A DNA stretch of 64,000 bases from Deltaproteobacteria bacterium. Lineage in GTDB: Bacteria; Desulfobacterota; Desulfobacteria; Desulfobacterales; Desulfosarcinaceae. Every line of letters starts with the position of its first letter. Position 1 is the first letter of the stretch. The stretch covers positions 28,015 to 92,014 of the forward strand of contig JAHLLR010000013.1 in NCBI GenBank assembly GCA_020444075.1, in the 5' to 3' direction. Below are positions 1 through 64,000 of this stretch, one piece after another. The translations under genes were made by a program, and so were the position numbers. The notes beneath the pieces are model-generated. The model was not told the origin of the DNA. It saw nothing but the letters and a program-made list of their open reading frames with translations, and did no database searches.

Positions 1-734
1 GCCGGAAACAGGGTAACCTTCTCCAACTGCCGGCGGGGGGTTCCTTTCAACGGATCGAACTCGAAGATCTGTTCGACCTCATCCCCGAAATAATCGATGC
101 GGACCGCCGTATCCTCCTCGTAGGCGGGAAAGATTTCCACCCGATCCCCCCGCACCCGAAAAACACCACGGTGGAAATCCGTGTCATTGCGCTGGTAGTG
201 GATGCTCACCAACTGGTAGAGCAGCCGCTCCCGGGGCATATCCATGCCAGCCGCGATGTCGATGCGCATGGAGAGGTAATCCTCCGGCGCACCCAGGCCA
301 AAAATGCAGGACACGCTGGCCACCACCACCACATCGGATCGAGACAGCACGTTGCGGGTGGCTGAATGGCGCATTTTATCGATCAATTCATTGATGGAAG
401 AATCTTTCTGGATGTAAGTATCGGTGGTGGGGATATAGGCTTCCGGCTGATAATAGTCGTAATAGCTGACAAAATACTCGACGGCATTTTCCGGAAACAG
501 GTGGCGAAATTCGTTGTACAGCTGGGCGGCCAACGTTTTGTTTGGCGCCAGAATCAACGACGGCCGGTTTACCGTGGCGATGATATTGGCCATCGTAAAC
601 GTTTTTCCGGAACCGGTAACGCCCAGCAGAACCTGGTTTTTTGTACCCCTGCGGATCTGTTCCGAAATTGTATGGATGGCCTGGGACTGGTCCCCGCAGG
701 GTGTAAAATCCGATACGAGATTAAACGATGACAT
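1..734 (-). CDS. uvrB: UvrABC excinuclease subunit B (partial, N-terminal part)
   Basis: Nucleotide excision repair helicase-like subunit that receives damaged DNA from UvrA and recruits UvrC. It is absent from the ORF track because it runs off the left edge. Reading back from the ATG at 734 gives about 244 residues. Walker A GVTGSGKT lies near residues 38-45, and the beta-hairpin signature [12 protein letters not shown] near residues 92-103, which inserts between the DNA strands. About two thirds of the usual 660-680 residue protein is missing, including the later helicase motifs. It starts 6 bp after the cysS stop, so it is probably co-transcribed with ispF and cysS. Identification is very secure. 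Confidence 0.95.
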
Positions 735-740
735 GTGGAA

Positions 741-2180
741 TTAGGTGGCTACTTTCCAATGAGTTCCGTCGTCCTTGTCCTCGAGGATGATTCCGATCTC
801 TTCCAACTGATTCCTGATTTCGTCGGCCCGTTTCCAGTCCTTGTTTTTCCGGGCAGCGGCACGTTCGGCAACTAGTAAATCGATGGCTTCGGCAGAGATG
901 GCCAAATTCCGGAGCTGGCTGTCGGCCCGCTTTTCAAAAAAAGAGTGCCATGGCCGTTGGAGGATTCCCAGGATACGGGCCATTTGCATCAGATCGGTCA
1001 TCAGGGTCACCAACGCACCCTTGGCTTTCGGGGACCTTTTGTCCTCATCCAGTATCCGGTTGGCTTCTTTGACCAGGTTAAAGAGTATTCCGACACCTTT
1101 GGCCGTGTTGAAGTCATCGTCCATGGCGTTGCAGAAGGCCAGCCAGTAATTTCCTGTGGCCGCTGCCCCGTCTGCATCGGCGAGGCCGGCTTCCTGATCC
1201 AGCCGTTTAAGCACGCCATAAATTTTATCCAGCGCCTTTTCCGATTCTTTTAGATTCTGGTCCGAAAAATCAATGGGACTGCGATAATGACTTGAGAGCA
1301 GGAACAGTCGGACGCTCTCGGGATGGTAAGATTCCAGTATATCCTTGACCATCAGAAAATTGTTCAAGGATTTGGACATTTTTTCGTTGTCGATGTTCAC
1401 GAATCCGTTGTGCATCCAATAACGGGCGAAAGGTCTGCCGTGGGCCGCCTCGGATTGGGCGATCTCGTTTTCATGGTGGGGAAAGATCAGATCCTTGCCG
1501 CCACCGTGAATATCAAAGGTTTCGCCAAGAAACCGGCTGCTCATGGCCGAACATTCAATATGCCATCCCGGTCGCCCCTCGCCCCAGGGGCTTGGCCATG
1601 ACGGTTCACCCGGTTTGGCGGCTTTCCAGAGGACGAAGTCAAACGGGTTGCGCTTGTTTTCGTTGATCTCGACCCGGCTGCCGGCAACCATGTCGGTCAG
1701 TTTGCGGCCGGAAAGTTTTCCGTAGTCCTTGAAGGTTTCCACCGCATAGAACACATCGCCGTCGGCCAGGTAAGCGGATTTTTGGTCCACCAGGGTCTTG
1801 ACGATGTCGATGATATCCTTGATGTGCTCGGTGACCCTCGGCTCCCGGTCGGGCCGCATTACATTCAGCGCATCCATGTCACGATGGAATTCGCTGATAT
1901 ATTTTTCCGCCAGTTGGCCCGCATCCATGCCAACGGTGTTGGCCCGGTTAATGATTTTGTCATCCACATCCGTGAAATTGCGAACGTAGGTGACCTGATA
2001 ATCCATGGCCCGCAGGTATCGAACCACCACGTCAAACACTACCACCGAGCGGGCATGCCCCACGTGGCATGAGTCATAAACGGTCGGGCCGCAAACATAA
2101 ATTTTGACCTGACCGGGAACCATCGGCTCAAATGTCTCTTTTGATTTTGTCAGCGTGTTGTATATGCGCATAGCCATCAT
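741..2180 (-). CDS. cysS: Cysteinyl-tRNA synthetase
   Basis: Class I aminoacyl-tRNA synthetase charging tRNA-Cys in the cytoplasm. At 479 residues it has the family's usual length. The HIGH motif appears as HVGH (residues 39-42), and KMSKS is present as EKMSKS in the middle of the protein. Zinc ligands are in place: the CGPTVYD cysteine (about residue 30), a cysteine in HIECSAMS, and the HHENE segment. The start has three in-frame ATGs within four codons; the first (2180) follows GAGG by about 6 nt. It lies between ispF (21 bp upstream) and uvrB (6 bp downstream). A cysS-ispF neighbourhood is common in bacteria. Confidence 0.97.
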   Translation of the reverse strand: MMAMRIYNTLTKSKETFEPMVPGQVKIYVCGPTVYDSCHVGHARSVVVFDVVVRYLRAMDYQVTYVRNFTDVDDKIINRANTVGMDAGQLAEKYISEFHRDMDALNVMRPDREPRVTEHIKDIIDIVKTLVDQKSAYLADGDVFYAVETFKDYGKLSGRKLTDMVAGSRVEINENKRNPFDFVLWKAAKPGEPSWPSPWGEGRPGWHIECSAMSSRFLGETFDIHGGGKDLIFPHHENEIAQSEAAHGRPFARYWMHNGFVNIDNEKMSKSLNNFLMVKDILESYHPESVRLFLLSSHYRSPIDFSDQNLKESEKALDKIYGVLKRLDQEAGLADADGAAATGNYWLAFCNAMDDDFNTAKGVGILFNLVKEANRILDEDKRSPKAKGALVTLMTDLMQMARILGILQRPWHSFFEKRADSQLRNLAISAEAIDLLVAERAAARKNKDWKRADEIRNQLEEIGIILEDKDDGTHWKVAT

Positions 2181-2201
2181 TAGGAACCTCGCGCGATGGT
2201 T

Positions 2202-2696
2202 TTAGTTGCCGGTTTCCGGCGTTGTGGTTTGAAGCAGAACCACACACATGGCGGCAATCCCGTCGCCATGGCCGATAACCCCGAGCCCTTCGGTGGTAGT
2301 GGCCTTGATGTTGATCATCCGTTGATTCACAGACATGCTGTCGGCCATCCGGGCCGCCATTCGGTCTTTGAAGGGCGATATCCGGGGCGCTTGGGCAAAC
2401 ACGGTGGCATCCATGTTGACCATCACAAATCCGTGGGCTTTTACCCGGCGGTAAACGGTGGTCAACAAATCGATGCTGTAGATGTCGCGGTACTGAGGAT
2501 CCGTATCGGGAAAATGGTCGCCGATGTCACCCATTCCCGCCGCACCCAAAAGGGCATCACACGCGGCATGCACCAGAACATCGGCGTCTGAATGCCCCAG
2601 CAACCCCTTGTTAAATGGGATGGTCTCTCCGCCGATCACCAACTTCCTGCCGGGCACCAGGCGATGAATGTCATATCCCAATCCGATACGTGTCAT
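2202..2696 (-). CDS. ispF: 2-C-methyl-D-erythritol 2,4-cyclodiphosphate synthase
   Basis: MEP-pathway enzyme that cyclises CDP-methylerythritol 2-phosphate, releasing CMP, towards isoprenoid precursors; trimeric and zinc-dependent. The protein opens with RIGLGYDIHRL, where the D-x-H pair binds metal, followed by GHSDADVLVHAACDALLGA and the loop GDIGDHFPDTD, all canonical. The track begins at a TTG (2705), but the ATG at 2696 gives the usual N-terminus MTRIG and 164 residues, typical for the family. It is probably first in an ispF-cysS-uvrB transcript. ispD is not in the window. Confidence 0.96.
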   Translation of the reverse strand: MTRIGLGYDIHRLVPGRKLVIGGETIPFNKGLLGHSDADVLVHAACDALLGAAGMGDIGDHFPDTDPQYRDIYSIDLLTTVYRRVKAHGFVMVNMDATVFAQAPRISPFKDRMAARMADSMSVNQRMINIKATTTEGLGVIGHGDGIAAMCVVLLQTTTPETGN

Positions 2697-2821
2697 AGGA
2701 AGCAATGTTTCTTTTCATCCGATTGTAAAATCGGATTTTATATCATACTTGGTATTCACCGTAAAGCCACACGTGGCGATGAACCATGCTAAACCGGATT
2801 ATTAATGTCAGCCAGCAATGC

Positions 2822-3745
2822 TCATCTGGGGACTGATTTTACTCCGGTGACGGCGAAAGCGTTGACCGGTGTGAATTTGCCCTTGGCCTGGATCTTGCCC
2901 AGGGGGGTGGTGTCGAAGTGTTTGTTGACCCGGTTCCACGTATTCTCGGAGATAAGAATCTGGTCAGGTTGTGCCGAGGAACATAGCCGAGAGGCTGTAT
3001 TGACGGTATCCCCAATGACCGAGTAGCTCATGGTGTGCGAAGAGCCGATATATCCCGCCATGAGATTGCCGGTATTGATGCCGATGCCGAACTTGATTTC
3101 CGGACGGCCAGTGATATGGCTTTTGCGATTGAATTCGGCGAGGGCGGTTTTCATTTCCAACGCAGCCATCACGGACCGATAGGGATCATCATCATGAACG
3201 ACAGGCGCCCCCCAGATCACCATCATCTCATCACCAATGAATTTATCCACCGTTCCTTCATGCCGAAACACCACTTCTACCAGCACTTCGTAGTATTCAT
3301 TGAGCAGACGCAGCACCTCAGAGGCCTGATGGTTTTCACTGATGGTGGTAAAACCGCGGATATCCACAAAAAGGACCGTTGCGATCCGGTCTTTTCCTCC
3401 CTTTTCAACCTTCAGTTCCCCGGAAACGACCCTTTCGGCCAGATCCGGTGAGAGCAGTCGCTGAAAGCGTTCGCGGGTAGCAGCATCCCGTTCGAGCTTG
3501 GCTTCCGCTTTTTTCCGTTCATTGATAGTGTATTGGGCATGGGAACCAAAAATGGCAAAAAGGCACAGCACGATGATCCGTGTCCATACCTCGTCCAAGT
3601 TAACACCCAGCAATTGTTCCAGCAGGTTGCCGTAACTGGTAAAAATAGACAGGATTGAGTCAAGTATCCAGTAGACCAGCGCCAGCGTAAATCCGATCAG
3701 CATCATATGGTCGGTCAGGCGGACAGAACGATTGGGCATTTTCAT
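2822..3745 (-). CDS. Membrane class III adenylate cyclase
   Basis: Predicted to make cAMP from ATP at the inner membrane. Two hydrophobic segments (about residues 13-35 and 55-70) are followed by a short charged linker and a C-terminal class III cyclase domain (about 118-300). Both metal aspartates are present, D128 in FVDIRGF and D172 in GDEMMV, together with K168 (DKFIGDEMM) and the transition-state segment GDTVNTASRL with Asn and Arg. Lys in the purine-selecting position, paired with Ser, fits ATP rather than GTP; this is inferred from family rules, not shown. It has no CHASE or HAMP domain. ATG at 3745 follows GGAAAGA. It is divergent from the pilus cluster. Confidence 0.85.
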   Translation of the reverse strand: MKMPNRSVRLTDHMMLIGFTLALVYWILDSILSIFTSYGNLLEQLLGVNLDEVWTRIIVLCLFAIFGSHAQYTINERKKAEAKLERDAATRERFQRLLSPDLAERVVSGELKVEKGGKDRIATVLFVDIRGFTTISENHQASEVLRLLNEYYEVLVEVVFRHEGTVDKFIGDEMMVIWGAPVVHDDDPYRSVMAALEMKTALAEFNRKSHITGRPEIKFGIGINTGNLMAGYIGSSHTMSYSVIGDTVNTASRLCSSAQPDQILISENTWNRVNKHFDTTPLGKIQAKGKFTPVNAFAVTGVKSVPR

Positions 3746-4222
3746 CGCTATCTTTCCAGATAAGAGTTTACTCGTATTCTCATCTTATTCCGGGGCACAT
3801 TAACATTGAGCTCTGATTGGTCTTGCCGGGCCCCATGATATTTTTAAAAAGCCTGGCAACGGCCACATTCCATGGTCAATCGTTCTGATGAAAATAGAAG
3901 GCAGATCACTTTTTTTCAAGAACTAATGCGTCATTCTGCAGACATTTCATGGCTGCAGCGTCAGCCGAAGCGGTTTCGACTCTGATGGCGCAAAGCGGCC
4001 ACGCCCCTTGCCGATCCGGCAAATATCCAATAATAAAAAAACGATAAGCCTCACCACTACCGGCTTTTAAGCCTTGACAAACACCGGCGAAATAGTTCAA
4101 AATTGTAACCGTTTAAATGTGTTACCGGCGTTGGACAGACCTCGCCGCAATGGCCCGGCAATCTATAGGCAACTGAAGCGCGTTTTTAGCTGACAACCGC
4201 CATATCGATACGGAGTTCTGAA
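3746..4222. promoter_or_regulatory. Divergent intergenic region between the cyclase and pilus genes
   Basis: About 480 bp without a convincing gene; the 64-aa minus ORF at 3906-4100 has no recognisable family and is dismissed. On the plus strand a sigma-70-like pair is visible: a perfect TTGACA at 4074-4079 and CAAAAT at 4098-4103 with an 18-nt spacer. An imperfect inverted repeat GTAAC-N11-GTTAC follows, and a weaker -24/-12-like element lies at 4156-4171 (listed separately). The stretch around 3955-4020 can fold into GC-rich stems and contains CGCAAAGC, but it does not complete a known riboswitch that I can recognise. Confidence 0.4.
4156..4171 (+). promoter_or_regulatory. Possible sigma-54 promoter upstream of the pilus cluster
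   Basis: The element CGGCAATCTATAGGCA has GG at 4157-4158 and GC at 4169-4170 with the obligatory 10-nt spacing, and matches the -24 box in GGCA. The -12 box (AGGCA instead of TTGCA) is poor. A start site near 4182 would leave about 40 nt of leader before the TTG start at 4223. It is listed because a sigma-54 activator is encoded in the same cluster, but the match is weak. Confidence 0.3.
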
Positions 4223-6088
4223 TTGGTACGAAAGGACGAGATCTCTTCCACCGAAAAACTGCTGGACATGATCCGCGACAACCCCTCCCGCCCGCCAACT
4301 GACACCCCGACCGAACCCGCTGCACCGTCTCAAAAAAAGGCCTTGTTTAAGGTCCTGACTTTTCAGAAAGCCATCGGAATCGGCGTTGAAATCGGCAACC
4401 GTTTCATCAAGATCGCCAAAATCAACCGGATTTCGGATAAGACTTTTGAGCTTCTGGACTATGACACCATCATCGTCGAGCAGAACGACCCTCTCGATAC
4501 ACCCCAGAATGCCAAGGCATTGACAGCCGTTTTGTCCCGATTCTGTAGCGGCCTGAAACGCTATGACATCTGGTGCTGCGTGGCATCGGCAAAAGTGGAA
4601 ACCCGATGTATCCGCATCCCCAAACTGCCTAAAAAACAAATTCCCAATGCGGTTTTCTGGACATTTTCAAAGGAAGTCTCATTCAGTGACAAAGAGATGC
4701 TGCTGGATTTCAGGATATTGGGCGATGTAAATGAAAACGGCATGACCAAAAGCCAAGTGATGACATTTACCATTCCCATTGCCGAAACGGAAGCTCTGAA
4801 GAGGCTTTTTACCCGGGCCGGCTTTCCGCTTTCAGGCATTTCGATCGTCCCCTTTGCCATTCAAAACCTGCTGAAGACCGGAATCGTTCAGACGACTGGG
4901 CAGAACACCTGCTGCCTGTTCATTGGCCGGGACTGGTCACGCATTACAATTTACGCCGACGGCGACCTGATCCTGTCGCGGGGGATCAAGGCCGGCATGC
5001 ACAGCATGATCGATGCCATCGCCGAACAATATCGGTACCCGTTACAAAAAGACATGTCGCCGCCCTTGGTCATGGAGGACCGCAACGGCGCTGCCCCCGA
5101 TGAAAAGGATGAATATTATGCCGCCGCACAGGACTACTTTTACCGGTTTTTAAGTGCCGACAGCACCACCGGGTCCATCGCAGTTACCGAAGATGGTAAA
5201 CCGGTCGATATCTTCCAGACCATCCTTCCTGCCATCGATCGGCTGATCAAGCAGGTGGAGCGCACCATCGCACACTTTTCACTGCATTTCAAACGGTCAG
5301 GCGTGAGTAATATTCTCATCTCCGGTAAAGTAACAGCCAGCCCCGCAGTAATTTCACACATCGGGTCTCAGTTGGCCCTCCCCGTCGATGTCCTGAACCC
5401 TTTTCCTCGGCCGCATGCCTTTACGCAGAAAGTGACGATACCGGATCGTCCGGCGGAAAAGGAGAGTTTCGTTCCAGCCATCGGGATAGGACTTTCCTCA
5501 AACGAATTAACCCCCAACTTCCTTTTTACCTATCGTCATCGCGAGAAAAGGGACCGGGCACGCCAGATCCGAATCGGCATTTCAGCCGCCAGCATCGGCT
5601 TTTTAATTTTACTGCTATGCGGTTTTTTATGGCAGGAAAACCGTATTGCCGCAAAAACGGCTGAGGTGGACCGGCTAGTCGAAAAACGGGATGCTTACCA
5701 TGTTCCGCTTACTCAGGATCTGGTCATGGCACTCTATGCCAAAATGAACCAGAAACGAGGTCTCATCACCACGCTCAGTCAGCGCTATTTCAGCTCTGCG
5801 ATCATTGCAGAGGTTATCCACCTCACGCCAGCCAATATTCAATTGATCGCCTTGAGTGCCGATATGGATGCACATTCACCGAAATCGAAGAAGAAAACAG
5901 AATCACCATTGGTGATCGAAGGCATCGTCACAGGTGACCAGATACGCTTCGAAACTGATCTGGCAAGCTTCATGCTCACTATTGAAAATTCACCCCTGTT
6001 CACAAAACCCGTTGTCAAAAACAAGCGACTTCAGTTTCTTGAAAATAGACAGGTGTTGCGGTTTTCGATCCAGTTCGAGTTCGCATAA
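4223..6088 (+). CDS. MshI-like pilus assembly protein (PilM-PilN fusion)
   Basis: Inner-membrane assembly platform component of a type IV pilus or type II secretion-like system. Residues from about 48 to 410 resemble the actin-fold PilM ATPase domain (GVEIGNRFIKIAKI at the start, later ILISGKV and AIGIGL). One transmembrane helix at about 451-472 follows, then a coiled and periplasmic PilN-like part to residue 621. PilM and PilN are normally separate; here, as in MshI/GspL-like proteins, they are joined, and at 621 residues it is long. The TTG start at 4223 is supported by GGAG 7 nt upstream. It is the first gene of a plus-strand run with short gaps down to 13674. The pilus-family assignment rests largely on order and topology. 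Confidence 0.75.
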   Translation: MVRKDEISSTEKLLDMIRDNPSRPPTDTPTEPAAPSQKKALFKVLTFQKAIGIGVEIGNRFIKIAKINRISDKTFELLDYDTIIVEQNDPLDTPQNAKALTAVLSRFCSGLKRYDIWCCVASAKVETRCIRIPKLPKKQIPNAVFWTFSKEVSFSDKEMLLDFRILGDVNENGMTKSQVMTFTIPIAETEALKRLFTRAGFPLSGISIVPFAIQNLLKTGIVQTTGQNTCCLFIGRDWSRITIYADGDLILSRGIKAGMHSMIDAIAEQYRYPLQKDMSPPLVMEDRNGAAPDEKDEYYAAAQDYFYRFLSADSTTGSIAVTEDGKPVDIFQTILPAIDRLIKQVERTIAHFSLHFKRSGVSNILISGKVTASPAVISHIGSQLALPVDVLNPFPRPHAFTQKVTIPDRPAEKESFVPAIGIGLSSNELTPNFLFTYRHREKRDRARQIRIGISAASIGFLILLLCGFLWQENRIAAKTAEVDRLVEKRDAYHVPLTQDLVMALYAKMNQKRGLITTLSQRYFSSAIIAEVIHLTPANIQLIALSADMDAHSPKSKKKTESPLVIEGIVTGDQIRFETDLASFMLTIENSPLFTKPVVKNKRLQFLENRQVLRFSIQFEFA

Positions 6089-6131
6089 CTGATGCCTGTT
6101 GATAAAATTGAAGGATCAATACACTAAGACG

Positions 6132-6656
6132 ATGGCCGATTCCAAAAATCAAAACAGCCCCATTCTAGTCATTTTTTGCGGTTTAGGTCTGCTGGCCTTT
6201 CTTTTTCTGGTAATATACCCGAACTATCGGAGCATGCGGGAATACGACCGACAGATATCGGCACTCAATGGAGAAATTGCCTTGCGACAGGCATTGGCGC
6301 CCATATACAAAAAACTGGTTGAAAAGGCCCGCATCGCGCCGTCGACACAGTTGAAATCGCCGGAAAAAACAGCGCTGGGTATGGAGAGCACCGGCCGCCT
6401 GGCTCAGATTTTCCAGAATATCGCCGATACCGCGGGACTGACACTGGAAAGTGTGATCCCCGATGCACAAACTTTTGATCAGGGAAACGGGCTTTTGATG
6501 GTAGAGGTTGTTTTTCGCGGGGAGTTTTTAAATTTTCAGCCGCTGATCAATACCATCGCCGAGCAGTCTTTTGTGGATCGGATTCATAACATCCATATAC
6601 GCTGCGCAGATGAAAACAAATCGATCAAGCTCACCGTGTCGCTGTTTCACCATTGA
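6132..6656 (+). CDS. PilO/MshJ-like inner-membrane pilus protein
   Basis: Small bitopic protein with one N-terminal transmembrane helix (about residues 10-28) followed by a coiled segment (YPNYRSMREYDRQI) and a mixed alpha/beta periplasmic domain, the architecture of PilO/GspM proteins that pair with PilN and link the platform to the secretin. The track starts at TTG 6099; I prefer ATG 6132 (MADSKNQ, 174 residues), although neither has a well-placed Shine-Dalgarno (AAGGA lies 17 nt before the ATG). Sequence similarity alone would not identify it. Position immediately after the PilM/N protein is the main support. Confidence 0.65.
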   Translation: MADSKNQNSPILVIFCGLGLLAFLFLVIYPNYRSMREYDRQISALNGEIALRQALAPIYKKLVEKARIAPSTQLKSPEKTALGMESTGRLAQIFQNIADTAGLTLESVIPDAQTFDQGNGLLMVEVVFRGEFLNFQPLINTIAEQSFVDRIHNIHIRCADENKSIKLTVSLFHH

Positions 6657-6692
6657 TTCCGGTTGAGCGCGTAATGAGGATTTTTGGTTTCG

Positions 6693-7217
6693 ATGTCTAT
6701 ACGGGAAAAGATCATCGTCTCTGTTATGGCTGCAGCTGTGTTGCTGGGCGGATATCTGTATTTGGATCCAATGACGACCGGCAGTCGACGGGGAGTTGAA
6801 AAACAATCTGACGGACCGGCTCTCGATTTTGCCCAGAAGGTCATCCAAAAGCTCAAGGAGGACACCTCTCTGCCAAGGGATCTGTTTACCATCCGCAGCG
6901 CCGAACGCCGATGGGAAAAGGATCCCTTTTTAAAAAACGACACATTGCTGTCTGATTCACCGATGCATGAAAAACCCGTTCATGCAACGGTCAACGCGGA
7001 CGCCGAATCAAATTGGGTTTACACCGGTTTTATAGAAGTAGGGGCGCAACGTCTGGCTATAATAAATGGGATGGAATACACCTCGGGGGACGCCATCGCT
7101 GGCCGGGGATACTACGTTCGCAGTATCCATCCGCATCAGGTTGAAATCGGCAAACCAGACACGCCGGGTGGGATCATTTTAAAATTAATGGAGTACGAAG
7201 CCATCACTGGTAAATAG
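6693..7217 (+). CDS. PilP/MshK/GspB-like periplasmic linker protein
   Basis: Protein of 174 residues with an N-terminal membrane anchor (IIVSVMAAAVLLGGYLYL), a polar linker, then a compact beta domain (about 100-160) with VYTGFIEVGAQRLAIINGMEY followed by GDAIAGRGYYVRSI. This pattern, a short beta-barrel reading 'inng-e...-G-....v..I....v', is typical of PilP/GspC-type HR domains that contact the secretin N0 domain. It lies directly before the secretin gene, as PilP does. ATG 6693 is chosen over the track's TTG 6684 because GAGGA at 6676-6680 is spaced for the ATG. It could equally be called a type II secretion GspB/C-like protein. Confidence 0.6.
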   Translation: MSIREKIIVSVMAAAVLLGGYLYLDPMTTGSRRGVEKQSDGPALDFAQKVIQKLKEDTSLPRDLFTIRSAERRWEKDPFLKNDTLLSDSPMHEKPVHATVNADAESNWVYTGFIEVGAQRLAIINGMEYTSGDAIAGRGYYVRSIHPHQVEIGKPDTPGGIILKLMEYEAITGK

Positions 7218-7312
7218 AGCCTATCCAGAAGTGGTGGATTGTGGGCCAGATCAAGCCCGCAGGATGCCATTCAGGGATGGGTGCTAAAAAGGATAGCCTT
7301 CCAGGGAGCCCC

Positions 7313-8884
7313 ATGTCATCCAATCATCGCAACCAATGGGTAATTTTTGTTTTGGCAACCATGTTTCTGTTGACCAGTTTAAGCGGATGCGCCCAGCAGA
7401 AAACACAGAAAAAAGCGACCGTTTTCGACCAGTGGCAGGCCAGGGCAGCCGAATCCAGAGGGTTTTCCCCGCCCGAGCAACATCGTATCATCGATATGCC
7501 GGAAAGCCAGCCGACGGTAGATAAAATCGATGCAGCGGGAACCAAACCCGATAAACCGCTGCCGGACAAGCCGGTTACCCTGAAAATTCACCAGGCGGAT
7601 ATTTCTGTGCTGTTACGGGCCTTGGCGCGTTCCGTGGGTATCAGCATCATCATCAACAACTCGGTCAAGGGGGAGACCAGTCTCAATGCCGTTAAAATCC
7701 CGTGGAATCAGGTCTTCGAGGGCATCCTGAAGTCGCACGGTCTATCTTACGCATGGGAAGGCGACCTGCTTCGCATCATCACCCTCGACGATAAAGCCAA
7801 TATCGTCAGCCAGTTGGAGGCAGACCAGAAGATTCTGTCTACACGAAGGCAAATGGAGCTTTCCGAGCCGTTGCTGACCAAGATCGTCCACGTCGATTAC
7901 GCCGATGCCGGTAAGCTGAAAACCAATCTGGAGAAGTTTCTTACGGAAGCGGATAATGGGAAAACACTTGGATCGGTATTGCTGGACGATCACAACAATG
8001 CGTTGATCATCCAGGCCACCCGAAGCGACCTGGAACGGATGATCGCACTGGTAACCGAACTGGATCAACCCACGGCCCAGGTGCTCATTGAAGCGCATAT
8101 CATTGAGGCTACCAGCGAAACGGCCAGAGAGTTGGGTGTTCAATGGGGCGGCCTATACACCGGCAGCGACTATTGGGTCACCCCCAATGCCAGCGACGCC
8201 ATCGGCTTGACTGCCACGGACGCGATAAATCCGTCGTCCGGCTGGGCGTCGAATTTTCCCGCCGATTTGTCAGGCGCTTCGGTTGCCGGTTCCGGTTTTG
8301 CCCTGGGCATGATTGTCCAGTCCGGCAATCTGCTGCTCTCCGCCCAACTCAATGCGTTGGAAGAGGAAGGCAAACTCAATATTTTATCCAATCCGTCCAT
8401 TACGACACTGGACAACCAGACGGCTATCATTGAAAGTGGGGATGAGGTTCCCTTCCAGACGGTAGACGACAATAAAGTCCAGATCGAATATAAAAAAGCC
8501 GTTCTGCGACTGGAAGTGACCCCCCATGTCATCGAAGGGGATACGTTGAAGATGGATATCACCACCAACAAGGACGAACTGGATTTCACCCGCACGGTAT
8601 CGGGAAACCCAACCGTGATAACGAAAAAGGCCAAAACCAATGTGGTTCTCTTTGATGGCCAAACGACGGTGATCGGCGGCTTGAACAAACAGACCGACCG
8701 GGGCATAGATTATGGCCTTCCCTGGCTTCGAAACATCCCCGGCCTGGGTTACCTGTTCAAAGGTGAATCTAAAAACAACCAGATGCAGGATCTTTTGATA
8801 TTTATCACCCCCCATATTTTGAAAAAACGGCCAACGATAACCATGGCGCCCAAGGCAAAGGAAGAGGCGGCTCCGGTTCAATAA
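7313..8884 (+). CDS. mshL: Outer-membrane secretin (MshL/PilQ/GspD family) lipoprotein
   Basis: Forms the outer-membrane ring through which the pilus passes. The ORF opens at 7241, but ATG 7313 follows AGGGAG and gives a clean lipoprotein signal peptide with lipobox LSGC (Cys26). A short-N (STN/N0) domain follows, with VTLKIHQADISVLLRAL and SLNAVKIPWNQVFEGIL. An N1 domain comes next (KIVHVDYADAGKLKTNL, LLDDHNNALIIQ), and the secretin core ends with VVLFDGQTTVIGGL, PWLRNIPGLGYLFKG and LLIFITPHIL. 523 residues is typical for MshL and shorter than Pseudomonas PilQ, as there are no AMIN domains. The symbol reflects the gene order (I-J-K-L-M-E-G) of MSHA clusters. Confidence 0.88.
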   Translation: MSSNHRNQWVIFVLATMFLLTSLSGCAQQKTQKKATVFDQWQARAAESRGFSPPEQHRIIDMPESQPTVDKIDAAGTKPDKPLPDKPVTLKIHQADISVLLRALARSVGISIIINNSVKGETSLNAVKIPWNQVFEGILKSHGLSYAWEGDLLRIITLDDKANIVSQLEADQKILSTRRQMELSEPLLTKIVHVDYADAGKLKTNLEKFLTEADNGKTLGSVLLDDHNNALIIQATRSDLERMIALVTELDQPTAQVLIEAHIIEATSETARELGVQWGGLYTGSDYWVTPNASDAIGLTATDAINPSSGWASNFPADLSGASVAGSGFALGMIVQSGNLLLSAQLNALEEEGKLNILSNPSITTLDNQTAIIESGDEVPFQTVDDNKVQIEYKKAVLRLEVTPHVIEGDTLKMDITTNKDELDFTRTVSGNPTVITKKAKTNVVLFDGQTTVIGGLNKQTDRGIDYGLPWLRNIPGLGYLFKGESKNNQMQDLLIFITPHILKKRPTITMAPKAKEEAAPVQ

Positions 8885-8911
8885 CGACCCAAGGACGGGG
8901 AAGGCCGGAGA

Positions 8912-10681
8912 TTGATCAGGATCCCGGCGCTGCCAACAAACTCTTTCATGGATTATTTCACCATACTTAACCTGGATCGGGAACCCTTCTCCAACTCTCC
9001 GGATCCAGACTTTTTTTTTCAGTCCAGACAGCATGTGGACTGTATGCAGAAGCTCGAGCTGGCCCTTCGGCTGAAGCGGGGGCTCAATATCGTCATCGGC
9101 GCCGTGGGCTCCGGGAAAACAACGCTCTGCCGGACCCTGTTGAAAAAATTCGCTTCAGACCGCACCATTGAGTCCCACCTGATTCTGGATCCTTCATTCA
9201 ATGCACCGTTGGCTTTTTTGGAAAGCATCTGCTCATTGATCGTCGACAAGGGCATCTCCGGCAATGACGAGCATGGTTTCAAGGAACAGATCAAGCATCA
9301 CCTTTTTAAAAAGGGCATACACGAGAAAAAAACTATCGTTCTGATCATCGACGAGGGGCAGAAACTTCCCGTTTTTTGCCTTGAGATCCTAAGAGAATTC
9401 TTAAACTACGAAACCAATGATCATAAGTTGCTTCAAATCGTTCTTTTTGCCCAGGAGGAATTCCGGGAAGTTCTGAATTGTCACGCCAACCTGGCCGACC
9501 GGGTTAACCTGATCCATTTTCTGGGGCCGATGAGCCTTGCCGACACCCGTCAGATGATCAGTTTCCGCATCAAACTTGCCAGCAGCCAGCCCCGCCCACC
9601 GGAACTGTTCACGGGGCTGGCGCTATGGGCCATTTACCGCGCGACAGGCGGCTACCCCAGGAAAATCATCAACCTGTGCCATCAGTGCATGCTGGCGTTG
9701 ATTGTTCAGAACCGCACGCGGGTTACCTGGCGCCTGGTCCGGTCCTGTATGGACCGTTCTCTGGCTCAGCGTTCACAGGCTCATCGCCATCGCCGAACCA
9801 TGGCTTTTTCGGCGCTGGTGTTCTTGGCCGCCACCGGACTGATATCCATCGCCATGCCGGGTTGGCGCCCTTCACTATCATTTCTGGCCAGCGCCAACCA
9901 CCCGACACCAATTCAGGATAAAGCGAACCCACCGCCGCTTATGGCGGCGCCCATTTCAGGACCCGATAGGCCGGTGCCTTTAAATCAATCTCGCGCAGGT
10001 GTTCCGATGGCTGCCCACATTCAGCCAGCCGATGAAAGACTTGACGCCGTTGACACAAAGGGTCCAACATCATCACCCCTTAAGGTGGCTTCCATTTCCG
10101 ATACGCCGGGATCCCCGGATCCTGTTCATAAAATAACCGCTTCAGATGGGCAGTTGCAAAAAACGGATGTTGGTAAACCGGCACAACCTGCACTGCTCGG
10201 TGCATTGACCGTGAAGAAAAACGATACCCTGGGAGCGATGGTCAAAATCATCTACGGTGATTTTCGTGACCGCATCCTCAAGGCGGTGCTGGATGCCAAC
10301 CCCCACATCGCCGATGCCGATGCCATACGCGTGGGAGACACCATTGCCTTCCCCGCGATTCCTGTACCTTTTGTTCAACGATCCTACCCGCTGTGGTGGC
10401 TCAAAGTGGGTCAGGCTGCATCGCTGGACGAAGCTTTTCGACGATCGATCAAATCATCTGAAAATAAAAGCGTTCCCTTGATTCGCATAATTACCGAATG
10501 GGCCCCTAAAAACGGATTGAAATACGGGATCTATGTTTCCGGTTATTTTTTTAACCCGTCCGCGGCCGAAAATATGCTGACAAAACTGCCAGCCGATTTT
10601 TCCGGTTCCGCCGAAATTATTTCCGGCTGGACCGACCAAACCGTTCTTTTTTCCGATCCTTTTCTGGGAAAAGGATATTGA
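8912..10681 (+). CDS. MshM/ExeA-type AAA ATPase with LysM domain
   Basis: ExeA/GspA/MshM-like ATPase thought to couple secretin assembly to the cell wall. The N-terminus (MDYFTILNLDREPFSNSPDP) is diagnostic. Walker A GAVGSGKTT lies near residue 63 and Walker B VLIIDEGQ near 143. A transmembrane helix (about 296-318) leads to a Pro-rich periplasmic linker, a LysM peptidoglycan-binding domain (about 429-482, VKKNDTLGAMVKIIYG) and a C-terminal region of SPOR-like character. MshM proper is shorter, so the periplasmic tail makes this closer to GspA. The TTG start 8912 has GAAGG 7 nt upstream; ATG 8948 gives the canonical N-terminus but has no visible Shine-Dalgarno. Confidence 0.82.
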   Translation: MIRIPALPTNSFMDYFTILNLDREPFSNSPDPDFFFQSRQHVDCMQKLELALRLKRGLNIVIGAVGSGKTTLCRTLLKKFASDRTIESHLILDPSFNAPLAFLESICSLIVDKGISGNDEHGFKEQIKHHLFKKGIHEKKTIVLIIDEGQKLPVFCLEILREFLNYETNDHKLLQIVLFAQEEFREVLNCHANLADRVNLIHFLGPMSLADTRQMISFRIKLASSQPRPPELFTGLALWAIYRATGGYPRKIINLCHQCMLALIVQNRTRVTWRLVRSCMDRSLAQRSQAHRHRRTMAFSALVFLAATGLISIAMPGWRPSLSFLASANHPTPIQDKANPPPLMAAPISGPDRPVPLNQSRAGVPMAAHIQPADERLDAVDTKGPTSSPLKVASISDTPGSPDPVHKITASDGQLQKTDVGKPAQPALLGALTVKKNDTLGAMVKIIYGDFRDRILKAVLDANPHIADADAIRVGDTIAFPAIPVPFVQRSYPLWWLKVGQAASLDEAFRRSIKSSENKSVPLIRIITEWAPKNGLKYGIYVSGYFFNPSAAENMLTKLPADFSGSAEIISGWTDQTVLFSDPFLGKGY

Positions 10682-10716
10682 CGATATAAGGAACGTGGAA
10701 GGATGCCGGTGAACAT

Positions 10717-12426
10717 GTGAAAGAAAAGAAAAAACTCGGCGAAATGCTCCTCGATGGCGGTCTGTTGACTGAAGACCAGCTCAAACAGGCCGTTGCCGAT
10801 CACAAACGCAACAATATGAAACTGGGTGAATACCTAGTTCGGGAGGGGATCGTCAGCAGCTCCGAAATCGTGAACCTGGTGTCCCAGCAGCTTGCCATTG
10901 AAAAATACCGACCGGACGCCTACCCCATTGACATTTCTCTGTCCGCTGTCATCCCACTCGAGATGTGTCAGAAATATCAATTGATTCCCATTGAGCGGAC
11001 AAGTCATTTACTGAAGATCGCCATGACCGATCCTATGGATATCAACGCTCTGGATGCCATTGAAGTGTTCACGAATATCGAGGTGGAATCGGTAATCTGC
11101 ACCTACCAGGAACTCAACCATATGATTTCCAGCCTTTACGGCACCTATTCCGCTATCGGGGGGGTGCTGGACGGCATGAGTGAAATGCAGATCGAGAGCG
11201 CCCATGATGCCGAAACGGCTGCCGTCTCAGAGGATGTGGAAGTCAGTTCCCTGCATGATATGGCGGAAGAGGCACCGGTCATTCGCCTGGTAAATTCGAT
11301 CCTCTCCCAAGCCGTCCGTGAAGGTGCCAGCGACATCCACATCTCTCCGGAAAAGGATTATGTCCAGGTGCGCTTCCGGGTTGACGGCAAACTTCACGAA
11401 GTGCCGGCGCCGCCCAAATCATTGCTGCTTCTGATTATTTCCAGGCTTAAAATTTTATCCAACATGGATATTTCCCTTTCCCGGATTCCCCAGGACGGCC
11501 GTTTTACCATCCGCATGGACAACAAGGAGATCAATATCCGGGCGTCGACCATTCCCACCATCTACGGGGAAAACATGGTGCTGCGACTGCTCGACACCAG
11601 CGGTGGGGTCTATTCTCTGGAGCACCTGGGTATGAGTGAAGCAGATATTCTAAAACTGGAGCCCATCATCAACAAGCCATACGGTATGATTTTGAGTACG
11701 GGGCCCACAGGAAGCGGTAAGAGTACGACGCTTTATTCCATACTCAAGAAAATCAACCAGCCTGATATCAATATTATTACGATTGAAGACCCTGTTGAAT
11801 ACCGGGTGAACAAAATCCGTCAGATCCAGCTCAACCGCAAGGCAGGGATGTCATTTGCCAGCGGCCTGCGTTCCATCATGCGCCAGGATCCGGATGTAAT
11901 CATGGTCGGAGAGATTCGAGATTCGGAAACGGCCGGCATTGCCGTTCAAAGTGCCCTCACCGGCCACCGCGTGCTGAGCACGGTTCACACCAACGATGCT
12001 GCCGGCGCCATCACCCGCTTTATCGATATGGGCATCGAGCCCTTTCTCGTCTCATCGGTGATGCTGGTTTCCATCGCCCAGAGACTGGTTCGCAAAGTCT
12101 GCCCTTTTTGCAAAAAACCCTGGAAGCCCCCTGCTGCCGCCCTTTCCTACTGGGGGTTGGATAAAATCCAGGGTGCTGATTTCGTCCAGGGAAAAGGCTG
12201 CTATAACTGCATGGACAAAGGATATAAAGGACGCACCGGAATTTTTGAAGTACTGGTCATCGATGAAATGATTCAGGAGATGATTCTGCGCCGGGCGTCC
12301 TCCCAGGAAATCATGCGAACCGCCAGGGAATCCGGCCACCTGCGCACCTTGAAAGATGATGCCACAAGAAAAGTACTCGATGGAGAAACAACCCTTGACG
12401 AAGCCGTAACCGCAGTGATGATGTAG
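10717..12426 (+). CDS. mshE: Type IV pilus/type II secretion assembly ATPase (MshE/PilB/GspE family)
   Basis: Hexameric cytoplasmic ATPase that powers pilin polymerisation. An N-terminal MshEN-type region (KLGEMLLDGGLLTEDQL; KLGEYLVREGIVSSSEI) comes first; its repeated LGE/LGxxL pattern is the c-di-GMP-binding signature of MshEN domains in PilB/MshE. Then follow the N2 domain, Walker A GPTGSGKSTT, the Asp box (ITIEDPVEY), Walker B (MVGEIRDSETAGIAVQSALTGH) and the His box (STVHTND). The tetracysteine zinc element is intact (CPFCKKP and CYNC). 569 residues is typical. The start is GTG at 10717; a purine-rich GGAAGGA lies 15 nt upstream, rather far. Confidence 0.92.
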   Translation: MKEKKKLGEMLLDGGLLTEDQLKQAVADHKRNNMKLGEYLVREGIVSSSEIVNLVSQQLAIEKYRPDAYPIDISLSAVIPLEMCQKYQLIPIERTSHLLKIAMTDPMDINALDAIEVFTNIEVESVICTYQELNHMISSLYGTYSAIGGVLDGMSEMQIESAHDAETAAVSEDVEVSSLHDMAEEAPVIRLVNSILSQAVREGASDIHISPEKDYVQVRFRVDGKLHEVPAPPKSLLLLIISRLKILSNMDISLSRIPQDGRFTIRMDNKEINIRASTIPTIYGENMVLRLLDTSGGVYSLEHLGMSEADILKLEPIINKPYGMILSTGPTGSGKSTTLYSILKKINQPDINIITIEDPVEYRVNKIRQIQLNRKAGMSFASGLRSIMRQDPDVIMVGEIRDSETAGIAVQSALTGHRVLSTVHTNDAAGAITRFIDMGIEPFLVSSVMLVSIAQRLVRKVCPFCKKPWKPPAAALSYWGLDKIQGADFVQGKGCYNCMDKGYKGRTGIFEVLVIDEMIQEMILRRASSQEIMRTARESGHLRTLKDDATRKVLDGETTLDEAVTAVMM

Positions 12427-12453
12427 AACGCTGAGATTTACAGAAGCAAGTTT

Positions 12454-13674
12454 ATGACAAAATATTATTACCAGGCGATTACTGAAAACGGCAGTCCAGT
12501 CTCCGGCGCCATCGATGCCGATTCTGCGGAAGGCGCCACCAGTGCGCTCGTGTCTCGGGGGTATATCCCGCAAAAAATCACCGATGCCTCAAAATCAGGG
12601 ATTGGTTTTTTCCTGGCAGAACTGCAGGAAAAACTTACGCCTGTCAAATTGCCCGAGTTAATTCTGTTCACCAAGCAGCTCAGGACTTTGATCCGCGCCG
12701 GAGTTCCCATGCTTAAACTTCTCCAGGTGCTTGAAAATCAAAGCGAAAACATCAAGCTGAAGCGCATTATCGTCTCCATCTCCCAGGATATCCGGGAAGG
12801 CGGAAGCCTATATGACGGATTCCGGAAATACCCCTCTGTTTTTTCACCTTTGTACTGCAGCATGCTTCATGCCGGTGAAACGAGCGGTGCCCTGCCCGAA
12901 ATTTTGGACCGCCTGATCTATATCATGGACCATGATCATAAAATTCGATCCGATATCCGTTCGGCGCTTCAGTACCCGGCCATTGTCATCATCTCCCTGC
13001 TGGCTGCTTTTTTTATTTTACTGACCCTGGTCATTCCCAAATTCGCCGGAATATTTATAAAATCAGGGCTCCACCTGCCGCTTCCCACGGTGATCTGCAT
13101 GAAATTGTATGCCTTCATGGTCTCTTTCTGGCCGGTGTTGATCCTCATGGCTGTGGGTACGGGCATACTTATCAACATCTATCTAAAAACCGAAAGCGGG
13201 CAATTCAGGCGCGATAAACTCATGCTCAATCTACCCTTGTTTGGCGTGTTGGTCCGCAAGGCGGCGATGGCACGATTTGCAAGTATTTTTGCCATTCTTC
13301 AGGCCAGTGGGATATCCGTGCTGGAAACCATGTCCATTCTTTCCGAAACCATCAACAACGCTGCGTTATCCAGAGCATTCGAGAATATTACCGAACGCCT
13401 GGAAGAAGGACGCGGAATCTCCGGTCCGCTTGCCACTTCACCGTATTTCACGCCGATCATAATCAACATGGTCGCTATTGGCGAGGAATCCGGGAATCTC
13501 GATGAAATGCTCCACGAAGCGGCCGAGCACTACGATTCTGAACTCGAGTTCGCCATGAAACGGATCTCCGATTCCATCGGTCCGCTATTGACGATATGCC
13601 TGGCGGCCGTTGTTCTGTTTTTTGCACTGGCCATCTACCTGCCCATGTGGGACTTGGTCAAAATGGTTAAATAA
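12454..13674 (+). CDS. mshG: Inner-membrane platform protein (MshG/PilC/GspF family)
   Basis: Polytopic platform protein around which the assembly ATPase turns. 406 residues with two homologous GspF domains: the first (about 70-190) begins LPELILFTKQLRTLIRAGVPMLKLL and the second (about 275-390) begins AMARFASIFAILQASGISVLETM, each ending in hydrophobic helices; three transmembrane segments are visible near 168-190, 220-242 and 378-400. The conserved GEESGNLDEML motif is present. ATG 12454, 27 bp after mshE; its TAA overlaps the next gene's ATG (TAATG), so translation of the sigma-54 activator is likely coupled to it. Confidence 0.9.
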   Translation: MTKYYYQAITENGSPVSGAIDADSAEGATSALVSRGYIPQKITDASKSGIGFFLAELQEKLTPVKLPELILFTKQLRTLIRAGVPMLKLLQVLENQSENIKLKRIIVSISQDIREGGSLYDGFRKYPSVFSPLYCSMLHAGETSGALPEILDRLIYIMDHDHKIRSDIRSALQYPAIVIISLLAAFFILLTLVIPKFAGIFIKSGLHLPLPTVICMKLYAFMVSFWPVLILMAVGTGILINIYLKTESGQFRRDKLMLNLPLFGVLVRKAAMARFASIFAILQASGISVLETMSILSETINNAALSRAFENITERLEEGRGISGPLATSPYFTPIIINMVAIGEESGNLDEMLHEAAEHYDSELEFAMKRISDSIGPLLTICLAAVVLFFALAIYLPMWDLVKMVK

Positions 13675-15014
13675 TGAAAGATATTCGCTTCAACATAAGC
13701 CTGTATATCATCATTCCGGTTATTTTTGCCGGAATCGCAATCCTGTCCATCATTGTCACCTACAATACGACCATGTATTACCTTGCCAAAGCCTTGAACC
13801 CCCAATGGCCGGTGGTGTGGTGGGGGATGCTGCTGATTGCCTTTACCTTGATCAGCGGTATTCTGATCGTAAAATTACTGATTGATCCGGTTAAGCGTTT
13901 TGTTTCCAAAACAAAAGATTTAGGAATTGTTAAAAATGTCGATCAACCTGCAAATGCCTCCGCCGCCACCGATGACATGGGCAAGTTTACCAGGGTGTTC
14001 GAACAGGTATCGGAACTGTTAAGCAAGGTCGAAGCCCGGCAACTGTTTCCGGACATCATCGGTGAGAGCAAAGTTATGCGCGGGGTGTTTAACCAGATAG
14101 TCAAAGTGGCACCCAAAGAATCCACGGTTCTGGTAATGGGCGAAACCGGAACGGGTAAAGAACTCATTGCGCGAAGCATCCACCAGCACAGCAAACGGCA
14201 GGACAAACCTTTCGTCGCTATTAATTGCGCGGCCATTCCTGAAACGTTATTGGAAAGTGAATTGTTCGGCCACGAAAAAGGGGCCTTCACCGGTGCAAAT
14301 ACTAAAAAACCCGGCAAATTCGAACTGGCGGATGGCGGTACACTTTTTCTGGATGAAATCGGCGACATGCCGTTGGAAACCCAAGCCAAGGTGCTTCGCG
14401 CCATTGAGGAGAATACCATTGAGCGGGTGGGCGCCATAAGACCGATAAAAGTCAACGTCCGTTTCATCGCGGCCACGAATCGTAACCTTGAAAAAATGGT
14501 TGAGAGCGGTCGCTTTCGCCAAGATTTGTTCTACCGGCTCAATGTCTTTTCCATTATGCTGCCGCCTCTGAGACATCGACGGGAAGACATTCCCTTGCTC
14601 ACCGAAAAATTCCTGAATGAAATGGGCCAAGAGCAACACCTCTCATCGGAAGCCCTCCAATTGCTGATGACCAATGATTGGCCGGGAAATGTTAGGGAAC
14701 TGAAAAATGCATTGGAATCGGCAGCCGTTCTCGCAGATAAAAAAATTATGGCGTCCAACCTGCCCTTTTCATTAAAACGAAATGAAGGCAAAAATGGTTC
14801 TCCTCTCCACTTCCCCCAAACAGAGCTGGCGTTGAATGGAAACGATAATCTGGATAGGCGAATCAAACATTTTGAACGTGAAATTATTGTTGACGCTCTT
14901 CGCCAAGCCGATGGCATTCAAGTCAAGGCCGCTACCCTTCTTGGTATCAAAGAAAGGAGTTTGTGGCACAGAATAAAAAAGCATCAGATCGATATCACCG
15001 AATTCAAACCATAG
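13674..15014 (+). CDS. Membrane-anchored sigma-54 activator of the pilus cluster
   Basis: Bacterial enhancer-binding protein, predicted to remodel sigma-54 RNA polymerase. Two transmembrane helices (about residues 8-28 and 45-66) and a short HAMP-like linker replace the usual receiver or GAF domain. The AAA+ domain has Walker A GETGTGKE (about 156), the sigma-54 contact loop GAFTGA (about 203), Walker B LFLDEIGDM, and ends in a Fis-type helix-turn-helix (VKAATLLGIKERSLWHRIKK). It starts in a TAATG overlap with mshG. A probable target is the -24/-12 promoter at 15185, 170 bp downstream. PilR is the functional analogue, but PilR carries a receiver domain that is missing here. Confidence 0.88.
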   Translation: MKDIRFNISLYIIIPVIFAGIAILSIIVTYNTTMYYLAKALNPQWPVVWWGMLLIAFTLISGILIVKLLIDPVKRFVSKTKDLGIVKNVDQPANASAATDDMGKFTRVFEQVSELLSKVEARQLFPDIIGESKVMRGVFNQIVKVAPKESTVLVMGETGTGKELIARSIHQHSKRQDKPFVAINCAAIPETLLESELFGHEKGAFTGANTKKPGKFELADGGTLFLDEIGDMPLETQAKVLRAIEENTIERVGAIRPIKVNVRFIAATNRNLEKMVESGRFRQDLFYRLNVFSIMLPPLRHRREDIPLLTEKFLNEMGQEQHLSSEALQLLMTNDWPGNVRELKNALESAAVLADKKIMASNLPFSLKRNEGKNGSPLHFPQTELALNGNDNLDRRIKHFEREIIVDALRQADGIQVKAATLLGIKERSLWHRIKKHQIDITEFKP

Positions 15015-15184
15015 TCGGCAATTCAGACCTTCAATTTCTGGAGTTTTAACCTACATAATTTGGAGGTCTTGTATTGTTTGATAAAATTATTAATCAAAGA
15101 ACTCTCGAAGATTTTTTTTCCTTGCTATTTTTATTCTATTTTTCCTTATGGTTAAATAATCTAAAACAGAAAACCTTAACTGGC

Positions 15185-15200
15185 TGGCATCATCTGTGCT
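15185..15200 (+). promoter_or_regulatory. Sigma-54 (-24/-12) promoter of the pilin gene
   Basis: TGGCATCATCTGTGCT matches the sigma-54 consensus (TGGCACG-N4-TTGCW), with GG at 15186-15187 and GC at 15198-15199 separated by exactly 10 nt. Transcription would start near 15211, about 35 nt before the chosen pilin ATG. The AT-rich 170 bp between the activator gene and this site could hold its enhancer sites; no clear repeated enhancer was recognised. Confidence 0.75.
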
Positions 15201-15245
15201 GATAATTGCATAAACGCAACCATCACAATGTCGAAATGGAGAGAT

Positions 15246-15641
15246 ATGACTGACGATCGTAAACTAAAAATGATTTTAGCAAACCAAAAAGGATTTACCC
15301 TCATAGAAATAATTGCCGTCCTTGTTATCCTGGGTATTTTGGCCGCAGTCGCCATCCCCAGATATTTCGACCTTCAAACTGAGGCACAAAACAAGGCATT
15401 GGACGCTGCCCTCGGTGAAGGCGTCGGCAGGGTGAATCAACATTTCGGCAAACAGATCCTTGCAGGATCAACAACAGCTGAGATCACTTACAGCGATGCC
15501 ACGATCGGTACCAATCTTGGCGATTTCACATTACAAACCACAGATAATACTACAACTATTACACTAACCGTAACGGGAAAAACCGGGACATTGGCTGGCA
15601 AGACACAAAGCAAAACCATTCCACGCCCCGGCTCACCTTGA
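15246..15641 (+). CDS. Type IV prepilin / pseudopilin
   Basis: Prepilin with a processing site KG|FTLIE: cleavage after Gly leaves Phe1 and the essential Glu5, followed by the hydrophobic helix IIAVLVILGILAAVAIP. The remaining globular part is short and Thr-rich, with no cysteine pair, so it lacks the disulphide D-region of classical type IVa pilins. The track's start is 15228; ATG 15246, preceded by GGAGAG at close spacing, gives a 16-residue leader and 131 residues in total. It is separate from the assembly genes, behind its own sigma-54 promoter, which fits a major pilin made in quantity. It could instead be a pseudopilin. Confidence 0.85.
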   Translation: MTDDRKLKMILANQKGFTLIEIIAVLVILGILAAVAIPRYFDLQTEAQNKALDAALGEGVGRVNQHFGKQILAGSTTAEITYSDATIGTNLGDFTLQTTDNTTTITLTVTGKTGTLAGKTQSKTIPRPGSP

Positions 15642-15757
15642 TCCTTGCCTCCAACCAACACCCTTCAAATTGAAGGAATTCAAAATCAAGCGCTGTGTTG
15701 TATAGTCAATTTGGCTGTCACCAACGTAGAAGGGGGGATTTTAAATGGCATTCCCTC

Positions 15758-15832
15758 TGACGAGGATACTTTTATGTATTTTAGAAATGACATGACATAG
15801 TTTTTTGCACCGATTCAAATCCTGTTGTCCTG
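15758..15832 (+). other. tRNA-like fragment (3' end resembling a tRNA, body degenerate)
   Basis: The last 23 nt of this stretch (TTCAAATCC...CCTGACCA) read like the T-loop, acceptor strand and CCA of a tRNA, and 75 nt upstream GAGGATA can pair in 6 of 7 positions with the acceptor strand. However, the D-loop GG is absent, the T-stem pairs in only 3 of 5 positions and no proper anticodon stem forms. It is therefore not called a functional tRNA. A terminator-like hairpin follows at 15846. Confidence 0.25.
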
Positions 15833-15845
15833 ACCAATTCGTTTG

Positions 15846-15884
15846 AAAGGGGTTACGGTTGCAAAATCGTGCCCTTTTTCATTT
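15846..15884 (+). terminator. Rho-independent terminator downstream of the pilin
   Basis: AAAGGG pairs with CCCTTT around an inner ACG/CGT step, followed by a T-rich tail (CCCTTTTTCATTTT). It separates the pilin transcript from the dehydrogenase gene at 15922. The stem is imperfect. Confidence 0.5.
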
Positions 15885-15921
15885 TCCATATCTATTGATC
15901 TGACCTGTAAAGGAGGAACAA

Positions 15922-16815
15922 ATGACCAACCAACGCATCGGATGGATCGGTACGGGGGTGATGGGCGCGTCCATGTGTGGGCACCTGCTGAACGCGGGAC
16001 ACCGATTGACTGTTTTTAGCCGAACCCGCGACAAAGCGCTCATGCTTCTGGAAAAAGGGGCTGCCTGGGCCGACACGCCTAAAGTCGTAGCACAAAACAG
16101 TGATATTGTTTTCACCATGGTAGGTTTTCCTGATGATGTCCGGGAAGTTATTCTGGGTGATGAAGGCGTCATGGCGGGAGCCAAAACTGGGGACACGGTG
16201 GTGGACATGACCACATCCAGCCCGGACCTGGCCCGATCCATTCACTATGAATGTGCGAAAAAGGGGGTTAAGGCACTGGATGCCCCGGTTTCCGGTGGTG
16301 ATGTGGGAGCCCGGGAAGCTACTTTGGCTATCATGGTAGGTGGAGACCAACCGGTGTTCGAGGCGGTGAAACCGCTGTTCGAGATTATGGGGAAAACCAT
16401 TGCCTTGATGGGGGGGGCAGGCTCCGGCCAGCACACCAAAATGACCAACCAGATTCTGATCGCCGGCACCATGATCGGTGTGGTTGAATCCCTTTTATAT
16501 GCCCAGCGGGCTGGTATGGATGCCCACCAGGTCATCGATGTGATTGGCAAAGGGGCAGCCAGTTCATGGTCCATCAATACTCTGGGTCGCAGAATTGCAG
16601 ATGGCGATTTCAACCCAGGTTTCTACATCAAGCACTTTGTAAAGGATATGGGCATAGCGTTGGAAGAAGCTCGGCACATTCACTTGTCGCTGCCCGGACT
16701 GGCCCTGGTTCACCAGTTTTACGTGGCGGCCATGGCAATGGGATGGGAAAATCTGGGCACCCAGGGATTATTTCAGGTGCTGGCGACCATGAACCGAAAA
16801 GCATCTACACGGTAG
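15922..16815 (+). CDS. 3-hydroxyisobutyrate dehydrogenase-family NAD(P)-dependent oxidoreductase
   Basis: Beta-hydroxyacid dehydrogenase (MmsB/GarR/GLYR family). The Rossmann start RIGWIGTGVMGASM comes first, then the substrate motif DAPVSGGDVGA (about residues 118-128), the catalytic Lys in GSGQHTKMTNQ (about 171) and the Asn four residues later. A C-terminal all-helical domain with FIKHFVKDMGIALEEA-like sequence (here YIKHFVKDM) completes the fold. 297 residues is the normal length. A strong AAAGGAGG precedes the ATG. The true substrate (hydroxyisobutyrate, tartronate semialdehyde or succinic semialdehyde) cannot be told from sequence. It is a monocistronic unit with no pathway neighbours. 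Confidence 0.88.
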   Translation: MTNQRIGWIGTGVMGASMCGHLLNAGHRLTVFSRTRDKALMLLEKGAAWADTPKVVAQNSDIVFTMVGFPDDVREVILGDEGVMAGAKTGDTVVDMTTSSPDLARSIHYECAKKGVKALDAPVSGGDVGAREATLAIMVGGDQPVFEAVKPLFEIMGKTIALMGGAGSGQHTKMTNQILIAGTMIGVVESLLYAQRAGMDAHQVIDVIGKGAASSWSINTLGRRIADGDFNPGFYIKHFVKDMGIALEEARHIHLSLPGLALVHQFYVAAMAMGWENLGTQGLFQVLATMNRKASTR

Positions 16816-16888
16816 GTTATAAACCCTGACCTTTATCGGTCAGGATCATGAATTTTCCTAACCCACGGTTACTACTTGTGGGCGGGCA

Positions 16889-17392
16889 TTAGTGGAGAAC
16901 CCGGTAGCGGATGCACAGCGTGTTTTCGTCAATCTGCCAGAATTTTTTCAAGGCCAGTTTCAGGTCCACGGCATCTGAAAAGATTGATAACCCTGACCCA
17001 AAGGCATAGGGTGAGAGGGTCAGGATCAACTCGTCAATGAGCCCTTTTGCTGCAAAAAGCTGGTTGATCTTCGCCCCGCCGACGACCACCGCTTCCTCGA
17101 AGCCCTGGGCGGCCAGATCGGAAATTATCTGCTCTGGAGGCGACTGGGTATACACCAGATCGTCCCGGTCGGACCTGCGTTCCGGGTTGCGGGTCATGAC
17201 GATGGTTTTACGGCCGGGCAGGACCCGCCCGATAATATCGAAGGTCGTTGAACCCATGATCATGACACCGGCCTTTTTGGTGATTTCGACGTACAGTCGT
17301 TTGTCGGCTTTTCCGGTCCAGTCGGGATAGTGATCTGAGGCTCTGGCGATCTTCCCATCAACGGTAATGGCGACCATCAGACAGACATGCAT
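16889..17392 (-). CDS. RibD C-terminal / dihydrofolate reductase-like protein
   Basis: Small NADPH-dependent reductase fold of the RibD_C/DHFR superfamily. 167 residues with VAITVDGKIARA near the start, the GSTTFD segment, GRKTIVMTRNP, and the cofactor loop VVVGGAKINQLFAAKGLIDELILTLSP, which is typical of the free-standing RibD_C family. It lacks the deaminase half of RibD and is not next to riboflavin genes, so the reaction is unknown. It is convergent with the dehydrogenase at 15922. Confidence 0.75.
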   Translation of the reverse strand: MHVCLMVAITVDGKIARASDHYPDWTGKADKRLYVEITKKAGVMIMGSTTFDIIGRVLPGRKTIVMTRNPERRSDRDDLVYTQSPPEQIISDLAAQGFEEAVVVGGAKINQLFAAKGLIDELILTLSPYAFGSGLSIFSDAVDLKLALKKFWQIDENTLCIRYRVLH

Positions 17393-17831
17393 GGCGGTAC
17401 CTTCCCTGGTTTTAAGTGACAGCCCAGAAGCGGAAGTGTTGGAAGCCTCATATCATAAAAAAAGGGTACTTCATATATATAAGGATGGCTCCACGCCGCA
17501 ACATTTTTAAGAGGCTTTTCCCGGTAATTAAAATACGCAAGGCAGGGCAAAAAGATTCGCAGCAAAATTTCAAATGTCCATAGCTGGAATTTTTTTTAAT
17601 TTAAAAAACAAAATGTTGAAATAAAGTCACATCCGGTTCCTCTGAAGCACACCCTTTCTTCAATCAAGTTTTTGTATTCATAGCCGATGAAGAATCGTGA
17701 CAGGGCTTTTTCATCGTTGCACTCAGGCAATAAAGCAATTTGATTCTGGTCAAAATAAACAGAAACCGGTATAATATTTTATCGATCAACTGATTAACAG
17801 AACCCCTGATGCATCCGAGAAAGGTGTTCCC
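17393..17831. promoter_or_regulatory. Intergenic region with candidate promoter for the HDOD gene
   Basis: About 440 bp between two divergent genes, AT-rich in its middle (a run of T and A near 17590-17620). On the plus strand, TATAAT at 17770-17775 is preceded after 16 nt by TGGTCA (17748-17753), a plausible sigma-70 promoter that would give a 50-nt leader for the HDOD gene. No gene or repeat is recognised; the minus ORF at 17377-17565 overlaps the start of the RibD-like gene and looks like chance. Confidence 0.4.
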
Positions 17832-18899
17832 ATGAGAGTTGAGTGCGAAAACTGCAGTAAGGCTTTCGAGCTTCCCGATGACCGCCTTCCCGCCGGGAAA
17901 AAAATATCCTTCCCCTGCCCCGGCTGCAAATCAAAAATCACGCTGGACCTGAGAAAAAAACCGGAACCCATCGCGGAGGAACCGGTTGCGACCGCCGATG
18001 AATCCCAAGGGAAAGTGGTATTTTCACCAATTGCTGAAAAACCTTCCGGGGAACTCGACGGCAGTGACCTGAAACGAAAAATCCTGAACAGCATCAAAGA
18101 TCTGCCTCCGATGCCAAAAATCATCTACAAGGCACGGGAAGTCATGGCCAACCCCAAGTCAGGGTTCAAAGAGATTGCCGAGGTGATCGAAACCGATCAA
18201 GCCATTGCCGCCAAGGTCCTCCAGGTGTCCAACTCGGCCTATTACGGGCTGTCCGGAATGGTTTCCTCCATTCACCAGGCAACCGTCGTACTCGGCCACA
18301 AGACCCTGGAGCAGCTCATCACCATGGTTTCGGCCACCAGCCTGTTGGGAAGTCACCTCAAAGGGTACCGTATGGGATCTGGCACCCTGTGGCAGCATTC
18401 ACTGGCTGTAGCCCTTTGTTCGCGATTGATAGCCAAAGACCGGGCGCCGGCAATGGAAAATGACGCCTTCTCCGTCGGGTTGATCCATGACGCCGGCAAA
18501 TTGGCTCTGGATCGCTATATCCTGGAACGAAAAACCCTGGTGGACCAAGCGCTCACTGCCGGGATCACATTTCTGCAAGTGGAAAAGCAGGTGCTCGGTT
18601 TTGACCACACGGAACTGGCCTCTGACCTCTGCGCCAAATGGAAGCTTCCTGAAAATCATGTGAGCGCTATGCGATTCCACCATGACCCCGGCGCATCCAA
18701 GGGAAACCAACTGGCCTATATCGTCCATACCGCCAATCATATCGCCCAGAAAAGCGGTATTGGCAGCAGTATGGATGCGGCCCTTTACGAACTGGATCCG
18801 GGAGCACTGGCGTTTCTCTCTCTGGATGAGGAAGATTTGTCCAGGTACAATGAAGCGACGATCGAAGCCGTTGGCCAAATTACCCAGAGCCTGACATAA
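17832..18899 (+). CDS. HDOD domain signalling protein with zinc-ribbon N-terminus
   Basis: The first 40 residues form an MJ0042-like zinc ribbon (CENCSKAF...CPGCKSK), then a linker rich in Pro/Glu, then an HDOD domain (about 80-280): LPPMPKIIYKAREVMANP, VLQVSNSAYYGLSGMVSSIHQA, ILGHKTLE-like VVLGHKTLEQLI, and FSVGLIHDAGKLALD. HDOD is a non-hydrolytic relative of the HD domain found in chemotaxis and type IV pilus/c-di-GMP signalling proteins. The zinc-ribbon plus HDOD combination is common in Deltaproteobacteria. AAAGGTG precedes the ATG. The function is not assigned; a regulatory link to the pilus genes is possible but unproven. Confidence 0.82.
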   Translation: MRVECENCSKAFELPDDRLPAGKKISFPCPGCKSKITLDLRKKPEPIAEEPVATADESQGKVVFSPIAEKPSGELDGSDLKRKILNSIKDLPPMPKIIYKAREVMANPKSGFKEIAEVIETDQAIAAKVLQVSNSAYYGLSGMVSSIHQATVVLGHKTLEQLITMVSATSLLGSHLKGYRMGSGTLWQHSLAVALCSRLIAKDRAPAMENDAFSVGLIHDAGKLALDRYILERKTLVDQALTAGITFLQVEKQVLGFDHTELASDLCAKWKLPENHVSAMRFHHDPGASKGNQLAYIVHTANHIAQKSGIGSSMDAALYELDPGALAFLSLDEEDLSRYNEATIEAVGQITQSLT

Positions 18900-19053
18900 C
18901 CATATGTTATTTTAAAATAAGCGGTCTCAACAATTTCATTTGGCCCCATCCCGGCTCCGCCTGGACCGTGGACCCGGACCCTATTTTTGAGATAGCCCCT
19001 AAATTCTATCGACCGATATCCGATTGATTCAGGCTTAGAAAGGAGTTGATTGT

Positions 19054-19458
19054 ATGGCCGAGAATGGCAAGGCGCTGACCACCGGTGAATTTTCCAAAAT
19101 TACGGGCATTCCCGTTTCCACGATTACCCAAATGCTGCGTCAGGGCAAGATCCAAGGTGAAAAAAAAAGCGGGAAATGGGCGATTTTCGAAAGCGAGCTT
19201 CAAAAAACGCCTATGGTGACCAGAAAAGACCGCGGGGAATTATCGGAAAGCCTGATCCCCGGCTTCACCACGCCGGCGGTTGGCGGCAAGGGATATGATA
19301 TCGAAACCTTTGCTCAGATGACCTATCTGACCGAAAAGGGGGTTCGTCAGTGGCTCAAGGCCGGCCGTCTTTCGGGCGGCGCCGATGCCGACGGCAACGT
19401 TTTTGTGGACGCTGCCAACCTTGACCGACCCGAACTCCAGCACCTGCTCAGGAAGTAG
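19054..19458 (+). CDS. Small protein with two helix-turn-helix motifs (excisionase/MerR-like)
   Basis: 134 residues. Two MerR/excisionase-type HTH motifs: LTTGEFSKITGIPVSTITQMLRQGKIQG (about 8-35) and DIETFAQMTYLTEKGVRQWLKAGRLSG (about 82-108), each followed by a residue pair typical of the wing (GKWAIFESEL; GNVFVDAANL). It has no ligand-binding or dimerisation domain. AAGGAG precedes the ATG at good spacing. It may bind DNA as a pseudo-dimer within one chain. The target is unknown; it stands alone. Confidence 0.6.
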   Translation: MAENGKALTTGEFSKITGIPVSTITQMLRQGKIQGEKKSGKWAIFESELQKTPMVTRKDRGELSESLIPGFTTPAVGGKGYDIETFAQMTYLTEKGVRQWLKAGRLSGGADADGNVFVDAANLDRPELQHLLRK

Positions 19459-19547
19459 TGCAATCAACAACCGACAATCTGGTTTTCTTTGACATTGTAG
19501 CACCCTTTCATTGAGGCAGTGGTGGCTGTTTAGGCAGCGATAATCGT

Positions 19548-19581
19548 GAAGCCTCCCCGCCGCACCTTACGGGAAGGCTTC
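19548..19581. other. Hairpin between convergent genes
   Basis: GAAGCCT (19548-19554) pairs perfectly with AGGCTTC (19575-19581), with further CCC/GGG pairing inside. It lies between the ends of the double-HTH gene (+) and hpf (-). It lacks a T-run on either strand, so a classical terminator is not certain. Confidence 0.4.
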
Positions 19582-19637
19582 ATGGTAATTGCAGAATCGA
19601 GTCTCAGTGTGCTTTCATCATCCTGACAATGCAGGAA

Positions 19638-19955
19638 TTAAAGAGAATCGGACGGCAATACTTCGGCACGGTGCGACTGGATTTTCTCCTTGTTTTTGAT
19701 CAGCTGTTTTTTGGCTTTGTCCACCACCAGATCAATGGCTTCATTCCAGGCACTGCTCTCTTCTTTAGCATGAACATCAAAACCTTTTCCACTCAGGTTG
19801 ATATCCACGATTTTTCTCATTTTTTCTTCCTGGAAAACCACATCGGCGGTTCCGGAATGGGGCATGATTTTATCGAGACGCTCGAGCTTTTCTTCAAGGT
19901 AGGATTTAAGGTAATCTGAGGAATCTACATTTTTAAAGGTGACCAGAATTTGCAT
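19638..19955 (-). CDS. hpf: Ribosome hibernation promoting factor (HPF/RaiA family)
   Basis: Binds the 30S decoding region in stationary phase to keep ribosomes inactive. MQILVTFKNVDSSDYLKSYLEEKLERL begins the beta-alpha-beta-beta-beta-alpha fold; FQEEKMRKIVDINLSGKG and EAIDLVVDKAKKQLIKNKEK are family hallmarks. ATG 19955 is chosen over the track start because AAAGGAGG lies just upstream. At 105 residues it is the short form without the C-terminal dimerisation domain. It is not next to rpoN here, unlike in many Proteobacteria. Confidence 0.9.
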   Translation of the reverse strand: MQILVTFKNVDSSDYLKSYLEEKLERLDKIMPHSGTADVVFQEEKMRKIVDINLSGKGFDVHAKEESSAWNEAIDLVVDKAKKQLIKNKEKIQSHRAEVLPSDSL

Positions 19956-20134
19956 ATCACGTCCTCCTTTCGCGGTTGTCCGGTCCACTCACCACTGTTT
20001 ATGCAATCCCCTTGTTCTCAAGGACCGGCGGGGAGGTGGATAGATAGGTGACACGGTTATGTTAACGCTAAAACCTCCTTTCAACTGACATTGGCGACAA
20101 TCCAGATACAGGGTGATTCTCATTTTGTAGTGTA

Positions 20135-20941
20135 TCATCGGCTTAAAGCTGAAACAATAAAATCCTTCGCTTTTTCCAAAAACGGCTTTTTGAATTTCAC
20201 TTTTAGGTAGAGGTCTCCAGATGGCCCGCCGTTTTTGCCTGCGGCCCCCATCTGGGAAAGTCGGATTTGCTGACCGTCCTTCGTGCCGGCCGGGATACTG
20301 ACCACCAGCTTTTTTGAACGCCGATGGTGATTGTAGGGGTAGGGTCCGCCTGACCTGGCAAATTCCGGGGTCAGGTGGATGGTGTCTCGAATATCTTCCC
20401 CTATTTGGGGCAGACTCAAGCCGGTAACCTTCTGGAACAGATACTTGGCAAACCTGCCCACACCAGGGGAGGAAATTCCTTCTGTGGCTTTTCTTCGATG
20501 CTTGCCGAATCCGCCGCGATAAACGAATCCCTTCCCGTGAAGACCATGCTGCTTGAATTCGAAACGTTTGTACCCCGAACCATAAAAGTCGCCGAAAATG
20601 GAGTCCACGCCTCGAAGGCCGAATGATCGTGCCATCTCCTCGAAAATCTGCTGCACATCGGAGCCGTTGAAGATGTCCTGCTCGGTATAGGCGTTTCGGA
20701 ACTGACCGTAGGCGTTATCGCCGAAACGGTTACGCATGGAATCGTAAGCCCGTCGCTTTTCCACATTTGACAATACCGCATAAGCCTCATTGACGGCCTT
20801 CATCATTTCAGCACTATCAGGATTTTTCTCGTTGCGGTCTGGATGATATTTAAATGCCAGTTCCCGGTAAGCTTCCTTTATTTTTTTCGCCGCCGCATTT
20901 TGATCCACGCCCAGTATCTGGTAGTAGTCCTGTTTTGCCAT
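20135..20941 (-). CDS. DnaJ-domain co-chaperone (CbpA/DjlA-like, no zinc domain)
   Basis: Co-chaperone stimulating DnaK ATPase. J domain at residues 5-70 with HPD at 33-35 (KYHPDRN). The middle region is Gly/Phe-rich ([13 protein letters not shown]) and the C-terminal substrate-binding barrel ends with [21 protein letters not shown] and [12 protein letters not shown]. No Cys-rich zinc repeats, so it is CbpA-like rather than true DnaJ, and it has only one obvious C-terminal domain. The track extends upstream, but [11 protein letters not shown] at 20941 is the canonical start, giving 268 residues and leaving room for a divergent promoter. Confidence 0.82.
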
Positions 20942-21178
20942 TCGCCCTGTTTTCCCCATTTTAAAAATTGTTGTTACCACCCCAGGAACTTTATCTGATA
21001 ATATAGTCATGAATCGGCAGTTGGCGATGCCCAAAATCACCCGACCGAAAACACGCCTTAACTGTTGCATGCTCAAATTATAGACTGATACGCTCAAGCC
21101 TTCTGGAAAACCGCCGAAAAGAAGATTGTCGTGCATGCTGCAACGCTTCAAATCCAGACGGGTTATAGGATCTTAACG

Positions 21179-21832
21179 GTGAAATTTAACCTCATTACGC
21201 TGATAGTCAGTTCGGTTATACTGCTGGTTATGGTATGGGTCCGGCAGGCATTCCTTGCCGGGGATTCCATGCATGGTCGCTATTATGTGGCGGCCATACT
21301 GATGATCAGTTCCATGCTTACCGTGATCACCCTGTTCCGGTATCTCCGCCATCGTCGTCAGCGGTCTATGCCCGCAGACGTTGGCGGCAGCGACGCTGCC
21401 GACCGGCACCGCCAGCATTATCGATTGCAATTTGATGAATCGCCTCATCCCATTTTCGTCCAGAGAACCGATGACCGCCATTCGGTTACAGCGTTCACCT
21501 GTCAGGTGCGTGATATCTCGGAAACCGGCATCAGCTTGGGCTGCATGGGAGTATATGCCCTCGGGCAAACAGTTCAGGGGGAAGTTATCTTTACCAGCGG
21601 TAGGACAGCTCCGGTAAATGGCGTGGTTCTGCGAGAAAAAAAGGACTATACCTGTTTACAGCTTCACTGTACGATCGATCCACCCCTGCTGATGGCAGAG
21701 CAGCGTGAACAGATTGCCATTAAAAAGGGCAAGGGCCCCCGACCGGCAGTCAGCAGGCCTGTCATAGACAAAACGGTCGGATCCCTTCCCAGCCATTCCC
21801 CCAAGGGGATCTGCCGACCAAAACGAACTTGA
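21179..21832 (+). CDS. Membrane PilZ-domain protein
   Basis: Probable inner-membrane c-di-GMP effector. Two transmembrane helices (about residues 4-22 and 36-55) precede a PilZ domain (about 78-175) with the binding motifs RxxxR (RQHYR) and DxSxxG (DISETGISLG). A basic tail follows. The track start is GTG 21131; GTG 21179 is better because AGGA lies 8 nt upstream and it begins right at the first helix. It stands alone, facing the 3-hydroxyacyl-CoA dehydrogenase gene. The output (pilus, motility, matrix) is unknown; MshE in this window is another likely c-di-GMP target. Confidence 0.78.
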   Translation: MKFNLITLIVSSVILLVMVWVRQAFLAGDSMHGRYYVAAILMISSMLTVITLFRYLRHRRQRSMPADVGGSDAADRHRQHYRLQFDESPHPIFVQRTDDRHSVTAFTCQVRDISETGISLGCMGVYALGQTVQGEVIFTSGRTAPVNGVVLREKKDYTCLQLHCTIDPPLLMAEQREQIAIKKGKGPRPAVSRPVIDKTVGSLPSHSPKGICRPKRT

Positions 21833-21848
21833 TATTCCCTATAAGTGC

Positions 21849-21882
21849 GAAAGGGTTCGGATGATTGCATCCGAACCCTTTC
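21849..21882. terminator. Perfect 15-bp hairpin between convergent genes
   Basis: GAAAGGGTTCGGATG (21849-21863) pairs perfectly with CATCCGAACCCTTTC (21868-21882) around a 4-nt loop. It sits 16 bp after the PilZ gene stop and 40 bp before the end of the oppositely oriented dehydrogenase gene. It probably acts as a bidirectional terminator or 3'-end stabiliser, although no clear U-tract follows on either strand. Confidence 0.6.
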
Positions 21883-21921
21883 CATCAGGTTTGAAAACAC
21901 CGGTTGTGAAGATTCTTTTGG

Positions 21922-23046
21922 CTACAGGTCCCAGGGTGATGGAATTTTTCCGGCAAAGGTTTTTGGCATTTTAAATTCACCGCTCTCCACCGTAAGTGCC
22001 ACCAGACGGGCCGACTCTTCCATCCCCAAGGCGTTCATCATGGCAAAAGGTCCTTTGGGCCATGCCAGTGAGGTGCAAATCCCCAGTTCCAGATCTTTCA
22101 TGGAAACGACGTTCTTTTCGATCAGGTGGGTGGATATGGTAAAGATTGATCCCAACAGCCGGTCTTTGACAACGTCAAGCAAAGCCGGATCGTCAGCCAC
22201 GGGTCCGTCCTCAAGATTCCAGGTCTGGCCGCTCTCGAACTGGTTTTTAAGCTGATCCGGAACGGCCGGGTAGCCGACATCGGTATCGGCCAGATAGTCA
22301 TTCATGGAAACGGCGGCGTGGTAGCAGGTGCCTAAACCGGAGCCGTTTTGCACCCACATGATGCCAAAACGTACGTTCAATGCCAGTTGGGAGATGCGCT
22401 CCAGGGTGGCCACATTGTATTCATCGCCATAAAATGAGTCGAGCATCATGTAGCTGGAGATGAACACGGGATTAATGGCAAAACCAGGGAAATCTTTCAC
22501 CGCAATAGGAACTTTTCGGTTTTTTTCCGCAAAAGCCATCAAGGCGGTAAAGGTTTCGTCACTGGTTTCTTTCTGACGGATCACTTCCACCAGCCGGTTG
22601 ATATTGGCTGGGAAAAAATAATGCAGGCCAGCGGTCCGGGAAGGGTTGGAAACCGATGCCATCAGCCGTTCGATGAGAAAGGTGGAGGTGTTGCTGACGA
22701 TTATGGCGTCCGGGCGGCAAACCAAGTCCAGATCCTTGAAGATCTGGATTTTCAGATCCATTTTTTCCACTGCCGCCTCGATTACCAGGTCACAAGGCGC
22801 CAGGTCTTGATAGCTCGAGGTTCCTGATATCATAGCGGCCACTTGGTCCATCTCCTGACGGGTCATCTTACCCTTGGCCACCCGTTTTTCCAGGGCGCCT
22901 TTTACCCATCGGTCGTACATGGAACGAACCAATTCGTCATTAAGCTCCTTGTAAATGACGCGGTACCCGGCCGATGCGGCATTGAGTCCAATAGCCGCGC
23001 CCATAACACCGAACCCAACGATTCCCACGGTTTCAATTTTCCCCAT
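21922..23046 (-). CDS. 3-hydroxyacyl-CoA dehydrogenase family protein
   Basis: NAD-dependent oxidation of 3-hydroxyacyl-CoA (beta-oxidation or aromatic/butyryl-CoA pathways). The Rossmann motif GIVGFGVMGAAIGLNAASAGY comes first, then LVIEAAVEKMDLKIQIF, NTSTF, the catalytic region with LHYFFPANINRLVEVI (family form H-F-F-x-P) and PGFAINPVF, and a C-terminal helical domain. 374 residues is longer than HbdA (about 280), with an extended second half, so both C-terminal 3HCDH-like halves may be present in diverged form. ATG 23046 follows AAAAGGAGG. It has no thiolase or hydratase next to it. Confidence 0.85.
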   Translation of the reverse strand: MGKIETVGIVGFGVMGAAIGLNAASAGYRVIYKELNDELVRSMYDRWVKGALEKRVAKGKMTRQEMDQVAAMISGTSSYQDLAPCDLVIEAAVEKMDLKIQIFKDLDLVCRPDAIIVSNTSTFLIERLMASVSNPSRTAGLHYFFPANINRLVEVIRQKETSDETFTALMAFAEKNRKVPIAVKDFPGFAINPVFISSYMMLDSFYGDEYNVATLERISQLALNVRFGIMWVQNGSGLGTCYHAAVSMNDYLADTDVGYPAVPDQLKNQFESGQTWNLEDGPVADDPALLDVVKDRLLGSIFTISTHLIEKNVVSMKDLELGICTSLAWPKGPFAMMNALGMEESARLVALTVESGEFKMPKTFAGKIPSPWDL

Positions 23047-23393
23047 TTCTCCTCCTTTTCCATTTATGGGACAATTCTCCCATTGCATCCATGATACGGG
23101 TCGTTATCAGCGTAAATACAAAATAATATTGGTTGTTTATGGGGTATTATAAAAATGGTCGGTACGTTTCGTCTATTTTTATCTCACCCTTGCTCCACAG
23201 GGTCAAGGCTATTTTTTAACTACATTAAAGCTACTTTTAAACTATCTTATGGTTTTCAAATAAAAATATGCCGTTCGACCACCTTGTATTGACCTGCCAG
23301 ATGGCTATATTGGCACTAAATTAAGCGACGCACCTTGGGCATTCAAACCTATATCCGGGTCCATACAACTCCAACCCTACGAAACGAGCAGAT
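23047..23393. promoter_or_regulatory. AT-rich divergent intergenic region before typA
   Basis: About 350 bp separating the divergent dehydrogenase and typA. It is AT-rich (several runs such as TATTTTTATCTC and ACTTTTAAACTATC), as expected for promoters of both genes. A -24/-12-like element near 23311 has the wrong spacing (11 nt) and is rejected. No gene, repeat or RNA was recognised. Confidence 0.3.
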
Positions 23394-25223
23394 ATGTCTT
23401 CTTCTTCAACAAATGAAAAACTTCGCAACATCGCCATTATTGCCCATGTCGACCATGGCAAAACCACCCTGGTAGATGCCATGTTCCGCCAGAGCGGCCT
23501 TTTTCGGCAAGGTCAGCAGATGGACGAAAGAGTCATGGACAGCATGGACCTGGAACGGGAACGCGGCATAACCATTGCCGCCAAAAACTGCTCCGTGGTT
23601 TATCAGGGCGTGAAAATCAACATCGTGGATACACCGGGCCATGCCGATTTCGGCGGCGAGGTTGAGCGAGCCCTGTCCATGGTGGATGGCGCCATCCTGT
23701 TGGTGGATGCCTCCGAAGGCCCTCTGCCGCAAACCCGCTTCGTGCTGCAGAAAGCGTTGAAGTCCAAACTGAAAATTATCGTGGTGATCAACAAGGTCGA
23801 CCGTAAGGATGCCAGGTCGTCCGCGGTATTGGATCAGGTGTACGATCTGCTTATCGACCTGGATGCCAACGAAGACCAGCTGGAATTTCCGTTGTTTTAT
23901 GCCATCGGCCGTGACGGCGTGGCAGGAAGGGCTCCTGACCAGTTGGCCGATGACCTCCATCTGCTCTTTGATGCCATTGTCAGGGAAATCCCCCCGCCTC
24001 GCTTCGACCCTGAATCACCGTTTCAGATGCTGGTTTCCGACCTGGGTTATTCAGACTATCTGGGCCGCCTGGCGGTGGGGCGCGTGGTGGGCGGTAAGGC
24101 TGAATCCAGGCACCGGCTCATCCGCATCGATGCCAACGGCAACCATCGTCCCTTGAAAGTCACACGCCTGCAAATCTATGAAGGCATGGATATCACACCG
24201 GTTTCTACGGTGAGTGCCGGGGAAATCGCTATACTTTCCGGCATTGACGAGGTGACCATCGGCGACACCATCTGCACTGAAGATGCACCGTTCGCCCTGC
24301 CCCGCATCACCGTCGACCCGCCCACGGTGTCCATGCTGTTCACCATCAATGACGGTCCATTGAGCGGCAAAGAAGGCCGCTACGTGCAGTCGGCAAAAAT
24401 TCGGGAACGCCTGCTCAAAGAGACCCTTCTCAATGTTGCTATTCAGGTGGAAACCGCAGGGGACAGGGACTCCATGGTGGTCAAAGGACGCGGAGAGTTT
24501 CAGCTGGCCATTCTCATCGAGACGATGCGACGGGAAGGATTTGAATTTTGCGTGGGTCGGCCGGAAGTGATCCTGAAGCAGGAGGATGGGATCGTCAAAG
24601 AGCCTGTCGAACGGCTGTTCATAGACTGTGGTGAAACCTTTATGGGAGTGGTGACGGAAAAACTTTCCGTGCGCAAAGGGAAGATGATGAATCTCTCCAA
24701 TACCGGTACCGGGCGGGTGCGCATCGAATTTTCCATTCCTTCCCGGGCCCTGATTGGCTACCGGGACGAATTTCTCACCGATACCCGGGGAACGGGCATC
24801 ATGAATTCATACTTCCTGGGTTACGAGCCTTACCGGGGAGACTTTCCCAGCCGTTTTACCGGATCTATCGTATCGGACCGACAGGGCCATGCAGTACCCT
24901 ATGCCCTGTATAATTTAGAACCGCGGGGCCGGCTGCTCATCCTGCCCGGCGAACCTGTCTATGAAGGGATGGTAATTGGCGAGCACAACCGGGAAACGGA
25001 CATCAACGTCAATCCCACCAAAGAAAAGAAACTGACCAACATGCGGGCGTCCGGCAAGGATGAAAACGTGATTCTGGCCCCTATCCGTCCCATGACTCTC
25101 GAGCAGGCCATCAATTTTATCCGGGACGACGAACGGGTGGAAATAACCCCCAAATCCATTCGGCTCCGCAAGGTAACCTTGGGTGTCAAGGCCCGTTACG
25201 CCCAGCGTGGTTCTAAAAAGTAA
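23394..25223 (+). CDS. typA: Ribosome-associated GTPase TypA/BipA
   Basis: Translational GTPase of the EF-G class that helps 50S assembly and stress adaptation. G1 AHVDHGKTT near residues 16-24, the effector segment [18 protein letters not shown]3 [17 protein letters not shown]4 NKVDR, followed by domains II, III and V and the TypA-specific C-terminal domain ending with RLRKVTLG. 609 residues is typical. ATG 23394 lacks a strong Shine-Dalgarno. It is monocistronic and converges on aroF, with only a weak hairpin (CCGC/GCGG near 25228) between them. Confidence 0.96.
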
Positions 25224-25382
25224 GGGCCGCTCAGCGGGGATTTTCGAAAAAAACGTCGCTGGTGGAATAATCGGAAAACTCGAAGTAAACCTTGCGCCCC
25301 CCGGAATCTTTGACCATGTTCAAGGTTTTTATTGTATTATGGATGCGCTTTTTCCAGATTGGTTTCCCCGAAATATCCCGAC

Positions 25383-26414
25383 TCAGCAACTGGTTTTAAA
25401 CGGTTCTTCCCTGCCGCATACTTTGAATATGGCCATAACCTGTTGGCAAAGCAGATCAAATTGTTCAGGGTAGAGGCTCTGGGCACCGTCGCTCATGGCT
25501 TCTTCCGGTTGATGGTGGACCTCTACCATCAACCCATGTGCATTGGCGGCTACCGCCGCACGGGACAGCGGCAGCACCTGATCCCGTCGACCGGCGGCAT
25601 GGCTGGGATCCACCACGATGGGCAAGTGACTCTCCTTTTTGACCACCGGTACGGCGGACAGGTCCAGGGTATTGCGGCTGTGATGGACAAAGGTGCGGAC
25701 TCCGCGCTCACACAGAATCACCTGGTGGTTGCCCTGGGCCATGATGTATTCAGCCGCCATGAGCCATTCATCAATGGTGGCGGCCATGCCCCGCTTGAGT
25801 AAAATGGGTCGGTAGGACTCCCCGGCCCGCTTGAGCAAGCTGAAGTTCTGCATGTTCCGGGTCCCAATCTGGACCACGTCAGCGTAATGTTCCACCAGAT
25901 CGAAGGTCTGAAAATCCATTACTTCGGTGACCACCGGAAGGCCGGTGTTCTCTCTTACCTTGGCCAGGATTTTGAGTCCCTCCTCCCCGAGTCCCTGAAA
26001 GGAATACGGCGAGGTTCGCGGCTTGAAGGCGCCGCCTCGGAAAAGATGGGCTCCGGCCTTTTTGACATGCCCGGCGATGGTCATGGCCTGGACTTCACTC
26101 TCGATGGCGCAGGGTCCGGCAATGATGGTCAGGTGGCCCTGGCCGATGGTGATTTCGCCAACCGGTATCAATGTATCCTCGGCTTTTGTCTCCCGACTGA
26201 CCAGTTTATAGGGTTTGGTAATGGGTACCGCTTCCTTGACCCCGGGCAAACCGAGGAACAAAGCTGGGTCCACCGGTCCTTTGTTGTTCAGCACGCCAAT
26301 GGAGACGCGATCCCCCCCGGGAATGGGCCTGGCTATGCAGCCTCGCCCCTCAATGATCTTGACTACCTGGTCAATCTGTTCAGGTGTCGCCGTTTTATCC
26401 ATCACCACCAGCAT
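25383..26414 (-). CDS. aroF: DAHP synthase (3-deoxy-7-phosphoheptulonate synthase, type I-beta)
   Basis: First enzyme of aromatic amino acid synthesis, condensing PEP with erythrose 4-phosphate. Residues 1-70 form the ferredoxin-like regulatory domain seen in Thermotoga-type enzymes (MLVVMDKTATPEQIDQVV). The barrel has IIAGPCAIES, FRGGAFKPRTSPYSFQG, QIGTRNMQN, LLKRG, CERGVRTF and VVDPSHAAGRR, carrying the metal ligands (Cys in GPCA, and the His and Glu of later strands). 343 residues is normal. A strong AGGAGG precedes ATG 26414. Upstream lies a leader peptide with tandem Trp codons and a terminator, which suggests regulation by tryptophan supply. It is not clustered with other aro or trp genes. 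Confidence 0.95.
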   Translation of the reverse strand: MLVVMDKTATPEQIDQVVKIIEGRGCIARPIPGGDRVSIGVLNNKGPVDPALFLGLPGVKEAVPITKPYKLVSRETKAEDTLIPVGEITIGQGHLTIIAGPCAIESEVQAMTIAGHVKKAGAHLFRGGAFKPRTSPYSFQGLGEEGLKILAKVRENTGLPVVTEVMDFQTFDLVEHYADVVQIGTRNMQNFSLLKRAGESYRPILLKRGMAATIDEWLMAAEYIMAQGNHQVILCERGVRTFVHHSRNTLDLSAVPVVKKESHLPIVVDPSHAAGRRDQVLPLSRAAVAANAHGLMVEVHHQPEEAMSDGAQSLYPEQFDLLCQQVMAIFKVCGREEPFKTSC

Positions 26415-26461
26415 GTTGTGCCTCCTTTGTTAAATGGGCCTCCGTTCATCCTGCCGGCCAG

Positions 26462-26490
26462 AAAAAAAAGGCCCGCACCCCGGGGCCCTT
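26462..26490 (-). terminator. Attenuator terminator upstream of aroF
   Basis: On the minus strand AAGG(G)CCC pairs with GGGCCTT around an 8-nt loop, followed directly by eight Ts, the classic shape of an intrinsic terminator. It lies between the leader ORF (stop at 26559) and the aroF ATG (26414), so it can only act on aroF transcription. An alternative pairing of CCGGATCCCC (26568-26577) with GGGGTGCGG (26473-26481) would disrupt it. Confidence 0.75.
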
Positions 26491-26497
26491 CAACTGG

Positions 26498-26533
26498 AAA
26501 CGGACCGTCGGGTTTTCGCCCGTTGGTCCGTTT
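26498..26533 (-). other. Strong hairpin in the aroF leader
   Basis: AAACGGACC (26498-26506) pairs perfectly with GGTCCGTTT (26525-26533), and an inner CGGG/CCCG stem (26509-26512 / 26519-26522) stacks on it. It sits between the leader ORF and the terminator. It could be a pause hairpin or a spacer that brings the antiterminator arms together. Confidence 0.6.
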
Positions 26534-26558
26534 GCTTGACATCGACATGTATCACATC

Positions 26559-26636
26559 TCATGCAATGGGGATCCGGCAGGCGCACCTGGTGGGTAAGCG
26601 CCACCAGCAAAACTTTTCTATCTCTGAAATGTTCAT
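26559..26636 (-). CDS. Trp-type leader peptide of aroF (25 aa)
   Basis: Short ORF below the length limit of the track. ATG at 26636, TGA at 26559, 25 residues with FCWWR at positions 9-13, that is Phe, Cys and two consecutive Trp codons (26601-26606). Tandem Trp codons are the hallmark of trp-operon leader peptides. The two Trp codons lie inside one arm of a perfect 7-bp hairpin (CTGGTGG/CCACCAG, 26587-26607), and an intrinsic terminator follows. The Shine-Dalgarno is weak (AGAAG), as is acceptable for leaders. The role (ribosome stalling when Trp-tRNA is scarce) is inferred. Confidence 0.7.
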   Translation of the reverse strand: MNISEIEKFCWWRLPTRCACRIPIA

Positions 26637-26843
26637 GTTCTTCTGCTTTTTCTTATAGTTACTTTACGTTAACGAATGCCTTGGCATATGGCATCCGTCG
26701 CAGTTATTGTCAACCGCTTTTTAAAATAAGGACCTTTGGTGATAATGGGCTTGACCCATTATTTTTTTAAACCGATGCAAAAAGAGACTTGACTTGAAGG
26801 CCGCTGTCATTATTGTCTTTCCCAAAAACCAAGGAGTGCAATC

Positions 26844-27053
26844 ATGCCGATCTTCGAGTACCAATGCAGAGCCTGCTGTAATCAATTCGAGCAACTGGTG
26901 TTTCCATCGGACACCGAATCTCCGGTATGCCCGGCCTGCAACTGCGGCGACGTGGAAAAGCTGATGTCAGCCGGTGCCGTCCGGCCCCATGGCATTCCCA
27001 CCGGCTCCGGTGGCTTCCAGCCTCCGGCGTGTAAACCATCGCCCGGTGGCTGA
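26844..27053 (+). CDS. FmdB-family zinc-ribbon protein
   Basis: 69-residue protein starting MPIFEYQCRACCNQFEQLV, the FmdB/CxxC_CxxC signature, with cysteine pairs CRAC and CPAC for a zinc ribbon, then a flexible Gly/Pro-rich tail. FmdB was named as a putative regulator of formamidase in Methylophilus; in anaerobes these tiny proteins are very common and their role is unclear. A good Shine-Dalgarno (AAGGAG) precedes the ATG. It converges on the SMUG1-like gene with a shared bidirectional terminator. Confidence 0.85.
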   Translation: MPIFEYQCRACCNQFEQLVFPSDTESPVCPACNCGDVEKLMSAGAVRPHGIPTGSGGFQPPACKPSPGG

Positions 27054-27093
27054 GGCATTTAACCCGCTTTTCCGGTTCGGGAAAGTACGCTTT

Positions 27094-27876
27094 TCAAGAA
27101 AAAGACCCGACTTCACGTCGGGCTTTCTCTTTTAAGCCAGGGAGGTCGATTCCCATGGCCGCCAGTTCCGATTCTACCCGCAGCATCCAGCCTTGATTGG
27201 CTTTTGGATTTGCCGGACTGGGGTGGGTAATTCTACCGATCTTCAGATCTATCCCCTTCAAGGCAATATTAATCCGTTTTTCAGCAAACCCCCCAATCCC
27301 CACCACCCACTGCGGTTTAAAAACTTCGATGGATCGTCGAAGTGCCTGGTCGCAAATCTGGAACAGCCGCTTTTTTTCATCGACCGGCAGTTTGTCCGGA
27401 GTGCAGTTACGGCCGCTTTCTTCCGTGAACACCAGGGGGCAGTAATTGAGAACGAAAAACTGTTTGAAAAATGCCTCCGGCTTTTCGTACCGGTATTTGG
27501 TCCACCCCCACAGCCGCTGACCGCTCACCTCCCTGCGCGTGCAGGAAAAGCCGGTTATTGGCCGTTTGGGGTGAACCTCAGCCGGCTGTGCGATACGGGT
27601 GTTGATTCTCATCCATCCATTCACCATCTCCACGTCACCAAATGGCACACCGGTCTGGGCCATGCCAAAGGGGCCGGGATTCATACCTACCAGAATCACC
27701 TCTTTGACCGTGTCGCCAAAACTGGCCACATAACGGTCATATCCGCGTCTCGCATAAACCAGCGGATTGTAGGTGTGAGTCACGGGAGCCGAAAACCTTA
27801 AGGGTCGGATCGATGCCACCAGATCGTCGGTAATCGAAGCGATGCGGGCCGCCACGATGCTGTCGACTGCCTCCAT
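27094..27876 (-). CDS. SMUG1-type uracil-DNA glycosylase
   Basis: Base excision repair enzyme removing uracil and oxidised pyrimidines. Motif 1 GMNPGPFGMAQTGVPFG (about residues 64-80) is the SMUG1 signature with the catalytic Asn, and the second motif HPSPANP (about 221-227) carries the catalytic His. 260 residues fits the family. SMUG1 is typical of animals but occurs in scattered bacteria, including Deltaproteobacteria (Geobacter-type). It starts 1 bp after the stop of the small lipoprotein gene. The terminator stem is embedded in its last codons, so the C-terminal sequence is constrained by RNA structure. Confidence 0.9.
   Translation of the reverse strand: MEAVDSIVAARIASITDDLVASIRPLRFSAPVTHTYNPLVYARRGYDRYVASFGDTVKEVILVGMNPGPFGMAQTGVPFGDVEMVNGWMRINTRIAQPAEVHPKRPITGFSCTRREVSGQRLWGWTKYRYEKPEAFFKQFFVLNYCPLVFTEESGRNCTPDKLPVDEKKRLFQICDQALRRSIEVFKPQWVVGIGGFAEKRINIALKGIDLKIGRITHPSPANPKANQGWMLRVESELAAMGIDLPGLKEKARREVGSFS
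27101..27133. terminator. Bidirectional intrinsic terminator (overlaps the end of the SMUG1 gene)
   Basis: CCCGAC (27106-27111) pairs with GTCGGG (27117-27122), extended by AAAG/CTTT. The plus strand continues CTTTCTCTTTT and the minus strand TCTTTTTCTT, so it can end both the FmdB transcript and the oppositely oriented transcript. Its stem lies inside the last codons of the minus-strand gene. Confidence 0.75.
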
Positions 27877-27877
27877 T

Positions 27878-28294
27878 TTATCGGGCCACCTGAGCCATGG
27901 CCTGGGCCTGTGAGGTCATGGCCTGTTGAACCTTTGGGTCCATCATATACTTCACCGTTTTCATCATGGTCGTCTGAACATTTTGGCTCAGGTCGGCCAT
28001 TCGCTGCGAGACTTTTTCGAGCTCTTTCGGAAAGGCTTTGCCTGAAGCGAGTTCAGGAAAATTCTGATTCATCTCCTGAAGCCGGGGGGCCAGTGATTGC
28101 ATCTTCTCTGTGTAGCGGTTCATGGCGGACACCACTTCATCTGCACTGTCCGCCTTATCCATTTGAGCAACGTAATCTTCCATGGCATCGGCATAATCGT
28201 TCAAGGTGCTTTCAGCCTTGTCGTATTTGCCGCCACATGAAATTATCGCTGCGGATATTATGATCACCATCACCATCCATAACCTGTTTTTCAT
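27878..28294 (-). CDS. Small lipoprotein, helical, unknown function
   Basis: 138 residues with a signal peptide and lipobox IISC (Cys about 20). The mature part is almost wholly alpha-helical and acidic at first, with repeated amphipathic heptads (DYADAMEDYVAQMDKADSADEVVSAMNRYTEKM), and is Met- and Gln-rich at the C-terminus. No family is recognised. It starts after GGAA and its stop abuts the SMUG1 start, so the two are likely co-transcribed, although they share no obvious function. Confidence 0.7.
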   Translation of the reverse strand: MKNRLWMVMVIIISAAIISCGGKYDKAESTLNDYADAMEDYVAQMDKADSADEVVSAMNRYTEKMQSLAPRLQEMNQNFPELASGKAFPKELEKVSQRMADLSQNVQTTMMKTVKYMMDPKVQQAMTSQAQAMAQVAR

Positions 28295-28604
28295 GCTTCC
28301 CTGTTCCTTTCGATACCGTGCGGGTTAAAGGTTTACAACGTTTTCGAATAACAATAACCGGATGCGAAAAATCCCAAGATGAGAACAATAGCCCAACGCG
28401 TTTAATAATACAACCGGCGCACCGCCATTTCGTTTTGTTTCATCTTGCTTTTGCGCCGGTTACCTATTCTGGTCGATTGAGTTGTAACAATCAGATTTTC
28501 ATTGACTTTTCCAGTAGATGATGGTCCAACTTTCTCACTCCCAATCCAACGGGGATTTACTGATCGTCGCTTTCGAAATCCCATCTATTCAAACAGGACC
28601 GCCT
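28295..28604. promoter_or_regulatory. Divergent intergenic region with a 10-bp inverted repeat
   Basis: About 310 bp between the lipoprotein and the GAF/LuxR gene. AACCGGCGCA (28412-28421) and TGCGCCGGTT (28452-28461) form a perfect 10-bp inverted repeat with a 30-nt T-rich loop. It could be an operator with separated half-sites or a structured leader. No promoter is convincing. Confidence 0.4.
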
Positions 28605-29720
28605 ATGGCTAAAGTCAAATCACCGTCCACTGTCCCGTTTTCGGGAACGAAGACATTAAATGCCAAAAGATTGGAATTCGAAAACCGGAAACTGGTTCAA
28701 AAAAATGAGGAGTTGAAACAGAGAAACCGCGAACTGGACTTGATCATTCAATCCTTTCTCTCTATCAATTCCAGCCTCGAACTGGATCGAGTGCTTTCCA
28801 CAATTTTAGAAGCGATCAAAAACCTGTTTGGTGTCGTCGGCAGTTCCATCTGGCTTAAAGATCAGCAGACCGGAGAAGTGGTGTGCCGGCAGGCAGCCGG
28901 CTTCCAGCGGAATATCGTCAAAGGCTGGCGCCTGTCACCCGGTGAAGGAATTGCCGGCTGGGTCAGTTCCTATGGAGACAGCGTCATTTTGCCGGACACC
29001 CGAGAGGATATGCGCCACTTTCGAAAGGTCGCCGACACGATGCAGGTTGAGTTGCGCTCCCTCATCAGTGTGCCCATGCGGGTTAAAGGAGTGGTCATCG
29101 GCGCCCTGCAAGTGGTGGACAAGCAGGTGGGTCGTTTTGATGAATCCCATGCGACGTTGCTTGAAGCACTTGCCGATGCCTCGGCAACCGCCATCGAAAA
29201 TGCACAGCTTTTCGAGCAGGCCAATCGCGAGATTGTTGAAAGAAAACGGGCGCAAAAGAAGCTCAAAGATAATGAAAAGGAGTTGAAGGACAAAAGCGCT
29301 GCCTTGAAAGAGGTCAACACCGCGCTGAATGTGCTCCTGAAAAACAGGGAAGAAGACAAGGTTCACATGGAAGATATTATCGTGGCTAACGTAAAAGACC
29401 TGGTGCTGCCTTTTCTGGAGAAACTCAGTCGAAGCCAGCTGGATGAAAAACAGGCCACTTATGTAGACATCATCCAGGCCAACATTTCCAATATCGTATC
29501 CCCCTTCCTGCGCCAGATTCCCATGAAGTTTTTTGATCTGACCCCTACTGAAATCCAGATTGCTGACCTGGTCCGCAAAGATAAAACCACCAAAGAGATC
29601 GCACAGATCCTGAATGCCTCCGCAAAAACCATCGAAGCCCACCGCAATCGCCTGAGAAAGAAACTGGGATTGACCAATCAGAGGATCCAGCTCCGCGACT
29701 ATTTGATGACCCTGGTATAG
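28605..29720 (+). CDS. GAF-domain LuxR-type transcription regulator
   Basis: 371 residues from ATG 28605, which has AGGA 6 nt upstream; the track start (28518) lacks one. Order: N-terminal coiled coil (KRLEFENRKLVQKNEELKQRN), GAF domain (about 55-205; LFGVVGSSIWLKD, LISVPMRVKGVVIGALQVVDK), a second coiled coil (about 205-260), a helical domain, and a C-terminal LuxR/GerE HTH (about 310-371; LTPTEIQIADLVRKDKTTKEIAQILNASAKTIEAHR). It senses an unknown small molecule through GAF. This GAF-coil-LuxR layout is frequent in Deltaproteobacteria, often near histidine kinases; a lone response regulator follows on the opposite strand. Confidence 0.82.
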   Translation: MAKVKSPSTVPFSGTKTLNAKRLEFENRKLVQKNEELKQRNRELDLIIQSFLSINSSLELDRVLSTILEAIKNLFGVVGSSIWLKDQQTGEVVCRQAAGFQRNIVKGWRLSPGEGIAGWVSSYGDSVILPDTREDMRHFRKVADTMQVELRSLISVPMRVKGVVIGALQVVDKQVGRFDESHATLLEALADASATAIENAQLFEQANREIVERKRAQKKLKDNEKELKDKSAALKEVNTALNVLLKNREEDKVHMEDIIVANVKDLVLPFLEKLSRSQLDEKQATYVDIIQANISNIVSPFLRQIPMKFFDLTPTEIQIADLVRKDKTTKEIAQILNASAKTIEAHRNRLRKKLGLTNQRIQLRDYLMTLV

Positions 29721-29868
29721 CTGCTTGGTAAGGTTGCCAATGAATTTTTAAGAGGTCGGACGATTTGCATCAAGATTGTGATAGTTGGCAATAGTTCCCC
29801 GAATTTGGCCCAAGGCCGGCGAATTAAAATTCGTCCTTTTCAAATTTGAAGATCCGCGCCGATACCGA

Positions 29869-30249
29869 TCAGGGCAATCCCGGCCCAATGAGTTCGCGAA
29901 TCTTTTCTACCAGCTGGATATTGGAAAACGGTTTGGTGATGTAGGCATCTGCCCCCATGGCGATTCCCTTGGCCATGTCGGCATCCCTGTTTTTGGCCGT
30001 AAGAAAGATGATTCGGATGGATTCCCATTCAGCGCGCTGTCGAATCATCTGGTAGATCTCATACCCATCCAGATCCGGAAGCATGATATCCAGCAGAATC
30101 AGGTCGGGCCGAACCTCGGCGATTTTTTCGATGGCTTCCTTGCCGCTCTGGGCCAATTTGGGCACATACCCTTCCTTTTCCATGAGAAACTGTAATGGCA
30201 CCAGAATGCTCAATTCGTCATCCACAATGAGAATCGTTTTTCGATGCAT
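29869..30249 (-). CDS. Stand-alone response regulator receiver (CheY-like)
   Basis: 126 residues made of a single receiver domain: acidic pair D10/D11 (VDDE), phosphoacceptor D54 (LLDIMLPD), T84 (FLTAK) and K106 (ITKPFS), all canonical. It has no output domain. ATG 30249 is preceded by GGGAG. It converges on the GAF/LuxR gene, and neither flank has a histidine kinase, so its partner is unknown; the hybrid kinase at 34128 is one candidate. Confidence 0.9.
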   Translation of the reverse strand: MHRKTILIVDDELSILVPLQFLMEKEGYVPKLAQSGKEAIEKIAEVRPDLILLDIMLPDLDGYEIYQMIRQRAEWESIRIIFLTAKNRDADMAKGIAMGADAYITKPFSNIQLVEKIRELIGPGLP

Positions 30250-30422
30250 TCGACTGCTCCCAAGGACGTCATGGTATCCCGTTCAAATCTTGAATATGAA
30301 ATATTTCTTCAACGTAAAAACGGATTTGGCTTCAGTATAGTGGATTTTGGATGGATGCACAATCGGTTGCGAAAAAAATCGAGGGGACGGGCATGGCGCA
30401 GGCAATCGTGGTTGAACGAGGC

Positions 30423-31403
30423 TTAACGTTCTTCTGGAACAGGTAGCTGGGGGCATTCCCATCTGTCCTGACCGTCAAACACCGCTGCCACAACCTGACG
30501 GTAATGGTCCAAGGAGTCAGCCTTCCGGATTTGTTTCATTATTTGCCGACCCTCCGGGAAATCCGCAGTAAAATAGCGCCAGAATCCTTTCATTCGATCC
30601 AAAACATGGCCCGGTCCGGAAAACAGGCGGCTGTATCCGGCCACCAGATCATCGTGAAATCTCTCAAAACGGGTGGTCCTGCTGCCGATCAGCCGGCCTT
30701 GTGATTGGATCATTTCCGGAAGAAATGGGTTGGCGAGAAGCCCTCGCCCCAGCATCCAGCCGGATACCGTCGGAAATCCGGATTCCAGAAATTTAAACGT
30801 GGCAGGATCATTGATATCGCCGTTGTAAACCACAGGATGGGAGAGACGTGTCAGAATAACCTGGAAAGCCTTGAGATCCACATTTCCCGTATACATCTGC
30901 ACACCGGTTCGCGGATGAACGATCACTCGAGCGAGTGGGTAACGGTTGAAAACCGGGATAAGTTGCTCCATTTCGTCGGCTGAAAAACGTCCCAATCGGG
31001 TTTTGATGGACAGGCTGCCGGAAAATCCGCGAAACGTCTGATCGAGCATGCGGTCGATCAGTTCCGGGTGTGGCAGCAGTCCTGAACCACGCATTTTTTT
31101 GGCTACCATGGGGAAAGGGCACCCCAGATTCCAGTTGATTTCCCTGTATCCCAGATCGACGAGCGTGTTGGCCAGGCAGATGAACTCGTCTGGGCGGTTA
31201 CTCAGAATCTGGGGAACGACCGGCATGGCTCGATTGTCGGCCGGCGACAGATCCTTCAGATGGGAGGGTTTAATGCGCCGGCCCTTTATCGACGTCACAA
31301 ACGGCGCCACCGCCTCTTCGATCCCTTGAAAATGGCGGTGAAAGGCATTTCTGAATACCGCATCGGTAAAGCCGCGTAACGGAGCGAGAATTAAGTGTTT
31401 CAT
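30423..31403 (-). CDS. dus: tRNA-dihydrouridine synthase family protein
   Basis: FMN-dependent reductase of tRNA uridines. 326 residues from ATG 31403: LAPLRGFTDAVFRN at the FMN barrel start, INWNLGCPFP with the catalytic Cys, SIKTRLG, VIVHPRTGVQMYTG with the conserved His-x-Arg, and NGDIND with SGWMLGRGLLANPF for phosphate binding. It is closest to DusC-like shorter enzymes. The track's ATG 31418 would overlap the radical SAM gene; 31403 lies 2 bp after its stop. No strong Shine-Dalgarno, so translation may be coupled. Confidence 0.88.
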   Translation of the reverse strand: MKHLILAPLRGFTDAVFRNAFHRHFQGIEEAVAPFVTSIKGRRIKPSHLKDLSPADNRAMPVVPQILSNRPDEFICLANTLVDLGYREINWNLGCPFPMVAKKMRGSGLLPHPELIDRMLDQTFRGFSGSLSIKTRLGRFSADEMEQLIPVFNRYPLARVIVHPRTGVQMYTGNVDLKAFQVILTRLSHPVVYNGDINDPATFKFLESGFPTVSGWMLGRGLLANPFLPEMIQSQGRLIGSRTTRFERFHDDLVAGYSRLFSGPGHVLDRMKGFWRYFTADFPEGRQIMKQIRKADSLDHYRQVVAAVFDGQDRWECPQLPVPEER

Positions 31404-31405
31404 CG

Positions 31406-33268
31406 TTACTGTCGCCATGAAACGGGAAAAGCCAGGCTCAGGTAGCAGTCGTTTTCTTCGAACATCAGCCTTTTTTTAACCATGGATTTGAAAAAAGCGG
31501 CGACCTGTTCCGGGCTGTGAGCGTCAAACCTTCCAGCCACCTGTGCGAGGGTGCGGGGGATATGGCAATAGCGATAGATTTCGGCGGAGATCCCCGTGAG
31601 CCGATGCTTGACGGTGGGTTGGGTCGGGAAGCGCTGGTCAATAATTATAAACCGGCCGCCATCGCGAAAGGCCAACGGGGGGATGCCGGCGGTCTGCCGC
31701 ACCATGATGTCGTAGTCTTTTTGCCATTGACGGGTTTCTTTTTCCACTGATCGCCATAGATTCTGCTGCCGTTTCCGATCGCCGCGATAACCTTGAATCA
31801 TGAAACGAAACCCCGCGACCACCGCCTCCGGGAAAAGTTTTTTCAAGTTGGGATGATTGCAAACGGACCGGATATGAAATCGCCGTGCGAATCGATATAC
31901 CGGACTTTCCAGGCCCAACCAGAAACTGACGGTTTTCAGGGGACGGTACCAGCGGACAAATTCAAGCGCATGAAGCGTTTCCATTACATCGATGTCATCG
32001 CTGTCGGGAAAATGGAGCATCAGGTTGGACGCGTTGATGATGCCCATGGCCTCACAATGTTTCATCAGGCTCAGGTTGTCGATGACCCGGAACCCTTTGT
32101 TCATCTTTGCGAGCAGTCGGCTGGATAGCGCTTCGATTCCTACCTGAACCGTTTCCAGGCCGGCCTGCTTCATTTTTCGGAGCAGTTCCGGTGGAGTATT
32201 CGCCCTCAACTCTGCAAAAATGGACAAATCCCGATCCAATTCCCGGATCCCGTCGAAGATGGACGCGGCCTGGTTTATGGGGAAGGCATTGTCGGCAAAG
32301 GCCAGGGAAAGTACCTGATGCCGTCGGACAAGGTGATCCACCTCCCGGATTACTTGTTCCGGCGGTTTGGTGCGATATCCCTGCCACTGAAGGTTCAGGT
32401 TGCAGAAGGCACACCCCTTGAACTGGCCGGTGGTATCATTTCGGTGCCACCAGCATCCCCGAGAGGCTTCGATGGGGAGGATGGGAAAAAAGCGTCGCTG
32501 TGGAGAAAACCCGGCCAGCATGTTAAAGTAATCGTCGTAATCGGGCACGGGCAGGCTTCCCAGGCGACTGAGTTGGGAGAACTTAACCTTGTGCTCAGGC
32601 TGGGTTTCGGTAGCAAGGATCCCGTCCGGAAGCCTTCCTGCAGACCGTGAACCAATATTTACCAGCTGGCGCAAAAGACCCAATAAAGGTCGCTCTCCCT
32701 CCCCCACCACCAGATAATCGATATAAGGAAATACTTTCAACAGATCGGCAGATCGTTCTCCGGAGAAAGAAGAACCGCCCACAACTACCGGCAGCGAGGG
32801 GCAGCTGGCCTTGATTTGCGAGATCAGGTAAAGGGAGGCGGTCATCTGGCAAAATGAGACGGTGAAACCGACCAGTTTAAAAGCAGACCAGTTGATTCGC
32901 TGGAGCCAGTTGTCCATGACCGTTTTAACCTGGCGAACCAACCGCCGAAACTCATCGGGTGCATGGTCCCCGTGTTTAAGCGTGCTGGTGTATAACGATT
33001 CTGCCAGATGAGCGCGATCGGGATAGAGCAGTGCCGAAAAGACGGCCTCGGCCCGCCAGACCCGCCGGGAAACACCTTGATAACGCTCGAATCCCAATGC
33101 ATGGGCCACCTCCAGAAAAAGGTGGCAGGCCTCTGTCTGTACGTGCGGTTCCTTGGCGGAAAGGTAGGCTTTCAACGCTCCCAACGACAAGGATGGACGG
33201 TTGAACAGCGGCCAGGGTGCGGAAACCAGGAGCACCCGTCCCTTGCTGGACGTTGGTTCTGATGGCAT
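31406..33268 (-). CDS. B12-binding radical SAM RiPP-type C-methyltransferase
   Basis: 620 residues. The N-terminus (VLLVSAPWPLFNRPSLSLGALKAYL) and a cobalamin-binding Rossmann region (about 1-220; VVVGGSSFSGER, YLVVGEGERPLLGLL) are typical of the RiPP maturation radical SAM protein 1 family. The radical SAM core follows with SRGCWW, C272, then C286 and C289 (GCAFCNLN), giving CX13CX2C, longer than the CX7CX2C I expect in this family. A C-terminal domain (about 530-610) may recognise a peptide. It sits 12 bp after a lipoprotein gene and 2 bp before dus. No precursor peptide was recognised beside it, so substrate and product are unknown. Confidence 0.82.
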   Translation of the reverse strand: MPSEPTSSKGRVLLVSAPWPLFNRPSLSLGALKAYLSAKEPHVQTEACHLFLEVAHALGFERYQGVSRRVWRAEAVFSALLYPDRAHLAESLYTSTLKHGDHAPDEFRRLVRQVKTVMDNWLQRINWSAFKLVGFTVSFCQMTASLYLISQIKASCPSLPVVVGGSSFSGERSADLLKVFPYIDYLVVGEGERPLLGLLRQLVNIGSRSAGRLPDGILATETQPEHKVKFSQLSRLGSLPVPDYDDYFNMLAGFSPQRRFFPILPIEASRGCWWHRNDTTGQFKGCAFCNLNLQWQGYRTKPPEQVIREVDHLVRRHQVLSLAFADNAFPINQAASIFDGIRELDRDLSIFAELRANTPPELLRKMKQAGLETVQVGIEALSSRLLAKMNKGFRVIDNLSLMKHCEAMGIINASNLMLHFPDSDDIDVMETLHALEFVRWYRPLKTVSFWLGLESPVYRFARRFHIRSVCNHPNLKKLFPEAVVAGFRFMIQGYRGDRKRQQNLWRSVEKETRQWQKDYDIMVRQTAGIPPLAFRDGGRFIIIDQRFPTQPTVKHRLTGISAEIYRYCHIPRTLAQVAGRFDAHSPEQVAAFFKSMVKKRLMFEENDCYLSLAFPVSWRQ

Positions 33269-33280
33269 GATCGCCGGCAG

Positions 33281-33733
33281 TTATCCCGCCAGCCCGGATC
33301 GAGCCAGCAGGTGTTGGGCCCGCCGGTCGGCGGACATAGTAACATTATTGATGAGGTGTCTGAATTTAAACCACCGATATGAGGCTGTATTTTCGAATCC
33401 ACTGATACACCTTCCCGGAGGCAGCGGGTCGCCGTATCCGGAAAGCAGGGTCAGGTGCATCCGACCGTTTTTCACCACGACCGCCAGGCTGTTTTTTTTC
33501 AAGGCTTCATATTGACCGTCCAAGGCGATAGATACCCGGGTAACACCATTGCCCCATTCACGTGAAAGAACCCGACCGACTACGGTTCCCATGTAAACCA
33601 CCGATGAATCGAAGATGGCCGGTTCACCATTAAACATGACACCCACCCCGGACGAATTTCCGATCTGTTCTACAGAACAGCCGGTCAGTCCCGCTATCAC
33701 CACCATCAATAAAAAAATTACCAATTTTTTCAT
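33281..33733 (-). CDS. MlaD/MCE-like lipoprotein
   Basis: 150 residues, signal peptide with lipobox LTGC (Cys about 19). The mature part has an MCE/MlaD-like core: VMFNGEPAIFDSSVVYMGTVVGRVLSREW followed by ALKKNSLAVVVKNGRMHL, i.e. a strand-rich domain in which 'v.y.G..vG.V' repeats the motif of substrate-binding proteins for phospholipid transport. GGGGGG precedes the ATG. First gene in a lipoprotein-radical SAM-dus run. It has no permease or ATPase neighbour, so transport is not certain. Confidence 0.6.
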   Translation of the reverse strand: MKKLVIFLLMVVIAGLTGCSVEQIGNSSGVGVMFNGEPAIFDSSVVYMGTVVGRVLSREWGNGVTRVSIALDGQYEALKKNSLAVVVKNGRMHLTLLSGYGDPLPPGRCISGFENTASYRWFKFRHLINNVTMSADRRAQHLLARSGLAG

Positions 33734-34127
33734 TATCCCCCCAAATCAAAAGCTGTCATCCGGCAAGCGACGCGAAAACGAAGGTAACGGGCGGTAAAAG
33801 GAAGCTCTTTATAACGCTAAAGCGAATTTTCATCAACCCGAAAGCATTGTGACAAACCTTATTTTTGGGTTGGGAAACCTCTCCACGGGAAGCCATCGAT
33901 GATCTTCCCATCGAATCGAGCTTCCCGAATTTCCATTCGCTTTCATACCTGATCCCTGAAGGCAATGATTGATTTTTTACTTGAAAGCTTAGACCTCCCC
34001 ATATACATCAATCCCAGTCCGATTAAGTGTGAGGTCCGACCAGGACCAACCACGTCGGGCAGCGGATTTAACTGAATTCACAGTTTCTTTAAACCTGACC
34101 CAACCCCTACCGACCTGTGGGAAAACT
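33734..34127. promoter_or_regulatory. Divergent intergenic region with an inverted repeat
   Basis: About 390 bp between the MCE-like lipoprotein and the hybrid kinase. CGGGAAGC (33886-33893) and GCTTCCCG (33920-33927) form an 8-bp inverted repeat, with CGAT/ATCG partly pairing inside. The 69-aa minus ORF at 33756-33965 ends with a signal peptide-like stretch but has no recognised family or Shine-Dalgarno. No promoter is convincing. Confidence 0.3.
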
Positions 34128-37100
34128 ATGAAGATTTCGATTCGCTGGGCGTTAATTGCCGGTTTTTTAGGCCTGATCTGGGGAACCCATCTGATCACCA
34201 CCACCTCGTCCTATCTGACATCTCAGGAAGTGCTTCGTCAGCATGCCCGGGATATCATGAAAAACATCGCTGACTTGGCCATGGAGCAGTCCCAGCGCCA
34301 CCTGCTGCACGCCCACGGTGCTGCCGCTTTAACCAGGCGACTGCTGGCCTCCAACGTGGTCGGCAGCCAAACGAACCAGATTGATCGCTTAGAGAGATAT
34401 CTGCACGACCAGCTTTCCGTCAATCCCCACTTTGCCGGTATTTATGTGGGTACCCCCCAGGGAAATTTTTACGATGTTCGCCATTTTGACGCAAAGGTCC
34501 AAGGAGGCTTTCGCACCAAAGTAATTCTGAACACTCCCCAGGAAAAACAGGTCCGTCTGATTTACCGAGATTCCCTTTTTAAGCAGATGTCAGAAGAAAT
34601 CAACAAATCAGACATGTATGATCCCCGCAAGCGCCCCTGGTACCAAAAAGCGTTGACGGAAAACCGCATCGTCTGGACCGATCCCTACATCTTCTACACC
34701 TCCCAGAAACCGGGAATCACCATTGCCGGACCCTTTTTCGATTCATCCGGGAAACTCATGGGCGTCGTCGGTGTTGATATAGAAATCGACCAGCTGTCCA
34801 TATTCATCGGCAACTTGAAAATCGGCAAGCATGGAAAGGCCTTCATGCTCAACCGCAACAGCGACGTGGTGGCCTTCGGGGACATAGACAAACTGAAATT
34901 CAAAGGAACATCGGAGGGGGGTGCCGCACGCCTGGCAAAAATCGATGAACTCGACGACGCGCACAGCCGTAAAGCTTTCGAAGCGGCAAAGATTCAAACC
35001 GATGCCTCGGGGATGCTGATCATGGACGGATCGCGTTTTGCCCGGTTTACGCACGAAAGTCAGATCTATCTGGCGATGTTCACTCCCTTTTCCACCCCCC
35101 AGTGGCCCTGGATCATCGGGGTTTACCTGCCGGAGGATGATTACCTCGGCGCCATCAAATCCAACCGCTTATACAATATTCTGGTCACCATGGTGATCTC
35201 CCTGTTTGCCGCCTTTATCGGATTTCTCCTGGCCCGTGGTGTTATCCGCCCGATTGCTCTGTTGGAACGCGCCTCCAGGCAAATCAAGATGGGGCATTCG
35301 ACGCCGTTGCCGCAAATTCACTCTGCCTATTCCGAAATCCAGGAGACCGCCAGCGCTTTCGCCGAAATGAAGACCGCTGTGGAACGAAGCCGAAAAAAAT
35401 ACCAGGGAATTTTCAACAATATCCAAGATGTCTATTACGAAGCCTCTCTCAAGGGGACGCTGATTGAAATCAGCCCGTCCATTGAAAAAATATCCCAATA
35501 CCGGCGGCAGGAACTGATTGGGAAAACCCTTCTCAAAATTTATGCGGATCCCGGCCAGAGAATTGGCATCGTGCAACAGCTGATAGACCAGGGGCGCCTC
35601 AATGACCGGGAAGTGGTGTTTCGGGACAAGGACGGCCGCAAAAAACACTGCTCCTTGAATTCCATGATCCTTCGAACCCGATCCGGCAAGCCCTATCGCA
35701 TCATCGGCTCCCTGCGCGACATCAACGACCGTAAAACAGCCGAACAGGAATTGCTTCAATACAAGAGTCAGCTGGAGGCCTTAATCAAGGAGCGGACCCT
35801 TGAATTACAAAAAGCCAACGACGGTCTGATGGCCCAGATCGAACGACGCCGCGCCACCGAAATGCAGCTCGGGATCAGCGAAGAGAAATATCGGACCATT
35901 CTGGATACCATTGAGGAGGCCTACTTTGAACTGGACTATTCCGGCACCCTCACCTTTGTCAATGAGGCGGCCTGCCGGATCATGGGTTACACCATGAGTG
36001 AACTGTCCGGCATGCATTTCAGGCACTTTTCAGCGCATCCATCAACGCGGGAGATCATCCAGGCTTTCCGCAAGATGGCCCGATCCGGTGAGCCGGTGCG
36101 AGTCATGACCTACTCGGTGATCACCAAAGACGGGGAAAACAAGGTGCTGGACCTGAGCGCGGCCCTGATTCTAAATCCTTCAGGCATCGTGACCGGGTTT
36201 CGCGGAGTAGCTCGCGACATCACGGCGAAGATCGTTGCCCAGAAAGAAAAAGAGAAGCTTCAAGGGCAACTGAATCATGCCCAGCGGATGGAGGCGGTGG
36301 GCACCCTGGCTGGCGGCATTGCCCACGACTTCAACAATCTGCTCATGGGGATCATGGGCAATGTATCCCTGATCGCCTCGAAGCTCGACACCGGCAGTAA
36401 ACTGTCCGAATACCTGGGGGCCATCGAGCAATGCGTGGAGAGCGGTGCCACCCTCACCCGCCAACTGCTCGGATATGCCCGCGGAGGCAAATACCAGGTC
36501 ACTCCCGTCAATCTGAACGAGACTGTCCAGCGGACCGCCGATATGTTCGGCCGGACTAAAAAGGAAATTCAGATTCATACCCGTTTTCAGAAAGAAATCT
36601 GGACGGTGGAAGCTGATCAGGGTCAGATCGATCAGGTGCTGGTCAACCTCTACGTTAACGCCTGGCAGGCCATGGCCGGGGATATGACGCTATCCCTTTC
36701 AACGAAAAATGTGATCTTGGATGAAGTTTTCGCCGCCTCTTTCGGCGCCAAGCCGGGCCCCTATGTATCCATCAGCGTCCAAGACAGGGGCAACGGTATC
36801 GAACCGGAAACCATGAAGCGAATTTTTGAGCCGTTTTTCACCACAAAAAAAATGGGGCGGGGAACCGGTCTGGGACTTGCCTCGGCATTTGGAATCATCA
36901 AGAACCACGGCGGCATCATCGATGTGAAAAGCCAGGTGAATCAAGGATCAACCTTTACGATCTATTTGCCGGCCATATCAGGAACGTCGGAAAAAGTATC
37001 GGTTTCAGCGCCTGAATTGCCGCTCAATGGTTCCGGCACGCTGCTGGTGGTAGATGATGAGCCTTACATCCTGACGGCCCTGACAGGTATCCTCCAAGAT

Positions 37101-37418
37101 CTGGGATACCATGTAATCCCCGCCAACAGCGGACAGCAGGCCATCGCCCTGTTCGAAAGGGAAATGGATCACATTGACGGAGTGCTGCTGGATATGGTCA
37201 TGCCCGATTTAAGCGGCCGACAGGTATTATCCCATCTGAAAAAGATCAGACCCGGTATCAAAGTGTTATTATCCAGTGGATACAGCCTCAACGGCATGGG
37301 GGCGAATGGCCATGAGGCGGCAGGGGATGGGTTTATTCAAAAGCCCTATCATATCGAAAAGCTGGCAACTGCACTGGATAAAGTCTTAAACGGCCATGCT
37401 GGTCCAGACACCGCATAG
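34128..37418 (+). CDS. Hybrid sensor histidine kinase (dCache-HAMP-PAS-PAS-HK-REC)
   Basis: 1096 residues from ATG 34128; the track starts upstream without need. A transmembrane helix (about 6-28), periplasmic double-Cache domain (about 40-300; DPRKRPWYQKAL, WTDPYIF, GIAGPFF-like TIAGPFFDSSGKLMGVVGVDI), second transmembrane helix (about 345-368), HAMP, two PAS domains (about 425-545 and 580-700), HisKA with H733 in GIAHDFNNLL, HATPase (N box NLYVNAWQAM, GNGI, FEPFFTTK, GTGLGLA) and a C-terminal receiver with D1022 (LLDMVMPD). dCache suggests sensing of amino acids or carboxylates. No output partner is adjacent; signalling to a free regulator is likely. Confidence 0.88.
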   Translation: MKISIRWALIAGFLGLIWGTHLITTTSSYLTSQEVLRQHARDIMKNIADLAMEQSQRHLLHAHGAAALTRRLLASNVVGSQTNQIDRLERYLHDQLSVNPHFAGIYVGTPQGNFYDVRHFDAKVQGGFRTKVILNTPQEKQVRLIYRDSLFKQMSEEINKSDMYDPRKRPWYQKALTENRIVWTDPYIFYTSQKPGITIAGPFFDSSGKLMGVVGVDIEIDQLSIFIGNLKIGKHGKAFMLNRNSDVVAFGDIDKLKFKGTSEGGAARLAKIDELDDAHSRKAFEAAKIQTDASGMLIMDGSRFARFTHESQIYLAMFTPFSTPQWPWIIGVYLPEDDYLGAIKSNRLYNILVTMVISLFAAFIGFLLARGVIRPIALLERASRQIKMGHSTPLPQIHSAYSEIQETASAFAEMKTAVERSRKKYQGIFNNIQDVYYEASLKGTLIEISPSIEKISQYRRQELIGKTLLKIYADPGQRIGIVQQLIDQGRLNDREVVFRDKDGRKKHCSLNSMILRTRSGKPYRIIGSLRDINDRKTAEQELLQYKSQLEALIKERTLELQKANDGLMAQIERRRATEMQLGISEEKYRTILDTIEEAYFELDYSGTLTFVNEAACRIMGYTMSELSGMHFRHFSAHPSTREIIQAFRKMARSGEPVRVMTYSVITKDGENKVLDLSAALILNPSGIVTGFRGVARDITAKIVAQKEKEKLQGQLNHAQRMEAVGTLAGGIAHDFNNLLMGIMGNVSLIASKLDTGSKLSEYLGAIEQCVESGATLTRQLLGYARGGKYQVTPVNLNETVQRTADMFGRTKKEIQIHTRFQKEIWTVEADQGQIDQVLVNLYVNAWQAMAGDMTLSLSTKNVILDEVFAASFGAKPGPYVSISVQDRGNGIEPETMKRIFEPFFTTKKMGRGTGLGLASAFGIIKNHGGIIDVKSQVNQGSTFTIYLPAISGTSEKVSVSAPELPLNGSGTLLVVDDEPYILTALTGILQDLGYHVIPANSGQQAIALFEREMDHIDGVLLDMVMPDLSGRQVLSHLKKIRPGIKVLLSSGYSLNGMGANGHEAAGDGFIQKPYHIEKLATALDKVLNGHAGPDTA

Positions 37419-37449
37419 CTCCCCCTTTCCGACCCGTTATCGAAAGCGA

Positions 37450-37866
37450 TCACTCGGGTGCTGACGGTTTGGCTGGAGTCAGTTTCACGGTCAGGGGCAA
37501 TACGTGCATGGCCCGCGAAATTTCCCGGGTACGGCCTAACGTCCACTCGACGCACTGCTGGCCGTTGATCATCCGTGAATCGAGTTGTCGGACCACACCG
37601 GCAACATCGATAACCGGGTGCCGCATGAACACCTCGGGCAGGCCGTAGGTCAGGTGGCAGGCCAGGCACTTTCCCGGGCGCTGTTTGAGTTGAAATTCGA
37701 AATCGACCTGGTCGTCGGTTTCCCCGGTGTACGCAAGATTGATATCATAGGCGCCTTCTGATGCATCGCCAAAAAGGGCGGCAAAAAAAAGATCGGCACG
37801 GTTCGAGGGGAAAATTTCGTCCAGTACACGCTGTGCAAAAATCGTCTCGTATGAAGGTGCGCCCAT
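37450..37866 (-). CDS. Conserved-looking hypothetical protein with CLACH motif
   Basis: 138 residues, no signal peptide or membrane segment. N-terminal half has FPSNRADLFFAALFGDASEGAYDINL, then FEFQLKQRPGKCLACHLTYGLPEVFMRHP, and a Pro-rich C-terminus. The CxxCH string would be a haem c site in an exported protein, but with no signal peptide it is more likely a metal or redox site, or incidental. I believe similar proteins occur in other sulfate reducers, but I cannot name a family. It converges with the hybrid kinase gene. Confidence 0.55.
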   Translation of the reverse strand: MGAPSYETIFAQRVLDEIFPSNRADLFFAALFGDASEGAYDINLAYTGETDDQVDFEFQLKQRPGKCLACHLTYGLPEVFMRHPVIDVAGVVRQLDSRMINGQQCVEWTLGRTREISRAMHVLPLTVKLTPAKPSAPE

Positions 37867-38018
37867 CGCTTGGGTTCCTCAGGTTTGATTCTTAACTGTG
37901 GTAGCTGCCATTTACCCGACTTCAACATCGTGCTTTTAAACCGGAAGATTTATCTACACCACTGGCCCTTTAAAATCAACCATCCGGGCAGCACAACCCC
38001 AGACCCAACACAATCCAC

Positions 38019-38849
38019 TCATTGGGGTGAAGATCCCTGGAGATAATGGGGGCCCAACCGACGGTGGATGACTGGCAGGGACGCCATCGGAGGTGGGACA
38101 TGACCAAATATGGTTTTCAAAAAGCGTTCGGTGATCCGGTAGGTTGCGCCCCATAACAATTCATCGTGACCATTTTGGCGATGAATGAAACAGGGCATAT
38201 CCCGATAAGGCATATCCGGCGCACCCGGCTTACCTGCCTTGAACGAAATTCGATACCGGCCATAATTACCGGGGTCAAAAAACGTCGATAGAGGAATATA
38301 AACGATTTTATCCACTTCCCAGTTGGGGAAAAAGCGCTTCTGGTGATTCACCCATCCCACCATCGGGTAAATGGCCCGTTTGAACATGACCAGATGCTGA
38401 GCCGGCATGGGACCTAAAAACCTCACTCCGAGTGGATTGAGCCGCATTTCTTCGAACCCTTCCCGCAAAGCAGTGGCCAGCAGCAGGGCCAGTTTCGGGA
38501 AATCCTTTTTCCGGTAACGCCGCCACCACGGCTGGTGAGCCCAACGGGACAATGGCATTATGGGCAGATTAAGCCATCGGGCCAGCCAACGGTCAATGGT
38601 CGGCGATATCCCGCCGCCCGGACAGCAAAGATCGCCGGATTGGCGGACATGCCGGGAACGCTTGTTCAGAATCAAAAGCGGCTCCCCGTTGGAACCTTTT
38701 CCAAGAAGGAAAAGCACCGCCGAATTCAGACTCACATCGCCATTGGTGTTGAACGGGAAGGTTCCCGGTGGTTGACGGTAAAGGCGGTGCTGCACAAGGC
38801 GTATAAACGCTTCGGGCGATCGGGGCAGTATTGACATGGCTGTTCCCAT
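38019..38849 (-). CDS. Nudix hydrolase-like protein with an insertion in the Nudix box
   Basis: 276 residues from ATG 38849 (a second ATG lies four codons later); the track start overlaps the SLOG-like gene and is unlikely. The region LLILNKRSRHVRQSGDLCCPGG resembles the CoA-pyrophosphatase (NudL/NUDT7) signature 'R-S-x-x-V-R-x-x-x-G-x-x-x-F-P-G-G'. The rest of the Nudix box, REGFEEMRLNP, follows only after about 45 extra residues rich in Trp and Arg (RWLARWL, RWAHQPWWRRYRK). The catalytic Glu pair (EE) is kept. Function could be CoA or nucleotide pyrophosphate hydrolysis; the insertion is unusual. Confidence 0.65.
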   Translation of the reverse strand: MGTAMSILPRSPEAFIRLVQHRLYRQPPGTFPFNTNGDVSLNSAVLFLLGKGSNGEPLLILNKRSRHVRQSGDLCCPGGGISPTIDRWLARWLNLPIMPLSRWAHQPWWRRYRKKDFPKLALLLATALREGFEEMRLNPLGVRFLGPMPAQHLVMFKRAIYPMVGWVNHQKRFFPNWEVDKIVYIPLSTFFDPGNYGRYRISFKAGKPGAPDMPYRDMPCFIHRQNGHDELLWGATYRITERFLKTIFGHVPPPMASLPVIHRRLGPHYLQGSSPQ

Positions 38850-38863
38850 TGGTGTTGCGGGAC

Positions 38864-39679
38864 TCACTTGATGACCCGGATACGGCAGGTCGCACGCAAC
38901 CTCTCCCAGAGGGCTCGGATAACCACCGCGGCCACATCCTTGGGTGCCAGACCCCACTTGCCGGACCGGCGCTGACAGTCCGTCAGCAGATTGGTGTTGG
39001 TGGTGAACAGATCGAAATGGCTGTTGATATAACTTCCCAGCGTAAAATGGAGGGAAACCAGTTCATCTGAGGTCATGTTGGCAATGGTGGCCCTGTCTTT
39101 CAGAGACAACGACCGTTCCAGATGGGTCACCGCCATCTCCATGGTTTCCGGCGGATTTTCCCGTTGAGGCAGGCGCTCACGGTCGACGACCGACTGCAGC
39201 GGCGCGGTGATACCGGTTTCCATCGTTGATAGAAAAAAGGTCGCTTCAAGGATCTTGGATACACTGTCTGCTACCGAAGAAATGGTGCGTCCTTCATCAT
39301 CTCCGTCAACATGCAATACCCGGATTCGATTCTCGGTGAGCCACATGGCGATCCGTCGGGATGCAAAAAAACCGCTTTCGATGGAAAGATCCTGAATCAA
39401 CAATGGTTTATTCAGACGCCAAGCGGCTTTTTTGGTGGTTTCCAGTCGAAGGGAGACCGTTTCTCCTGCGGTGAAATAAAGGGAGCCTTGACTGGCATCG
39501 ACGGCCTTCTCCGTGACTGATTGATCGGGGGCGCGAGGTAACCGCTCGAGATGGTATTTATCCAGGATCGGTTCATCATCACGGCACCACCCCCCATGGG
39601 ACAAACCCAGCTTAATGGCTATCTCCAAGGCGGCCGCTGCAGCGCCCGGCTTTCCGCTGGAAATGATTTTCTCAATCAT
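38864..39679 (-). CDS. Degenerate SLOG (circularly permuted YpsA-like) protein with C-terminal helical domain
   Basis: 271 residues. The N-terminal 150 resemble the cpYpsA/'MoCo carrier' SLOG fold: KIISSGKPGAAAAALEIAIKLGLSHGGWC, QGSLYFTAG, RLNKPLLIQDL, WLTENRIRVLHVDGDD. The usual nucleotide-binding GGQTGVDR is changed to SSGKPGAAA, so binding may be lost or altered. The C-terminal about 90 residues (THLERSLSLKDRATIANMTSDELVSLHFTLGSYI) resemble a DUF6794-type domain. It overlaps the lytic transglycosylase gene by 4 bp (ATGA), so the two are probably coupled. No function is assigned. Confidence 0.6.
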   Translation of the reverse strand: MIEKIISSGKPGAAAAALEIAIKLGLSHGGWCRDDEPILDKYHLERLPRAPDQSVTEKAVDASQGSLYFTAGETVSLRLETTKKAAWRLNKPLLIQDLSIESGFFASRRIAMWLTENRIRVLHVDGDDEGRTISSVADSVSKILEATFFLSTMETGITAPLQSVVDRERLPQRENPPETMEMAVTHLERSLSLKDRATIANMTSDELVSLHFTLGSYINSHFDLFTTNTNLLTDCQRRSGKWGLAPKDVAAVVIRALWERLRATCRIRVIK

Positions 39680-40824
39680 CCGCCCGAATCTCCCTCAATA
39701 TCTTTAAGATCGGTCTTCCTTTCAGCTGCTGCAGGGAAAATAACCAGCCGCTGTCCGGGATGGAGCACGTTATTGATGCCTATTCGGTTCCAGATGAGCA
39801 GCGCGGCAAGGGGCACCTCGAATTTCTGGGCGATGCCCGAAAGGCTGTCTCCTTTCTTGACTACGTAAATGCGCTGGCTGCGAATTTTGGTATCCGCTTC
39901 GATCAGGGATGCCAGACGGAGCTGAAATCCCGCTTCACCATCGCAGGGAATGTTGACCAAGCGCGTTCCGGCCGCCAAATAATGCCCCCGCAATTCAGGG
40001 TTGAAATCTTTGATCGTCTTAAAATCGGTCTTCGCTGCACCGGCAACAAGGCGAAGGGGAAGATCCGCAAAGGCATTGACCTGAACCGTTGAAAAGGATT
40101 CCGGAGCATAAAAATCTTCTGGAGAAAGGGTAACGCCATGATTCTGAGGCGCTTCGACAATGCGCTTGATGGCCAGAATACGGAAGACAAAGCGCTGGGT
40201 TTCCAGGGGAAGATAGAGTCGGTAATAGTCAGTTATGCCCTGCTCCAGGATTTCTGCTTCAAGCCCCTCTTCCCCCATGTTGTAGGCCGCCAGGGAAAGG
40301 CTCCAGGAACCAAATCGCTCGTAAAGGTCTTTGAGGTAGGTCAGCACCGCCGGTGTACTCAGATAAAGGTTGCGCCGCTCGTCAAAATTGTCGTCCACGA
40401 TCAATCCATATTTTCTGGCGGTCTGAGGCATCAGCTGCCAGACTCCCATGGCCCCTTTGCTCGACCCGGCATGCATTCTGAGATCACTCTCTGCAATGGC
40501 CAGATACTTGATGTCTTCGGGAAGCCCATTATCCCTGAGCATCTTTTCAATGTAGGGGAAATAGCGGGTGGTCCGTTTCAACCAGAGAACAACCTGGGGG
40601 CGGCTTCCCAGAGAAACCAACATTTCCTTCTCAAACCGTTCCATCGTCTGCGGGTCATCCACGGGTACCGTTTCACTGCATAGCAGAATCGGCCGTTCCA
40701 GCTTGAGCGCCGAAAGCAGGAAGTCGTCAGTGATTTTTTCGGCCGAAGTCATACAGGGGAACAGCGCTGAAAAAAGAGTTGCTATCATGCAAACAAAGAG
40801 GATAGGCCGCATAGATGCTGTCAT
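39676..40824 (-). CDS. Membrane-bound lytic murein transglycosylase with LysM (MltD-like)
   Basis: Cleaves peptidoglycan glycan strands in the periplasm. Signal peptide (about 1-28), then an SLT domain with catalytic Glu in YLAIAESDLRMHAGSSKGAMGVWQLMPQTARKYGL (about residues 105-140) and the Ala-Ala-Tyr-Asn motif (SLAAYNMGEEG). A C-terminal LysM domain (about 318-362; YVVKKGDSLSGIAQKF) anchors it to the wall. 382 residues; E. coli MltD is longer with two LysM. It shares a 4-bp overlap with the SLOG-like gene downstream. Confidence 0.88.
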   Translation of the reverse strand: MTASMRPILFVCMIATLFSALFPCMTSAEKITDDFLLSALKLERPILLCSETVPVDDPQTMERFEKEMLVSLGSRPQVVLWLKRTTRYFPYIEKMLRDNGLPEDIKYLAIAESDLRMHAGSSKGAMGVWQLMPQTARKYGLIVDDNFDERRNLYLSTPAVLTYLKDLYERFGSWSLSLAAYNMGEEGLEAEILEQGITDYYRLYLPLETQRFVFRILAIKRIVEAPQNHGVTLSPEDFYAPESFSTVQVNAFADLPLRLVAGAAKTDFKTIKDFNPELRGHYLAAGTRLVNIPCDGEAGFQLRLASLIEADTKIRSQRIYVVKKGDSLSGIAQKFEVPLAALLIWNRIGINNVLHPGQRLVIFPAAAERKTDLKDIEGDSGG

Positions 40825-41012
40825 ATTACGATTCCAGTGTTTGGTATTGAACGCACTTCGGGTAGATGGATTCGTTCAATCAGAAAGAATCGATCACAAC
40901 ACGGTTGAAACTTTATCATAATCAGTCTGAGCCATTTGTCACTTGCCAACGGGTGCTTGAATTTCTATAGTTTCCCGAACCATCGCCAGTCATCGATCCC
41001 GGAGTCGCTATC
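40825..41012. promoter_or_regulatory. Divergent region with 8-bp inverted repeat, possible operator
   Basis: ATTGAACG (40846-40853) and CGTTCAAT (40873-40880) form a perfect inverted repeat with 19 nt between. It sits 22 bp upstream of the lytic transglycosylase start and 133 bp upstream of the sigma-54 regulator. It could be an operator for that regulator or an activator-binding site; no -24/-12 match was found close by. Confidence 0.35.
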
Positions 41013-42590
41013 GTGAGTCAATCATTCAAACTGAACCTTTTATTTCAGGATCGCATCGGCGTTGTTGCGGATATCTCCAGGCGCGTTGCGGATCGGGCCA
41101 TGAATATCGTTTCCATGGAGGTCGAGCGCAAGCAGCATTTGGCCGATGTGTACCTGGAGGTGGATCCTGTCAATCGGGAGATGTCGGGGAAAGAAATTCT
41201 GGAAAGTCTGTCCGGGCTCAACGGTCTGCAGTCCATTCGTTTCATCAAGACCACGCCCAACGAAAACCGCCAGAATACGTTTCACACGGTGTTGGATAAT
41301 ATCAGTGACGGCATTATCTCCATCGATGCCAAAGGAAGAATAACCACCATCAACCAGTTGGCCCGAACGATTCTCAACTGCCACGACCGCGATCTGATCG
41401 GCCGGCGAATCGATGAGACTGTCGCCATGGATCCCACCCTGCTTTCGTGTCTGGAAGGTCAGCAGTATTCTCGGCTTCGCCGCAGTGTCTCGACGGAAAA
41501 GGGACAGTTCGAATTTTTTACCAACGCCCGTCCGATTGTCGATTCCACCGGAAGGATTATCGGTGCCGTGGAAATCATGAAGGACATGAAGGAGATCAAG
41601 GCATTGGTGGAAGAAGTTTCCCAGCCGGAAAAAATCTCTTTTGACGCCTTCGTGGGAAACGCCCCGTCCGTCAAACAGGCCATTGCCTTTGCCCGTAAAA
41701 TTGCCCCCACCCCATCCATTGTCTCTATCCGTGGCGAAAGCGGTACCGGCAAAGAGCTGTTTGCCCGGGCGATCCATGCAGAGAGCCTCCGATCAGGCCC
41801 GTTTATTCCGGTCAACTGCGCCGCCATTCCGGATTCGCTTTTAGAAAGCGAACTGTTCGGCTACGAGAGCGGTGCCTTTACCGGAGCCCAAAAAAGCGGC
41901 CGTGCCGGCCTGTTTGAGCAGGCAAGTGGCGGAACCCTTTTTCTTGACGAAATTGCCGAGCTTCCGCCGGGGCCGCAGGCAAAAATCCTTCGGGCCATCC
42001 AGGAAAAACGTGTCAGGCGTATCGGCGGAAGGTCAGAATTCGAAGTCGATGCACGGATCATCACCGCCACTAACCGGAACCTGGAACGGTTGGTGGAAAC
42101 CGGCACGTTCAGGCAGGATCTGTATTACCGAATCAACGTACTGCCTATCCACCTGCCGCCTTTAAACGCCCGGGCGGAAGACATTCCCGTACTGGCAGAT
42201 CATTTTCTCTTTCAGATCAACTGCAAACTGGCCGCCAACCTGCAGCACCTTTCGTCCGAAGCTCTGGACAAATTAATCCACCACAGCTGGCCGGGTAATG
42301 TTCGGGAACTGAAAAACGTGATCGAACGGGCAGCCATCTTATGCGACACCACGATGATCGGGGTCGAATCGATCCTGTTCAGTTTCGATCTGGCCACCCC
42401 GGTATTGACCGCCGGCAAGGTTGCGGGTCCGGTTGAAGAAAGCAATGACCTTGCTCGCCAACTGAATGCACTGGAACGACAGATCGTCGCCAAAGCCCTT
42501 AAGTCGGCCAGGAGCATCCGCCAGGCCGCCGGCCGCCTGGGCATTTCCCACACCACCCTTCGAAACAAGATAAAAAAGCACTGCCTGTAG
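41013..42590 (+). CDS. ACT-PAS sigma-54 activator (TyrR-like)
   Basis: 525 residues: N-terminal ACT domain (about 5-75; LNLLFQDRIGVVADISRRVADRAMNI), PAS domain (about 88-190), AAA+ activator core with Walker A GESGTGKE (about 241), the GAFTGA loop (about 288) and Walker B LFLDEIAEL, and a Fis-type HTH at the C-terminus (IRQAAGRLGISHTTLRNKIKKH). ACT-PAS-AAA-HTH is the TyrR/PhhR layout, except that TyrR proper has lost GAFTGA; here the loop is intact, so sigma-54 activation is expected. The ACT domain suggests an amino acid ligand. GTG start at 41013. No matching -24/-12 promoter was recognised. Confidence 0.88.
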   Translation: MSQSFKLNLLFQDRIGVVADISRRVADRAMNIVSMEVERKQHLADVYLEVDPVNREMSGKEILESLSGLNGLQSIRFIKTTPNENRQNTFHTVLDNISDGIISIDAKGRITTINQLARTILNCHDRDLIGRRIDETVAMDPTLLSCLEGQQYSRLRRSVSTEKGQFEFFTNARPIVDSTGRIIGAVEIMKDMKEIKALVEEVSQPEKISFDAFVGNAPSVKQAIAFARKIAPTPSIVSIRGESGTGKELFARAIHAESLRSGPFIPVNCAAIPDSLLESELFGYESGAFTGAQKSGRAGLFEQASGGTLFLDEIAELPPGPQAKILRAIQEKRVRRIGGRSEFEVDARIITATNRNLERLVETGTFRQDLYYRINVLPIHLPPLNARAEDIPVLADHFLFQINCKLAANLQHLSSEALDKLIHHSWPGNVRELKNVIERAAILCDTTMIGVESILFSFDLATPVLTAGKVAGPVEESNDLARQLNALERQIVAKALKSARSIRQAAGRLGISHTTLRNKIKKHCL

Positions 42591-42613
42591 GTCATCCAAA
42601 CGCTGTTCGGCCT

Positions 42614-43039
42614 TTATTCCAGCTTCAGCCAACGGCAGATCAACCCTTTAATGTCGGCGTTTTCCAACTTTTTATCGGTTACGGAAACCAGACCCAGGCG
42701 AAGAGAGATCCGTTCATCGTCCCCCCATGGCCACCATGCCGCGTACAGCACCACCCCGTTAACGGGATCCATGGTAAACACTTTCTGGCCCGGTACGATA
42801 CCGAAACCGGTCTGGAAATAGTCGCGGACAGCTGCATCGGCCTCATTTATGGTGGAAAAATCCCATTTATGAGAAAATTCAAGGGTCAGCGGGAGTTCGA
42901 CCATGATTTCATCCTGACGGTCGATAACCGCCAGTGCCAGGTTGAACTCTTTGTCCCACCGCCACGGGCAGTTTTCAGGAATATTGAGGCTAATGCGTTG
43001 GCAGATGATTTCCAGGGCTTCGAGATCGGAACGTGGCAT
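42614..43039 (-). CDS. Hypothetical protein
   Basis: 141 residues from ATG 43039; a purine-rich AAGGGAAAG lies just upstream, and the track's TTG (43057) is less likely. No signal peptide or membrane helix. Contains several Trp residues (CPWRWDKEF, AAWWPWGDDERISLRL) and a C-terminal helix (ADIKGLICRWLKLE). No family is recognised. It converges with the sigma-54 regulator, separated by only 23 bp. Confidence 0.55.
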   Translation of the reverse strand: MPRSDLEALEIICQRISLNIPENCPWRWDKEFNLALAVIDRQDEIMVELPLTLEFSHKWDFSTINEADAAVRDYFQTGFGIVPGQKVFTMDPVNGVVLYAAWWPWGDDERISLRLGLVSVTDKKLENADIKGLICRWLKLE

Positions 43040-43234
43040 GGGTTTCTTTCCCTTCAAACAGATATCTGCCTACCCCGATCGCTGCCCCTGTTTTTAGAGC
43101 AGCGGTCATGGGAGGCCAGTCAACATTCGGATGTTCAATGACTATAAAGCAACAGGCATATCTCTGGCAAGCACTACCAAACGGGTATCCCCCTGTTTTT
43201 TATCGAGAGCAAATCGGTTTCCGCAATGGGGTCG

Positions 43235-43723
43235 TTACGAAACTGTGGCCACATCGACAGGTATGGCAGCCAAGGTCTTCAACAACGCGGAAGGATCGAT
43301 CTCAACGATAAACCCTCTTTTACCCCCGTTGATATAGATCGTTTTCAGTTCCAGTATGGTGGCTTGGACAAAGACCGGCATCTTCATGCGGGTGCCGAAA
43401 GGACTGATACCGCCGACTTGGTACCCGGTGCAATGCAAGGCTTTTTCAGGACGGACGGGAAGCACCTTTTTCGCCCCGATGACACGGGCCAACTGACGGG
43501 TAGAAACCGCCTGATCGCCGTGCATAAGCACCATCAAGGGCGACAGGTCTTCAGTCTCCATCACCAGTGTTTTAACCATCCGATGCACGGGAATACTCAA
43601 CTCCGTGGCTGCCTGACGGGCGCCACCGTGATCCGCATAGGAGTAAATAAAAGCATGAAAATCGACCTGCTTGGACCGCAGGAAGCGTATGGCCGGGGTG
43701 ACCGGAAATCTGGGTCGGGTCAT
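43235..43723 (-). CDS. YbaK/EbsC-family aminoacyl-tRNA deacylase
   Basis: Hydrolyses mischarged aminoacyl-tRNAs (Cys-tRNA-Pro for YbaK). 162 residues from ATG 43723 with GGAGA upstream. Motifs: ATELSIPVHRMVKTLVM with the conserved Lys, LMVLMHGDQAVSTRQLAR, and GYQVGGISPFGTRMKMPVF, the YbaK signature. The track extends 30 codons upstream to 43813 but this tail is not conserved in the family. It stands alone. Confidence 0.88.
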   Translation of the reverse strand: MTRPRFPVTPAIRFLRSKQVDFHAFIYSYADHGGARQAATELSIPVHRMVKTLVMETEDLSPLMVLMHGDQAVSTRQLARVIGAKKVLPVRPEKALHCTGYQVGGISPFGTRMKMPVFVQATILELKTIYINGGKRGFIVEIDPSALLKTLAAIPVDVATVS

Positions 43724-43957
43724 TTGATCTCCATTGTCGCATATAACGGAATTCCGACGTAAGATATGAAGTGGCAGCCTTTTATCCAAAAACCGGTTGA
43801 CAGCGATAGCCATTTATATCAAGTTGCCTTCATTTTTCATAGCGCTTAGCATCGAGAGACGATGGACGACATCGTTGCCTTTTTTTTGTTAAAATCTTTA
43901 TTTTCAATTTTTTAAATATAAATCCATAAAGTTCCACCGGAATAAAAAGGAGAGCCG

Positions 43958-44977
43958 ATGAGTTTGCTTCGCCCGTTCGTTCTGAGCCTGTTTGCCTTCG
44001 TGGTGGCAACAACGTTCCTTTCCCCTGCTGCCGGCGCTGCCAAGCCGGTCCATCTGACCTACAGCATTTTTTTCCCCCCCACCCACGGCCAGTGTCTGGC
44101 CGGCATCGAGTGGGCCAAAGAGATCGAACAACTGACCGACGGCAAGGTCAGAATCACCGTTTTCCCCGGGGGAACCCTGACCAAGGCCAACCAGTGTTAT
44201 GACGGTGTAGTCAAGGGGATTTCGGATATCGGCATGTCCTGCTTTGCTTATACCCGTGGTCGTTTTCCAGTCATGGAGGCCCTCGATCTGCCACTGGGAT
44301 ATCCAAACGGCCTCGCCGCGACCCGTGTGGCCAACACCTTTTACAAAACCTTCAAGCCAGTTGAACTCAATGACGTCAAAGTGCTCTACCTGCACGCCCA
44401 CGGTCCGGGTCTGCTGCACACCCAGAAACCGGTAAGCACCCTAGCAGACCTGCAGAACATGAAAATACGCTCTACCGGTCTCAGCGCCAAAGTGGTGGAG
44501 TCACTGGGTGCCGTACCCGTAGCCATGCCCCAGGGAGATACCTATGAATCCCTGCAAAAAGGGGTGGTAGAGGGAACTTTCGGTCCCATTGAGGTTCTCA
44601 AAGGGTGGCGCCAGGCCGAAGTGGTTAAATATACCACCGACTGCAAAAGCGTTGGCTACACGACAGCCATGTTTGTGGTGATGAACAAGGCCAAATGGGA
44701 TTCGCTGAGCCCGGAAATTCAAAGCGTCTTCGAGGAAGCCAGCCGCCGGTGGATTGATGTCCACGGTCAGCGCTGGGATCAGGGTGATAAAGAGGGCCGC
44801 GAGTATGCCACCAGTCTGGGAAACAAAATCCTGCGGCTTAGCAGCGATGAAACCATTCGCTGGAAAGCGAAAGTGCGTCCCATCATCGACACCTACATTT
44901 CCGGCGCAGCCGCCAAGGGACTGGATGGCAAAGCGTATGTCGATATGCTCTCAGGTGCCATTGATGGGCAACAATAA
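43958..44977 (+). CDS. dctP: TRAP transporter solute-binding protein (DctP family)
   Basis: Periplasmic binding protein of a tripartite ATP-independent transporter. Signal peptide with cleavage after AGA near residue 28, then the DctP pattern [44 protein letters not shown], the loop KMRSTGLS-like [39 protein letters not shown], with the conserved Arg that binds a substrate carboxylate. The ligand cannot be read off, but an organic acid is likely. AAGGAG precedes ATG. First gene of dctPQM; the ACT-PAS regulator lies about 1.4 kb upstream on the same strand, not contiguous. Confidence 0.92.
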
Positions 44978-44991
44978 TCAGGAGCGCTGCA

Positions 44992-45504
44992 TTGAATCGG
45001 ATTGAACGTCAGGTGGGGCGGTTGGCCTCATTCTTTAATGGCATTGCCACTGCCGCTGTGGTTGGGATGATGGTCCTGACCTGCCTGGATGTACTGTTGC
45101 GCTTGTTGCGTCATCCCCTCCCGGGAGTTTATGAGATTGTGGGACTGCTGGGCGCGGTTTTTATCTCCTTCTCCCTGGCTCGCACCTCCGTGGATCAGGG
45201 ACATATTGCCGTTGATTTTCTGGTGCAGCGCTTTCCCAGACGGTTACAGCATGCCGTTGAGGCGATCAACACGGGTATATGCGCCCTGCTGTTTACGGTG
45301 GTATGCGGTCAGTGTGTGCTTTATGCCCGGGACCTGAAGGCCAGCGGAGAGGTTTCCATGACGTTGCAGATGCCCATTCACCCATTTGTTTTCGGCATTG
45401 CTGTGGGATGCGCCATGCTCAGTATTGTGCTTTACACCAGCTGCGTATCTTGGTGGGTAAAAGTTTTCAAACCCGCCGTAAAGAAGACAACGCCGAGCCG
45501 TTGA
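44992..45504 (+). CDS. dctQ: TRAP transporter small permease (DctQ family)
   Basis: 170 residues with four hydrophobic segments (about 15-35, 48-68, 88-108, 130-150) as in DctQ, and the conserved ARTSVDQGHIAVDFL segment with the Gly-His-Ile pattern. TTG start at 44992 with AGGAGC upstream. Begins 14 bp after dctP. A 143-bp gap follows before dctM, longer than usual in TRAP operons; no gene or clear terminator was recognised in it. Confidence 0.88.
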   Translation: MNRIERQVGRLASFFNGIATAAVVGMMVLTCLDVLLRLLRHPLPGVYEIVGLLGAVFISFSLARTSVDQGHIAVDFLVQRFPRRLQHAVEAINTGICALLFTVVCGQCVLYARDLKASGEVSMTLQMPIHPFVFGIAVGCAMLSIVLYTSCVSWWVKVFKPAVKKTTPSR

Positions 45505-45647
45505 GAACCATCCCGATAAAATTTTGACATAGCGATAATGGTTAGGGCCAGACGGAGAGCGGCTGTCGCATAAGTCATACGTCGATTAAAAAAAAGGACC
45601 GCGTTCTCCAAATTCTATCGTGAAACGTTATTGAGGGGAAATTGTCG

Positions 45648-46949
45648 ATGAGCCCCACCATTGCCGGCGTTGCCGGCCTTATTTTGCTGTTTGTCCTGAT
45701 CTTTACCAAGATGCCCGTAGGTTTTTTAATGACCCTTTTAGGCGTTACCGGCTTCGCCTACCTGGTAACCCCGGATGCCGCCCTCAACCTCATGGCCAGG
45801 GATCTGTTCGATGTATTCGGTTCTTACAATCTGACCGTTATTCCGCTGTTTATCCTGATGGGACAGATCGCCTTCCATTCAGGCATCAGCAGCCGCCTGT
45901 TCAAAGTGGCCTACACCTTCATCGGACATTGGCCCGGGGGCATGGCCGTCGCCACGCTGGGCGCCTGTACCGGATTTTCAGCCATCTGCGGGTCGACCAA
46001 TGCCACGGCTGCCACCATGGCTGCCGTGACTCTTCCCGAAATGAAGAAATACCACTACCAGGACAGTCTGGCCACCGGTGTGGTGGCAGCCGGCGGAAGC
46101 CTGGGCATACTGATTCCGCCCAGTGTCATCTTCATCATCTATGGTGTCATGACCGAACAATCCATCGGCAAGCTGTTTATGGCCGGTATCATACCGGGCA
46201 TCCTGCTCTCCGGGCTGTTTATCCTAACCGTCATTGTCTGGGCCACCATGCGACCCGAACTGGCCCCCCGAGGGCCAAAAACAACAGTTAAGGAAAAGCT
46301 GGAATCCCTATCCGGCCTGGTGGAGACGCTGATCCTGTTCGCCATGGTCATGGGCGGGCTCTTCTTCGGCATATTCACTCCGACGGAAGCCGGTGCCATC
46401 GGTGCCATGGGAACGCTGGTCATCGCCGCCGTCCGCCGCAACATCACCATCAAGGGTTTCATCCAGGCGCTGTTTGAAACCACCCGCATCTCCTGTATGG
46501 TACTGGTGATCGTGGCCGGCGCCACCATATTCGGCCATTTTCTGGCCATCACCCGGATTCCCTTCGAAGTCGCCACTTGGGTGACCGGCTTCAACCTTCC
46601 ACCCTATCTGATCATGGCCCTGATTATCGGCGTCTATTTGGTCGGTGGCTGTTTTATCGATGCCCTGGCCTTTATCATGCTGACCGTGCCCATCTTTTAT
46701 CCGGTAATCGTCTCCATGGGTTACGACCCCATGTGGTTCGGCGTCATCATCGTTCTGGTCACCCAGATCGGGGTCATCACCCCGCCGGTAGGCGTCAACG
46801 TCTATGTGGTCAGCGGCGTGGCCCGAACCGTTCCTTTGGAGGTGATTTTCAAAGGCGTCATTCCCCTGCTCATCGCTCTGGTGGTCGGTGTGGCGCTGAT
46901 GATACCCTTTCCCCAGATCGCCCTGTTCCTGCCTGGATTGATGCAATAA
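45648..46949 (+). CDS. dctM: TRAP transporter large permease (DctM family)
   Basis: Large membrane subunit that carries the Na+-coupled transport. About 12 hydrophobic segments over 433 residues; typical motifs include FLMTLLGVTGFAYL near the start, GACTGFSAICGSTNATAATMAAVTLPEM (the first ion/substrate loop), GGSLGILIPPS, and TQIGVITPPVGVNVYV near the C-terminus. ATG 45648 is preferred to the track's TTG because GAGGGG lies 9 nt upstream. A strong hairpin terminator follows. Confidence 0.93.
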   Translation: MSPTIAGVAGLILLFVLIFTKMPVGFLMTLLGVTGFAYLVTPDAALNLMARDLFDVFGSYNLTVIPLFILMGQIAFHSGISSRLFKVAYTFIGHWPGGMAVATLGACTGFSAICGSTNATAATMAAVTLPEMKKYHYQDSLATGVVAAGGSLGILIPPSVIFIIYGVMTEQSIGKLFMAGIIPGILLSGLFILTVIVWATMRPELAPRGPKTTVKEKLESLSGLVETLILFAMVMGGLFFGIFTPTEAGAIGAMGTLVIAAVRRNITIKGFIQALFETTRISCMVLVIVAGATIFGHFLAITRIPFEVATWVTGFNLPPYLIMALIIGVYLVGGCFIDALAFIMLTVPIFYPVIVSMGYDPMWFGVIIVLVTQIGVITPPVGVNVYVVSGVARTVPLEVIFKGVIPLLIALVVGVALMIPFPQIALFLPGLMQ

Positions 46950-46973
46950 ACAATCCTAACCCTACTTGAAAAG

Positions 46974-47012
46974 AAAAAACCGCACGTCCAATGCCCGGAT
47001 CGTGCGGCTTTC
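46974..47012. terminator. Bidirectional terminator between dctM and the lipoprotein gene
   Basis: CCGCACG (46980-46986) pairs perfectly with CGTGCGG (47001-47007) with a 14-nt loop. On the minus strand the stem is followed by TTTTTTCTTTTC, a strong U-tract for the AOR-to-lipoprotein operon; on the plus strand the tail is CTTTC, weaker. Confidence 0.78.
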
Positions 47013-47031
47013 ATTCGAAGTGCCGTAGTGA

Positions 47032-47988
47032 TCACTGAAATGATTTGGAAATTCGACCCGACTCCCGGTTCTGAAAGATCAGTTCCTTAGGTTCGATCTC
47101 ACGGTTGTATTCAATTTTGCCATGGGAAATGCTGCCTGGCTCCAGTACGCGGTCAAAACTGTCGCTGATCTCGCACGCTACCGGATTGTTTTCGCTGTCG
47201 ATAAGAGTAAAATAATCGGGATGGGTGGTGATAATTTGATTGCTGACGTTTTTGATCCAGACGTAAAGCGAACCGTTGCCCATATCGTGCACGGCCATCT
47301 CGGCGATGCCGTTTCCGGTATATTGCCTGAGCTTTTTGTTGCGCTTCTCACGGGCCTGTTCCCACGCCTGTCGGTGTTTGGCTTTAGCTGAACGGACGGC
47401 GCGTTCGTCACGCGCCTTTTTTTGCTTCACCAGCCGGTCTTCGTATACAGCAACCTTTTTCTGATAACGGGAGTTCCCGGGGTCCAGTTCCAGCAATTGG
47501 CGGTACAGCTTCAGGTTCAGGGCCGCATTGGAGGCAGGGACGGGCTTAACCTCCTTTTCGAGTGCCTTGATTTTCTCCTGACGCGCTGCCTTTGCACGCT
47601 GCAACGCAGTTTCGGCCATTTGAGCCTGTTGCTGTTCGCGCTCGGCGACAGCCGCTTGGTGCAGCCGCTCTTTTTCCTCCCGGGTCCAGCGTTCGGTCAG
47701 ATCCTCACCGACAACGACCACCTTTCCGTTTTCAAAGGAGATTGGCGTGCACAATGCTGCTGATACGGGCGTGCCGGATAAGTTTCCTGCTTTTGTCCGG
47801 TAAAAGGTCACAAAATGCTTGTCGCTGATGTCATTTCGAAGATCCGGCGGGCCCAGGGTCGCGAAAACGACTTCCTGCGAGTCACCTGGCTGAATCCGCT
47901 TTAACGCATTGATATTTCTATTGATGTCCAGATGGACACAAGCTGACAGCACAACGGCTGCGATGAAAACGATAGCCCCGATTCGCAT
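47032..47988 (-). CDS. Lipoprotein with BamE/SmpA-like N-terminal domain and coiled coil
   Basis: 318 residues from ATG 47988 (GGAG upstream); the track start 48087 overlaps gpt and is rejected. Lipobox LSAC. The first domain (INRNINALKRIQPGDSQEVVFATLGPPD) resembles the BamE/SmpA fold, which helps outer-membrane protein assembly. A long charged coiled coil follows (about 100-215; KERLHQAAVAEREQQQAQMAETALQRAKAARQEKIKA), with a short TPR-like stretch, and a beta-rich C-terminal domain. Role unknown. It starts 32 bp after gpt, so it may be the last gene of the AOR operon or an independent unit. Confidence 0.65.
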   Translation of the reverse strand: MRIGAIVFIAAVVLSACVHLDINRNINALKRIQPGDSQEVVFATLGPPDLRNDISDKHFVTFYRTKAGNLSGTPVSAALCTPISFENGKVVVVGEDLTERWTREEKERLHQAAVAEREQQQAQMAETALQRAKAARQEKIKALEKEVKPVPASNAALNLKLYRQLLELDPGNSRYQKKVAVYEDRLVKQKKARDERAVRSAKAKHRQAWEQAREKRNKKLRQYTGNGIAEMAVHDMGNGSLYVWIKNVSNQIITTHPDYFTLIDSENNPVACEISDSFDRVLEPGSISHGKIEYNREIEPKELIFQNRESGRISKSFQ

Positions 47989-48020
47989 TGCGCCAATCTC
48001 CTTCTTCCGTAGTCCGGGGA

Positions 48021-48524
48021 TCATGGTTGTTGATCCTGCTGTTTTTGTCCCGCAATGGGTTGGGCAAACTGTATTTCCGAATCCCATGGGAACAGGATCC
48101 AGGTATCCTGGCTCACCTCGGTCATGAATGTGTCTACCAGGGGCCGGCCGGCCGGCTTGGCATAGATGGTGGCGAAATGAGCTTTGGGTATCATGTCACG
48201 AACCAATCTGGCCGTCTTTCCCGTATCCACCAGATCGTCAACCAGCAGCCAGCCGTCTCCGTCACCGGTCGTGGATTTGAGCACCTGGATCTGCCCCTGA
48301 TTTCGGCCAGCGTAACTTGCAATACAGATGGTGTCAACCAATCGGATATCCAGTTCCCTTGCAATAATAGCGGCAGGAACGAGGCCTCCCCGCGTAATCG
48401 CGATAATGCCCTGCCACGGGCCCAGTTCGATCAGGCGCCATGACATCGCCCGGGCGTCCCGGTGCAATTGCTCCCACGAAATGGGATAAGTACGATTATA
48501 ATTGTTTTTTTTACCGGTGGTCAT
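48021..48524 (-). CDS. gpt: Xanthine-guanine phosphoribosyltransferase
   Basis: Purine salvage: PRPP plus xanthine or guanine to XMP/GMP. 167 residues with ITRGGLVPA and the PRPP-binding motif [12 protein letters not shown] (about 93-104), followed by WILFPWD, a hallmark of Gpt-type XGPRTs (ILFPWE in E. coli). It overlaps the Fe-ADH gene upstream by 4 bp (ATGA) and so is translated with the ADH/AOR operon, an odd companion for a purine salvage gene. Hypoxanthine-specific activity cannot be excluded. Confidence 0.9.
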
Positions 48525-49783
48525 CGAATTTGAAGGTTGCCTTTTTTAACGAGGTTTCGATCCAGGGGCGTTCCCGCCCATGCATGGGACATGACCATCA
48601 GCAGGTCATCGTGATCCAGTTCCTCAGGATTGTAAAAAATGGAGCCGTCCCCCATTGCTTTTTCAGCGATGGCTTCCAGTTTTTCGACCGGCACCCGGGC
48701 ACTTCCGTCCGGCCCCGTAATCTCCTTGAAAAAGCGGGCGTGGCGACCGCCGGTTTCCTGGTGAAGGCGCTGGTTCAACTGCCGGATGACGGTGACCGTC
48801 TGCAGAGCCCTAAGATGAGCCGGTGTCTGTGCGTAAACCCGCGGCCCTGCGAGGGGTAGCAACAGTTGGGCAGTCAAATGGCCGCTTTTATGCATATTGT
48901 ACTCCAGTCCATAAGGCAAGAGGATGGCCATGCAGGTTCCGTGGGGCACACCGCAAACCGCGCCTACCGAATGACCTAAGGTATGAACCATCCCCACCAT
49001 GGCATTGGAAAAAGCCACACCGGCCAGGGTTGCTCCAACGGCCAGTGCCAGACGCCCGTCTGCATTGTCCGGCTCGTTTATCACATTCAATAAATTTTGA
49101 CCAATCAATTCAATGGCCAGCAGGGCATGGGCATCACTGAGCGGGTTTTTGGCCAAACAGGTGTAAGCCTCCACAGCATGGGTCAGCGCATCCATGGCCG
49201 TGCCTGCCGTGATTGCCGGCGGGAGGGTCAGGGTCATGCGGGAGTCCAGCACTGCCATGTCCGGCAGCAGGAAATAGGAAGTAAACAGCATTTTCAGATT
49301 CCGGTCATGATCGGCGATCACGGCCACCAAAGTGACCTCCGATCCCGTACCTGCAGTGGTGGGAATAGCCACCAGAGGCTTTAACCGCCGCGTCAGAGTG
49401 CCGGCACCGGAAAACTGCATCAGGTCATCGGCATTTTCAGAGACCACAATATTGACGCCCTTGGCCGTATCCATCACCGAACCGCCACCCACGGCAATGA
49501 TTGCGTCGCAGCCGCTTGCCCGGTAAACCGCAGCCAGTCGCCGAACCACCTTCAGGTCAGAATCCGGTGGCACATCGTCTTCAACGGCACCGATGCGGAC
49601 TTTCGGTGTGACGGCATTGGTGACGATATCCACGAGTCCTGCGGCGGCAACGCCCTTGTCCGTAACGATCATGGGGTGTTGGGCACCCAGCCGGTTCAAC
49701 AGATGAGGAATTTTTTCCAACGCTTGGTGTCCGGCGACAATTTTAACCGGACAGAAGAATTCGTAGTAGCCCGGAAAGTTCAT
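48521..49783 (-). CDS. Iron-containing alcohol dehydrogenase (intact)
   Basis: Group III NAD(P)-dependent ADH interconverting alcohols and aldehydes. 420 residues. Cofactor region [15 protein letters not shown] and [13 protein letters not shown], then the metal site: Asp in [13 protein letters not shown], His four residues later, and two His in [18 protein letters not shown], all present. The C-terminal helical domain is typical, with about 30 extra residues. GGAG precedes ATG 49783. Third gene in the AOR run; adjacent to a diverged, metal-site-less copy. Substrate unknown; context suggests an aldehyde/alcohol pair handled with the AOR. Confidence 0.92.
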
Positions 49784-49837
49784 AATCAGCTCCTGTGTAT
49801 TGATCGATAAATCTGGGGCTGTCTTCCACGATTAGCT

Positions 49838-51007
49838 TCAGCCGGCCAGCAGAGCAGCGCCCTGCCTGGCCCCATCGATGATGCGCCTCACATGGTCGTC
49901 AACAGGGCTGCTGCCCACCTGGGCGCGGGCCCGTTCGATCTGTTCGTCGGTCAGCCCTGCTTCACCCAGCGTTGATGGGATTTTCAAGTCCAGCTCAGCG
50001 TTGATCGCATCGAAGAATTCCCAAAAAAGAGCAATGGTGCGAGGTGTTTTAAGGTCGGCGGCAGTCATCGCAAAAAGATCCTCCCCCACCATGGGATAGA
50101 GCAATTCACCGACCCGCTCCGGTTGGACGGCCCCGGCCTCGTCGACCAGGTGGGGCAGCAGCAGCGCCATTATAAAACCAAGGGGAAGATCGGTCGATTC
50201 CTTCAACTGGGTGGCCAAGGCGTGACAGATTCTCGGGGAGGAGGCGAAAAAAGCGCAACCGGCAGCCACCTGACCATTGACCACGGCACAGAGGCTTTTT
50301 TTTCGGTCTGTCCGGCGAAGCGCCATGGGCAGGAATTGCACGATCAGGTTGATGGCGGTGTGGGCGTATGCGCGGCACATGGGCCCGATGGAATCGTCGA
50401 GAAACGCCTCGACGGCGTGAACCAGGCCGATCAGCGCCCCGTCCACCACATCTCGGTCATCCCGATCGGTCATGATTGCCGGGTCGATGAATGCAGCGGC
50501 AGGGACCAGCCGGGGGGAACATAACCGTCTGACACCGTCGCTGGCATAGCCGGTAACCTCGTCTCCGTTGCCGCCGGACGTAGCCACAAGCATCAAGGGC
50601 CGCAAGGAGCCGGGGTCGGAAATGTTTCTGCCGGGATCATCCAATTGTCCATGATCACCTGAGGAAACTGTCAGATTCAATAATTTGGCCGCATCAACCA
50701 CCGGACCGCTGCCAACGGCAATGACACTGTCGCAGCCACCGTCGTGGTACATACGTGCCAGCACGGGCACCAAATCCGATGGCGGCCGGACCGGCAGGCG
50801 GTCATATACGCCCAAAGTCAGTCCCGAGGTTTTGAAGGCATCAATGACTGATTTTAGTCCCTTTTTGCCGACCTGATCCCGGTTGGCCAGAATCAACGGT
50901 GCGTGAGCATTGACGGCAGCCAACTCAAGGGGAAGGTGCGCCAGTGCACGGTTGCCGCAGTTTATTTTCAAGGGGCAGGAAAAAGAAAATTCATCAGGCA
51001 AACGCAT
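49838..51007 (-). CDS. Degenerate iron-type alcohol dehydrogenase paralogue (probable pseudoenzyme)
   Basis: 389 residues, clearly the Fe-ADH fold (start FSFSCPLKINCGNRALAHLP, IIAVGSG-like VIAVGSGPVVDAAKLLNL). The nucleotide loop [13 protein letters not shown] of its neighbour is replaced by LVATSGGNGDEVT. At the metal site only one ligand is kept: AMDALTH reads ALIGLVH (Asp lost), the second His of HTLGH reads HALAT, and PHG reads PLG. Loss of three of four ligands argues against metal-dependent dehydrogenase activity. The reading frame is intact with a good GAGGAG, so it is expressed rather than a pseudogene. It could be a scaffold or regulator of the true ADH or AOR. Confidence 0.8.
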   Translation of the reverse strand: MRLPDEFSFSCPLKINCGNRALAHLPLELAAVNAHAPLILANRDQVGKKGLKSVIDAFKTSGLTLGVYDRLPVRPPSDLVPVLARMYHDGGCDSVIAVGSGPVVDAAKLLNLTVSSGDHGQLDDPGRNISDPGSLRPLMLVATSGGNGDEVTGYASDGVRRLCSPRLVPAAAFIDPAIMTDRDDRDVVDGALIGLVHAVEAFLDDSIGPMCRAYAHTAINLIVQFLPMALRRTDRKKSLCAVVNGQVAAGCAFFASSPRICHALATQLKESTDLPLGFIMALLLPHLVDEAGAVQPERVGELLYPMVGEDLFAMTAADLKTPRTIALFWEFFDAINAELDLKIPSTLGEAGLTDEQIERARAQVGSSPVDDHVRRIIDGARQGAALLAG

Positions 51008-51058
51008 CGATCTCTCCTCATTAGATCAAAACAGGAACACGATGAAATAGCTGCGGGT

Positions 51059-53479
51059 TTATAGACCCACTATCGCACGCAGATAGATCAGGGCGCGGCC
51101 CACATATTTTCGAAAAGGCGGCCATTGCGGGTAGCGTCGGACGGCAAGTGAGGCAATCAGCTTTGGCAGAAGGAAGACCTCCACCATGTCGAGAATGCGA
51201 ACCACGGCGCAGGCGGCGGGAACTTCCCCATCTACAATCAGTCGGTCCCTGGCCGCCGCCATGACCGTGGATTCCTGAAAGGTGAAGAGCAGGACCGCCG
51301 CCTCGATGTTTTTAATGGTCAGCTTCAAATCGATATAACGCTGCCCGGCTTTGGCGCCCAGGTATCTGACTTTTCCGGCCTTATCCTTGCCGACGACCAG
51401 GGCCGGACCATCCGGTGCAACGACCAGGGCGAAGGTAAATCCGTCGGGAATGGCAGCGAAGGCGTCTCGTACCCCGCGATCCACCCGGGCGGCCGCCTGA
51501 ATGGCCCGTCCGACAAACCAGAGCATGATGGCCAGATAGAGACGTTTGACCGGTTTGCCGCCGGGTGAGACCATTTTAAAATCACCTAGGCGTGGGTCGG
51601 TCGAAGAGTCCCATTTGGGTTCTATCCCATACCGTTTCAGGGTTTTATCGGTGGGAATACCATGTGCGTCAAATCCCCGAAGCCGATAATAGGAATCGAG
51701 CATGAGTTGCAGGGGAACCGTCCGCTTTTTGGCATCACACCCGCGTCCCTCGGTTAGAAATCGTCTGGGCAGGGCATCGTCTTTGCGGGAAATTCCTTCT
51801 CCGGTGTTCATGTACCGTTCCAGTACATGGATTCGTGCACCGGCTTTGAGCATCTGCCACTGGTTCAATCTCAGACCAGTCACCGACCGCCATAGTTTTG
51901 AAAAAATACTGATATCCATGAGCATGATGGCAACGGCCGGCAGGTACTGCATAAACAGGCTCAGCAGGAATTTGGGTGTGTATTTGACAATAGGCGGCTC
52001 CAGCACATAGGCATAGGATGTGAACTGACAGGTGTGCAGAGAGTTGACCGCGGCATAGAGGTTTTCAAAAAATTGGACGAATCTTGCCTTGGCACGAGTG
52101 GTGTAAGGGTCAAGAAAGCCAAAAGCCACTTCCAGGGCGAAGGTGGTGGCGGACAGGTGGCAGGCACCCCGGTTGGCCACGGCGTAGGCCAGTCCCTGCC
52201 CCCAGGAACCCCTTGGATCGTATGCGGGCATCTCCAGTCCCTTGATCTGGATGGCAAAATCGGCGCCGCCGTACCGTTTGGACAACTGCCTGGTGCCGTT
52301 GGCCATTTCGTCGCCGAACCCCCGCCGCCGGGCCATGTCATCCAGGGCCTGGGAAATACCTTCCGTGACGCCGAATTTCAATCCGGTGGCGATCAAGCCC
52401 TTCTCACCGGCTTCCATGCACCAGGCCAAAACGGAGCCGGCGGAGATGGTGTCTATTCCCAGCAAACCGCATCGATCGTTAAATTCGGTGATGACGTCCG
52501 GATCGAAAATACCCAGGTTGGGGCCCAGCAGACCGACGGTTTCGTACTCCGGAATCTGGTGGATGCTGCCGTCGGCCATAGTGCCCTTGTGCCCGCACAT
52601 GATGGAGCAGGGTTTGCAGGTGCTGGGTCTGGCATTATAGCGCTTTCGCATGGTTTCCCCGGACACCTGATCGGCCTGGGGGTGGCTGCCTCCCTGAAAA
52701 TTTTTCACCGGCAAAATACCACCGTCGTTGCACCAGTTGACGTGGCTGCTGGTGCCGTAATTGCGGTAGTTGTCGGAGGTGGTCGGGTTTTTTTCGATGT
52801 ACCCGGCTGCTCTTTTTTTGGTTCGGTTGAACAGTTTTTGATTGGCAGGAACGATTTTGCACGCTTTTCCCCTGGCAACGACGGCTTTCAGGTTTTTGGA
52901 GCCCATCACCGCTCCCAAGCCGCCGCGGCCCAAAAACCGATGGCCGGAGGCCACATTGGCAATGAGCACCCGGTTTTCACCGGCCGGTCCGATAGCGAGA
53001 ACACCGGCCTTTCCATCCGGGTTCAGCTGTTTCTGGGTATCGTGGGTATCCCGTCCCCAACAGTCGGCGCCATCCATAATCCGGGCCCCGTTTTCATCGA
53101 TATCGACCACGACCGGTGACGGGGCCTTGCCGGTGATCAGCAACCCGTCATAACCGGCTGTCTTGTAAGCCATCCCGAAAGGCCCGCCGCAGGACGAATG
53201 CAGCATAATGCCGGTCAACGGCGATTTGGAAATGGCCGAAAAGCGGCCTGTACAAGGGGCGCCGGTGCCCATGAGCACACCCATCATGAATGCCAGGTAG
53301 TTTTCTTCGCTCAGTGGATCAATCCGGCGATCCATACGGTCGTAAAGCAATTTGAGCCCAAGTCCTTTACCTCCCAGATATCGCCGACGATCATTCCTAT
53401 TCACTTGAAATTCATCTACCTGCCCGGTCGACAGGTTAATCTCGATAATCCGGTTGCTGGTTCCGACGATTGTTTTCAT
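51059..53479 (-). CDS. aor: Aldehyde:ferredoxin oxidoreductase with C-terminal SCP2-like domain
   Basis: Tungstopterin and [4Fe-4S] enzyme that oxidises aldehydes or, in reverse, reduces acids. 806 residues against about 605-620 for typical AORs. Residues 1-640 follow the family: YLGGKGLGLKLLYD, GRFSAISKSPLTG, SHRFLGRGG-like GHRFLGRGGLGAVMGSKNLKA for the pterin, C288-C291-C295 (CKPCSIMC) plus C484 for the cluster, and a C-terminal MLDSYYRLRGFD. Residues about 640-806 are an extra domain: KLTIKNIEAAVLLFTFQESTVMAAARDRLIVDGEVPAACAVVRILDMVEVFLLPKLIA, like SCP2/sterol-carrier lipid-binding domains. AGGA precedes ATG 53479. First gene of the AOR-ADH-ADH-gpt run. Confidence 0.9.
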   Translation of the reverse strand: MKTIVGTSNRIIEINLSTGQVDEFQVNRNDRRRYLGGKGLGLKLLYDRMDRRIDPLSEENYLAFMMGVLMGTGAPCTGRFSAISKSPLTGIMLHSSCGGPFGMAYKTAGYDGLLITGKAPSPVVVDIDENGARIMDGADCWGRDTHDTQKQLNPDGKAGVLAIGPAGENRVLIANVASGHRFLGRGGLGAVMGSKNLKAVVARGKACKIVPANQKLFNRTKKRAAGYIEKNPTTSDNYRNYGTSSHVNWCNDGGILPVKNFQGGSHPQADQVSGETMRKRYNARPSTCKPCSIMCGHKGTMADGSIHQIPEYETVGLLGPNLGIFDPDVITEFNDRCGLLGIDTISAGSVLAWCMEAGEKGLIATGLKFGVTEGISQALDDMARRRGFGDEMANGTRQLSKRYGGADFAIQIKGLEMPAYDPRGSWGQGLAYAVANRGACHLSATTFALEVAFGFLDPYTTRAKARFVQFFENLYAAVNSLHTCQFTSYAYVLEPPIVKYTPKFLLSLFMQYLPAVAIMLMDISIFSKLWRSVTGLRLNQWQMLKAGARIHVLERYMNTGEGISRKDDALPRRFLTEGRGCDAKKRTVPLQLMLDSYYRLRGFDAHGIPTDKTLKRYGIEPKWDSSTDPRLGDFKMVSPGGKPVKRLYLAIMLWFVGRAIQAAARVDRGVRDAFAAIPDGFTFALVVAPDGPALVVGKDKAGKVRYLGAKAGQRYIDLKLTIKNIEAAVLLFTFQESTVMAAARDRLIVDGEVPAACAVVRILDMVEVFLLPKLIASLAVRRYPQWPPFRKYVGRALIYLRAIVGL

Positions 53480-53790
53480 GCAGAGGTTCCTAAACGTTTA
53501 GCGTGAACGCAACACGCCTGAAAGTGGTGCCGGACACGATTATGAATATATATTCGATTCGATACCGTACACCATTTAAAAAATCAGGGCAACTGGTAAG
53601 ATCAGTTGCCCTATTGTTTGAAATCATTCAATTTCATGGATTAATAGCTGCCATCGACAGAGTGTCGTTGACATAGTTTTCAACCCGCCAAAAAAGGTTT
53701 TCTTTCCACCGTAGCAGTTCGAAAAGCCGCGATCCTGGGAAGGAATTGAAATCAAAAAAGCCTATTTTACGGCCGGCTGCATGCGGCTGC
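53480..53790. promoter_or_regulatory. Intergenic region upstream of the AOR operon
   Basis: 310 bp between elbB and aor (same strand). Closest to aor is a perfect 12-bp palindrome CTAAACGTTTAG (53490-53501) that overlaps the Shine-Dalgarno, and next to it GCGTG-N7-CACGC (53501-53517). Both are possible operators. Farther away is the elbB terminator (53571-53612). The remainder to 53790 holds no recognised gene; the 113-aa minus ORF at 53634-53975 mostly overlaps elbB in another frame. Confidence 0.4.
53571..53612 (-). terminator. Rho-independent terminator of the elbB transcript
   Basis: On the minus strand AGGGCAACTG (53603-53612) pairs perfectly with CAGTTGCCCT (53586-53595) across a 7-nt loop, followed by GATTTTTTAAA. 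It lies between elbB and aor, so the AOR operon must be transcribed from its own promoter downstream of this point. Confidence 0.78.
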
Positions 53791-54447
53791 TCAACAAAGG
53801 GATAGAACTTTCGAGACCAGTTTTTCGATCCCGGCGGCAACATCCTTGATGCCGGGTCCCAGCATATAGGCCGGTGTAGTGACGATCCGGTTTTTTTCAT
53901 CCAGGCAAATATCCGAGACACTGCACACCATATGAACACCACCCATGGATTCGATGGCCGATGCCGTGCCGACATCGTTGCCGATGGTTACCCGGGGAGA
54001 TCGGGCTGACAGGGCGCGCACAAGCGTGGCCGGGGCGATGCACACGGCACCGATGGTTTTTGAACGATCGGCCATTTCTTCCAGTAGCCGTTGCACCTGG
54101 GGATGGACTTGAGCCTGGGGGCCCTTGATCGCAAAATCACTGAGATTCTTGGCCGCACCGAACCCGCCGGGAATAATCAGGGCATCGATGTCGTCGGCGC
54201 TGACCGCACTGACATCCTGGATCTCGCCCCTGGCGATGCGTGCGGACTCGACCAGCACATTTCGGCGTTCATCGGCGACCTGCTGGGTCAAATGATTAAT
54301 TACATGCAACTGGTCCACATTCGGAGCCATGCACACGGCCGATGCCCCCGCACGATCCAAGAACAGAAGGGTCAACACCGCCTCGTGGATTTCCGCACCG
54401 TCAAATACGCCGCAACCGGACAATAGCACACCAATTTTTTTAGCCAT
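53791..54447 (-). CDS. elbB: ElbB-like DJ-1/PfpI family glyoxalase
   Basis: DJ-1 superfamily protein; E. coli ElbB has been reported to act as a glyoxalase and is linked to isoprenoid synthesis. 218 residues from ATG 54447 (AAGGA upstream). KIGVLLSGCGVFDGAEIHEAVLTLLFLDRAGA at the N-terminus is diagnostic, with DALIIPGGFGAAKNLSDFA and the nucleophile elbow AVCIAPATL carrying the Cys. Normal length. It is followed by its own terminator. The hotdog protein gene is immediately upstream on the same strand. Confidence 0.9.
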   Translation of the reverse strand: MAKKIGVLLSGCGVFDGAEIHEAVLTLLFLDRAGASAVCMAPNVDQLHVINHLTQQVADERRNVLVESARIARGEIQDVSAVSADDIDALIIPGGFGAAKNLSDFAIKGPQAQVHPQVQRLLEEMADRSKTIGAVCIAPATLVRALSARSPRVTIGNDVGTASAIESMGGVHMVCSVSDICLDEKNRIVTTPAYMLGPGIKDVAAGIEKLVSKVLSLC

Positions 54448-54488
54448 TTGAAATCCTTTCACATCCTGTTAATTTAATAGCGTGATAG

Positions 54489-54872
54489 TCATTCCAGTAC
54501 ATGCTTGTCCAGGACAAAACAGGTGAACATCCCTTGAAAAACAACCTCACTCTCTTTGGTCACGTCCACGGAGACCCAGTATTTCTTGCCTTTGACCTCC
54601 CGGACCTGCGCTATTGCCATCACCGTTTCCCCCACTCGCACCGGTTTGAGAAATTTGACATCCGATGCTCCGAGGACCACATGGGGGTGATTTACCGCAA
54701 TCATAGCCGCATAATCCGCGGCACCGAAGATGAATCCACCGTGGACCAATCCCTGCTCATCGGCCGCCATTTGTGAAGTCGTCAGGAGTTCAACCTGGCT
54801 GTTTCCACTTTCTACGGATAAGGGTCTGCCGCACAGAGAACAATCGATATGGCGATGGGTGTCGATCTTCAT
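54489..54872 (-). CDS. Hotdog-fold thioesterase-like protein
   Basis: 127 residues from ATG 54872 with GGAGG 5 nt upstream. The hotdog core is clear: GLVHGGFIFGAADYAAMIAVNHPHVVLGASDVKFLKPVRVGETVMAIAQVREVKGKKYWVSVDV, with the helix and the beta-strands of the PaaI/YbgC group, and VHGG as the usual active-site region. An odd N-terminal stretch (RHIDCSLCGRPLS) carries a CxxC. Likely acyl-CoA thioesterase or hydratase-like, with substrate unknown; pairing with elbB on the same strand may not mean co-function. Confidence 0.78.
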   Translation of the reverse strand: MKIDTHRHIDCSLCGRPLSVESGNSQVELLTTSQMAADEQGLVHGGFIFGAADYAAMIAVNHPHVVLGASDVKFLKPVRVGETVMAIAQVREVKGKKYWVSVDVTKESEVVFQGMFTCFVLDKHVLE

Positions 54873-55038
54873 ACTGACCTCCAGACGCGTTTCAGGCAGC
54901 GGGTCTGCCCGGGTCAACGACGATTAAAACGGTAAATGACGATGGCGTGGCTTGAAAAGAGAGTTTAATCATAATAAAAAGGGGGCAATGGTGTCAATCC
55001 ATTGCGAGTGAGGATCCGGCCATCAGGGGAGGAAAAGA

Positions 55039-56163
55039 GTGAATTTGAATCCGACTGTTCAAAAGCGCATCACGAAAATCAGGCAGAACCTGGCTGATAA
55101 GGAACTGGACGCCCTGATGGTATCTGTCCAGGAGAACCGCTACTACCTCAGCGGGTTTACCGGCGAAGACACCCAGTTCGACGAATCCGCCGGCGTGCTG
55201 ATCATATCCGACCGCCACCTGGTACTGGCTACCGACAGCCGCTTTGAGCTCCAGGCGCAGGCCGAGGCCGCCGGATTTGACATTGTCTGCTATAAAAAGG
55301 GGCTTGAAAAAGAACTGCCGGACATCGTCAAATCATTGGGTATTCATCGGCTCGGCTTTGAGAGTGTGCGCCTTTCCCATAAAAATCATTCAACCTACGC
55401 CGACGTGCTGGGCAAGCAGAAACCTCCTGTCGATCTGATTCCCACTGAAAACGTGGTGGAAGCACTACGGCAATGTAAATCCGAAGATGAAATCCAACGG
55501 ACCACCAGGGCCCTGCAGTTGGCTGAAAAGGCTTTTTTACAGGTGCTGGATGCCATCCGGCCGGGCATGACGGAAAGGCAGGCAGCATGGATCCTGGAAA
55601 AAAACATGCGCGAAAATGGCGCCCAGGGTTTGTCGTTTCCCGTTATCGTGGCTTCGGGCCCTAACAGCGCGCTGCCCCATGCCATTCCCTCGGACCGCCA
55701 AATGGCCATGGGGGAACCCATCCTCTTCGACTGGGGCGCCCGGCTGGACGAATACTGCTCAGATACTACCCGAACGGTAATTATGGGAGAACCGGATGAC
55801 TGTTTTAAAAAGGTGTTCGAAACGGTTGTCACTGCCAGGGACCTGGCCATTGAGGCCATCAAGGCCGGCGCCAGCGGCACTCAGGTGGACAAGATCGCCC
55901 GGAATTATATCAATCAGAACGGCTATGAGAACAAATTCGGCCACAGCCTGGGTCACGGCACCGGCCTGGCGGTTCATGAGAGCCCCCGGTTGAGTCCGAT
56001 CAAAGATGACCGGTTGGAAGCAGGTATGGTCGTTACGGTGGAGCCGGGTATTTATCTTCCCGGCTGGGGGGGGGTCCGTATGGAAAACCAGGTCGTGGTC
56101 CGCCAGGATGGAGCCCAGGTGCTCAACGATACCACACCCTTTGATCCTAAGGTAAGAGTGTAA
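55039..56163 (+). CDS. pepP: Xaa-Pro aminopeptidase (M24B family)
   Basis: Metallopeptidase releasing N-terminal residues before proline, cytoplasmic. 374 residues. N-terminal creatinase-like domain (about 1-130; MVSVQENRYYLSGFTGEDTQFDESAG) and the pita-bread catalytic domain. The five metal ligands are present: Asp in LFDWGAR, Asp in DEYCSDTTRT, His in SLGHGTGLAVHE, Glu in VEPGIYLPG and Glu in RMENQV. GTG start after GGGGAGG. It is followed 3 bp later by xerD, a tight pairing suggesting one transcript. Confidence 0.93.
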   Translation: MNLNPTVQKRITKIRQNLADKELDALMVSVQENRYYLSGFTGEDTQFDESAGVLIISDRHLVLATDSRFELQAQAEAAGFDIVCYKKGLEKELPDIVKSLGIHRLGFESVRLSHKNHSTYADVLGKQKPPVDLIPTENVVEALRQCKSEDEIQRTTRALQLAEKAFLQVLDAIRPGMTERQAAWILEKNMRENGAQGLSFPVIVASGPNSALPHAIPSDRQMAMGEPILFDWGARLDEYCSDTTRTVIMGEPDDCFKKVFETVVTARDLAIEAIKAGASGTQVDKIARNYINQNGYENKFGHSLGHGTGLAVHESPRLSPIKDDRLEAGMVVTVEPGIYLPGWGGVRMENQVVVRQDGAQVLNDTTPFDPKVRV

Positions 56164-56166
56164 ACA

Positions 56167-57072
56167 ATGGATCGCGCATCGGACTACCTTCGGCACCTGG
56201 ATCAATACCAGACCTTTCTCGTGATGGAAAAAGGCCTGAGCAAAAAAACCATCGAAGCCTACAGTACGGATCTGATGCGATTCGGCCTGTTTTTGGAAAA
56301 GAAAAAAGCGACTCGCGCCTCCGACATCGATACCGGACTTATCCTGGCTTACCTGATCCACTTGAGAGATCAGGGATTGGGCGCCCGGTCCAGGGCGCGT
56401 CACCTGGTTAGCCTGAGGGGCTTTTTCAAGTTTCTGACGAATGAAAAAATAATTGAAAAGAATCCGGCACAACAGGTAGACCTGCCCAAAACCGGATTGC
56501 ATCTGCCTGACGTGTTGACCGTGGCCGATATTGAAGCCCTGATCGATGCTCCGGATCGGGACAAGCCCGAAGGATTGCGGGACGCCGCCATGCTGGAACT
56601 GCTTTACGGAGCTGGCTTGCGGGTATCGGAGCTGATCCGATTGGCAATGACCGGCATCAATCTGGAGGCGGGATTTGTCAGGGTTTTCGGAAAAGGATCC
56701 AAGGAGCGGGTGGTGCCCGTCGGCCGACTGGCCCAAAGCGCCATCCGGGATTATTTTGACCGTTCGCGGCCGCTGTTATTGAAAAGCCGTTCCAGCGTAT
56801 ATCTGTTCGTCACCCGGCGGGGAAGCGCCATGACGCGGCAGAGTTTCTGGAACCTGGTGGGCCGGTATGGTCGCCTGGCAAAGTTAAAGAAAAAAATCAC
56901 CCCTCACAGTTTAAGGCACTCTTTTGCCACTCATTTACTCGAAGGTGGGGCGGATCTTCGGGCCGTTCAGATGATGCTGGGTCACGCGGACATCTCAACT
57001 ACCCAGATCTATACCCATGTGGCCCACCGGCAACTGCTGGAGGCCCACAAAAAATTCCATCCCCGAGGATAA
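56167..57072 (+). CDS. xerD: Site-specific tyrosine recombinase XerD
   Basis: Resolves chromosome dimers at dif with XerC and FtsK. 301 residues. N-terminal SAM-like core-binding domain (LDQYQTFLVMEKGLSKKTIEAYSTDL), catalytic domain with Arg in YGAGLRVSELIRL, Lys in the beta-hairpin (VFGKGSKERVVPVG), HSLRHSFATHLLEGGADLRAVQMMLGHADISTTQIYTHV giving His-x-x-Arg, His and the Tyr nucleophile. XerD rather than XerC from overall pattern, not certain. No repeats, phage or integron features are beside it, so it reads as the housekeeping copy. Confidence 0.92.
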   Translation: MDRASDYLRHLDQYQTFLVMEKGLSKKTIEAYSTDLMRFGLFLEKKKATRASDIDTGLILAYLIHLRDQGLGARSRARHLVSLRGFFKFLTNEKIIEKNPAQQVDLPKTGLHLPDVLTVADIEALIDAPDRDKPEGLRDAAMLELLYGAGLRVSELIRLAMTGINLEAGFVRVFGKGSKERVVPVGRLAQSAIRDYFDRSRPLLLKSRSSVYLFVTRRGSAMTRQSFWNLVGRYGRLAKLKKKITPHSLRHSFATHLLEGGADLRAVQMMLGHADISTTQIYTHVAHRQLLEAHKKFHPRG

Positions 57073-57083
57073 TTCATTCGATC

Positions 57084-57857
57084 ATGCGAACCGATCAGCT
57101 ATCCCGGCTAAAAACCTGGTTTAACGTCTACACCCGGTCGTTCCTGACGGGTGAAACGTTATCGGACAGTCCGATGGTATTGAAAATCGAACATACGGCA
57201 AGGGTTTGCGACAACATCCGCCATCTGGGACGGTCCGTCGATTTGGCCGGCGGACAGCTGTGCATGGCTGAGGCCATTGGCCTGTTTCATGACCTGGGGC
57301 GTTTTGAGCAGTATCGCCGCTACCGGACGTTCAACGACCGACAATCGGCAAACCATGCATCCCTGGGCATTGATGTGTTAAACGAAACCGCCGTGCTGGA
57401 TTCGCTTCCTGCCGATGAAAAATCCATGATCATCGAGGCCATCCGCTTTCACAATGCCCCGGCGCTGCCCGGAACCAAACCGCCGTCATCCATGGTTTTC
57501 CTGCATTTGATTCGAGATGCAGACAAACTGGACATCTGGAAGATATTTGCCGATTGTTACCGGCATCATCGACGCGTCGAACCCGCCATCGTCCAGCACC
57601 TGCCTGATCTTCCGGTATGGGAGGCAAAGATCGTCAACGCCATCATGGAAAAGCGCGTGGCAAAATTTCAGGACATGAAATGCCTGAATGATTTCAAACT
57701 GCTCCAGATCAGCTGGGTATTTGATCTGCATTTTTCCGAGACATTCAGGCAGGTTAAAAAAAGAGGCGACCTGCTCGCTATTGCCCGCTCACTTCCTGAT
57801 GACCCTATCCTGCGCCGTGCCATAGCCGTCATCTCGGAACGGCTCAAAGCAGCGTAA
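57084..57857 (+). CDS. HD-domain phosphohydrolase
   Basis: 257 residues with the metal residues of an HD fold: His in EHTARVCDNIRHLG, HD in GLFHDLGRFEQYRR, His in SANHASLGID, and Asp in LIRDADKLDIWKIF. It resembles the small HD proteins that act on nucleotides. It starts 11 bp after xerD, so likely belongs to the pepP-xerD-HD transcript. It has no partner domain and the substrate is unknown. Confidence 0.85.
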   Translation: MRTDQLSRLKTWFNVYTRSFLTGETLSDSPMVLKIEHTARVCDNIRHLGRSVDLAGGQLCMAEAIGLFHDLGRFEQYRRYRTFNDRQSANHASLGIDVLNETAVLDSLPADEKSMIIEAIRFHNAPALPGTKPPSSMVFLHLIRDADKLDIWKIFADCYRHHRRVEPAIVQHLPDLPVWEAKIVNAIMEKRVAKFQDMKCLNDFKLLQISWVFDLHFSETFRQVKKRGDLLAIARSLPDDPILRRAIAVISERLKAA

Positions 57858-58044
57858 GATCGAGACAACCTTCAGGCGATGGTTTTTCCACAATTGCCAT
57901 TACCGATAAAAAACCGCGGTATAATTCCCGATTTCGACTGGGTTGACAGGAAGCGGTGGCTTGGATAAGGGAACATGCTTTGAAAAAGGCATTTGAGAAC
58001 AATTACATTATTTTGGCATCGATTCATTAGGAGGGAGCAACGGC

Positions 58045-59694
58045 TTGACCTACTCGGATATAACATCGACCCCCCATGGATTCTGGAAACCGGATCAGCT
58101 TTTGCCAAGAACCGGTGAGAAGGCTTTTTCCGAAGCCGTACGCAATCTTTCACAACCATTTTATGTGGTGGACGTGAAGGGCCACATCGGAGTGGCGCAA
58201 AATGGCGTTGCCACCCTCGGATCACTCAAAAAACCAACAGCTGACAGCTTTCCGCTGTTGGGATGGTCGCCTGCTTTTTCACTGGAATCATTCGGCGATC
58301 AGGGATTTAAATCGGACCATGGATTAAAATTTGCCTACATCTGCGGAGCCATGGCGAACGGCATCACTTCCACGACCATGGTCGAGGCTGCCGGCCGGGC
58401 CGGGATGATCGGCTTTTTCGGTGCCGGCGGGCTTTCCATCGAACAGATTGAATCGGCTGCCGACACCCTTAAAAACAACCTTGGCAAATTACCCTACGGC
58501 TTCAATTTGATTCACAGCCCCAATGATATGGACCTGGAACAAAAAACCGTGGACCTTTACCTGGCCAAAGGGATTCGACTGGTTTCGGCATCCGCATACC
58601 TGGATCTGACCACGCCCCTGGTTCAATACCGCATTCACGGCATTCACAGAAACAACCGGGGGGAGATCGTCTGCCCCAATCGGATTATCGCCAAGGTGTC
58701 GCGGGAAGAGGTCGCCCGAAAATTCTTTTCTCCGCCGGCCGAAAAACACCTTCGACGCCTGCAGGAACAAGGGAAAATCACCGAGGAACAGGCAGCGCTG
58801 GCCCGTCAGATACCCATGGCACAGGACCTGACCGCCGAGGCCGACTCAGGCGGCCACACCGACAACCGCCCGGCGTTGTGCCTGTTTCCCACCATGAAAG
58901 CCCTGCGGGACGAGATGGCTATCTTGCACGACTACGCCACACCCTTGCGGGTGGGTCTGGCCGGAGGTATTGCCACCCCCGAATCGGCCGCCGCCGCTTT
59001 TGCCATGGGGGCGGCATACATCCTCACCGGATCCGTCAATCAATCCTGTGTGGAGGCCGACACCTCCGCACAGGTTAAAAAGATGCTGGCCGAGGCCCGT
59101 CAGGCGGACGTCATCATGGCACCGGCAGCGGACATGTTCGAAATGGGCGTCAAGGTTCAGGTGCTCAAGCGTGGGACCATGTTCTCCATGCGGGGAGCCA
59201 AGCTCTATGAGATCTATCGGACCTACGACCGGTTCGAGGACATACCGGAAGACCAGCGAAAACTGATAGAAGGATCTTTCCTGAAATGCGCTTTCGAAAA
59301 CGAATGGGAAAACACCCGGAACTTTTTCGTTCGGCGGGATCCTTCCCAGGTCGATCGGGCCGAGAAGGATCCAAAGCACAAAATGGCCCTGGTATTCCGC
59401 TCTTACCTGGGACGGGCGTCGCTATGGGCAAAAAGCGGGGTGCCGGATCGGGCCATCGATTATCAGATCTGGTGCGGCCCGGCCATGGGCGCTTTCAATG
59501 AATGGGTCAAAGGCTCTGCCCTGGAGCCGCCGGAGAACCGCAAAACAGTAACCATTGCCATGAATCTGCTGTACGGGGCTGCCGTGATATCGAGATTGAA
59601 CGGGTTGAAAATCCAGGGGATCGATCTTTCGTTTGGCCAGGGTCTGGTTTCCCCACTCACCGAGGCGCAGATATTATCCTTATCCCACCCCTAA
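58045..59694 (+). CDS. pfaD: PfaD-like enoyl reductase (PUFA/secondary-lipid synthase)
   Basis: FMN-dependent enoyl reductase that works in trans with PfaA-type synthases. 549 residues from a TTG start with GGAGGG upstream. The N-terminal half has GFWKPDQLLP and LGWSPAFSLESFGDQGFKSDHGLKFAYICGAMANGI; the barrel shows AGGLSIEQIESAADTL-like GAGGLSIEQI, the flavin loop VGLAGGIATPESAAAAFAMGAAYILTGSVNQSC, and the C-terminal extension of PfaD (MFEMGVKVQVLKRGTMFSMRGAKLYEIYR). Not a simple nitronate monooxygenase, since the length and extension match PfaD. It lies 800 bp before the PfaA-like gene, with a divergent regulator between them. Confidence 0.92.
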   Translation: MTYSDITSTPHGFWKPDQLLPRTGEKAFSEAVRNLSQPFYVVDVKGHIGVAQNGVATLGSLKKPTADSFPLLGWSPAFSLESFGDQGFKSDHGLKFAYICGAMANGITSTTMVEAAGRAGMIGFFGAGGLSIEQIESAADTLKNNLGKLPYGFNLIHSPNDMDLEQKTVDLYLAKGIRLVSASAYLDLTTPLVQYRIHGIHRNNRGEIVCPNRIIAKVSREEVARKFFSPPAEKHLRRLQEQGKITEEQAALARQIPMAQDLTAEADSGGHTDNRPALCLFPTMKALRDEMAILHDYATPLRVGLAGGIATPESAAAAFAMGAAYILTGSVNQSCVEADTSAQVKKMLAEARQADVIMAPAADMFEMGVKVQVLKRGTMFSMRGAKLYEIYRTYDRFEDIPEDQRKLIEGSFLKCAFENEWENTRNFFVRRDPSQVDRAEKDPKHKMALVFRSYLGRASLWAKSGVPDRAIDYQIWCGPAMGAFNEWVKGSALEPPENRKTVTIAMNLLYGAAVISRLNGLKIQGIDLSFGQGLVSPLTEAQILSLSHP

Positions 59695-59723
59695 AGCGTT
59701 CCTGATTTTCGCGCAGCGGGGCG

Positions 59724-60299
59724 TCAAGGGGGCGGGTGGTTATTAAGCTTTTCGACTAACCCGGCAAACAGCGGTGATAGATTGATAAGACGAACATCCG
59801 GATCCTGAAGAAAAAAACACCCTCCCCCTGCATCGGCGGGGATGGAAGTCTCTTCCACGGTTTCGGTGACTTGTACAGAGGTAGCCATTTCGACGGAACG
59901 AATGCTGACGGATTTCCGGATAAGATAGCAATAACCTGCGCCGGTTTTACCACCCGCTGTCCTCACCGGACAGAAATAGATGCGAAAATTAGATTTCCCG
60001 CCCATCTCCGTTGCAGTCCCGTTTGAGCCGTTCATATCTAAAAAACCATTTTTTTTCAGCCATGGCGACAGGTCCATCAGCACCTGCTGGCTCTCCGATA
60101 CGGACATTTTCAGGTGGGACAGCAGATGTCCGCCCAGATAAACCTTGAAAAGATCTTTGAATGCATACTGTCTGGCGTAGCCCGATTGCATTCCCCCGAG
60201 CGGGTCGGGCGGCAGAAATGATCTGGACCAGCGTTTCCAGCGAGCGAGATTGATCTCAAGTTTTTCCGAAAGTTCCCGATTGGAATAATAATGAATCAT
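59724..60299 (-). CDS. MerR-like regulator between pfaD and the PfaA-like gene
   Basis: 191 residues. N-terminal MerR-type HTH (YYSNRELSEKLEINLARWKRWSRSFLPPDPLGGMQSGYARQYAFKDLFKVYLGGHLLSHLKMSVSESQQVL), where the wing begins at the Tyr-Ala-Arg-Gln-Tyr segment. The second half (about 100-190) has no recognised ligand domain. It is convergent with pfaD and divergent from the PfaA-like gene, with a 28-bp inverted repeat 15 bp upstream of its start. It probably controls the lipid synthase genes and itself; this is inferred. Confidence 0.65.
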   Translation of the reverse strand: MIHYYSNRELSEKLEINLARWKRWSRSFLPPDPLGGMQSGYARQYAFKDLFKVYLGGHLLSHLKMSVSESQQVLMDLSPWLKKNGFLDMNGSNGTATEMGGKSNFRIYFCPVRTAGGKTGAGYCYLIRKSVSIRSVEMATSVQVTETVEETSIPADAGGGCFFLQDPDVRLINLSPLFAGLVEKLNNHPPP

Positions 60300-60314
60300 A
60301 AGCGGTTAACCTGA

Positions 60315-60342
60315 TTAGTTGTTATATCTACCTAACAAGTAA
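60315..60342. promoter_or_regulatory. Candidate operator between the MerR-like gene and the PfaA-like gene
   Basis: TTAGTTGTTA (60315-60324) and TAACAAGTAA (60333-60342) form a 10-bp inverted repeat with one mismatch and an 8-nt spacer (the inner TTGTTA/TAACAA arms are perfect). It begins 15 bp upstream of the regulator ATG and about 155 bp before the synthase ATG, a typical place for an autoregulatory MerR site. No promoter was clearly matched. Confidence 0.5.
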
Positions 60343-60385
60343 TAAGTCTGGCGTCAATCCCTTGTTTTTTATGTTTCAATGAATT

Positions 60386-60499
60386 ATGATTCGTTCTATT
60401 TTTACAGGCAGATGCGCGGCCGCTGAAATCGCAGGATGTCTTGCACACACGGCCGAGGCGATCAACCAACCCGAATATTTACCTAAACAAAAAAAATGA
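60386..60499 (+). CDS. Possible short ORF overlapping the PfaA-like start
   Basis: 37-residue ORF, too short for the track. ATG 60386 reads to TGA 60497-60499, and its stop overlaps the synthase ATG (ATGA at 60496), the usual arrangement for translational coupling. It has no good Shine-Dalgarno and no recognised homology; the sequence is Ala-rich and ends KQKK. It may be real or a chance overlap. Confidence 0.25.
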   Translation: MIRSIFTGRCAAAEIAGCLAHTAEAINQPEYLPKQKK

Positions 60500-63400
60500 C
60501 AACGAATAAACAAGTGCTTCAGCAGCCGGTTGCCATCATTGGCATGGGCGGCATGTTTGCCCAATCCAGAAATATCAAAGAGTATTGGCGGACCCTGCTC
60601 AACGGCATCGACTGCATAACCGATCCACCGGCTACCCACGGCCAGTTGAACGACTATTTCGATGCGGACCCCAAAAAACCGGACCATATTTACTGCAATC
60701 GAGGCGGATTTCTTCCGACGGTGTCTTTCGATCCCACCGAATTCGGCATCCCTCCGGCAGCCTTGGAGGCCACGGACACCTCCCAGCTGTTGGGCCTGGT
60801 GGCTGCAAAAATGGCTCTTTCCGATGCCGGGTATGGAGATGGCCGTGAATTCGATCGTGAACATACCTCTGTGATATTAGGTGTTACGGGAACTCAGGAA
60901 CTGGTTATATCCCTGGGATCACGGCTGGGGCACCCGTCGTGGCGTAAAGCGCTCGAGAACAAGGGACTCAGCGACCAGCAGAAATCGTCCATCATCACAG
61001 ACATCTCCAACAGTTATGTTCCCTGGCAGGAAAGCTCATTTCCCGGCCTTTTGGGTAATGTCGTGGCGGGTCGGATCTGCAACCGCCTGAATCTTGGCGG
61101 TACCAACTGCGTCGTGGATGCAGCCTGCGCCAGCAGTCTGGGTGCAGTCCATCTGGGAATCATGGAATTGGTTTCCGGCAAGAGCAACATGGTGGTCACC
61201 GGCGGCGTAGACACCATTAACGATATTTTCATGCACATGTGCTTTTCGAAAACCGGTGTTCTGTCTCACACCGGCGATGCCCGTCCCTTTTCCGCGGAGG
61301 CTGATGGCACGGTTCTGGGTGAAGGCATTGGCATTTTGGTATTAAAGCGCCTCGAGGATGCCGAGCGGGATGGCGACCGGATCTATGCAGTCATCCGAGG
61401 CATCGGATCTTCCAGCGACGGAAAATCCCAGAGCATTTACGCACCGCGGCCCGAAGGACAGGCCCGGGCATTGGTCGAAGCTTATAACAATGCCGGTATT
61501 TCGCCTGAAACGGTGGAAATGGTAGAGGCCCACGGCACAGGCACCCGGGTGGGGGACGAGGTGGAATTCACCGCCCTGAAAAATGTCTTTGGCGCAGCCA
61601 ACCCAAATGGCAACCGCTGCGCCCTGGGGTCGGTAAAATCCATGATCGGCCACACCAAAGCGGCTGCCGGTTCGGCAGGGCTGATCAAATCGGCGCTTTC
61701 TCTGTTCAACAAGGTTCTCCCGCCCACACTTAAAGTTGACAAACCCGACCCGAAGCTGGGAATCGAATCCAGTCCCTTTTACCTCAATACCACCCCGCGA
61801 CCCTGGTTTTCCACAAACGGCACTCCGCGGCGCAGCGGTGTCAGTTCTTTCGGATTCGGCGGCAGTAATTTTCACGTGGTTCTCGAAGAGTATCAGGGTG
61901 ACAAAAAAGAGATCGCCTGGGATGGTTCGGTGGAAATCCTGGCATTCTCGGGTCCGGATGCAGCGGTAATCACCAACAGCCTGCTTCAGGTCGATAAACT
62001 TACTGGTGATGACTTCGACCCTGCGGTGTTGTCCCGGACGGCAAGGGCTCTGCGAACAAATTTTTCAGCCGCGCATCCGCACCGGTTGGTTCTGGTAGTG
62101 GATACCACCTCTGGCGGCAAGGTCCTGAAAGGACGATTGCACAAGGCCATCGAGATGGTCACTGGAGACCGGCCCGCCATCTTGTCCGATCAGGGTATCT
62201 ACTACGTTGCGGCACCGCAGCGTTCCGGAAAAATCGCCTTCATGTTTCCCGGTCAGGGCAGCCAGTATCCCAACATGGGAAGAGATCTGGTCTGCCGCTT
62301 TCCCGGTGCCATGGAAGCCGTTCAAGACGCCGATCGTCAGTTTAATCAGGGCATCCCCCTCTGGGAGCTTCTGTTTCCACGTCCCGCCCTTTCCGACGAC
62401 CAGCGGAAGCAGCAGGCAGAAGCCCTTCGGCAGACCGATGTGGCCCAGCCCGCCATCGGAGCGGTCACCCTGGCCATGCTTTCCATTCTGGACTACTTCA
62501 AAGTTCGGCCGGATGCCACCTGCGGACACAGTTATGGAGAATTGCCGGCACTCTATTCAGCTGGTTGGATCAGCCGGGAAACCTTGCTGCATTTGAGCGT
62601 CACGCGCGGCCGCCTGATGGCTGATGCCGGCCGCAACGGTGATGCGGGAACCATGCTGGCGGTAAAAGCGCCGATTGATCAATTAGAGGCGCTGGCCGAT
62701 CAGTTTCCCGACGTGGTCCTGGCAAACCTCAACAGCCCCGACCAAGGCGTGTTCTCCGGGGCAACCGCAGCTATTGGGACGATAAAGGATAAATGTGCTG
62801 AAAAAGGATACCTGGCCATCTCCCTGCCGGTTTCCTCCGCCTTTCACAGCCCGCTGGTGGAAAAAGCCAGCAGGCCCTTTTCCATGGCTGTCGGAAAGGC
62901 GGCATTCTCCCCCACCCGAATTCCGGTCTATGCCAATGTAACGGCTGAGCCCTACCCGGCCGACCCTTCAAAGTGTATCGATTTACTGAGCCGGCAGTTG
63001 ACTTCCCCGGTGCAGTTTAAAAAATCCGTCGAAAACCTCTACGAAACCGGTGTGCGCACGTTCGTCGAGGTGGGGCCCAAAACGGTGCTTTCAGGGCTCG
63101 TCGGGTCCACGCTCAAAGACAAGGATATCACGGTGGTTGCCGTTGATCACTCATCGGGAAGAATGTCCGGCATCATGGACCTGGCCCAGGTCATCGGCCA
63201 TCTGGCGGCCCTTGGCACCGAACTTGATCTGAATCGATGGGAAACCGAGCTTCCTTTCATTCGCCCTCAGAAAATGACCATCCCGCTGTCCGGGACCAAC
63301 TACCGGACACCCCGAAAAGAAAAAACAACACTGATAATGAACAAACAGGGCATAACGCCACTCCAGGAAGCCCGACATGCAACTCCTGCCATATCAACAA

Positions 63401-64000
63401 AAAAAGAGGTTGTTTCTTCCACGTCCATGAACACCCATAAACCCATCGATCAAACTGCACAGGCAATCCCGCCGGGAAAACCGGTTGTCCGACACCGGGA
63501 AATAAATCCGGTATCCGGTACTCACATGAACGAGGCGCTGGCTATTGTGCGAAAAGGATTGGAATCGATCCAGTCGCTTCAACAGCAAACAGCCCAGGCG
63601 CACCAGAAATTTCTGGAGACCCAGTCCCAAGCCAGCCGAACCCTCCAGGAAATGATGCAAAGCTCCCGGATGTTTCTGGGATCCGCCATGGGTAATCCCA
63701 TGCCGGATGTCGCTGACATCCAGGCGCCCGCTTTTCAACCGGAACCGATTTCACCCCAGCCGCCCGTCATGGAAACCCTCTCATCAACGGCAGCAGCGGT
63801 TGCTACTGCCGTCGATCCGGGCAGTATTCCTGAAATCTCTGAGCCGGATTATTCACCAGCCGTCGAACAACCACCGAGAACTGCATCGCTGAATGCAGAG
63901 CCGGCTGTTGCCGCTCAGTCAATATCCCGGGCACTGATCGACATCGTTTCCGAGCTGACCGGCTATCCTGAAGACATGCTGGGCCTGGACATGGACATCG
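60496..64000 (+). CDS. pfaA: PfaA-like iterative polyketide/lipid synthase (partial; KS-AT-ACP start)
   Basis: Missing from the ORF track because it runs off the right edge; the frame opens at ATG 60496 and codes about 1168 residues in the window. Ketosynthase (about 10-460): nucleophile C211 in DAACASSLG, H346 in EAHGTGT, H386 in GHTKAAAG. Acyltransferase (about 560-910): FMFPGQGSQYPNMG, S679 in GHSYGE, and FVEVGPK. Then a Gln-rich coiled linker (LESIQSLQQQTAQAHQKF) that is typical of PfaA. An ACP begins at about 1145 (IVSELTGYPEDMLGLDMDI), and its Ser lies beyond the window. The KS-AT-linker-ACP order fits PfaA of PUFA or related secondary-lipid synthases. The product is unknown. Confidence 0.92.
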   Translation, partial: MTTNKQVLQQPVAIIGMGGMFAQSRNIKEYWRTLLNGIDCITDPPATHGQLNDYFDADPKKPDHIYCNRGGFLPTVSFDPTEFGIPPAALEATDTSQLLGLVAAKMALSDAGYGDGREFDREHTSVILGVTGTQELVISLGSRLGHPSWRKALENKGLSDQQKSSIITDISNSYVPWQESSFPGLLGNVVAGRICNRLNLGGTNCVVDAACASSLGAVHLGIMELVSGKSNMVVTGGVDTINDIFMHMCFSKTGVLSHTGDARPFSAEADGTVLGEGIGILVLKRLEDAERDGDRIYAVIRGIGSSSDGKSQSIYAPRPEGQARALVEAYNNAGISPETVEMVEAHGTGTRVGDEVEFTALKNVFGAANPNGNRCALGSVKSMIGHTKAAAGSAGLIKSALSLFNKVLPPTLKVDKPDPKLGIESSPFYLNTTPRPWFSTNGTPRRSGVSSFGFGGSNFHVVLEEYQGDKKEIAWDGSVEILAFSGPDAAVITNSLLQVDKLTGDDFDPAVLSRTARALRTNFSAAHPHRLVLVVDTTSGGKVLKGRLHKAIEMVTGDRPAILSDQGIYYVAAPQRSGKIAFMFPGQGSQYPNMGRDLVCRFPGAMEAVQDADRQFNQGIPLWELLFPRPALSDDQRKQQAEALRQTDVAQPAIGAVTLAMLSILDYFKVRPDATCGHSYGELPALYSAGWISRETLLHLSVTRGRLMADAGRNGDAGTMLAVKAPIDQLEALADQFPDVVLANLNSPDQGVFSGATAAIGTIKDKCAEKGYLAISLPVSSAFHSPLVEKASRPFSMAVGKAAFSPTRIPVYANVTAEPYPADPSKCIDLLSRQLTSPVQFKKSVENLYETGVRTFVEVGPKTVLSGLVGSTLKDKDITVVAVDHSSGRMSGIMDLAQVIGHLAALGTELDLNRWETELPFIRPQKMTIPLSGTNYRTPRKEKTTLIMNKQGITPLQEARHATPAISTKKEVVSSTSMNTHKPIDQTAQAIPPGKPVVRHREINPVSGTHMNEALAIVRKGLESIQSLQQQTAQAHQKFLETQSQASRTLQEMMQSSRMFLGSAMGNPMPDVADIQAPAFQPEPISPQPPVMETLSSTAAAVATAVDPGSIPEISEPDYSPAVEQPPRTASLNAEPAVAAQSISRALIDIVSELTGYPEDMLGLDMDI

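Follow-up and report, generated by a model that had tools for sequence, protein, structure and literature searches.

A probable tryptophan-sensing transcription attenuator in front of aroF in Desulfosarcina, with related leaders across the Desulfobacterota

The window, by which we mean the whole 64,000-nucleotide stretch of DNA that was analyzed, carries a stand-alone aroF gene on its minus strand, encoding a 343-residue 3-deoxy-7-phosphoheptulonate (DAHP) synthase. The protein scored 485.7 bits against the NCBIfam model NF006421 (cut-off 335) and 397.2 bits against TIGR01361, and is of class I-beta, the class of TIGR01361-type enzymes. Comparison with named genomes placed the window in the genus Desulfosarcina. 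A typA-like gene is convergent with aroF, and a gene for a small, FmdB-like zinc-ribbon protein is divergent upstream of it; both were named by reading the open reading frames (ORFs). The aroF start codon, an ATG, is at 26414, and the features at the locus are as follows:

25383–26414, minus strand: aroF, 3-deoxy-7-phosphoheptulonate synthase, class I-beta, 343 aa (NCBIfam)
26428–26421, minus strand: Shine–Dalgarno sequence of aroF, AAAGGAGG
26462–26477, minus strand: remainder of the intrinsic terminator H2, comprising the loop, the 3′ arm (region 6) and the U8 tract (26469–26462)
26478–26491, minus strand: region 5, the 5′ arm of the terminator H2 and alternative partner for region 4
26498–26533, minus strand: strong hairpin H1
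26498–26512, minus strand: region 4, the 3′ arm of H1 (CCCGACGGUCCGUUU)
26518–26533, minus strand: region 3, the 5′ arm of H1 (AAACGGACCAACGGGC), with 2:3 pairing across the aligned leaders
26570–26582, minus strand: region 2, the leader end, GCCUGCCGGAUCC, predicted to be free when the ribosome stalls and masked by a ribosome at the stop codon
26601–26606, minus strand: Trp control codons, two in tandem (UGG UGG), at distances of 48 and 45 nt from the last nucleotide of the leader stop
26559–26636, minus strand: leader peptide ORF of 25 codons, MNISEIEKFCWWRLPTRCACRIPIA (25 aa), with homologous peptides before aroF in congeners
26685–26713, minus strand: candidate promoter, TTGACA (26713–26708), 17-nt spacer, CATATG (26690–26685), by consensus match only

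The first-pass annotation described a 25-residue leader ORF with adjacent Trp codons in a perfect 7-bp hairpin, a second strong hairpin, and an intrinsic terminator with eight Ts in front of aroF. All of these were found. The ORF runs from 26636 to 26559 with its Trp codons, at 26606–26601, in the hairpin CUGGUGG/CCACCAG; the second hairpin is H1; and the terminator is H2 (26491–26466), whose eight Ts are separated from the aroF ATG by 47 nt. In the window, a long U tract is present on H2 only, and H1 lacks one. The predicted fold of the leader RNA was better than that of all 200 dinucleotide shuffles (z = −3.2). The promoter-like TTGACA-N17-CATATG was absent from the first-pass annotation; TTGACA-N17-CATAT is found at the matching site in four other Desulfosarcina leaders. 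On the plus strand, a terminator-like hairpin followed by T lies at 26741–26763, between the aroF promoter and the FmdB-like gene.

Orthologues of aroF, together with their upstream regions, were drawn from 60 related genomes plus named genomes. By a fixed rule, a leader ORF with Trp codons precedes aroF in 36 of the 61 regions from Desulfobacterota, compared to 1/37 from other phyla, which were mostly Acidobacteriota (Fisher p = 2.5e-9). Shuffled sequences gave a mean of 2.6 such ORFs and a maximum of 6 of 61, and the reverse strand gave 3/61. Chance was excluded as the source of the Trp leader because of this conservation and these controls. Leader peptides homologous to that of the window precede aroF in five congeners (L002, L003, L004, L006 and L007), and those that align include MNLSVIGKIWFWWWRWPMECACRFLIA, MNISVIGKLRFWWWRSTIGYAYRIPIA and MDLTMIGKRWFWWWRTTVGCACRIPVA. 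What is kept in other genera is the Trp run, the distance from Trp to stop and the hairpins, while the peptide is otherwise strongly variable; in relatives, the Trp codons mostly lie 36–60 nt from the end of the leader stop codon. In many relatives, the hairpin equivalent to H1 bears a U tract and is itself the terminator, and many have no H2; in Desulfosarcina, H2 is mostly present after H1. The proposal that a stand-alone aroF is under Trp-type attenuation is thus upheld by the conservation of the leader peptide, the Trp codons, the codon-to-stop distance and the terminator. A lack of such conservation of peptide or terminator, which the first-pass annotation had named as a finding that would count against it, was looked for, and conservation was found.

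The aroF leader and its terminators are missing in some members, including Desulfosarcina widdelii (L033, from the same genome as L008) and L009, apparently as a result of loss within Desulfosarcina. The aroF region of L005 has a gap like that in four trpE upstream regions (L147, from the window's own genome, and L137, L141 and L144, from three close relatives). In these trpE regions, neither the leader peptide nor the first hairpin is present, whereas the second terminator hairpin and a TTGACA resembling a promoter are retained. All are drafts, and the gaps in the five regions are possibly an assembly artefact.

Complementarity of the leader end (region 2) to the 5′ arm of H1 (2:3), and of the 3′ arm of H1 to the 5′ arm of H2 (4:5), was evaluated by comparing matched leaders with leaders in which the partners had been swapped, since shuffle tests of 2:3 in single leaders, most of them non-significant, are too weak in this G+C-rich region. 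The mean energy of the 2:3 duplex was −15.6 kcal/mol in matched and −13.4 kcal/mol in swapped leaders (28 leaders; 0/5000 permutations as low), and that of the 4:5 duplex was −18.1 and −14.2 kcal/mol, respectively (12 leaders; 0/5000). The 4:5 duplex is weaker in the window (−15.9 kcal/mol) than in the congeners (−19.5 to −22.4 kcal/mol). Relatedness and composition are not fully removed by the swap, yet the rival pairing of region 2 with H2 fails the same test: on 12 leaders, p was 0.10 for 2:H2 and 0.31 for region 2 with region 5, compared to 0.0006 for 2:3. When 22 leaders were aligned, 72% of the cells formed the 2:3 helix, compared to no more than 57% after a slide of 1–3 columns, and in a divergent case (L063), region 2 (UGCCCGCACACUUUUUU) tracks region 3 (CAAGAGGUUGCGGGC). 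Base-pair covariation in a MAFFT alignment was supportive, but blurred by register shifts, with H1 scoring higher when slid by one column. Across relatives, the leader end keeps its complementarity to the 5′ arm of H1 and not to H2, which makes the middle hairpin a component of the switch. The matched complementarity also points to a second alternative pairing of the hisL type, 4:5, between the two downstream hairpins.

At equilibrium, H1 is preferred to 2:3 in the full-length RNA of the window and of most relatives. Since 3:4 wins in most full-length leaders, which makes a test of 2:3 uninformative, folding of the nascent RNA was adopted; by the same token, a route through 2:3 and 4:5 must be kinetic. 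The ribosome footprint was taken to extend 13 nt downstream of the start of the A-site codon. With the ribosome at the first Trp codon, the predicted probability of 2:3 in the nascent RNA was at least 0.49 in 15 of 17 leaders, whereas placing the ribosome at the stop codon gave 0 in every one of the 17; the corresponding values for the window were 0.72 and 0. In untranslated RNA, the probability was below 0.25 in 12 of the 17 leaders, in line with a protection of region 2 by the Trp-codon region; the window is not among these 12. The full-length window RNA was also folded with constrained ribosome positions, as the first-pass annotation had proposed, and H2 was predicted to be absent at the Trp stall and formed with the ribosome at the stop (mean pairing probability 0.00 vs. 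0.53). These models predict an antiterminator that is mutually exclusive with its alternative and depends on the position of the ribosome.

We consider it very likely that this leader attenuates transcription of aroF by a ribosome-mediated mechanism that senses Trp-tRNA and works through a 2:3/4:5 relay. If charged tRNA-Trp is plentiful, the ribosome would reach the leader stop codon and cover region 2; both 3:4 (H1) and 5:6 (the terminator H2) would then form, and transcription would halt ahead of aroF. If charged tRNA-Trp is in short supply, the ribosome would stall on the two Trp codons and region 2 would remain exposed, pairing with the H1 5′ arm once that arm is transcribed; the released 3′ arm of H1 would then pair with the 5′ arm of H2, blocking H2, and aroF would be transcribed. 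This reading is based on how the leader is built, on its conservation, on complementarity that is matched within leaders for both 2:3 and 4:5, and on the finding, described below, that such leaders accompany tryptophan-pathway genes. The Trp leader in front of aroF is real, conserved and functionally coherent, and from this we infer the regulation itself, which presumably involves transcription and translation of the leader in vivo, stalling of the ribosome and sufficiently efficient termination.

The first-pass annotation arrived at the same attenuator with a different antiterminator, CCGGATCCCC:GGGGTGCGG, in which CCGGAUCCCC, at the end of the leader, would base-pair with H2 itself and H1 would be a passive spacer hairpin. 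Such pairing is possible, and in the window it is what the minimum-energy fold contains when the ribosome sits on the Trp codons: the leader end is paired with H2, H1 stays folded, and the probability of H2 falls to 0.00. This part of the claim stands, but the pairing is not conserved in relatives. It is unmatched across leaders in the swap test described above, and it has no counterpart in the many relatives that lack H2 and carry the U tract on H1 itself. Direct pairing as the sole antiterminator therefore seems unlikely to us. In the models, the terminator is broken by both routes, and the relay would be the conserved one, to which the direct route may add in the species of the window.

Two other readings would dispense with attenuation in cis. 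The terminators might be constitutive and the short ORF accidental, with aroF controlled at its promoter, for example by the TrpR homologue encoded in the genome; the loss of the leader from some congeners would fit such an arrangement. However, the Trp codons and their spacing are conserved far above chance, the same leader is found on other Trp-pathway genes, and TrpR was detected in just 2 of the 18 genera sampled, whereas leaders are found in many of those without it. We regard promoter control alone as very improbable. Also very improbable is the reading that the conserved ORF works chiefly in trans, as a small functional peptide or a released sRNA, for which Sinorhizobium meliloti offers a precedent, its trp leader peptide reportedly acting in trans (PMC7298713). 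The strong variation of the peptide between genera beyond its Trp codons, combined with the persistence of codon position and hairpins, argues against a role in trans, as does the location of the leader, among the best matches, in cis before Trp-pathway genes. The attenuator with its 2:3/4:5 relay is thus the reading that we retain.

A covariance model built from 22 aroF leaders matched 100 of 297 genomes of the phylum (E ≤ 0.01), with one match in the window's genome, and none of 38 genomes reached via the Acidobacteriota loci. The model also finds trpE leaders, with E down to 5e-14. In the 30 best loci, the downstream gene is aroF (14), trpE (6), trpD (3), trpB-like (3) or iorA (3), and one locus runs off its contig; at least four of the 30 derive from training leaders, and some of the trpD, trpB-like and iorA genes were named by similarity to scanned members. 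A Trp-run ORF is present in each of these 30 loci, which is partly built in, as the model includes the Trp codons; the identity of the downstream gene is not built in. The Trp_leader model of Rfam, RF00513, was not matched at the gathering score, either by the window or by 12 related loci, nor in 26400–26750 even at E up to 5. Rfam scans at gathering and relaxed thresholds gave no relevant family, and the T-box family had no match in the Rfam scan of the whole window. The genes aroF and trpE lie side by side in divergent orientation in two genomes (G013 and G033), a hint that their leaders share an origin. The Trp leader before the trpB-like genes supports a role for these genes in Trp synthesis. 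Trp-run leader ORFs also precede iorA, encoding the alpha subunit of indolepyruvate ferredoxin oxidoreductase, in L165, L166 and L176, which suggests that the enzyme operates in the biosynthetic direction there. In L180, the leader stands in front of a trpD with a fused N-terminal domain of AsnC type, named by eye.

Besides aroF, the window's genome encodes two class I-alpha DAHP synthases and a KDO8P-synthase-like gene; no type II DAHP synthase was found in it. One of the I-alpha genes (L117) is preceded by a Phe/Tyr-rich leader ending in ATYFGFYFYFSRGAPVVC and then a terminator-like hairpin (L117:982–1170, contig C51). This type of leader is conserved in the congeners L120, L122, L124 and L125, with a Tyr-rich version in L114, and is probably a Phe/Tyr attenuator on a second isozyme. 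The DAHP synthase isozymes thus appear to read different amino acids. The contrast that the first-pass annotation drew with TyrR/TrpR control in enteric bacteria is partly weakened by these two additional synthases and by the TrpR homologue. We think it probable that a phylum-wide family of Trp leaders, outside Rfam, constitutes a dispersed regulon, and that attenuators for different amino acids on the Desulfosarcina isozymes form an RNA-only counterpart of TyrR/TrpR. If so, a Trp leader on the I-beta enzyme and a Phe/Tyr leader on an I-alpha enzyme would mirror the isozyme logic of the enteric regulators.

In the incomplete body of literature that was searchable, no Trp leader turned up before a DAHP synthase gene or in Desulfobacterota, and a Trp switch before aroF and other tryptophan-pathway genes across the phylum is apparently undescribed. 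Vitreschak and colleagues, who surveyed proteobacterial attenuators in 2004, reportedly do not describe a Trp leader on a DAHP synthase gene. A survey of Rfam motifs from 2013 proposed a possible origin of amino-acid attenuators in Gammaproteobacteria (PMC3766115); abundant Trp attenuators, outside the Rfam models, are now placed in Desulfobacterota. The entry to the whole aromatic pathway would thereby be under Trp-tRNA control in a lineage of sulfate reducers.

In E. coli trpL, the leader ORF contains adjacent Trp codons, region 3 can pair with either region 2 or region 4, and an intrinsic terminator lies ahead of the gene (PMC1183508). The aroF leader shares the short tandem-Trp ORF, the 2:3/3:4 alternatives and the intrinsic terminator before the gene, but it has no match to RF00513, its target is aroF rather than trpE, its stop codon lies ≈14 codons past the Trp codons, and a second hairpin with a U tract follows. 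In the enteric hisL relay, six segments pair as AB, CD and EF or as BC and DE, with EF as the terminator (PMC10989985). The six-segment relay proposed for the aroF leader is similar, with Trp in place of His codons, an H1 that may bear a U tract in relatives, and another gene and phylum. Attenuated or putatively attenuated DAHP synthase genes are known elsewhere. In Corynebacterium glutamicum, aroR-aroF is subject to ribosome-mediated attenuation through Phe-Tyr-Phe codons and responds to Phe limitation (PMC11802643, PMC4046766); the gene has the same name, but the window leader has Trp codons and the sequences are unrelated. The uORFC-13-1 motif before aroF in Acholeplasma, a proposed attenuator with Phe codons from one genus and environmental sequences (PMC8632094), likewise combines a conserved upstream ORF with a terminator, whereas the window leader reads Trp. 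The trpE leaders of Desulfobacterales have the same architecture of Trp leader ORF and hairpins, but control trpE and mostly end in two successive terminator-like hairpins. By analogy with these systems, the mechanism would be of the trpL type with a hisL-like six-segment relay added, and what is new here would be the variant on aroF in Desulfobacterota.

Follow-up and report, generated by a model that had tools for sequence, protein, structure and literature searches.

A Desulfosarcina-like aldehyde oxidoreductase with a putative SCP2-like C-terminal domain, encoded beside iron-containing alcohol dehydrogenases

Aldehyde oxidoreductases (AORs) oxidise aldehydes with ferredoxin, and iron-containing alcohol dehydrogenases (Fe-ADHs) convert alcohols and aldehydes into one another with NAD. 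Work on tungsten AORs has centred on short and aromatic aldehydes, and the couples of AOR and alcohol dehydrogenase (ADH) known from Pyrococcus, clostridia and Thermoanaerobacter, which convert acids to alcohols, are short-chain systems without a lipid-carrier component. SCP2 domains hold hydrophobic ligands, and they accompany enzymes in MFE-2-type and AMP-ligase fusions, in alkylsulfatases (SdsA1) and, as the accessory proteins UbiJ and UbiT, in ubiquinone biosynthesis. In PMC7828175 the AOR and ADH couple is described as acting on C2-C6 acids, and many clades of the AOR/WOR family consist of purely hypothetical enzymes (PMC12096430). In AorABC, the three-subunit AOR of Aromatoleum aromaticum, the catalytic subunit works with accessory parts, identified in PMC6365974 as Fe-S and FAD electron-transfer subunits. 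The enzyme described here also combines an AOR catalytic subunit with accessory parts, but in this case they are a lipid-carrier-like domain and alcohol dehydrogenases.

The window analysed is a stretch of 64,000 nucleotides from a Desulfosarcina-like metagenome-assembled genome (MAG), the host genome, which holds 14 AOR-type loci. An ATG-started frame encoding 806 residues exactly fills positions 51059..53479 of its minus strand, the plus strand being stop-rich there; the preliminary description had delimited this gene correctly but left out its strand. The reading frame, Pfam matches and orthologues identify the 806 aa product as a fusion of an AOR with an SCP2-like domain. The AOR core (residues 1-620, 51620..53479 on the minus strand), delimited by Pfam and by alignment with the Pyrococcus furiosus AOR (1AOR), comprises the AFOR_N (residues 10-204, 7.7e-69, 231.9 bits against a curated cut-off of 29.8) and AFOR_C (residues 222-619, 1e-114, 384.2 bits against a curated cut-off of 27) domains. 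It has domains 1-3 in common with 1AOR, and the conserved [4Fe-4S] cysteines C288, C291, C295 and C484 (CxxCxxxC and a distal Cys), E313 and H441 match the cluster cysteines and the active-site Glu and His of that enzyme. The pterin motifs are also as in 1AOR, bearing out an initial reading of the protein as an AOR with complete cluster and pterin motifs. Judged by its domains and residues, the core belongs to the AOR/WOR family, and the conservation of the cluster cysteines, E313 and H441 makes it look catalytically complete. Its metal is presumably tungsten.

Compared with P. furiosus AOR, the window protein adds a hydrophobic insert past the fourth cluster cysteine and a C-terminal SCP2-like domain, and it is encoded in an operon with two Fe-ADHs. 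The insert, at about residues 494-526 (51902..52000 on the minus strand), follows C484 and is common to the SCP2-linked AORs. It is missing in 12 of the 13 other AORs of the host genome; the remaining paralogue (L023, G000:C148:108703-112281) carries a different, longer hydrophobic insert of its own in this position and branches as sister to the clade of SCP2-linked AORs in the tree described below. Across 395 genomes, insert-bearing AORs were identified in 13, the tail family in 23 and both in 10, a co-occurrence with a Fisher value of 1.3e-11, uncorrected for relatedness; in three of these ten genomes (G145, G258 and G418) the insert-bearing AOR and the tail gene lie on separate contigs. The preliminary description contained neither this insert nor the alcohol-dehydrogenase module with its degenerate ADH, all three of which were found here.

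The AOR core and the tail are joined by a poorly conserved linker of 12-20 residues that starts at about residue 621 (~621-633). Orthologues covering the full length, with 65-88% identity, are present in other Desulfosarcina, and fused orthologues of 804-806 aa were identified in the complete chromosomes of D. alkanivorans and D. widdelii and in five MAGs. A frameshift or assembly artefact is excluded by these same-length orthologues in complete genomes, and the fusion is hence genuine, as first proposed. This evidence on length leaves out L016, with two frames, and L078 and L084, with over-long upstream frames. In L016, a draft of Desulfosarcina cetonica, the AOR-SCP2 orthologue is split over two overlapping frames. 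Compared with five Desulfosarcina orthologues, the tail encoded in the window is 76-87% identical and its dN (0.07-0.19) lies far under dS (0.47-1.5), substitution rates that point to purifying selection on the tail.

The preliminary description had recognised an SCP2 pattern in the C-terminal extension, and this assignment stands for the family above chance rather than for the window protein alone. Homologues, fold and profiles assign residues 634-806 (173 residues, 51062..51580 on the minus strand) to an SCP2-like domain, of which residues 659-782 (51134..51505 on the minus strand) align with the SCP2 profile in hhalign comparisons. A Pfam search with the window protein returned no relevant family match for the tail, including no SCP2 (PF02036) match at E<=1, and NCBIfam searches with the tail and its relatives returned no convincing match to any named family. 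We gathered tail homologues from related genomes. Among the 27 members compared with Pfam, SCP2 was matched by seven (best 1.5e-4) and the SCP2-like alkylsulfatase C-terminal domain by two, with one relative (L143:5893-6453) exceeding the curated SCP2 cut-off (22.2 versus 21.3 bits). The comparison of the family with SCP2 by hhalign yielded 98% probability with the bridging member L114 and 85% without it, with scores of 91 and 40, respectively, against at most 18.2 for shuffled columns; with the closest family members only it was weak, at 25%, and 0.7% for the classic SCP2 set. Furthermore, the top four matches of the tail-family profile among PDB sequences were SCP2 proteins, covering the same region with weak E values of 0.3-0.8.

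A structure model of the tail leads to a similar outcome, although the model itself is poor. AF2 returned a pLDDT of 48 for the tail and a worse one, 40, for the full-length protein, so that no domain arrangement can be read from them. The first 44 matches of the tail model against the PDB with Foldseek were nevertheless all UbiJ-SCP2, SCP2 or SCP2-type alkylsulfatase domains (best E 5.4e-4), and the low-confidence model presents the SCP2 order of elements (helix, four strands, two helices, strand, helix). The closest solved fold is that of 6H6P/6H6O, from the UbiJ/UbiT group of SCP2 accessory proteins for enzymes with hydrophobic substrates. The likeness shown is one of fold rather than of UbiJ-level sequence, and the partners here are an AOR and an Fe-ADH, fused or co-encoded. 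Taken from family profiles and the fold model, the tail is very probably a divergent SCP2-like domain, with an SCP2 relationship that, on sequence, holds at the level of the family.

The combination of an enzyme and an SCP2-like lipid domain is shared with MFE-2-type proteins, AMP-ligase fusions and SdsA1, but both the enzyme and the SCP2 branch differ here, the latter being more divergent. Classic MFE-2-type and AMP-ligase fusions also occur in the host genome, where SCP2 domains certain by Pfam are fused to MFE-2-type, SDR and AMP-ligase enzymes; this lineage thus habitually joins SCP2 to enzymes that act on acyl chains. Two such loci, L144 and L145 (G000:C48 and C118), encode MFE-2-type, thiolase/ChsH2/SDR and AMP-ligase proteins that end in or hold classic SCP2, the AMP-ligase having SCP2 domains in tandem in addition to ChsH2-type domains.

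The tail family also exists as a stand-alone gene of about 170-225 aa in a sister genus and several other families, and a survey within the Desulfobacterota detected it in many members of this group. Split versions were found with AOR, ADHs and SCP2-like gene lying side by side. The window encodes two Fe-ADHs on the minus strand, ADH1 (49838..51007) and ADH2 (48521..49783), of which ADH2 is the type that constantly accompanies the SCP2-like gene: an ADH2 homologue scoring above 330 bits adjoins it in 31 of 34 related loci; in the other three (L015, L053 and L078) the locus ends or is truncated at a contig edge. The host genome has only five Fe-ADH matches, which places the association of ADH2 with the tail gene far from chance. 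An additional locus (L143) contains AOR, ADH2, the tail gene and a regulator-like gene.

Most loci have an AOR fused or nearby, of the close type in the fused and several split loci; in six loci the neighbour belongs to a distant AOR subfamily of ~650 residues without the insert. Among the related loci examined, no AOR was detected in seven tail-gene loci (L089 and L091-L096), in which the SCP2-like gene lies directly upstream of an ADH2-type Fe-ADH; their AOR partner may have been added later or be encoded elsewhere. Given these seven loci, the primary partner of the SCP2-like domain may be the ADH. With ADH2 adjoining the tail gene almost throughout, the core pair is hence that of SCP2-like protein and ADH2, and AOR is a frequent third member. 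In a tree of AOR cores built with the insert columns removed, the 12 fused AORs group together as a single clade (96/93), nested in a 100/100 clade that includes split ones. A single fusion is the simplest reading of this nesting, and the tree thus suggests that AOR and tail were probably fused once.

These data bear on whether the tail might be a divergent SCP2 relative that binds no ligand and merely stabilises an ordinary, broad-range AOR for short aldehydes. The weak sequence resemblance of the tail to classic SCP2 would fit such an appendage, as would the broad specificity typical of AORs, but a separate tail gene that is conserved and constantly adjoins ADH2 across many families would not, and neither would the co-occurrence of the tail family with the AOR insert or the purifying selection on the tail. 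We consider this explanation improbable, and the gene context, in which the SCP2-like gene sits beside an Fe-ADH and often an AOR, supports a role in hydrophobic alcohol, aldehyde and acid chemistry in general.

The two ADHs differ in their metal sites. ADH2 has intact metal and NAD motifs, with the D/H/H/H ligands and GGGSxxD all kept in the window and in 31 relatives. ADH1 is still recognised as an Fe-ADH domain, with I/H/H/L in place of D/H/H/H, and the ligands are lost in all 19 ADH1-type relatives located in such clusters. This pattern makes ADH1 a probable conserved pseudoenzyme subunit, and a conserved, catalytically dead paralogue suggests a structural or regulatory role. It would also agree with a structural complex in which the SCP2-like domain serves mainly as an assembly or membrane-attachment module, binding AOR, ADH1 and ADH2 without carrying substrate itself. 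UbiJ-SCP2 domains are the best fold matches of the tail model, and in a model of the Ubi metabolon UbiJ forms the interface with the membrane (PMC9499169). Within the fusion protein, hydrophobicity is highest in the tail and the AOR insert. A pure scaffold, however, would not need a cavity fold, and structurally characterised SCP2 domains generally bind hydrophobic ligands, so that we regard a mainly structural role as rather unlikely. Attachment and carriage are nonetheless compatible. For the SCP2 domain of UbiJ, binding of quinone intermediates as well as membrane contact has been proposed (PMC9499169).

The reading we favour, to which we assign about even chances, is that AOR-SCP2, ADH2 and ADH1 form a metabolon that interconverts hydrophobic alcohols, aldehydes and acids, in which the intermediate would be held by the SCP2-like domain. 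The AOR probably acquired its divergent SCP2-like lipid-carrier domain, a separate subunit in relatives, in a single fusion, and would assemble with the NAD-linked ADH2 and the metal-less ADH1 near the membrane. As in the described AOR and ADH couples, both enzymes would act serially on one aldehyde. The ties of the carrier domain to both AOR and Fe-ADH suggest a hand-over of an insoluble, reactive aldehyde: the SCP2-like domain would hold the alkyl chain of this poorly soluble compound and shuttle it between ADH2 and the active site of the AOR, with the hydrophobic AOR insert as a candidate docking or entry surface. Lipid binding, the physical complex, channelling, the direction of flux and the docking role of the insert are all putative, and the tail could conceivably deliver long-chain or cyclic substrates. 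A narrower version, which we advance tentatively, would make this an anaerobic metabolon for long-chain (fatty) alcohols, aldehydes and acids, composed of a tungsten AOR, an Fe-ADH and a dead ADH scaffold that have in common a dedicated SCP2-type carrier for direct transfer of the aldehyde between both active sites; the AORs concerned would represent a branch of the tungsten enzymes specific to lipids.

In a complete-oxidising sulfate reducer such as this host, net flux through the proposed metabolon would most likely run from alcohol to aldehyde (NAD+) to acid (ferredoxin), the reverse being chemically possible. For D. multivorans, alcohol use and the presence of AORs are both documented (PMC5109826). 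The opposite route, which could, for example, serve wax or ether lipid formation or act as an electron sink, would have AOR reduce a fatty acid to the aldehyde with low-potential ferredoxin and ADH2 reduce the aldehyde to the alcohol. Acid reduction by AORs under favourable conditions is described in PMC6365974, and a hotdog-thioesterase-like gene two genes upstream, kept in Desulfosarcina and in G028, could supply free acids. Nonetheless, a terminator-like hairpin (53585..53613 on the minus strand, a consensus match only) parts the thioesterase and ElbB genes from AOR, and the Desulfobacteraceae oxidise alcohols and fatty acids completely; net reduction is hence unlikely. A search for wax-ester synthase (PF03007) in 14 carriers gave no match, the control search being equally silent. 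The hairpin, located between ElbB and the AOR gene, suggests that AOR may start its own transcription unit. The upstream genes, an ElbB-type glyoxalase (53791-54462) and the hotdog thioesterase-like gene (54489-54917), both on the minus strand, are syntenic in Desulfosarcina and G028, and a scan of the window detected no RNA family and no tRNA.

The preliminary description knew of no AOR-SCP2 fusion, and we likewise found no paper in the open-access literature searched joining AOR with SCP2, nor any joining SCP2 with iron-containing alcohol dehydrogenase; the words fusion, lipid and long-chain are absent from a 2025 review of tungsten enzymes. The AOR and SCP2 halves are of known kinds; to our knowledge, neither their combination nor the operon nor the dead ADH has been described. 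The lipid-carrier fusion and its tie to ADH over several families of Desulfobacterota point to a specific, testable substrate class for one clade of AORs, and would provide a handle for the enzymatic conversion of fatty acids to alcohols. They also suggest how anaerobes that lack oxygenases might handle reactive, insoluble fatty aldehydes in the turnover of alkanes, alcohols and lipids in sediments.
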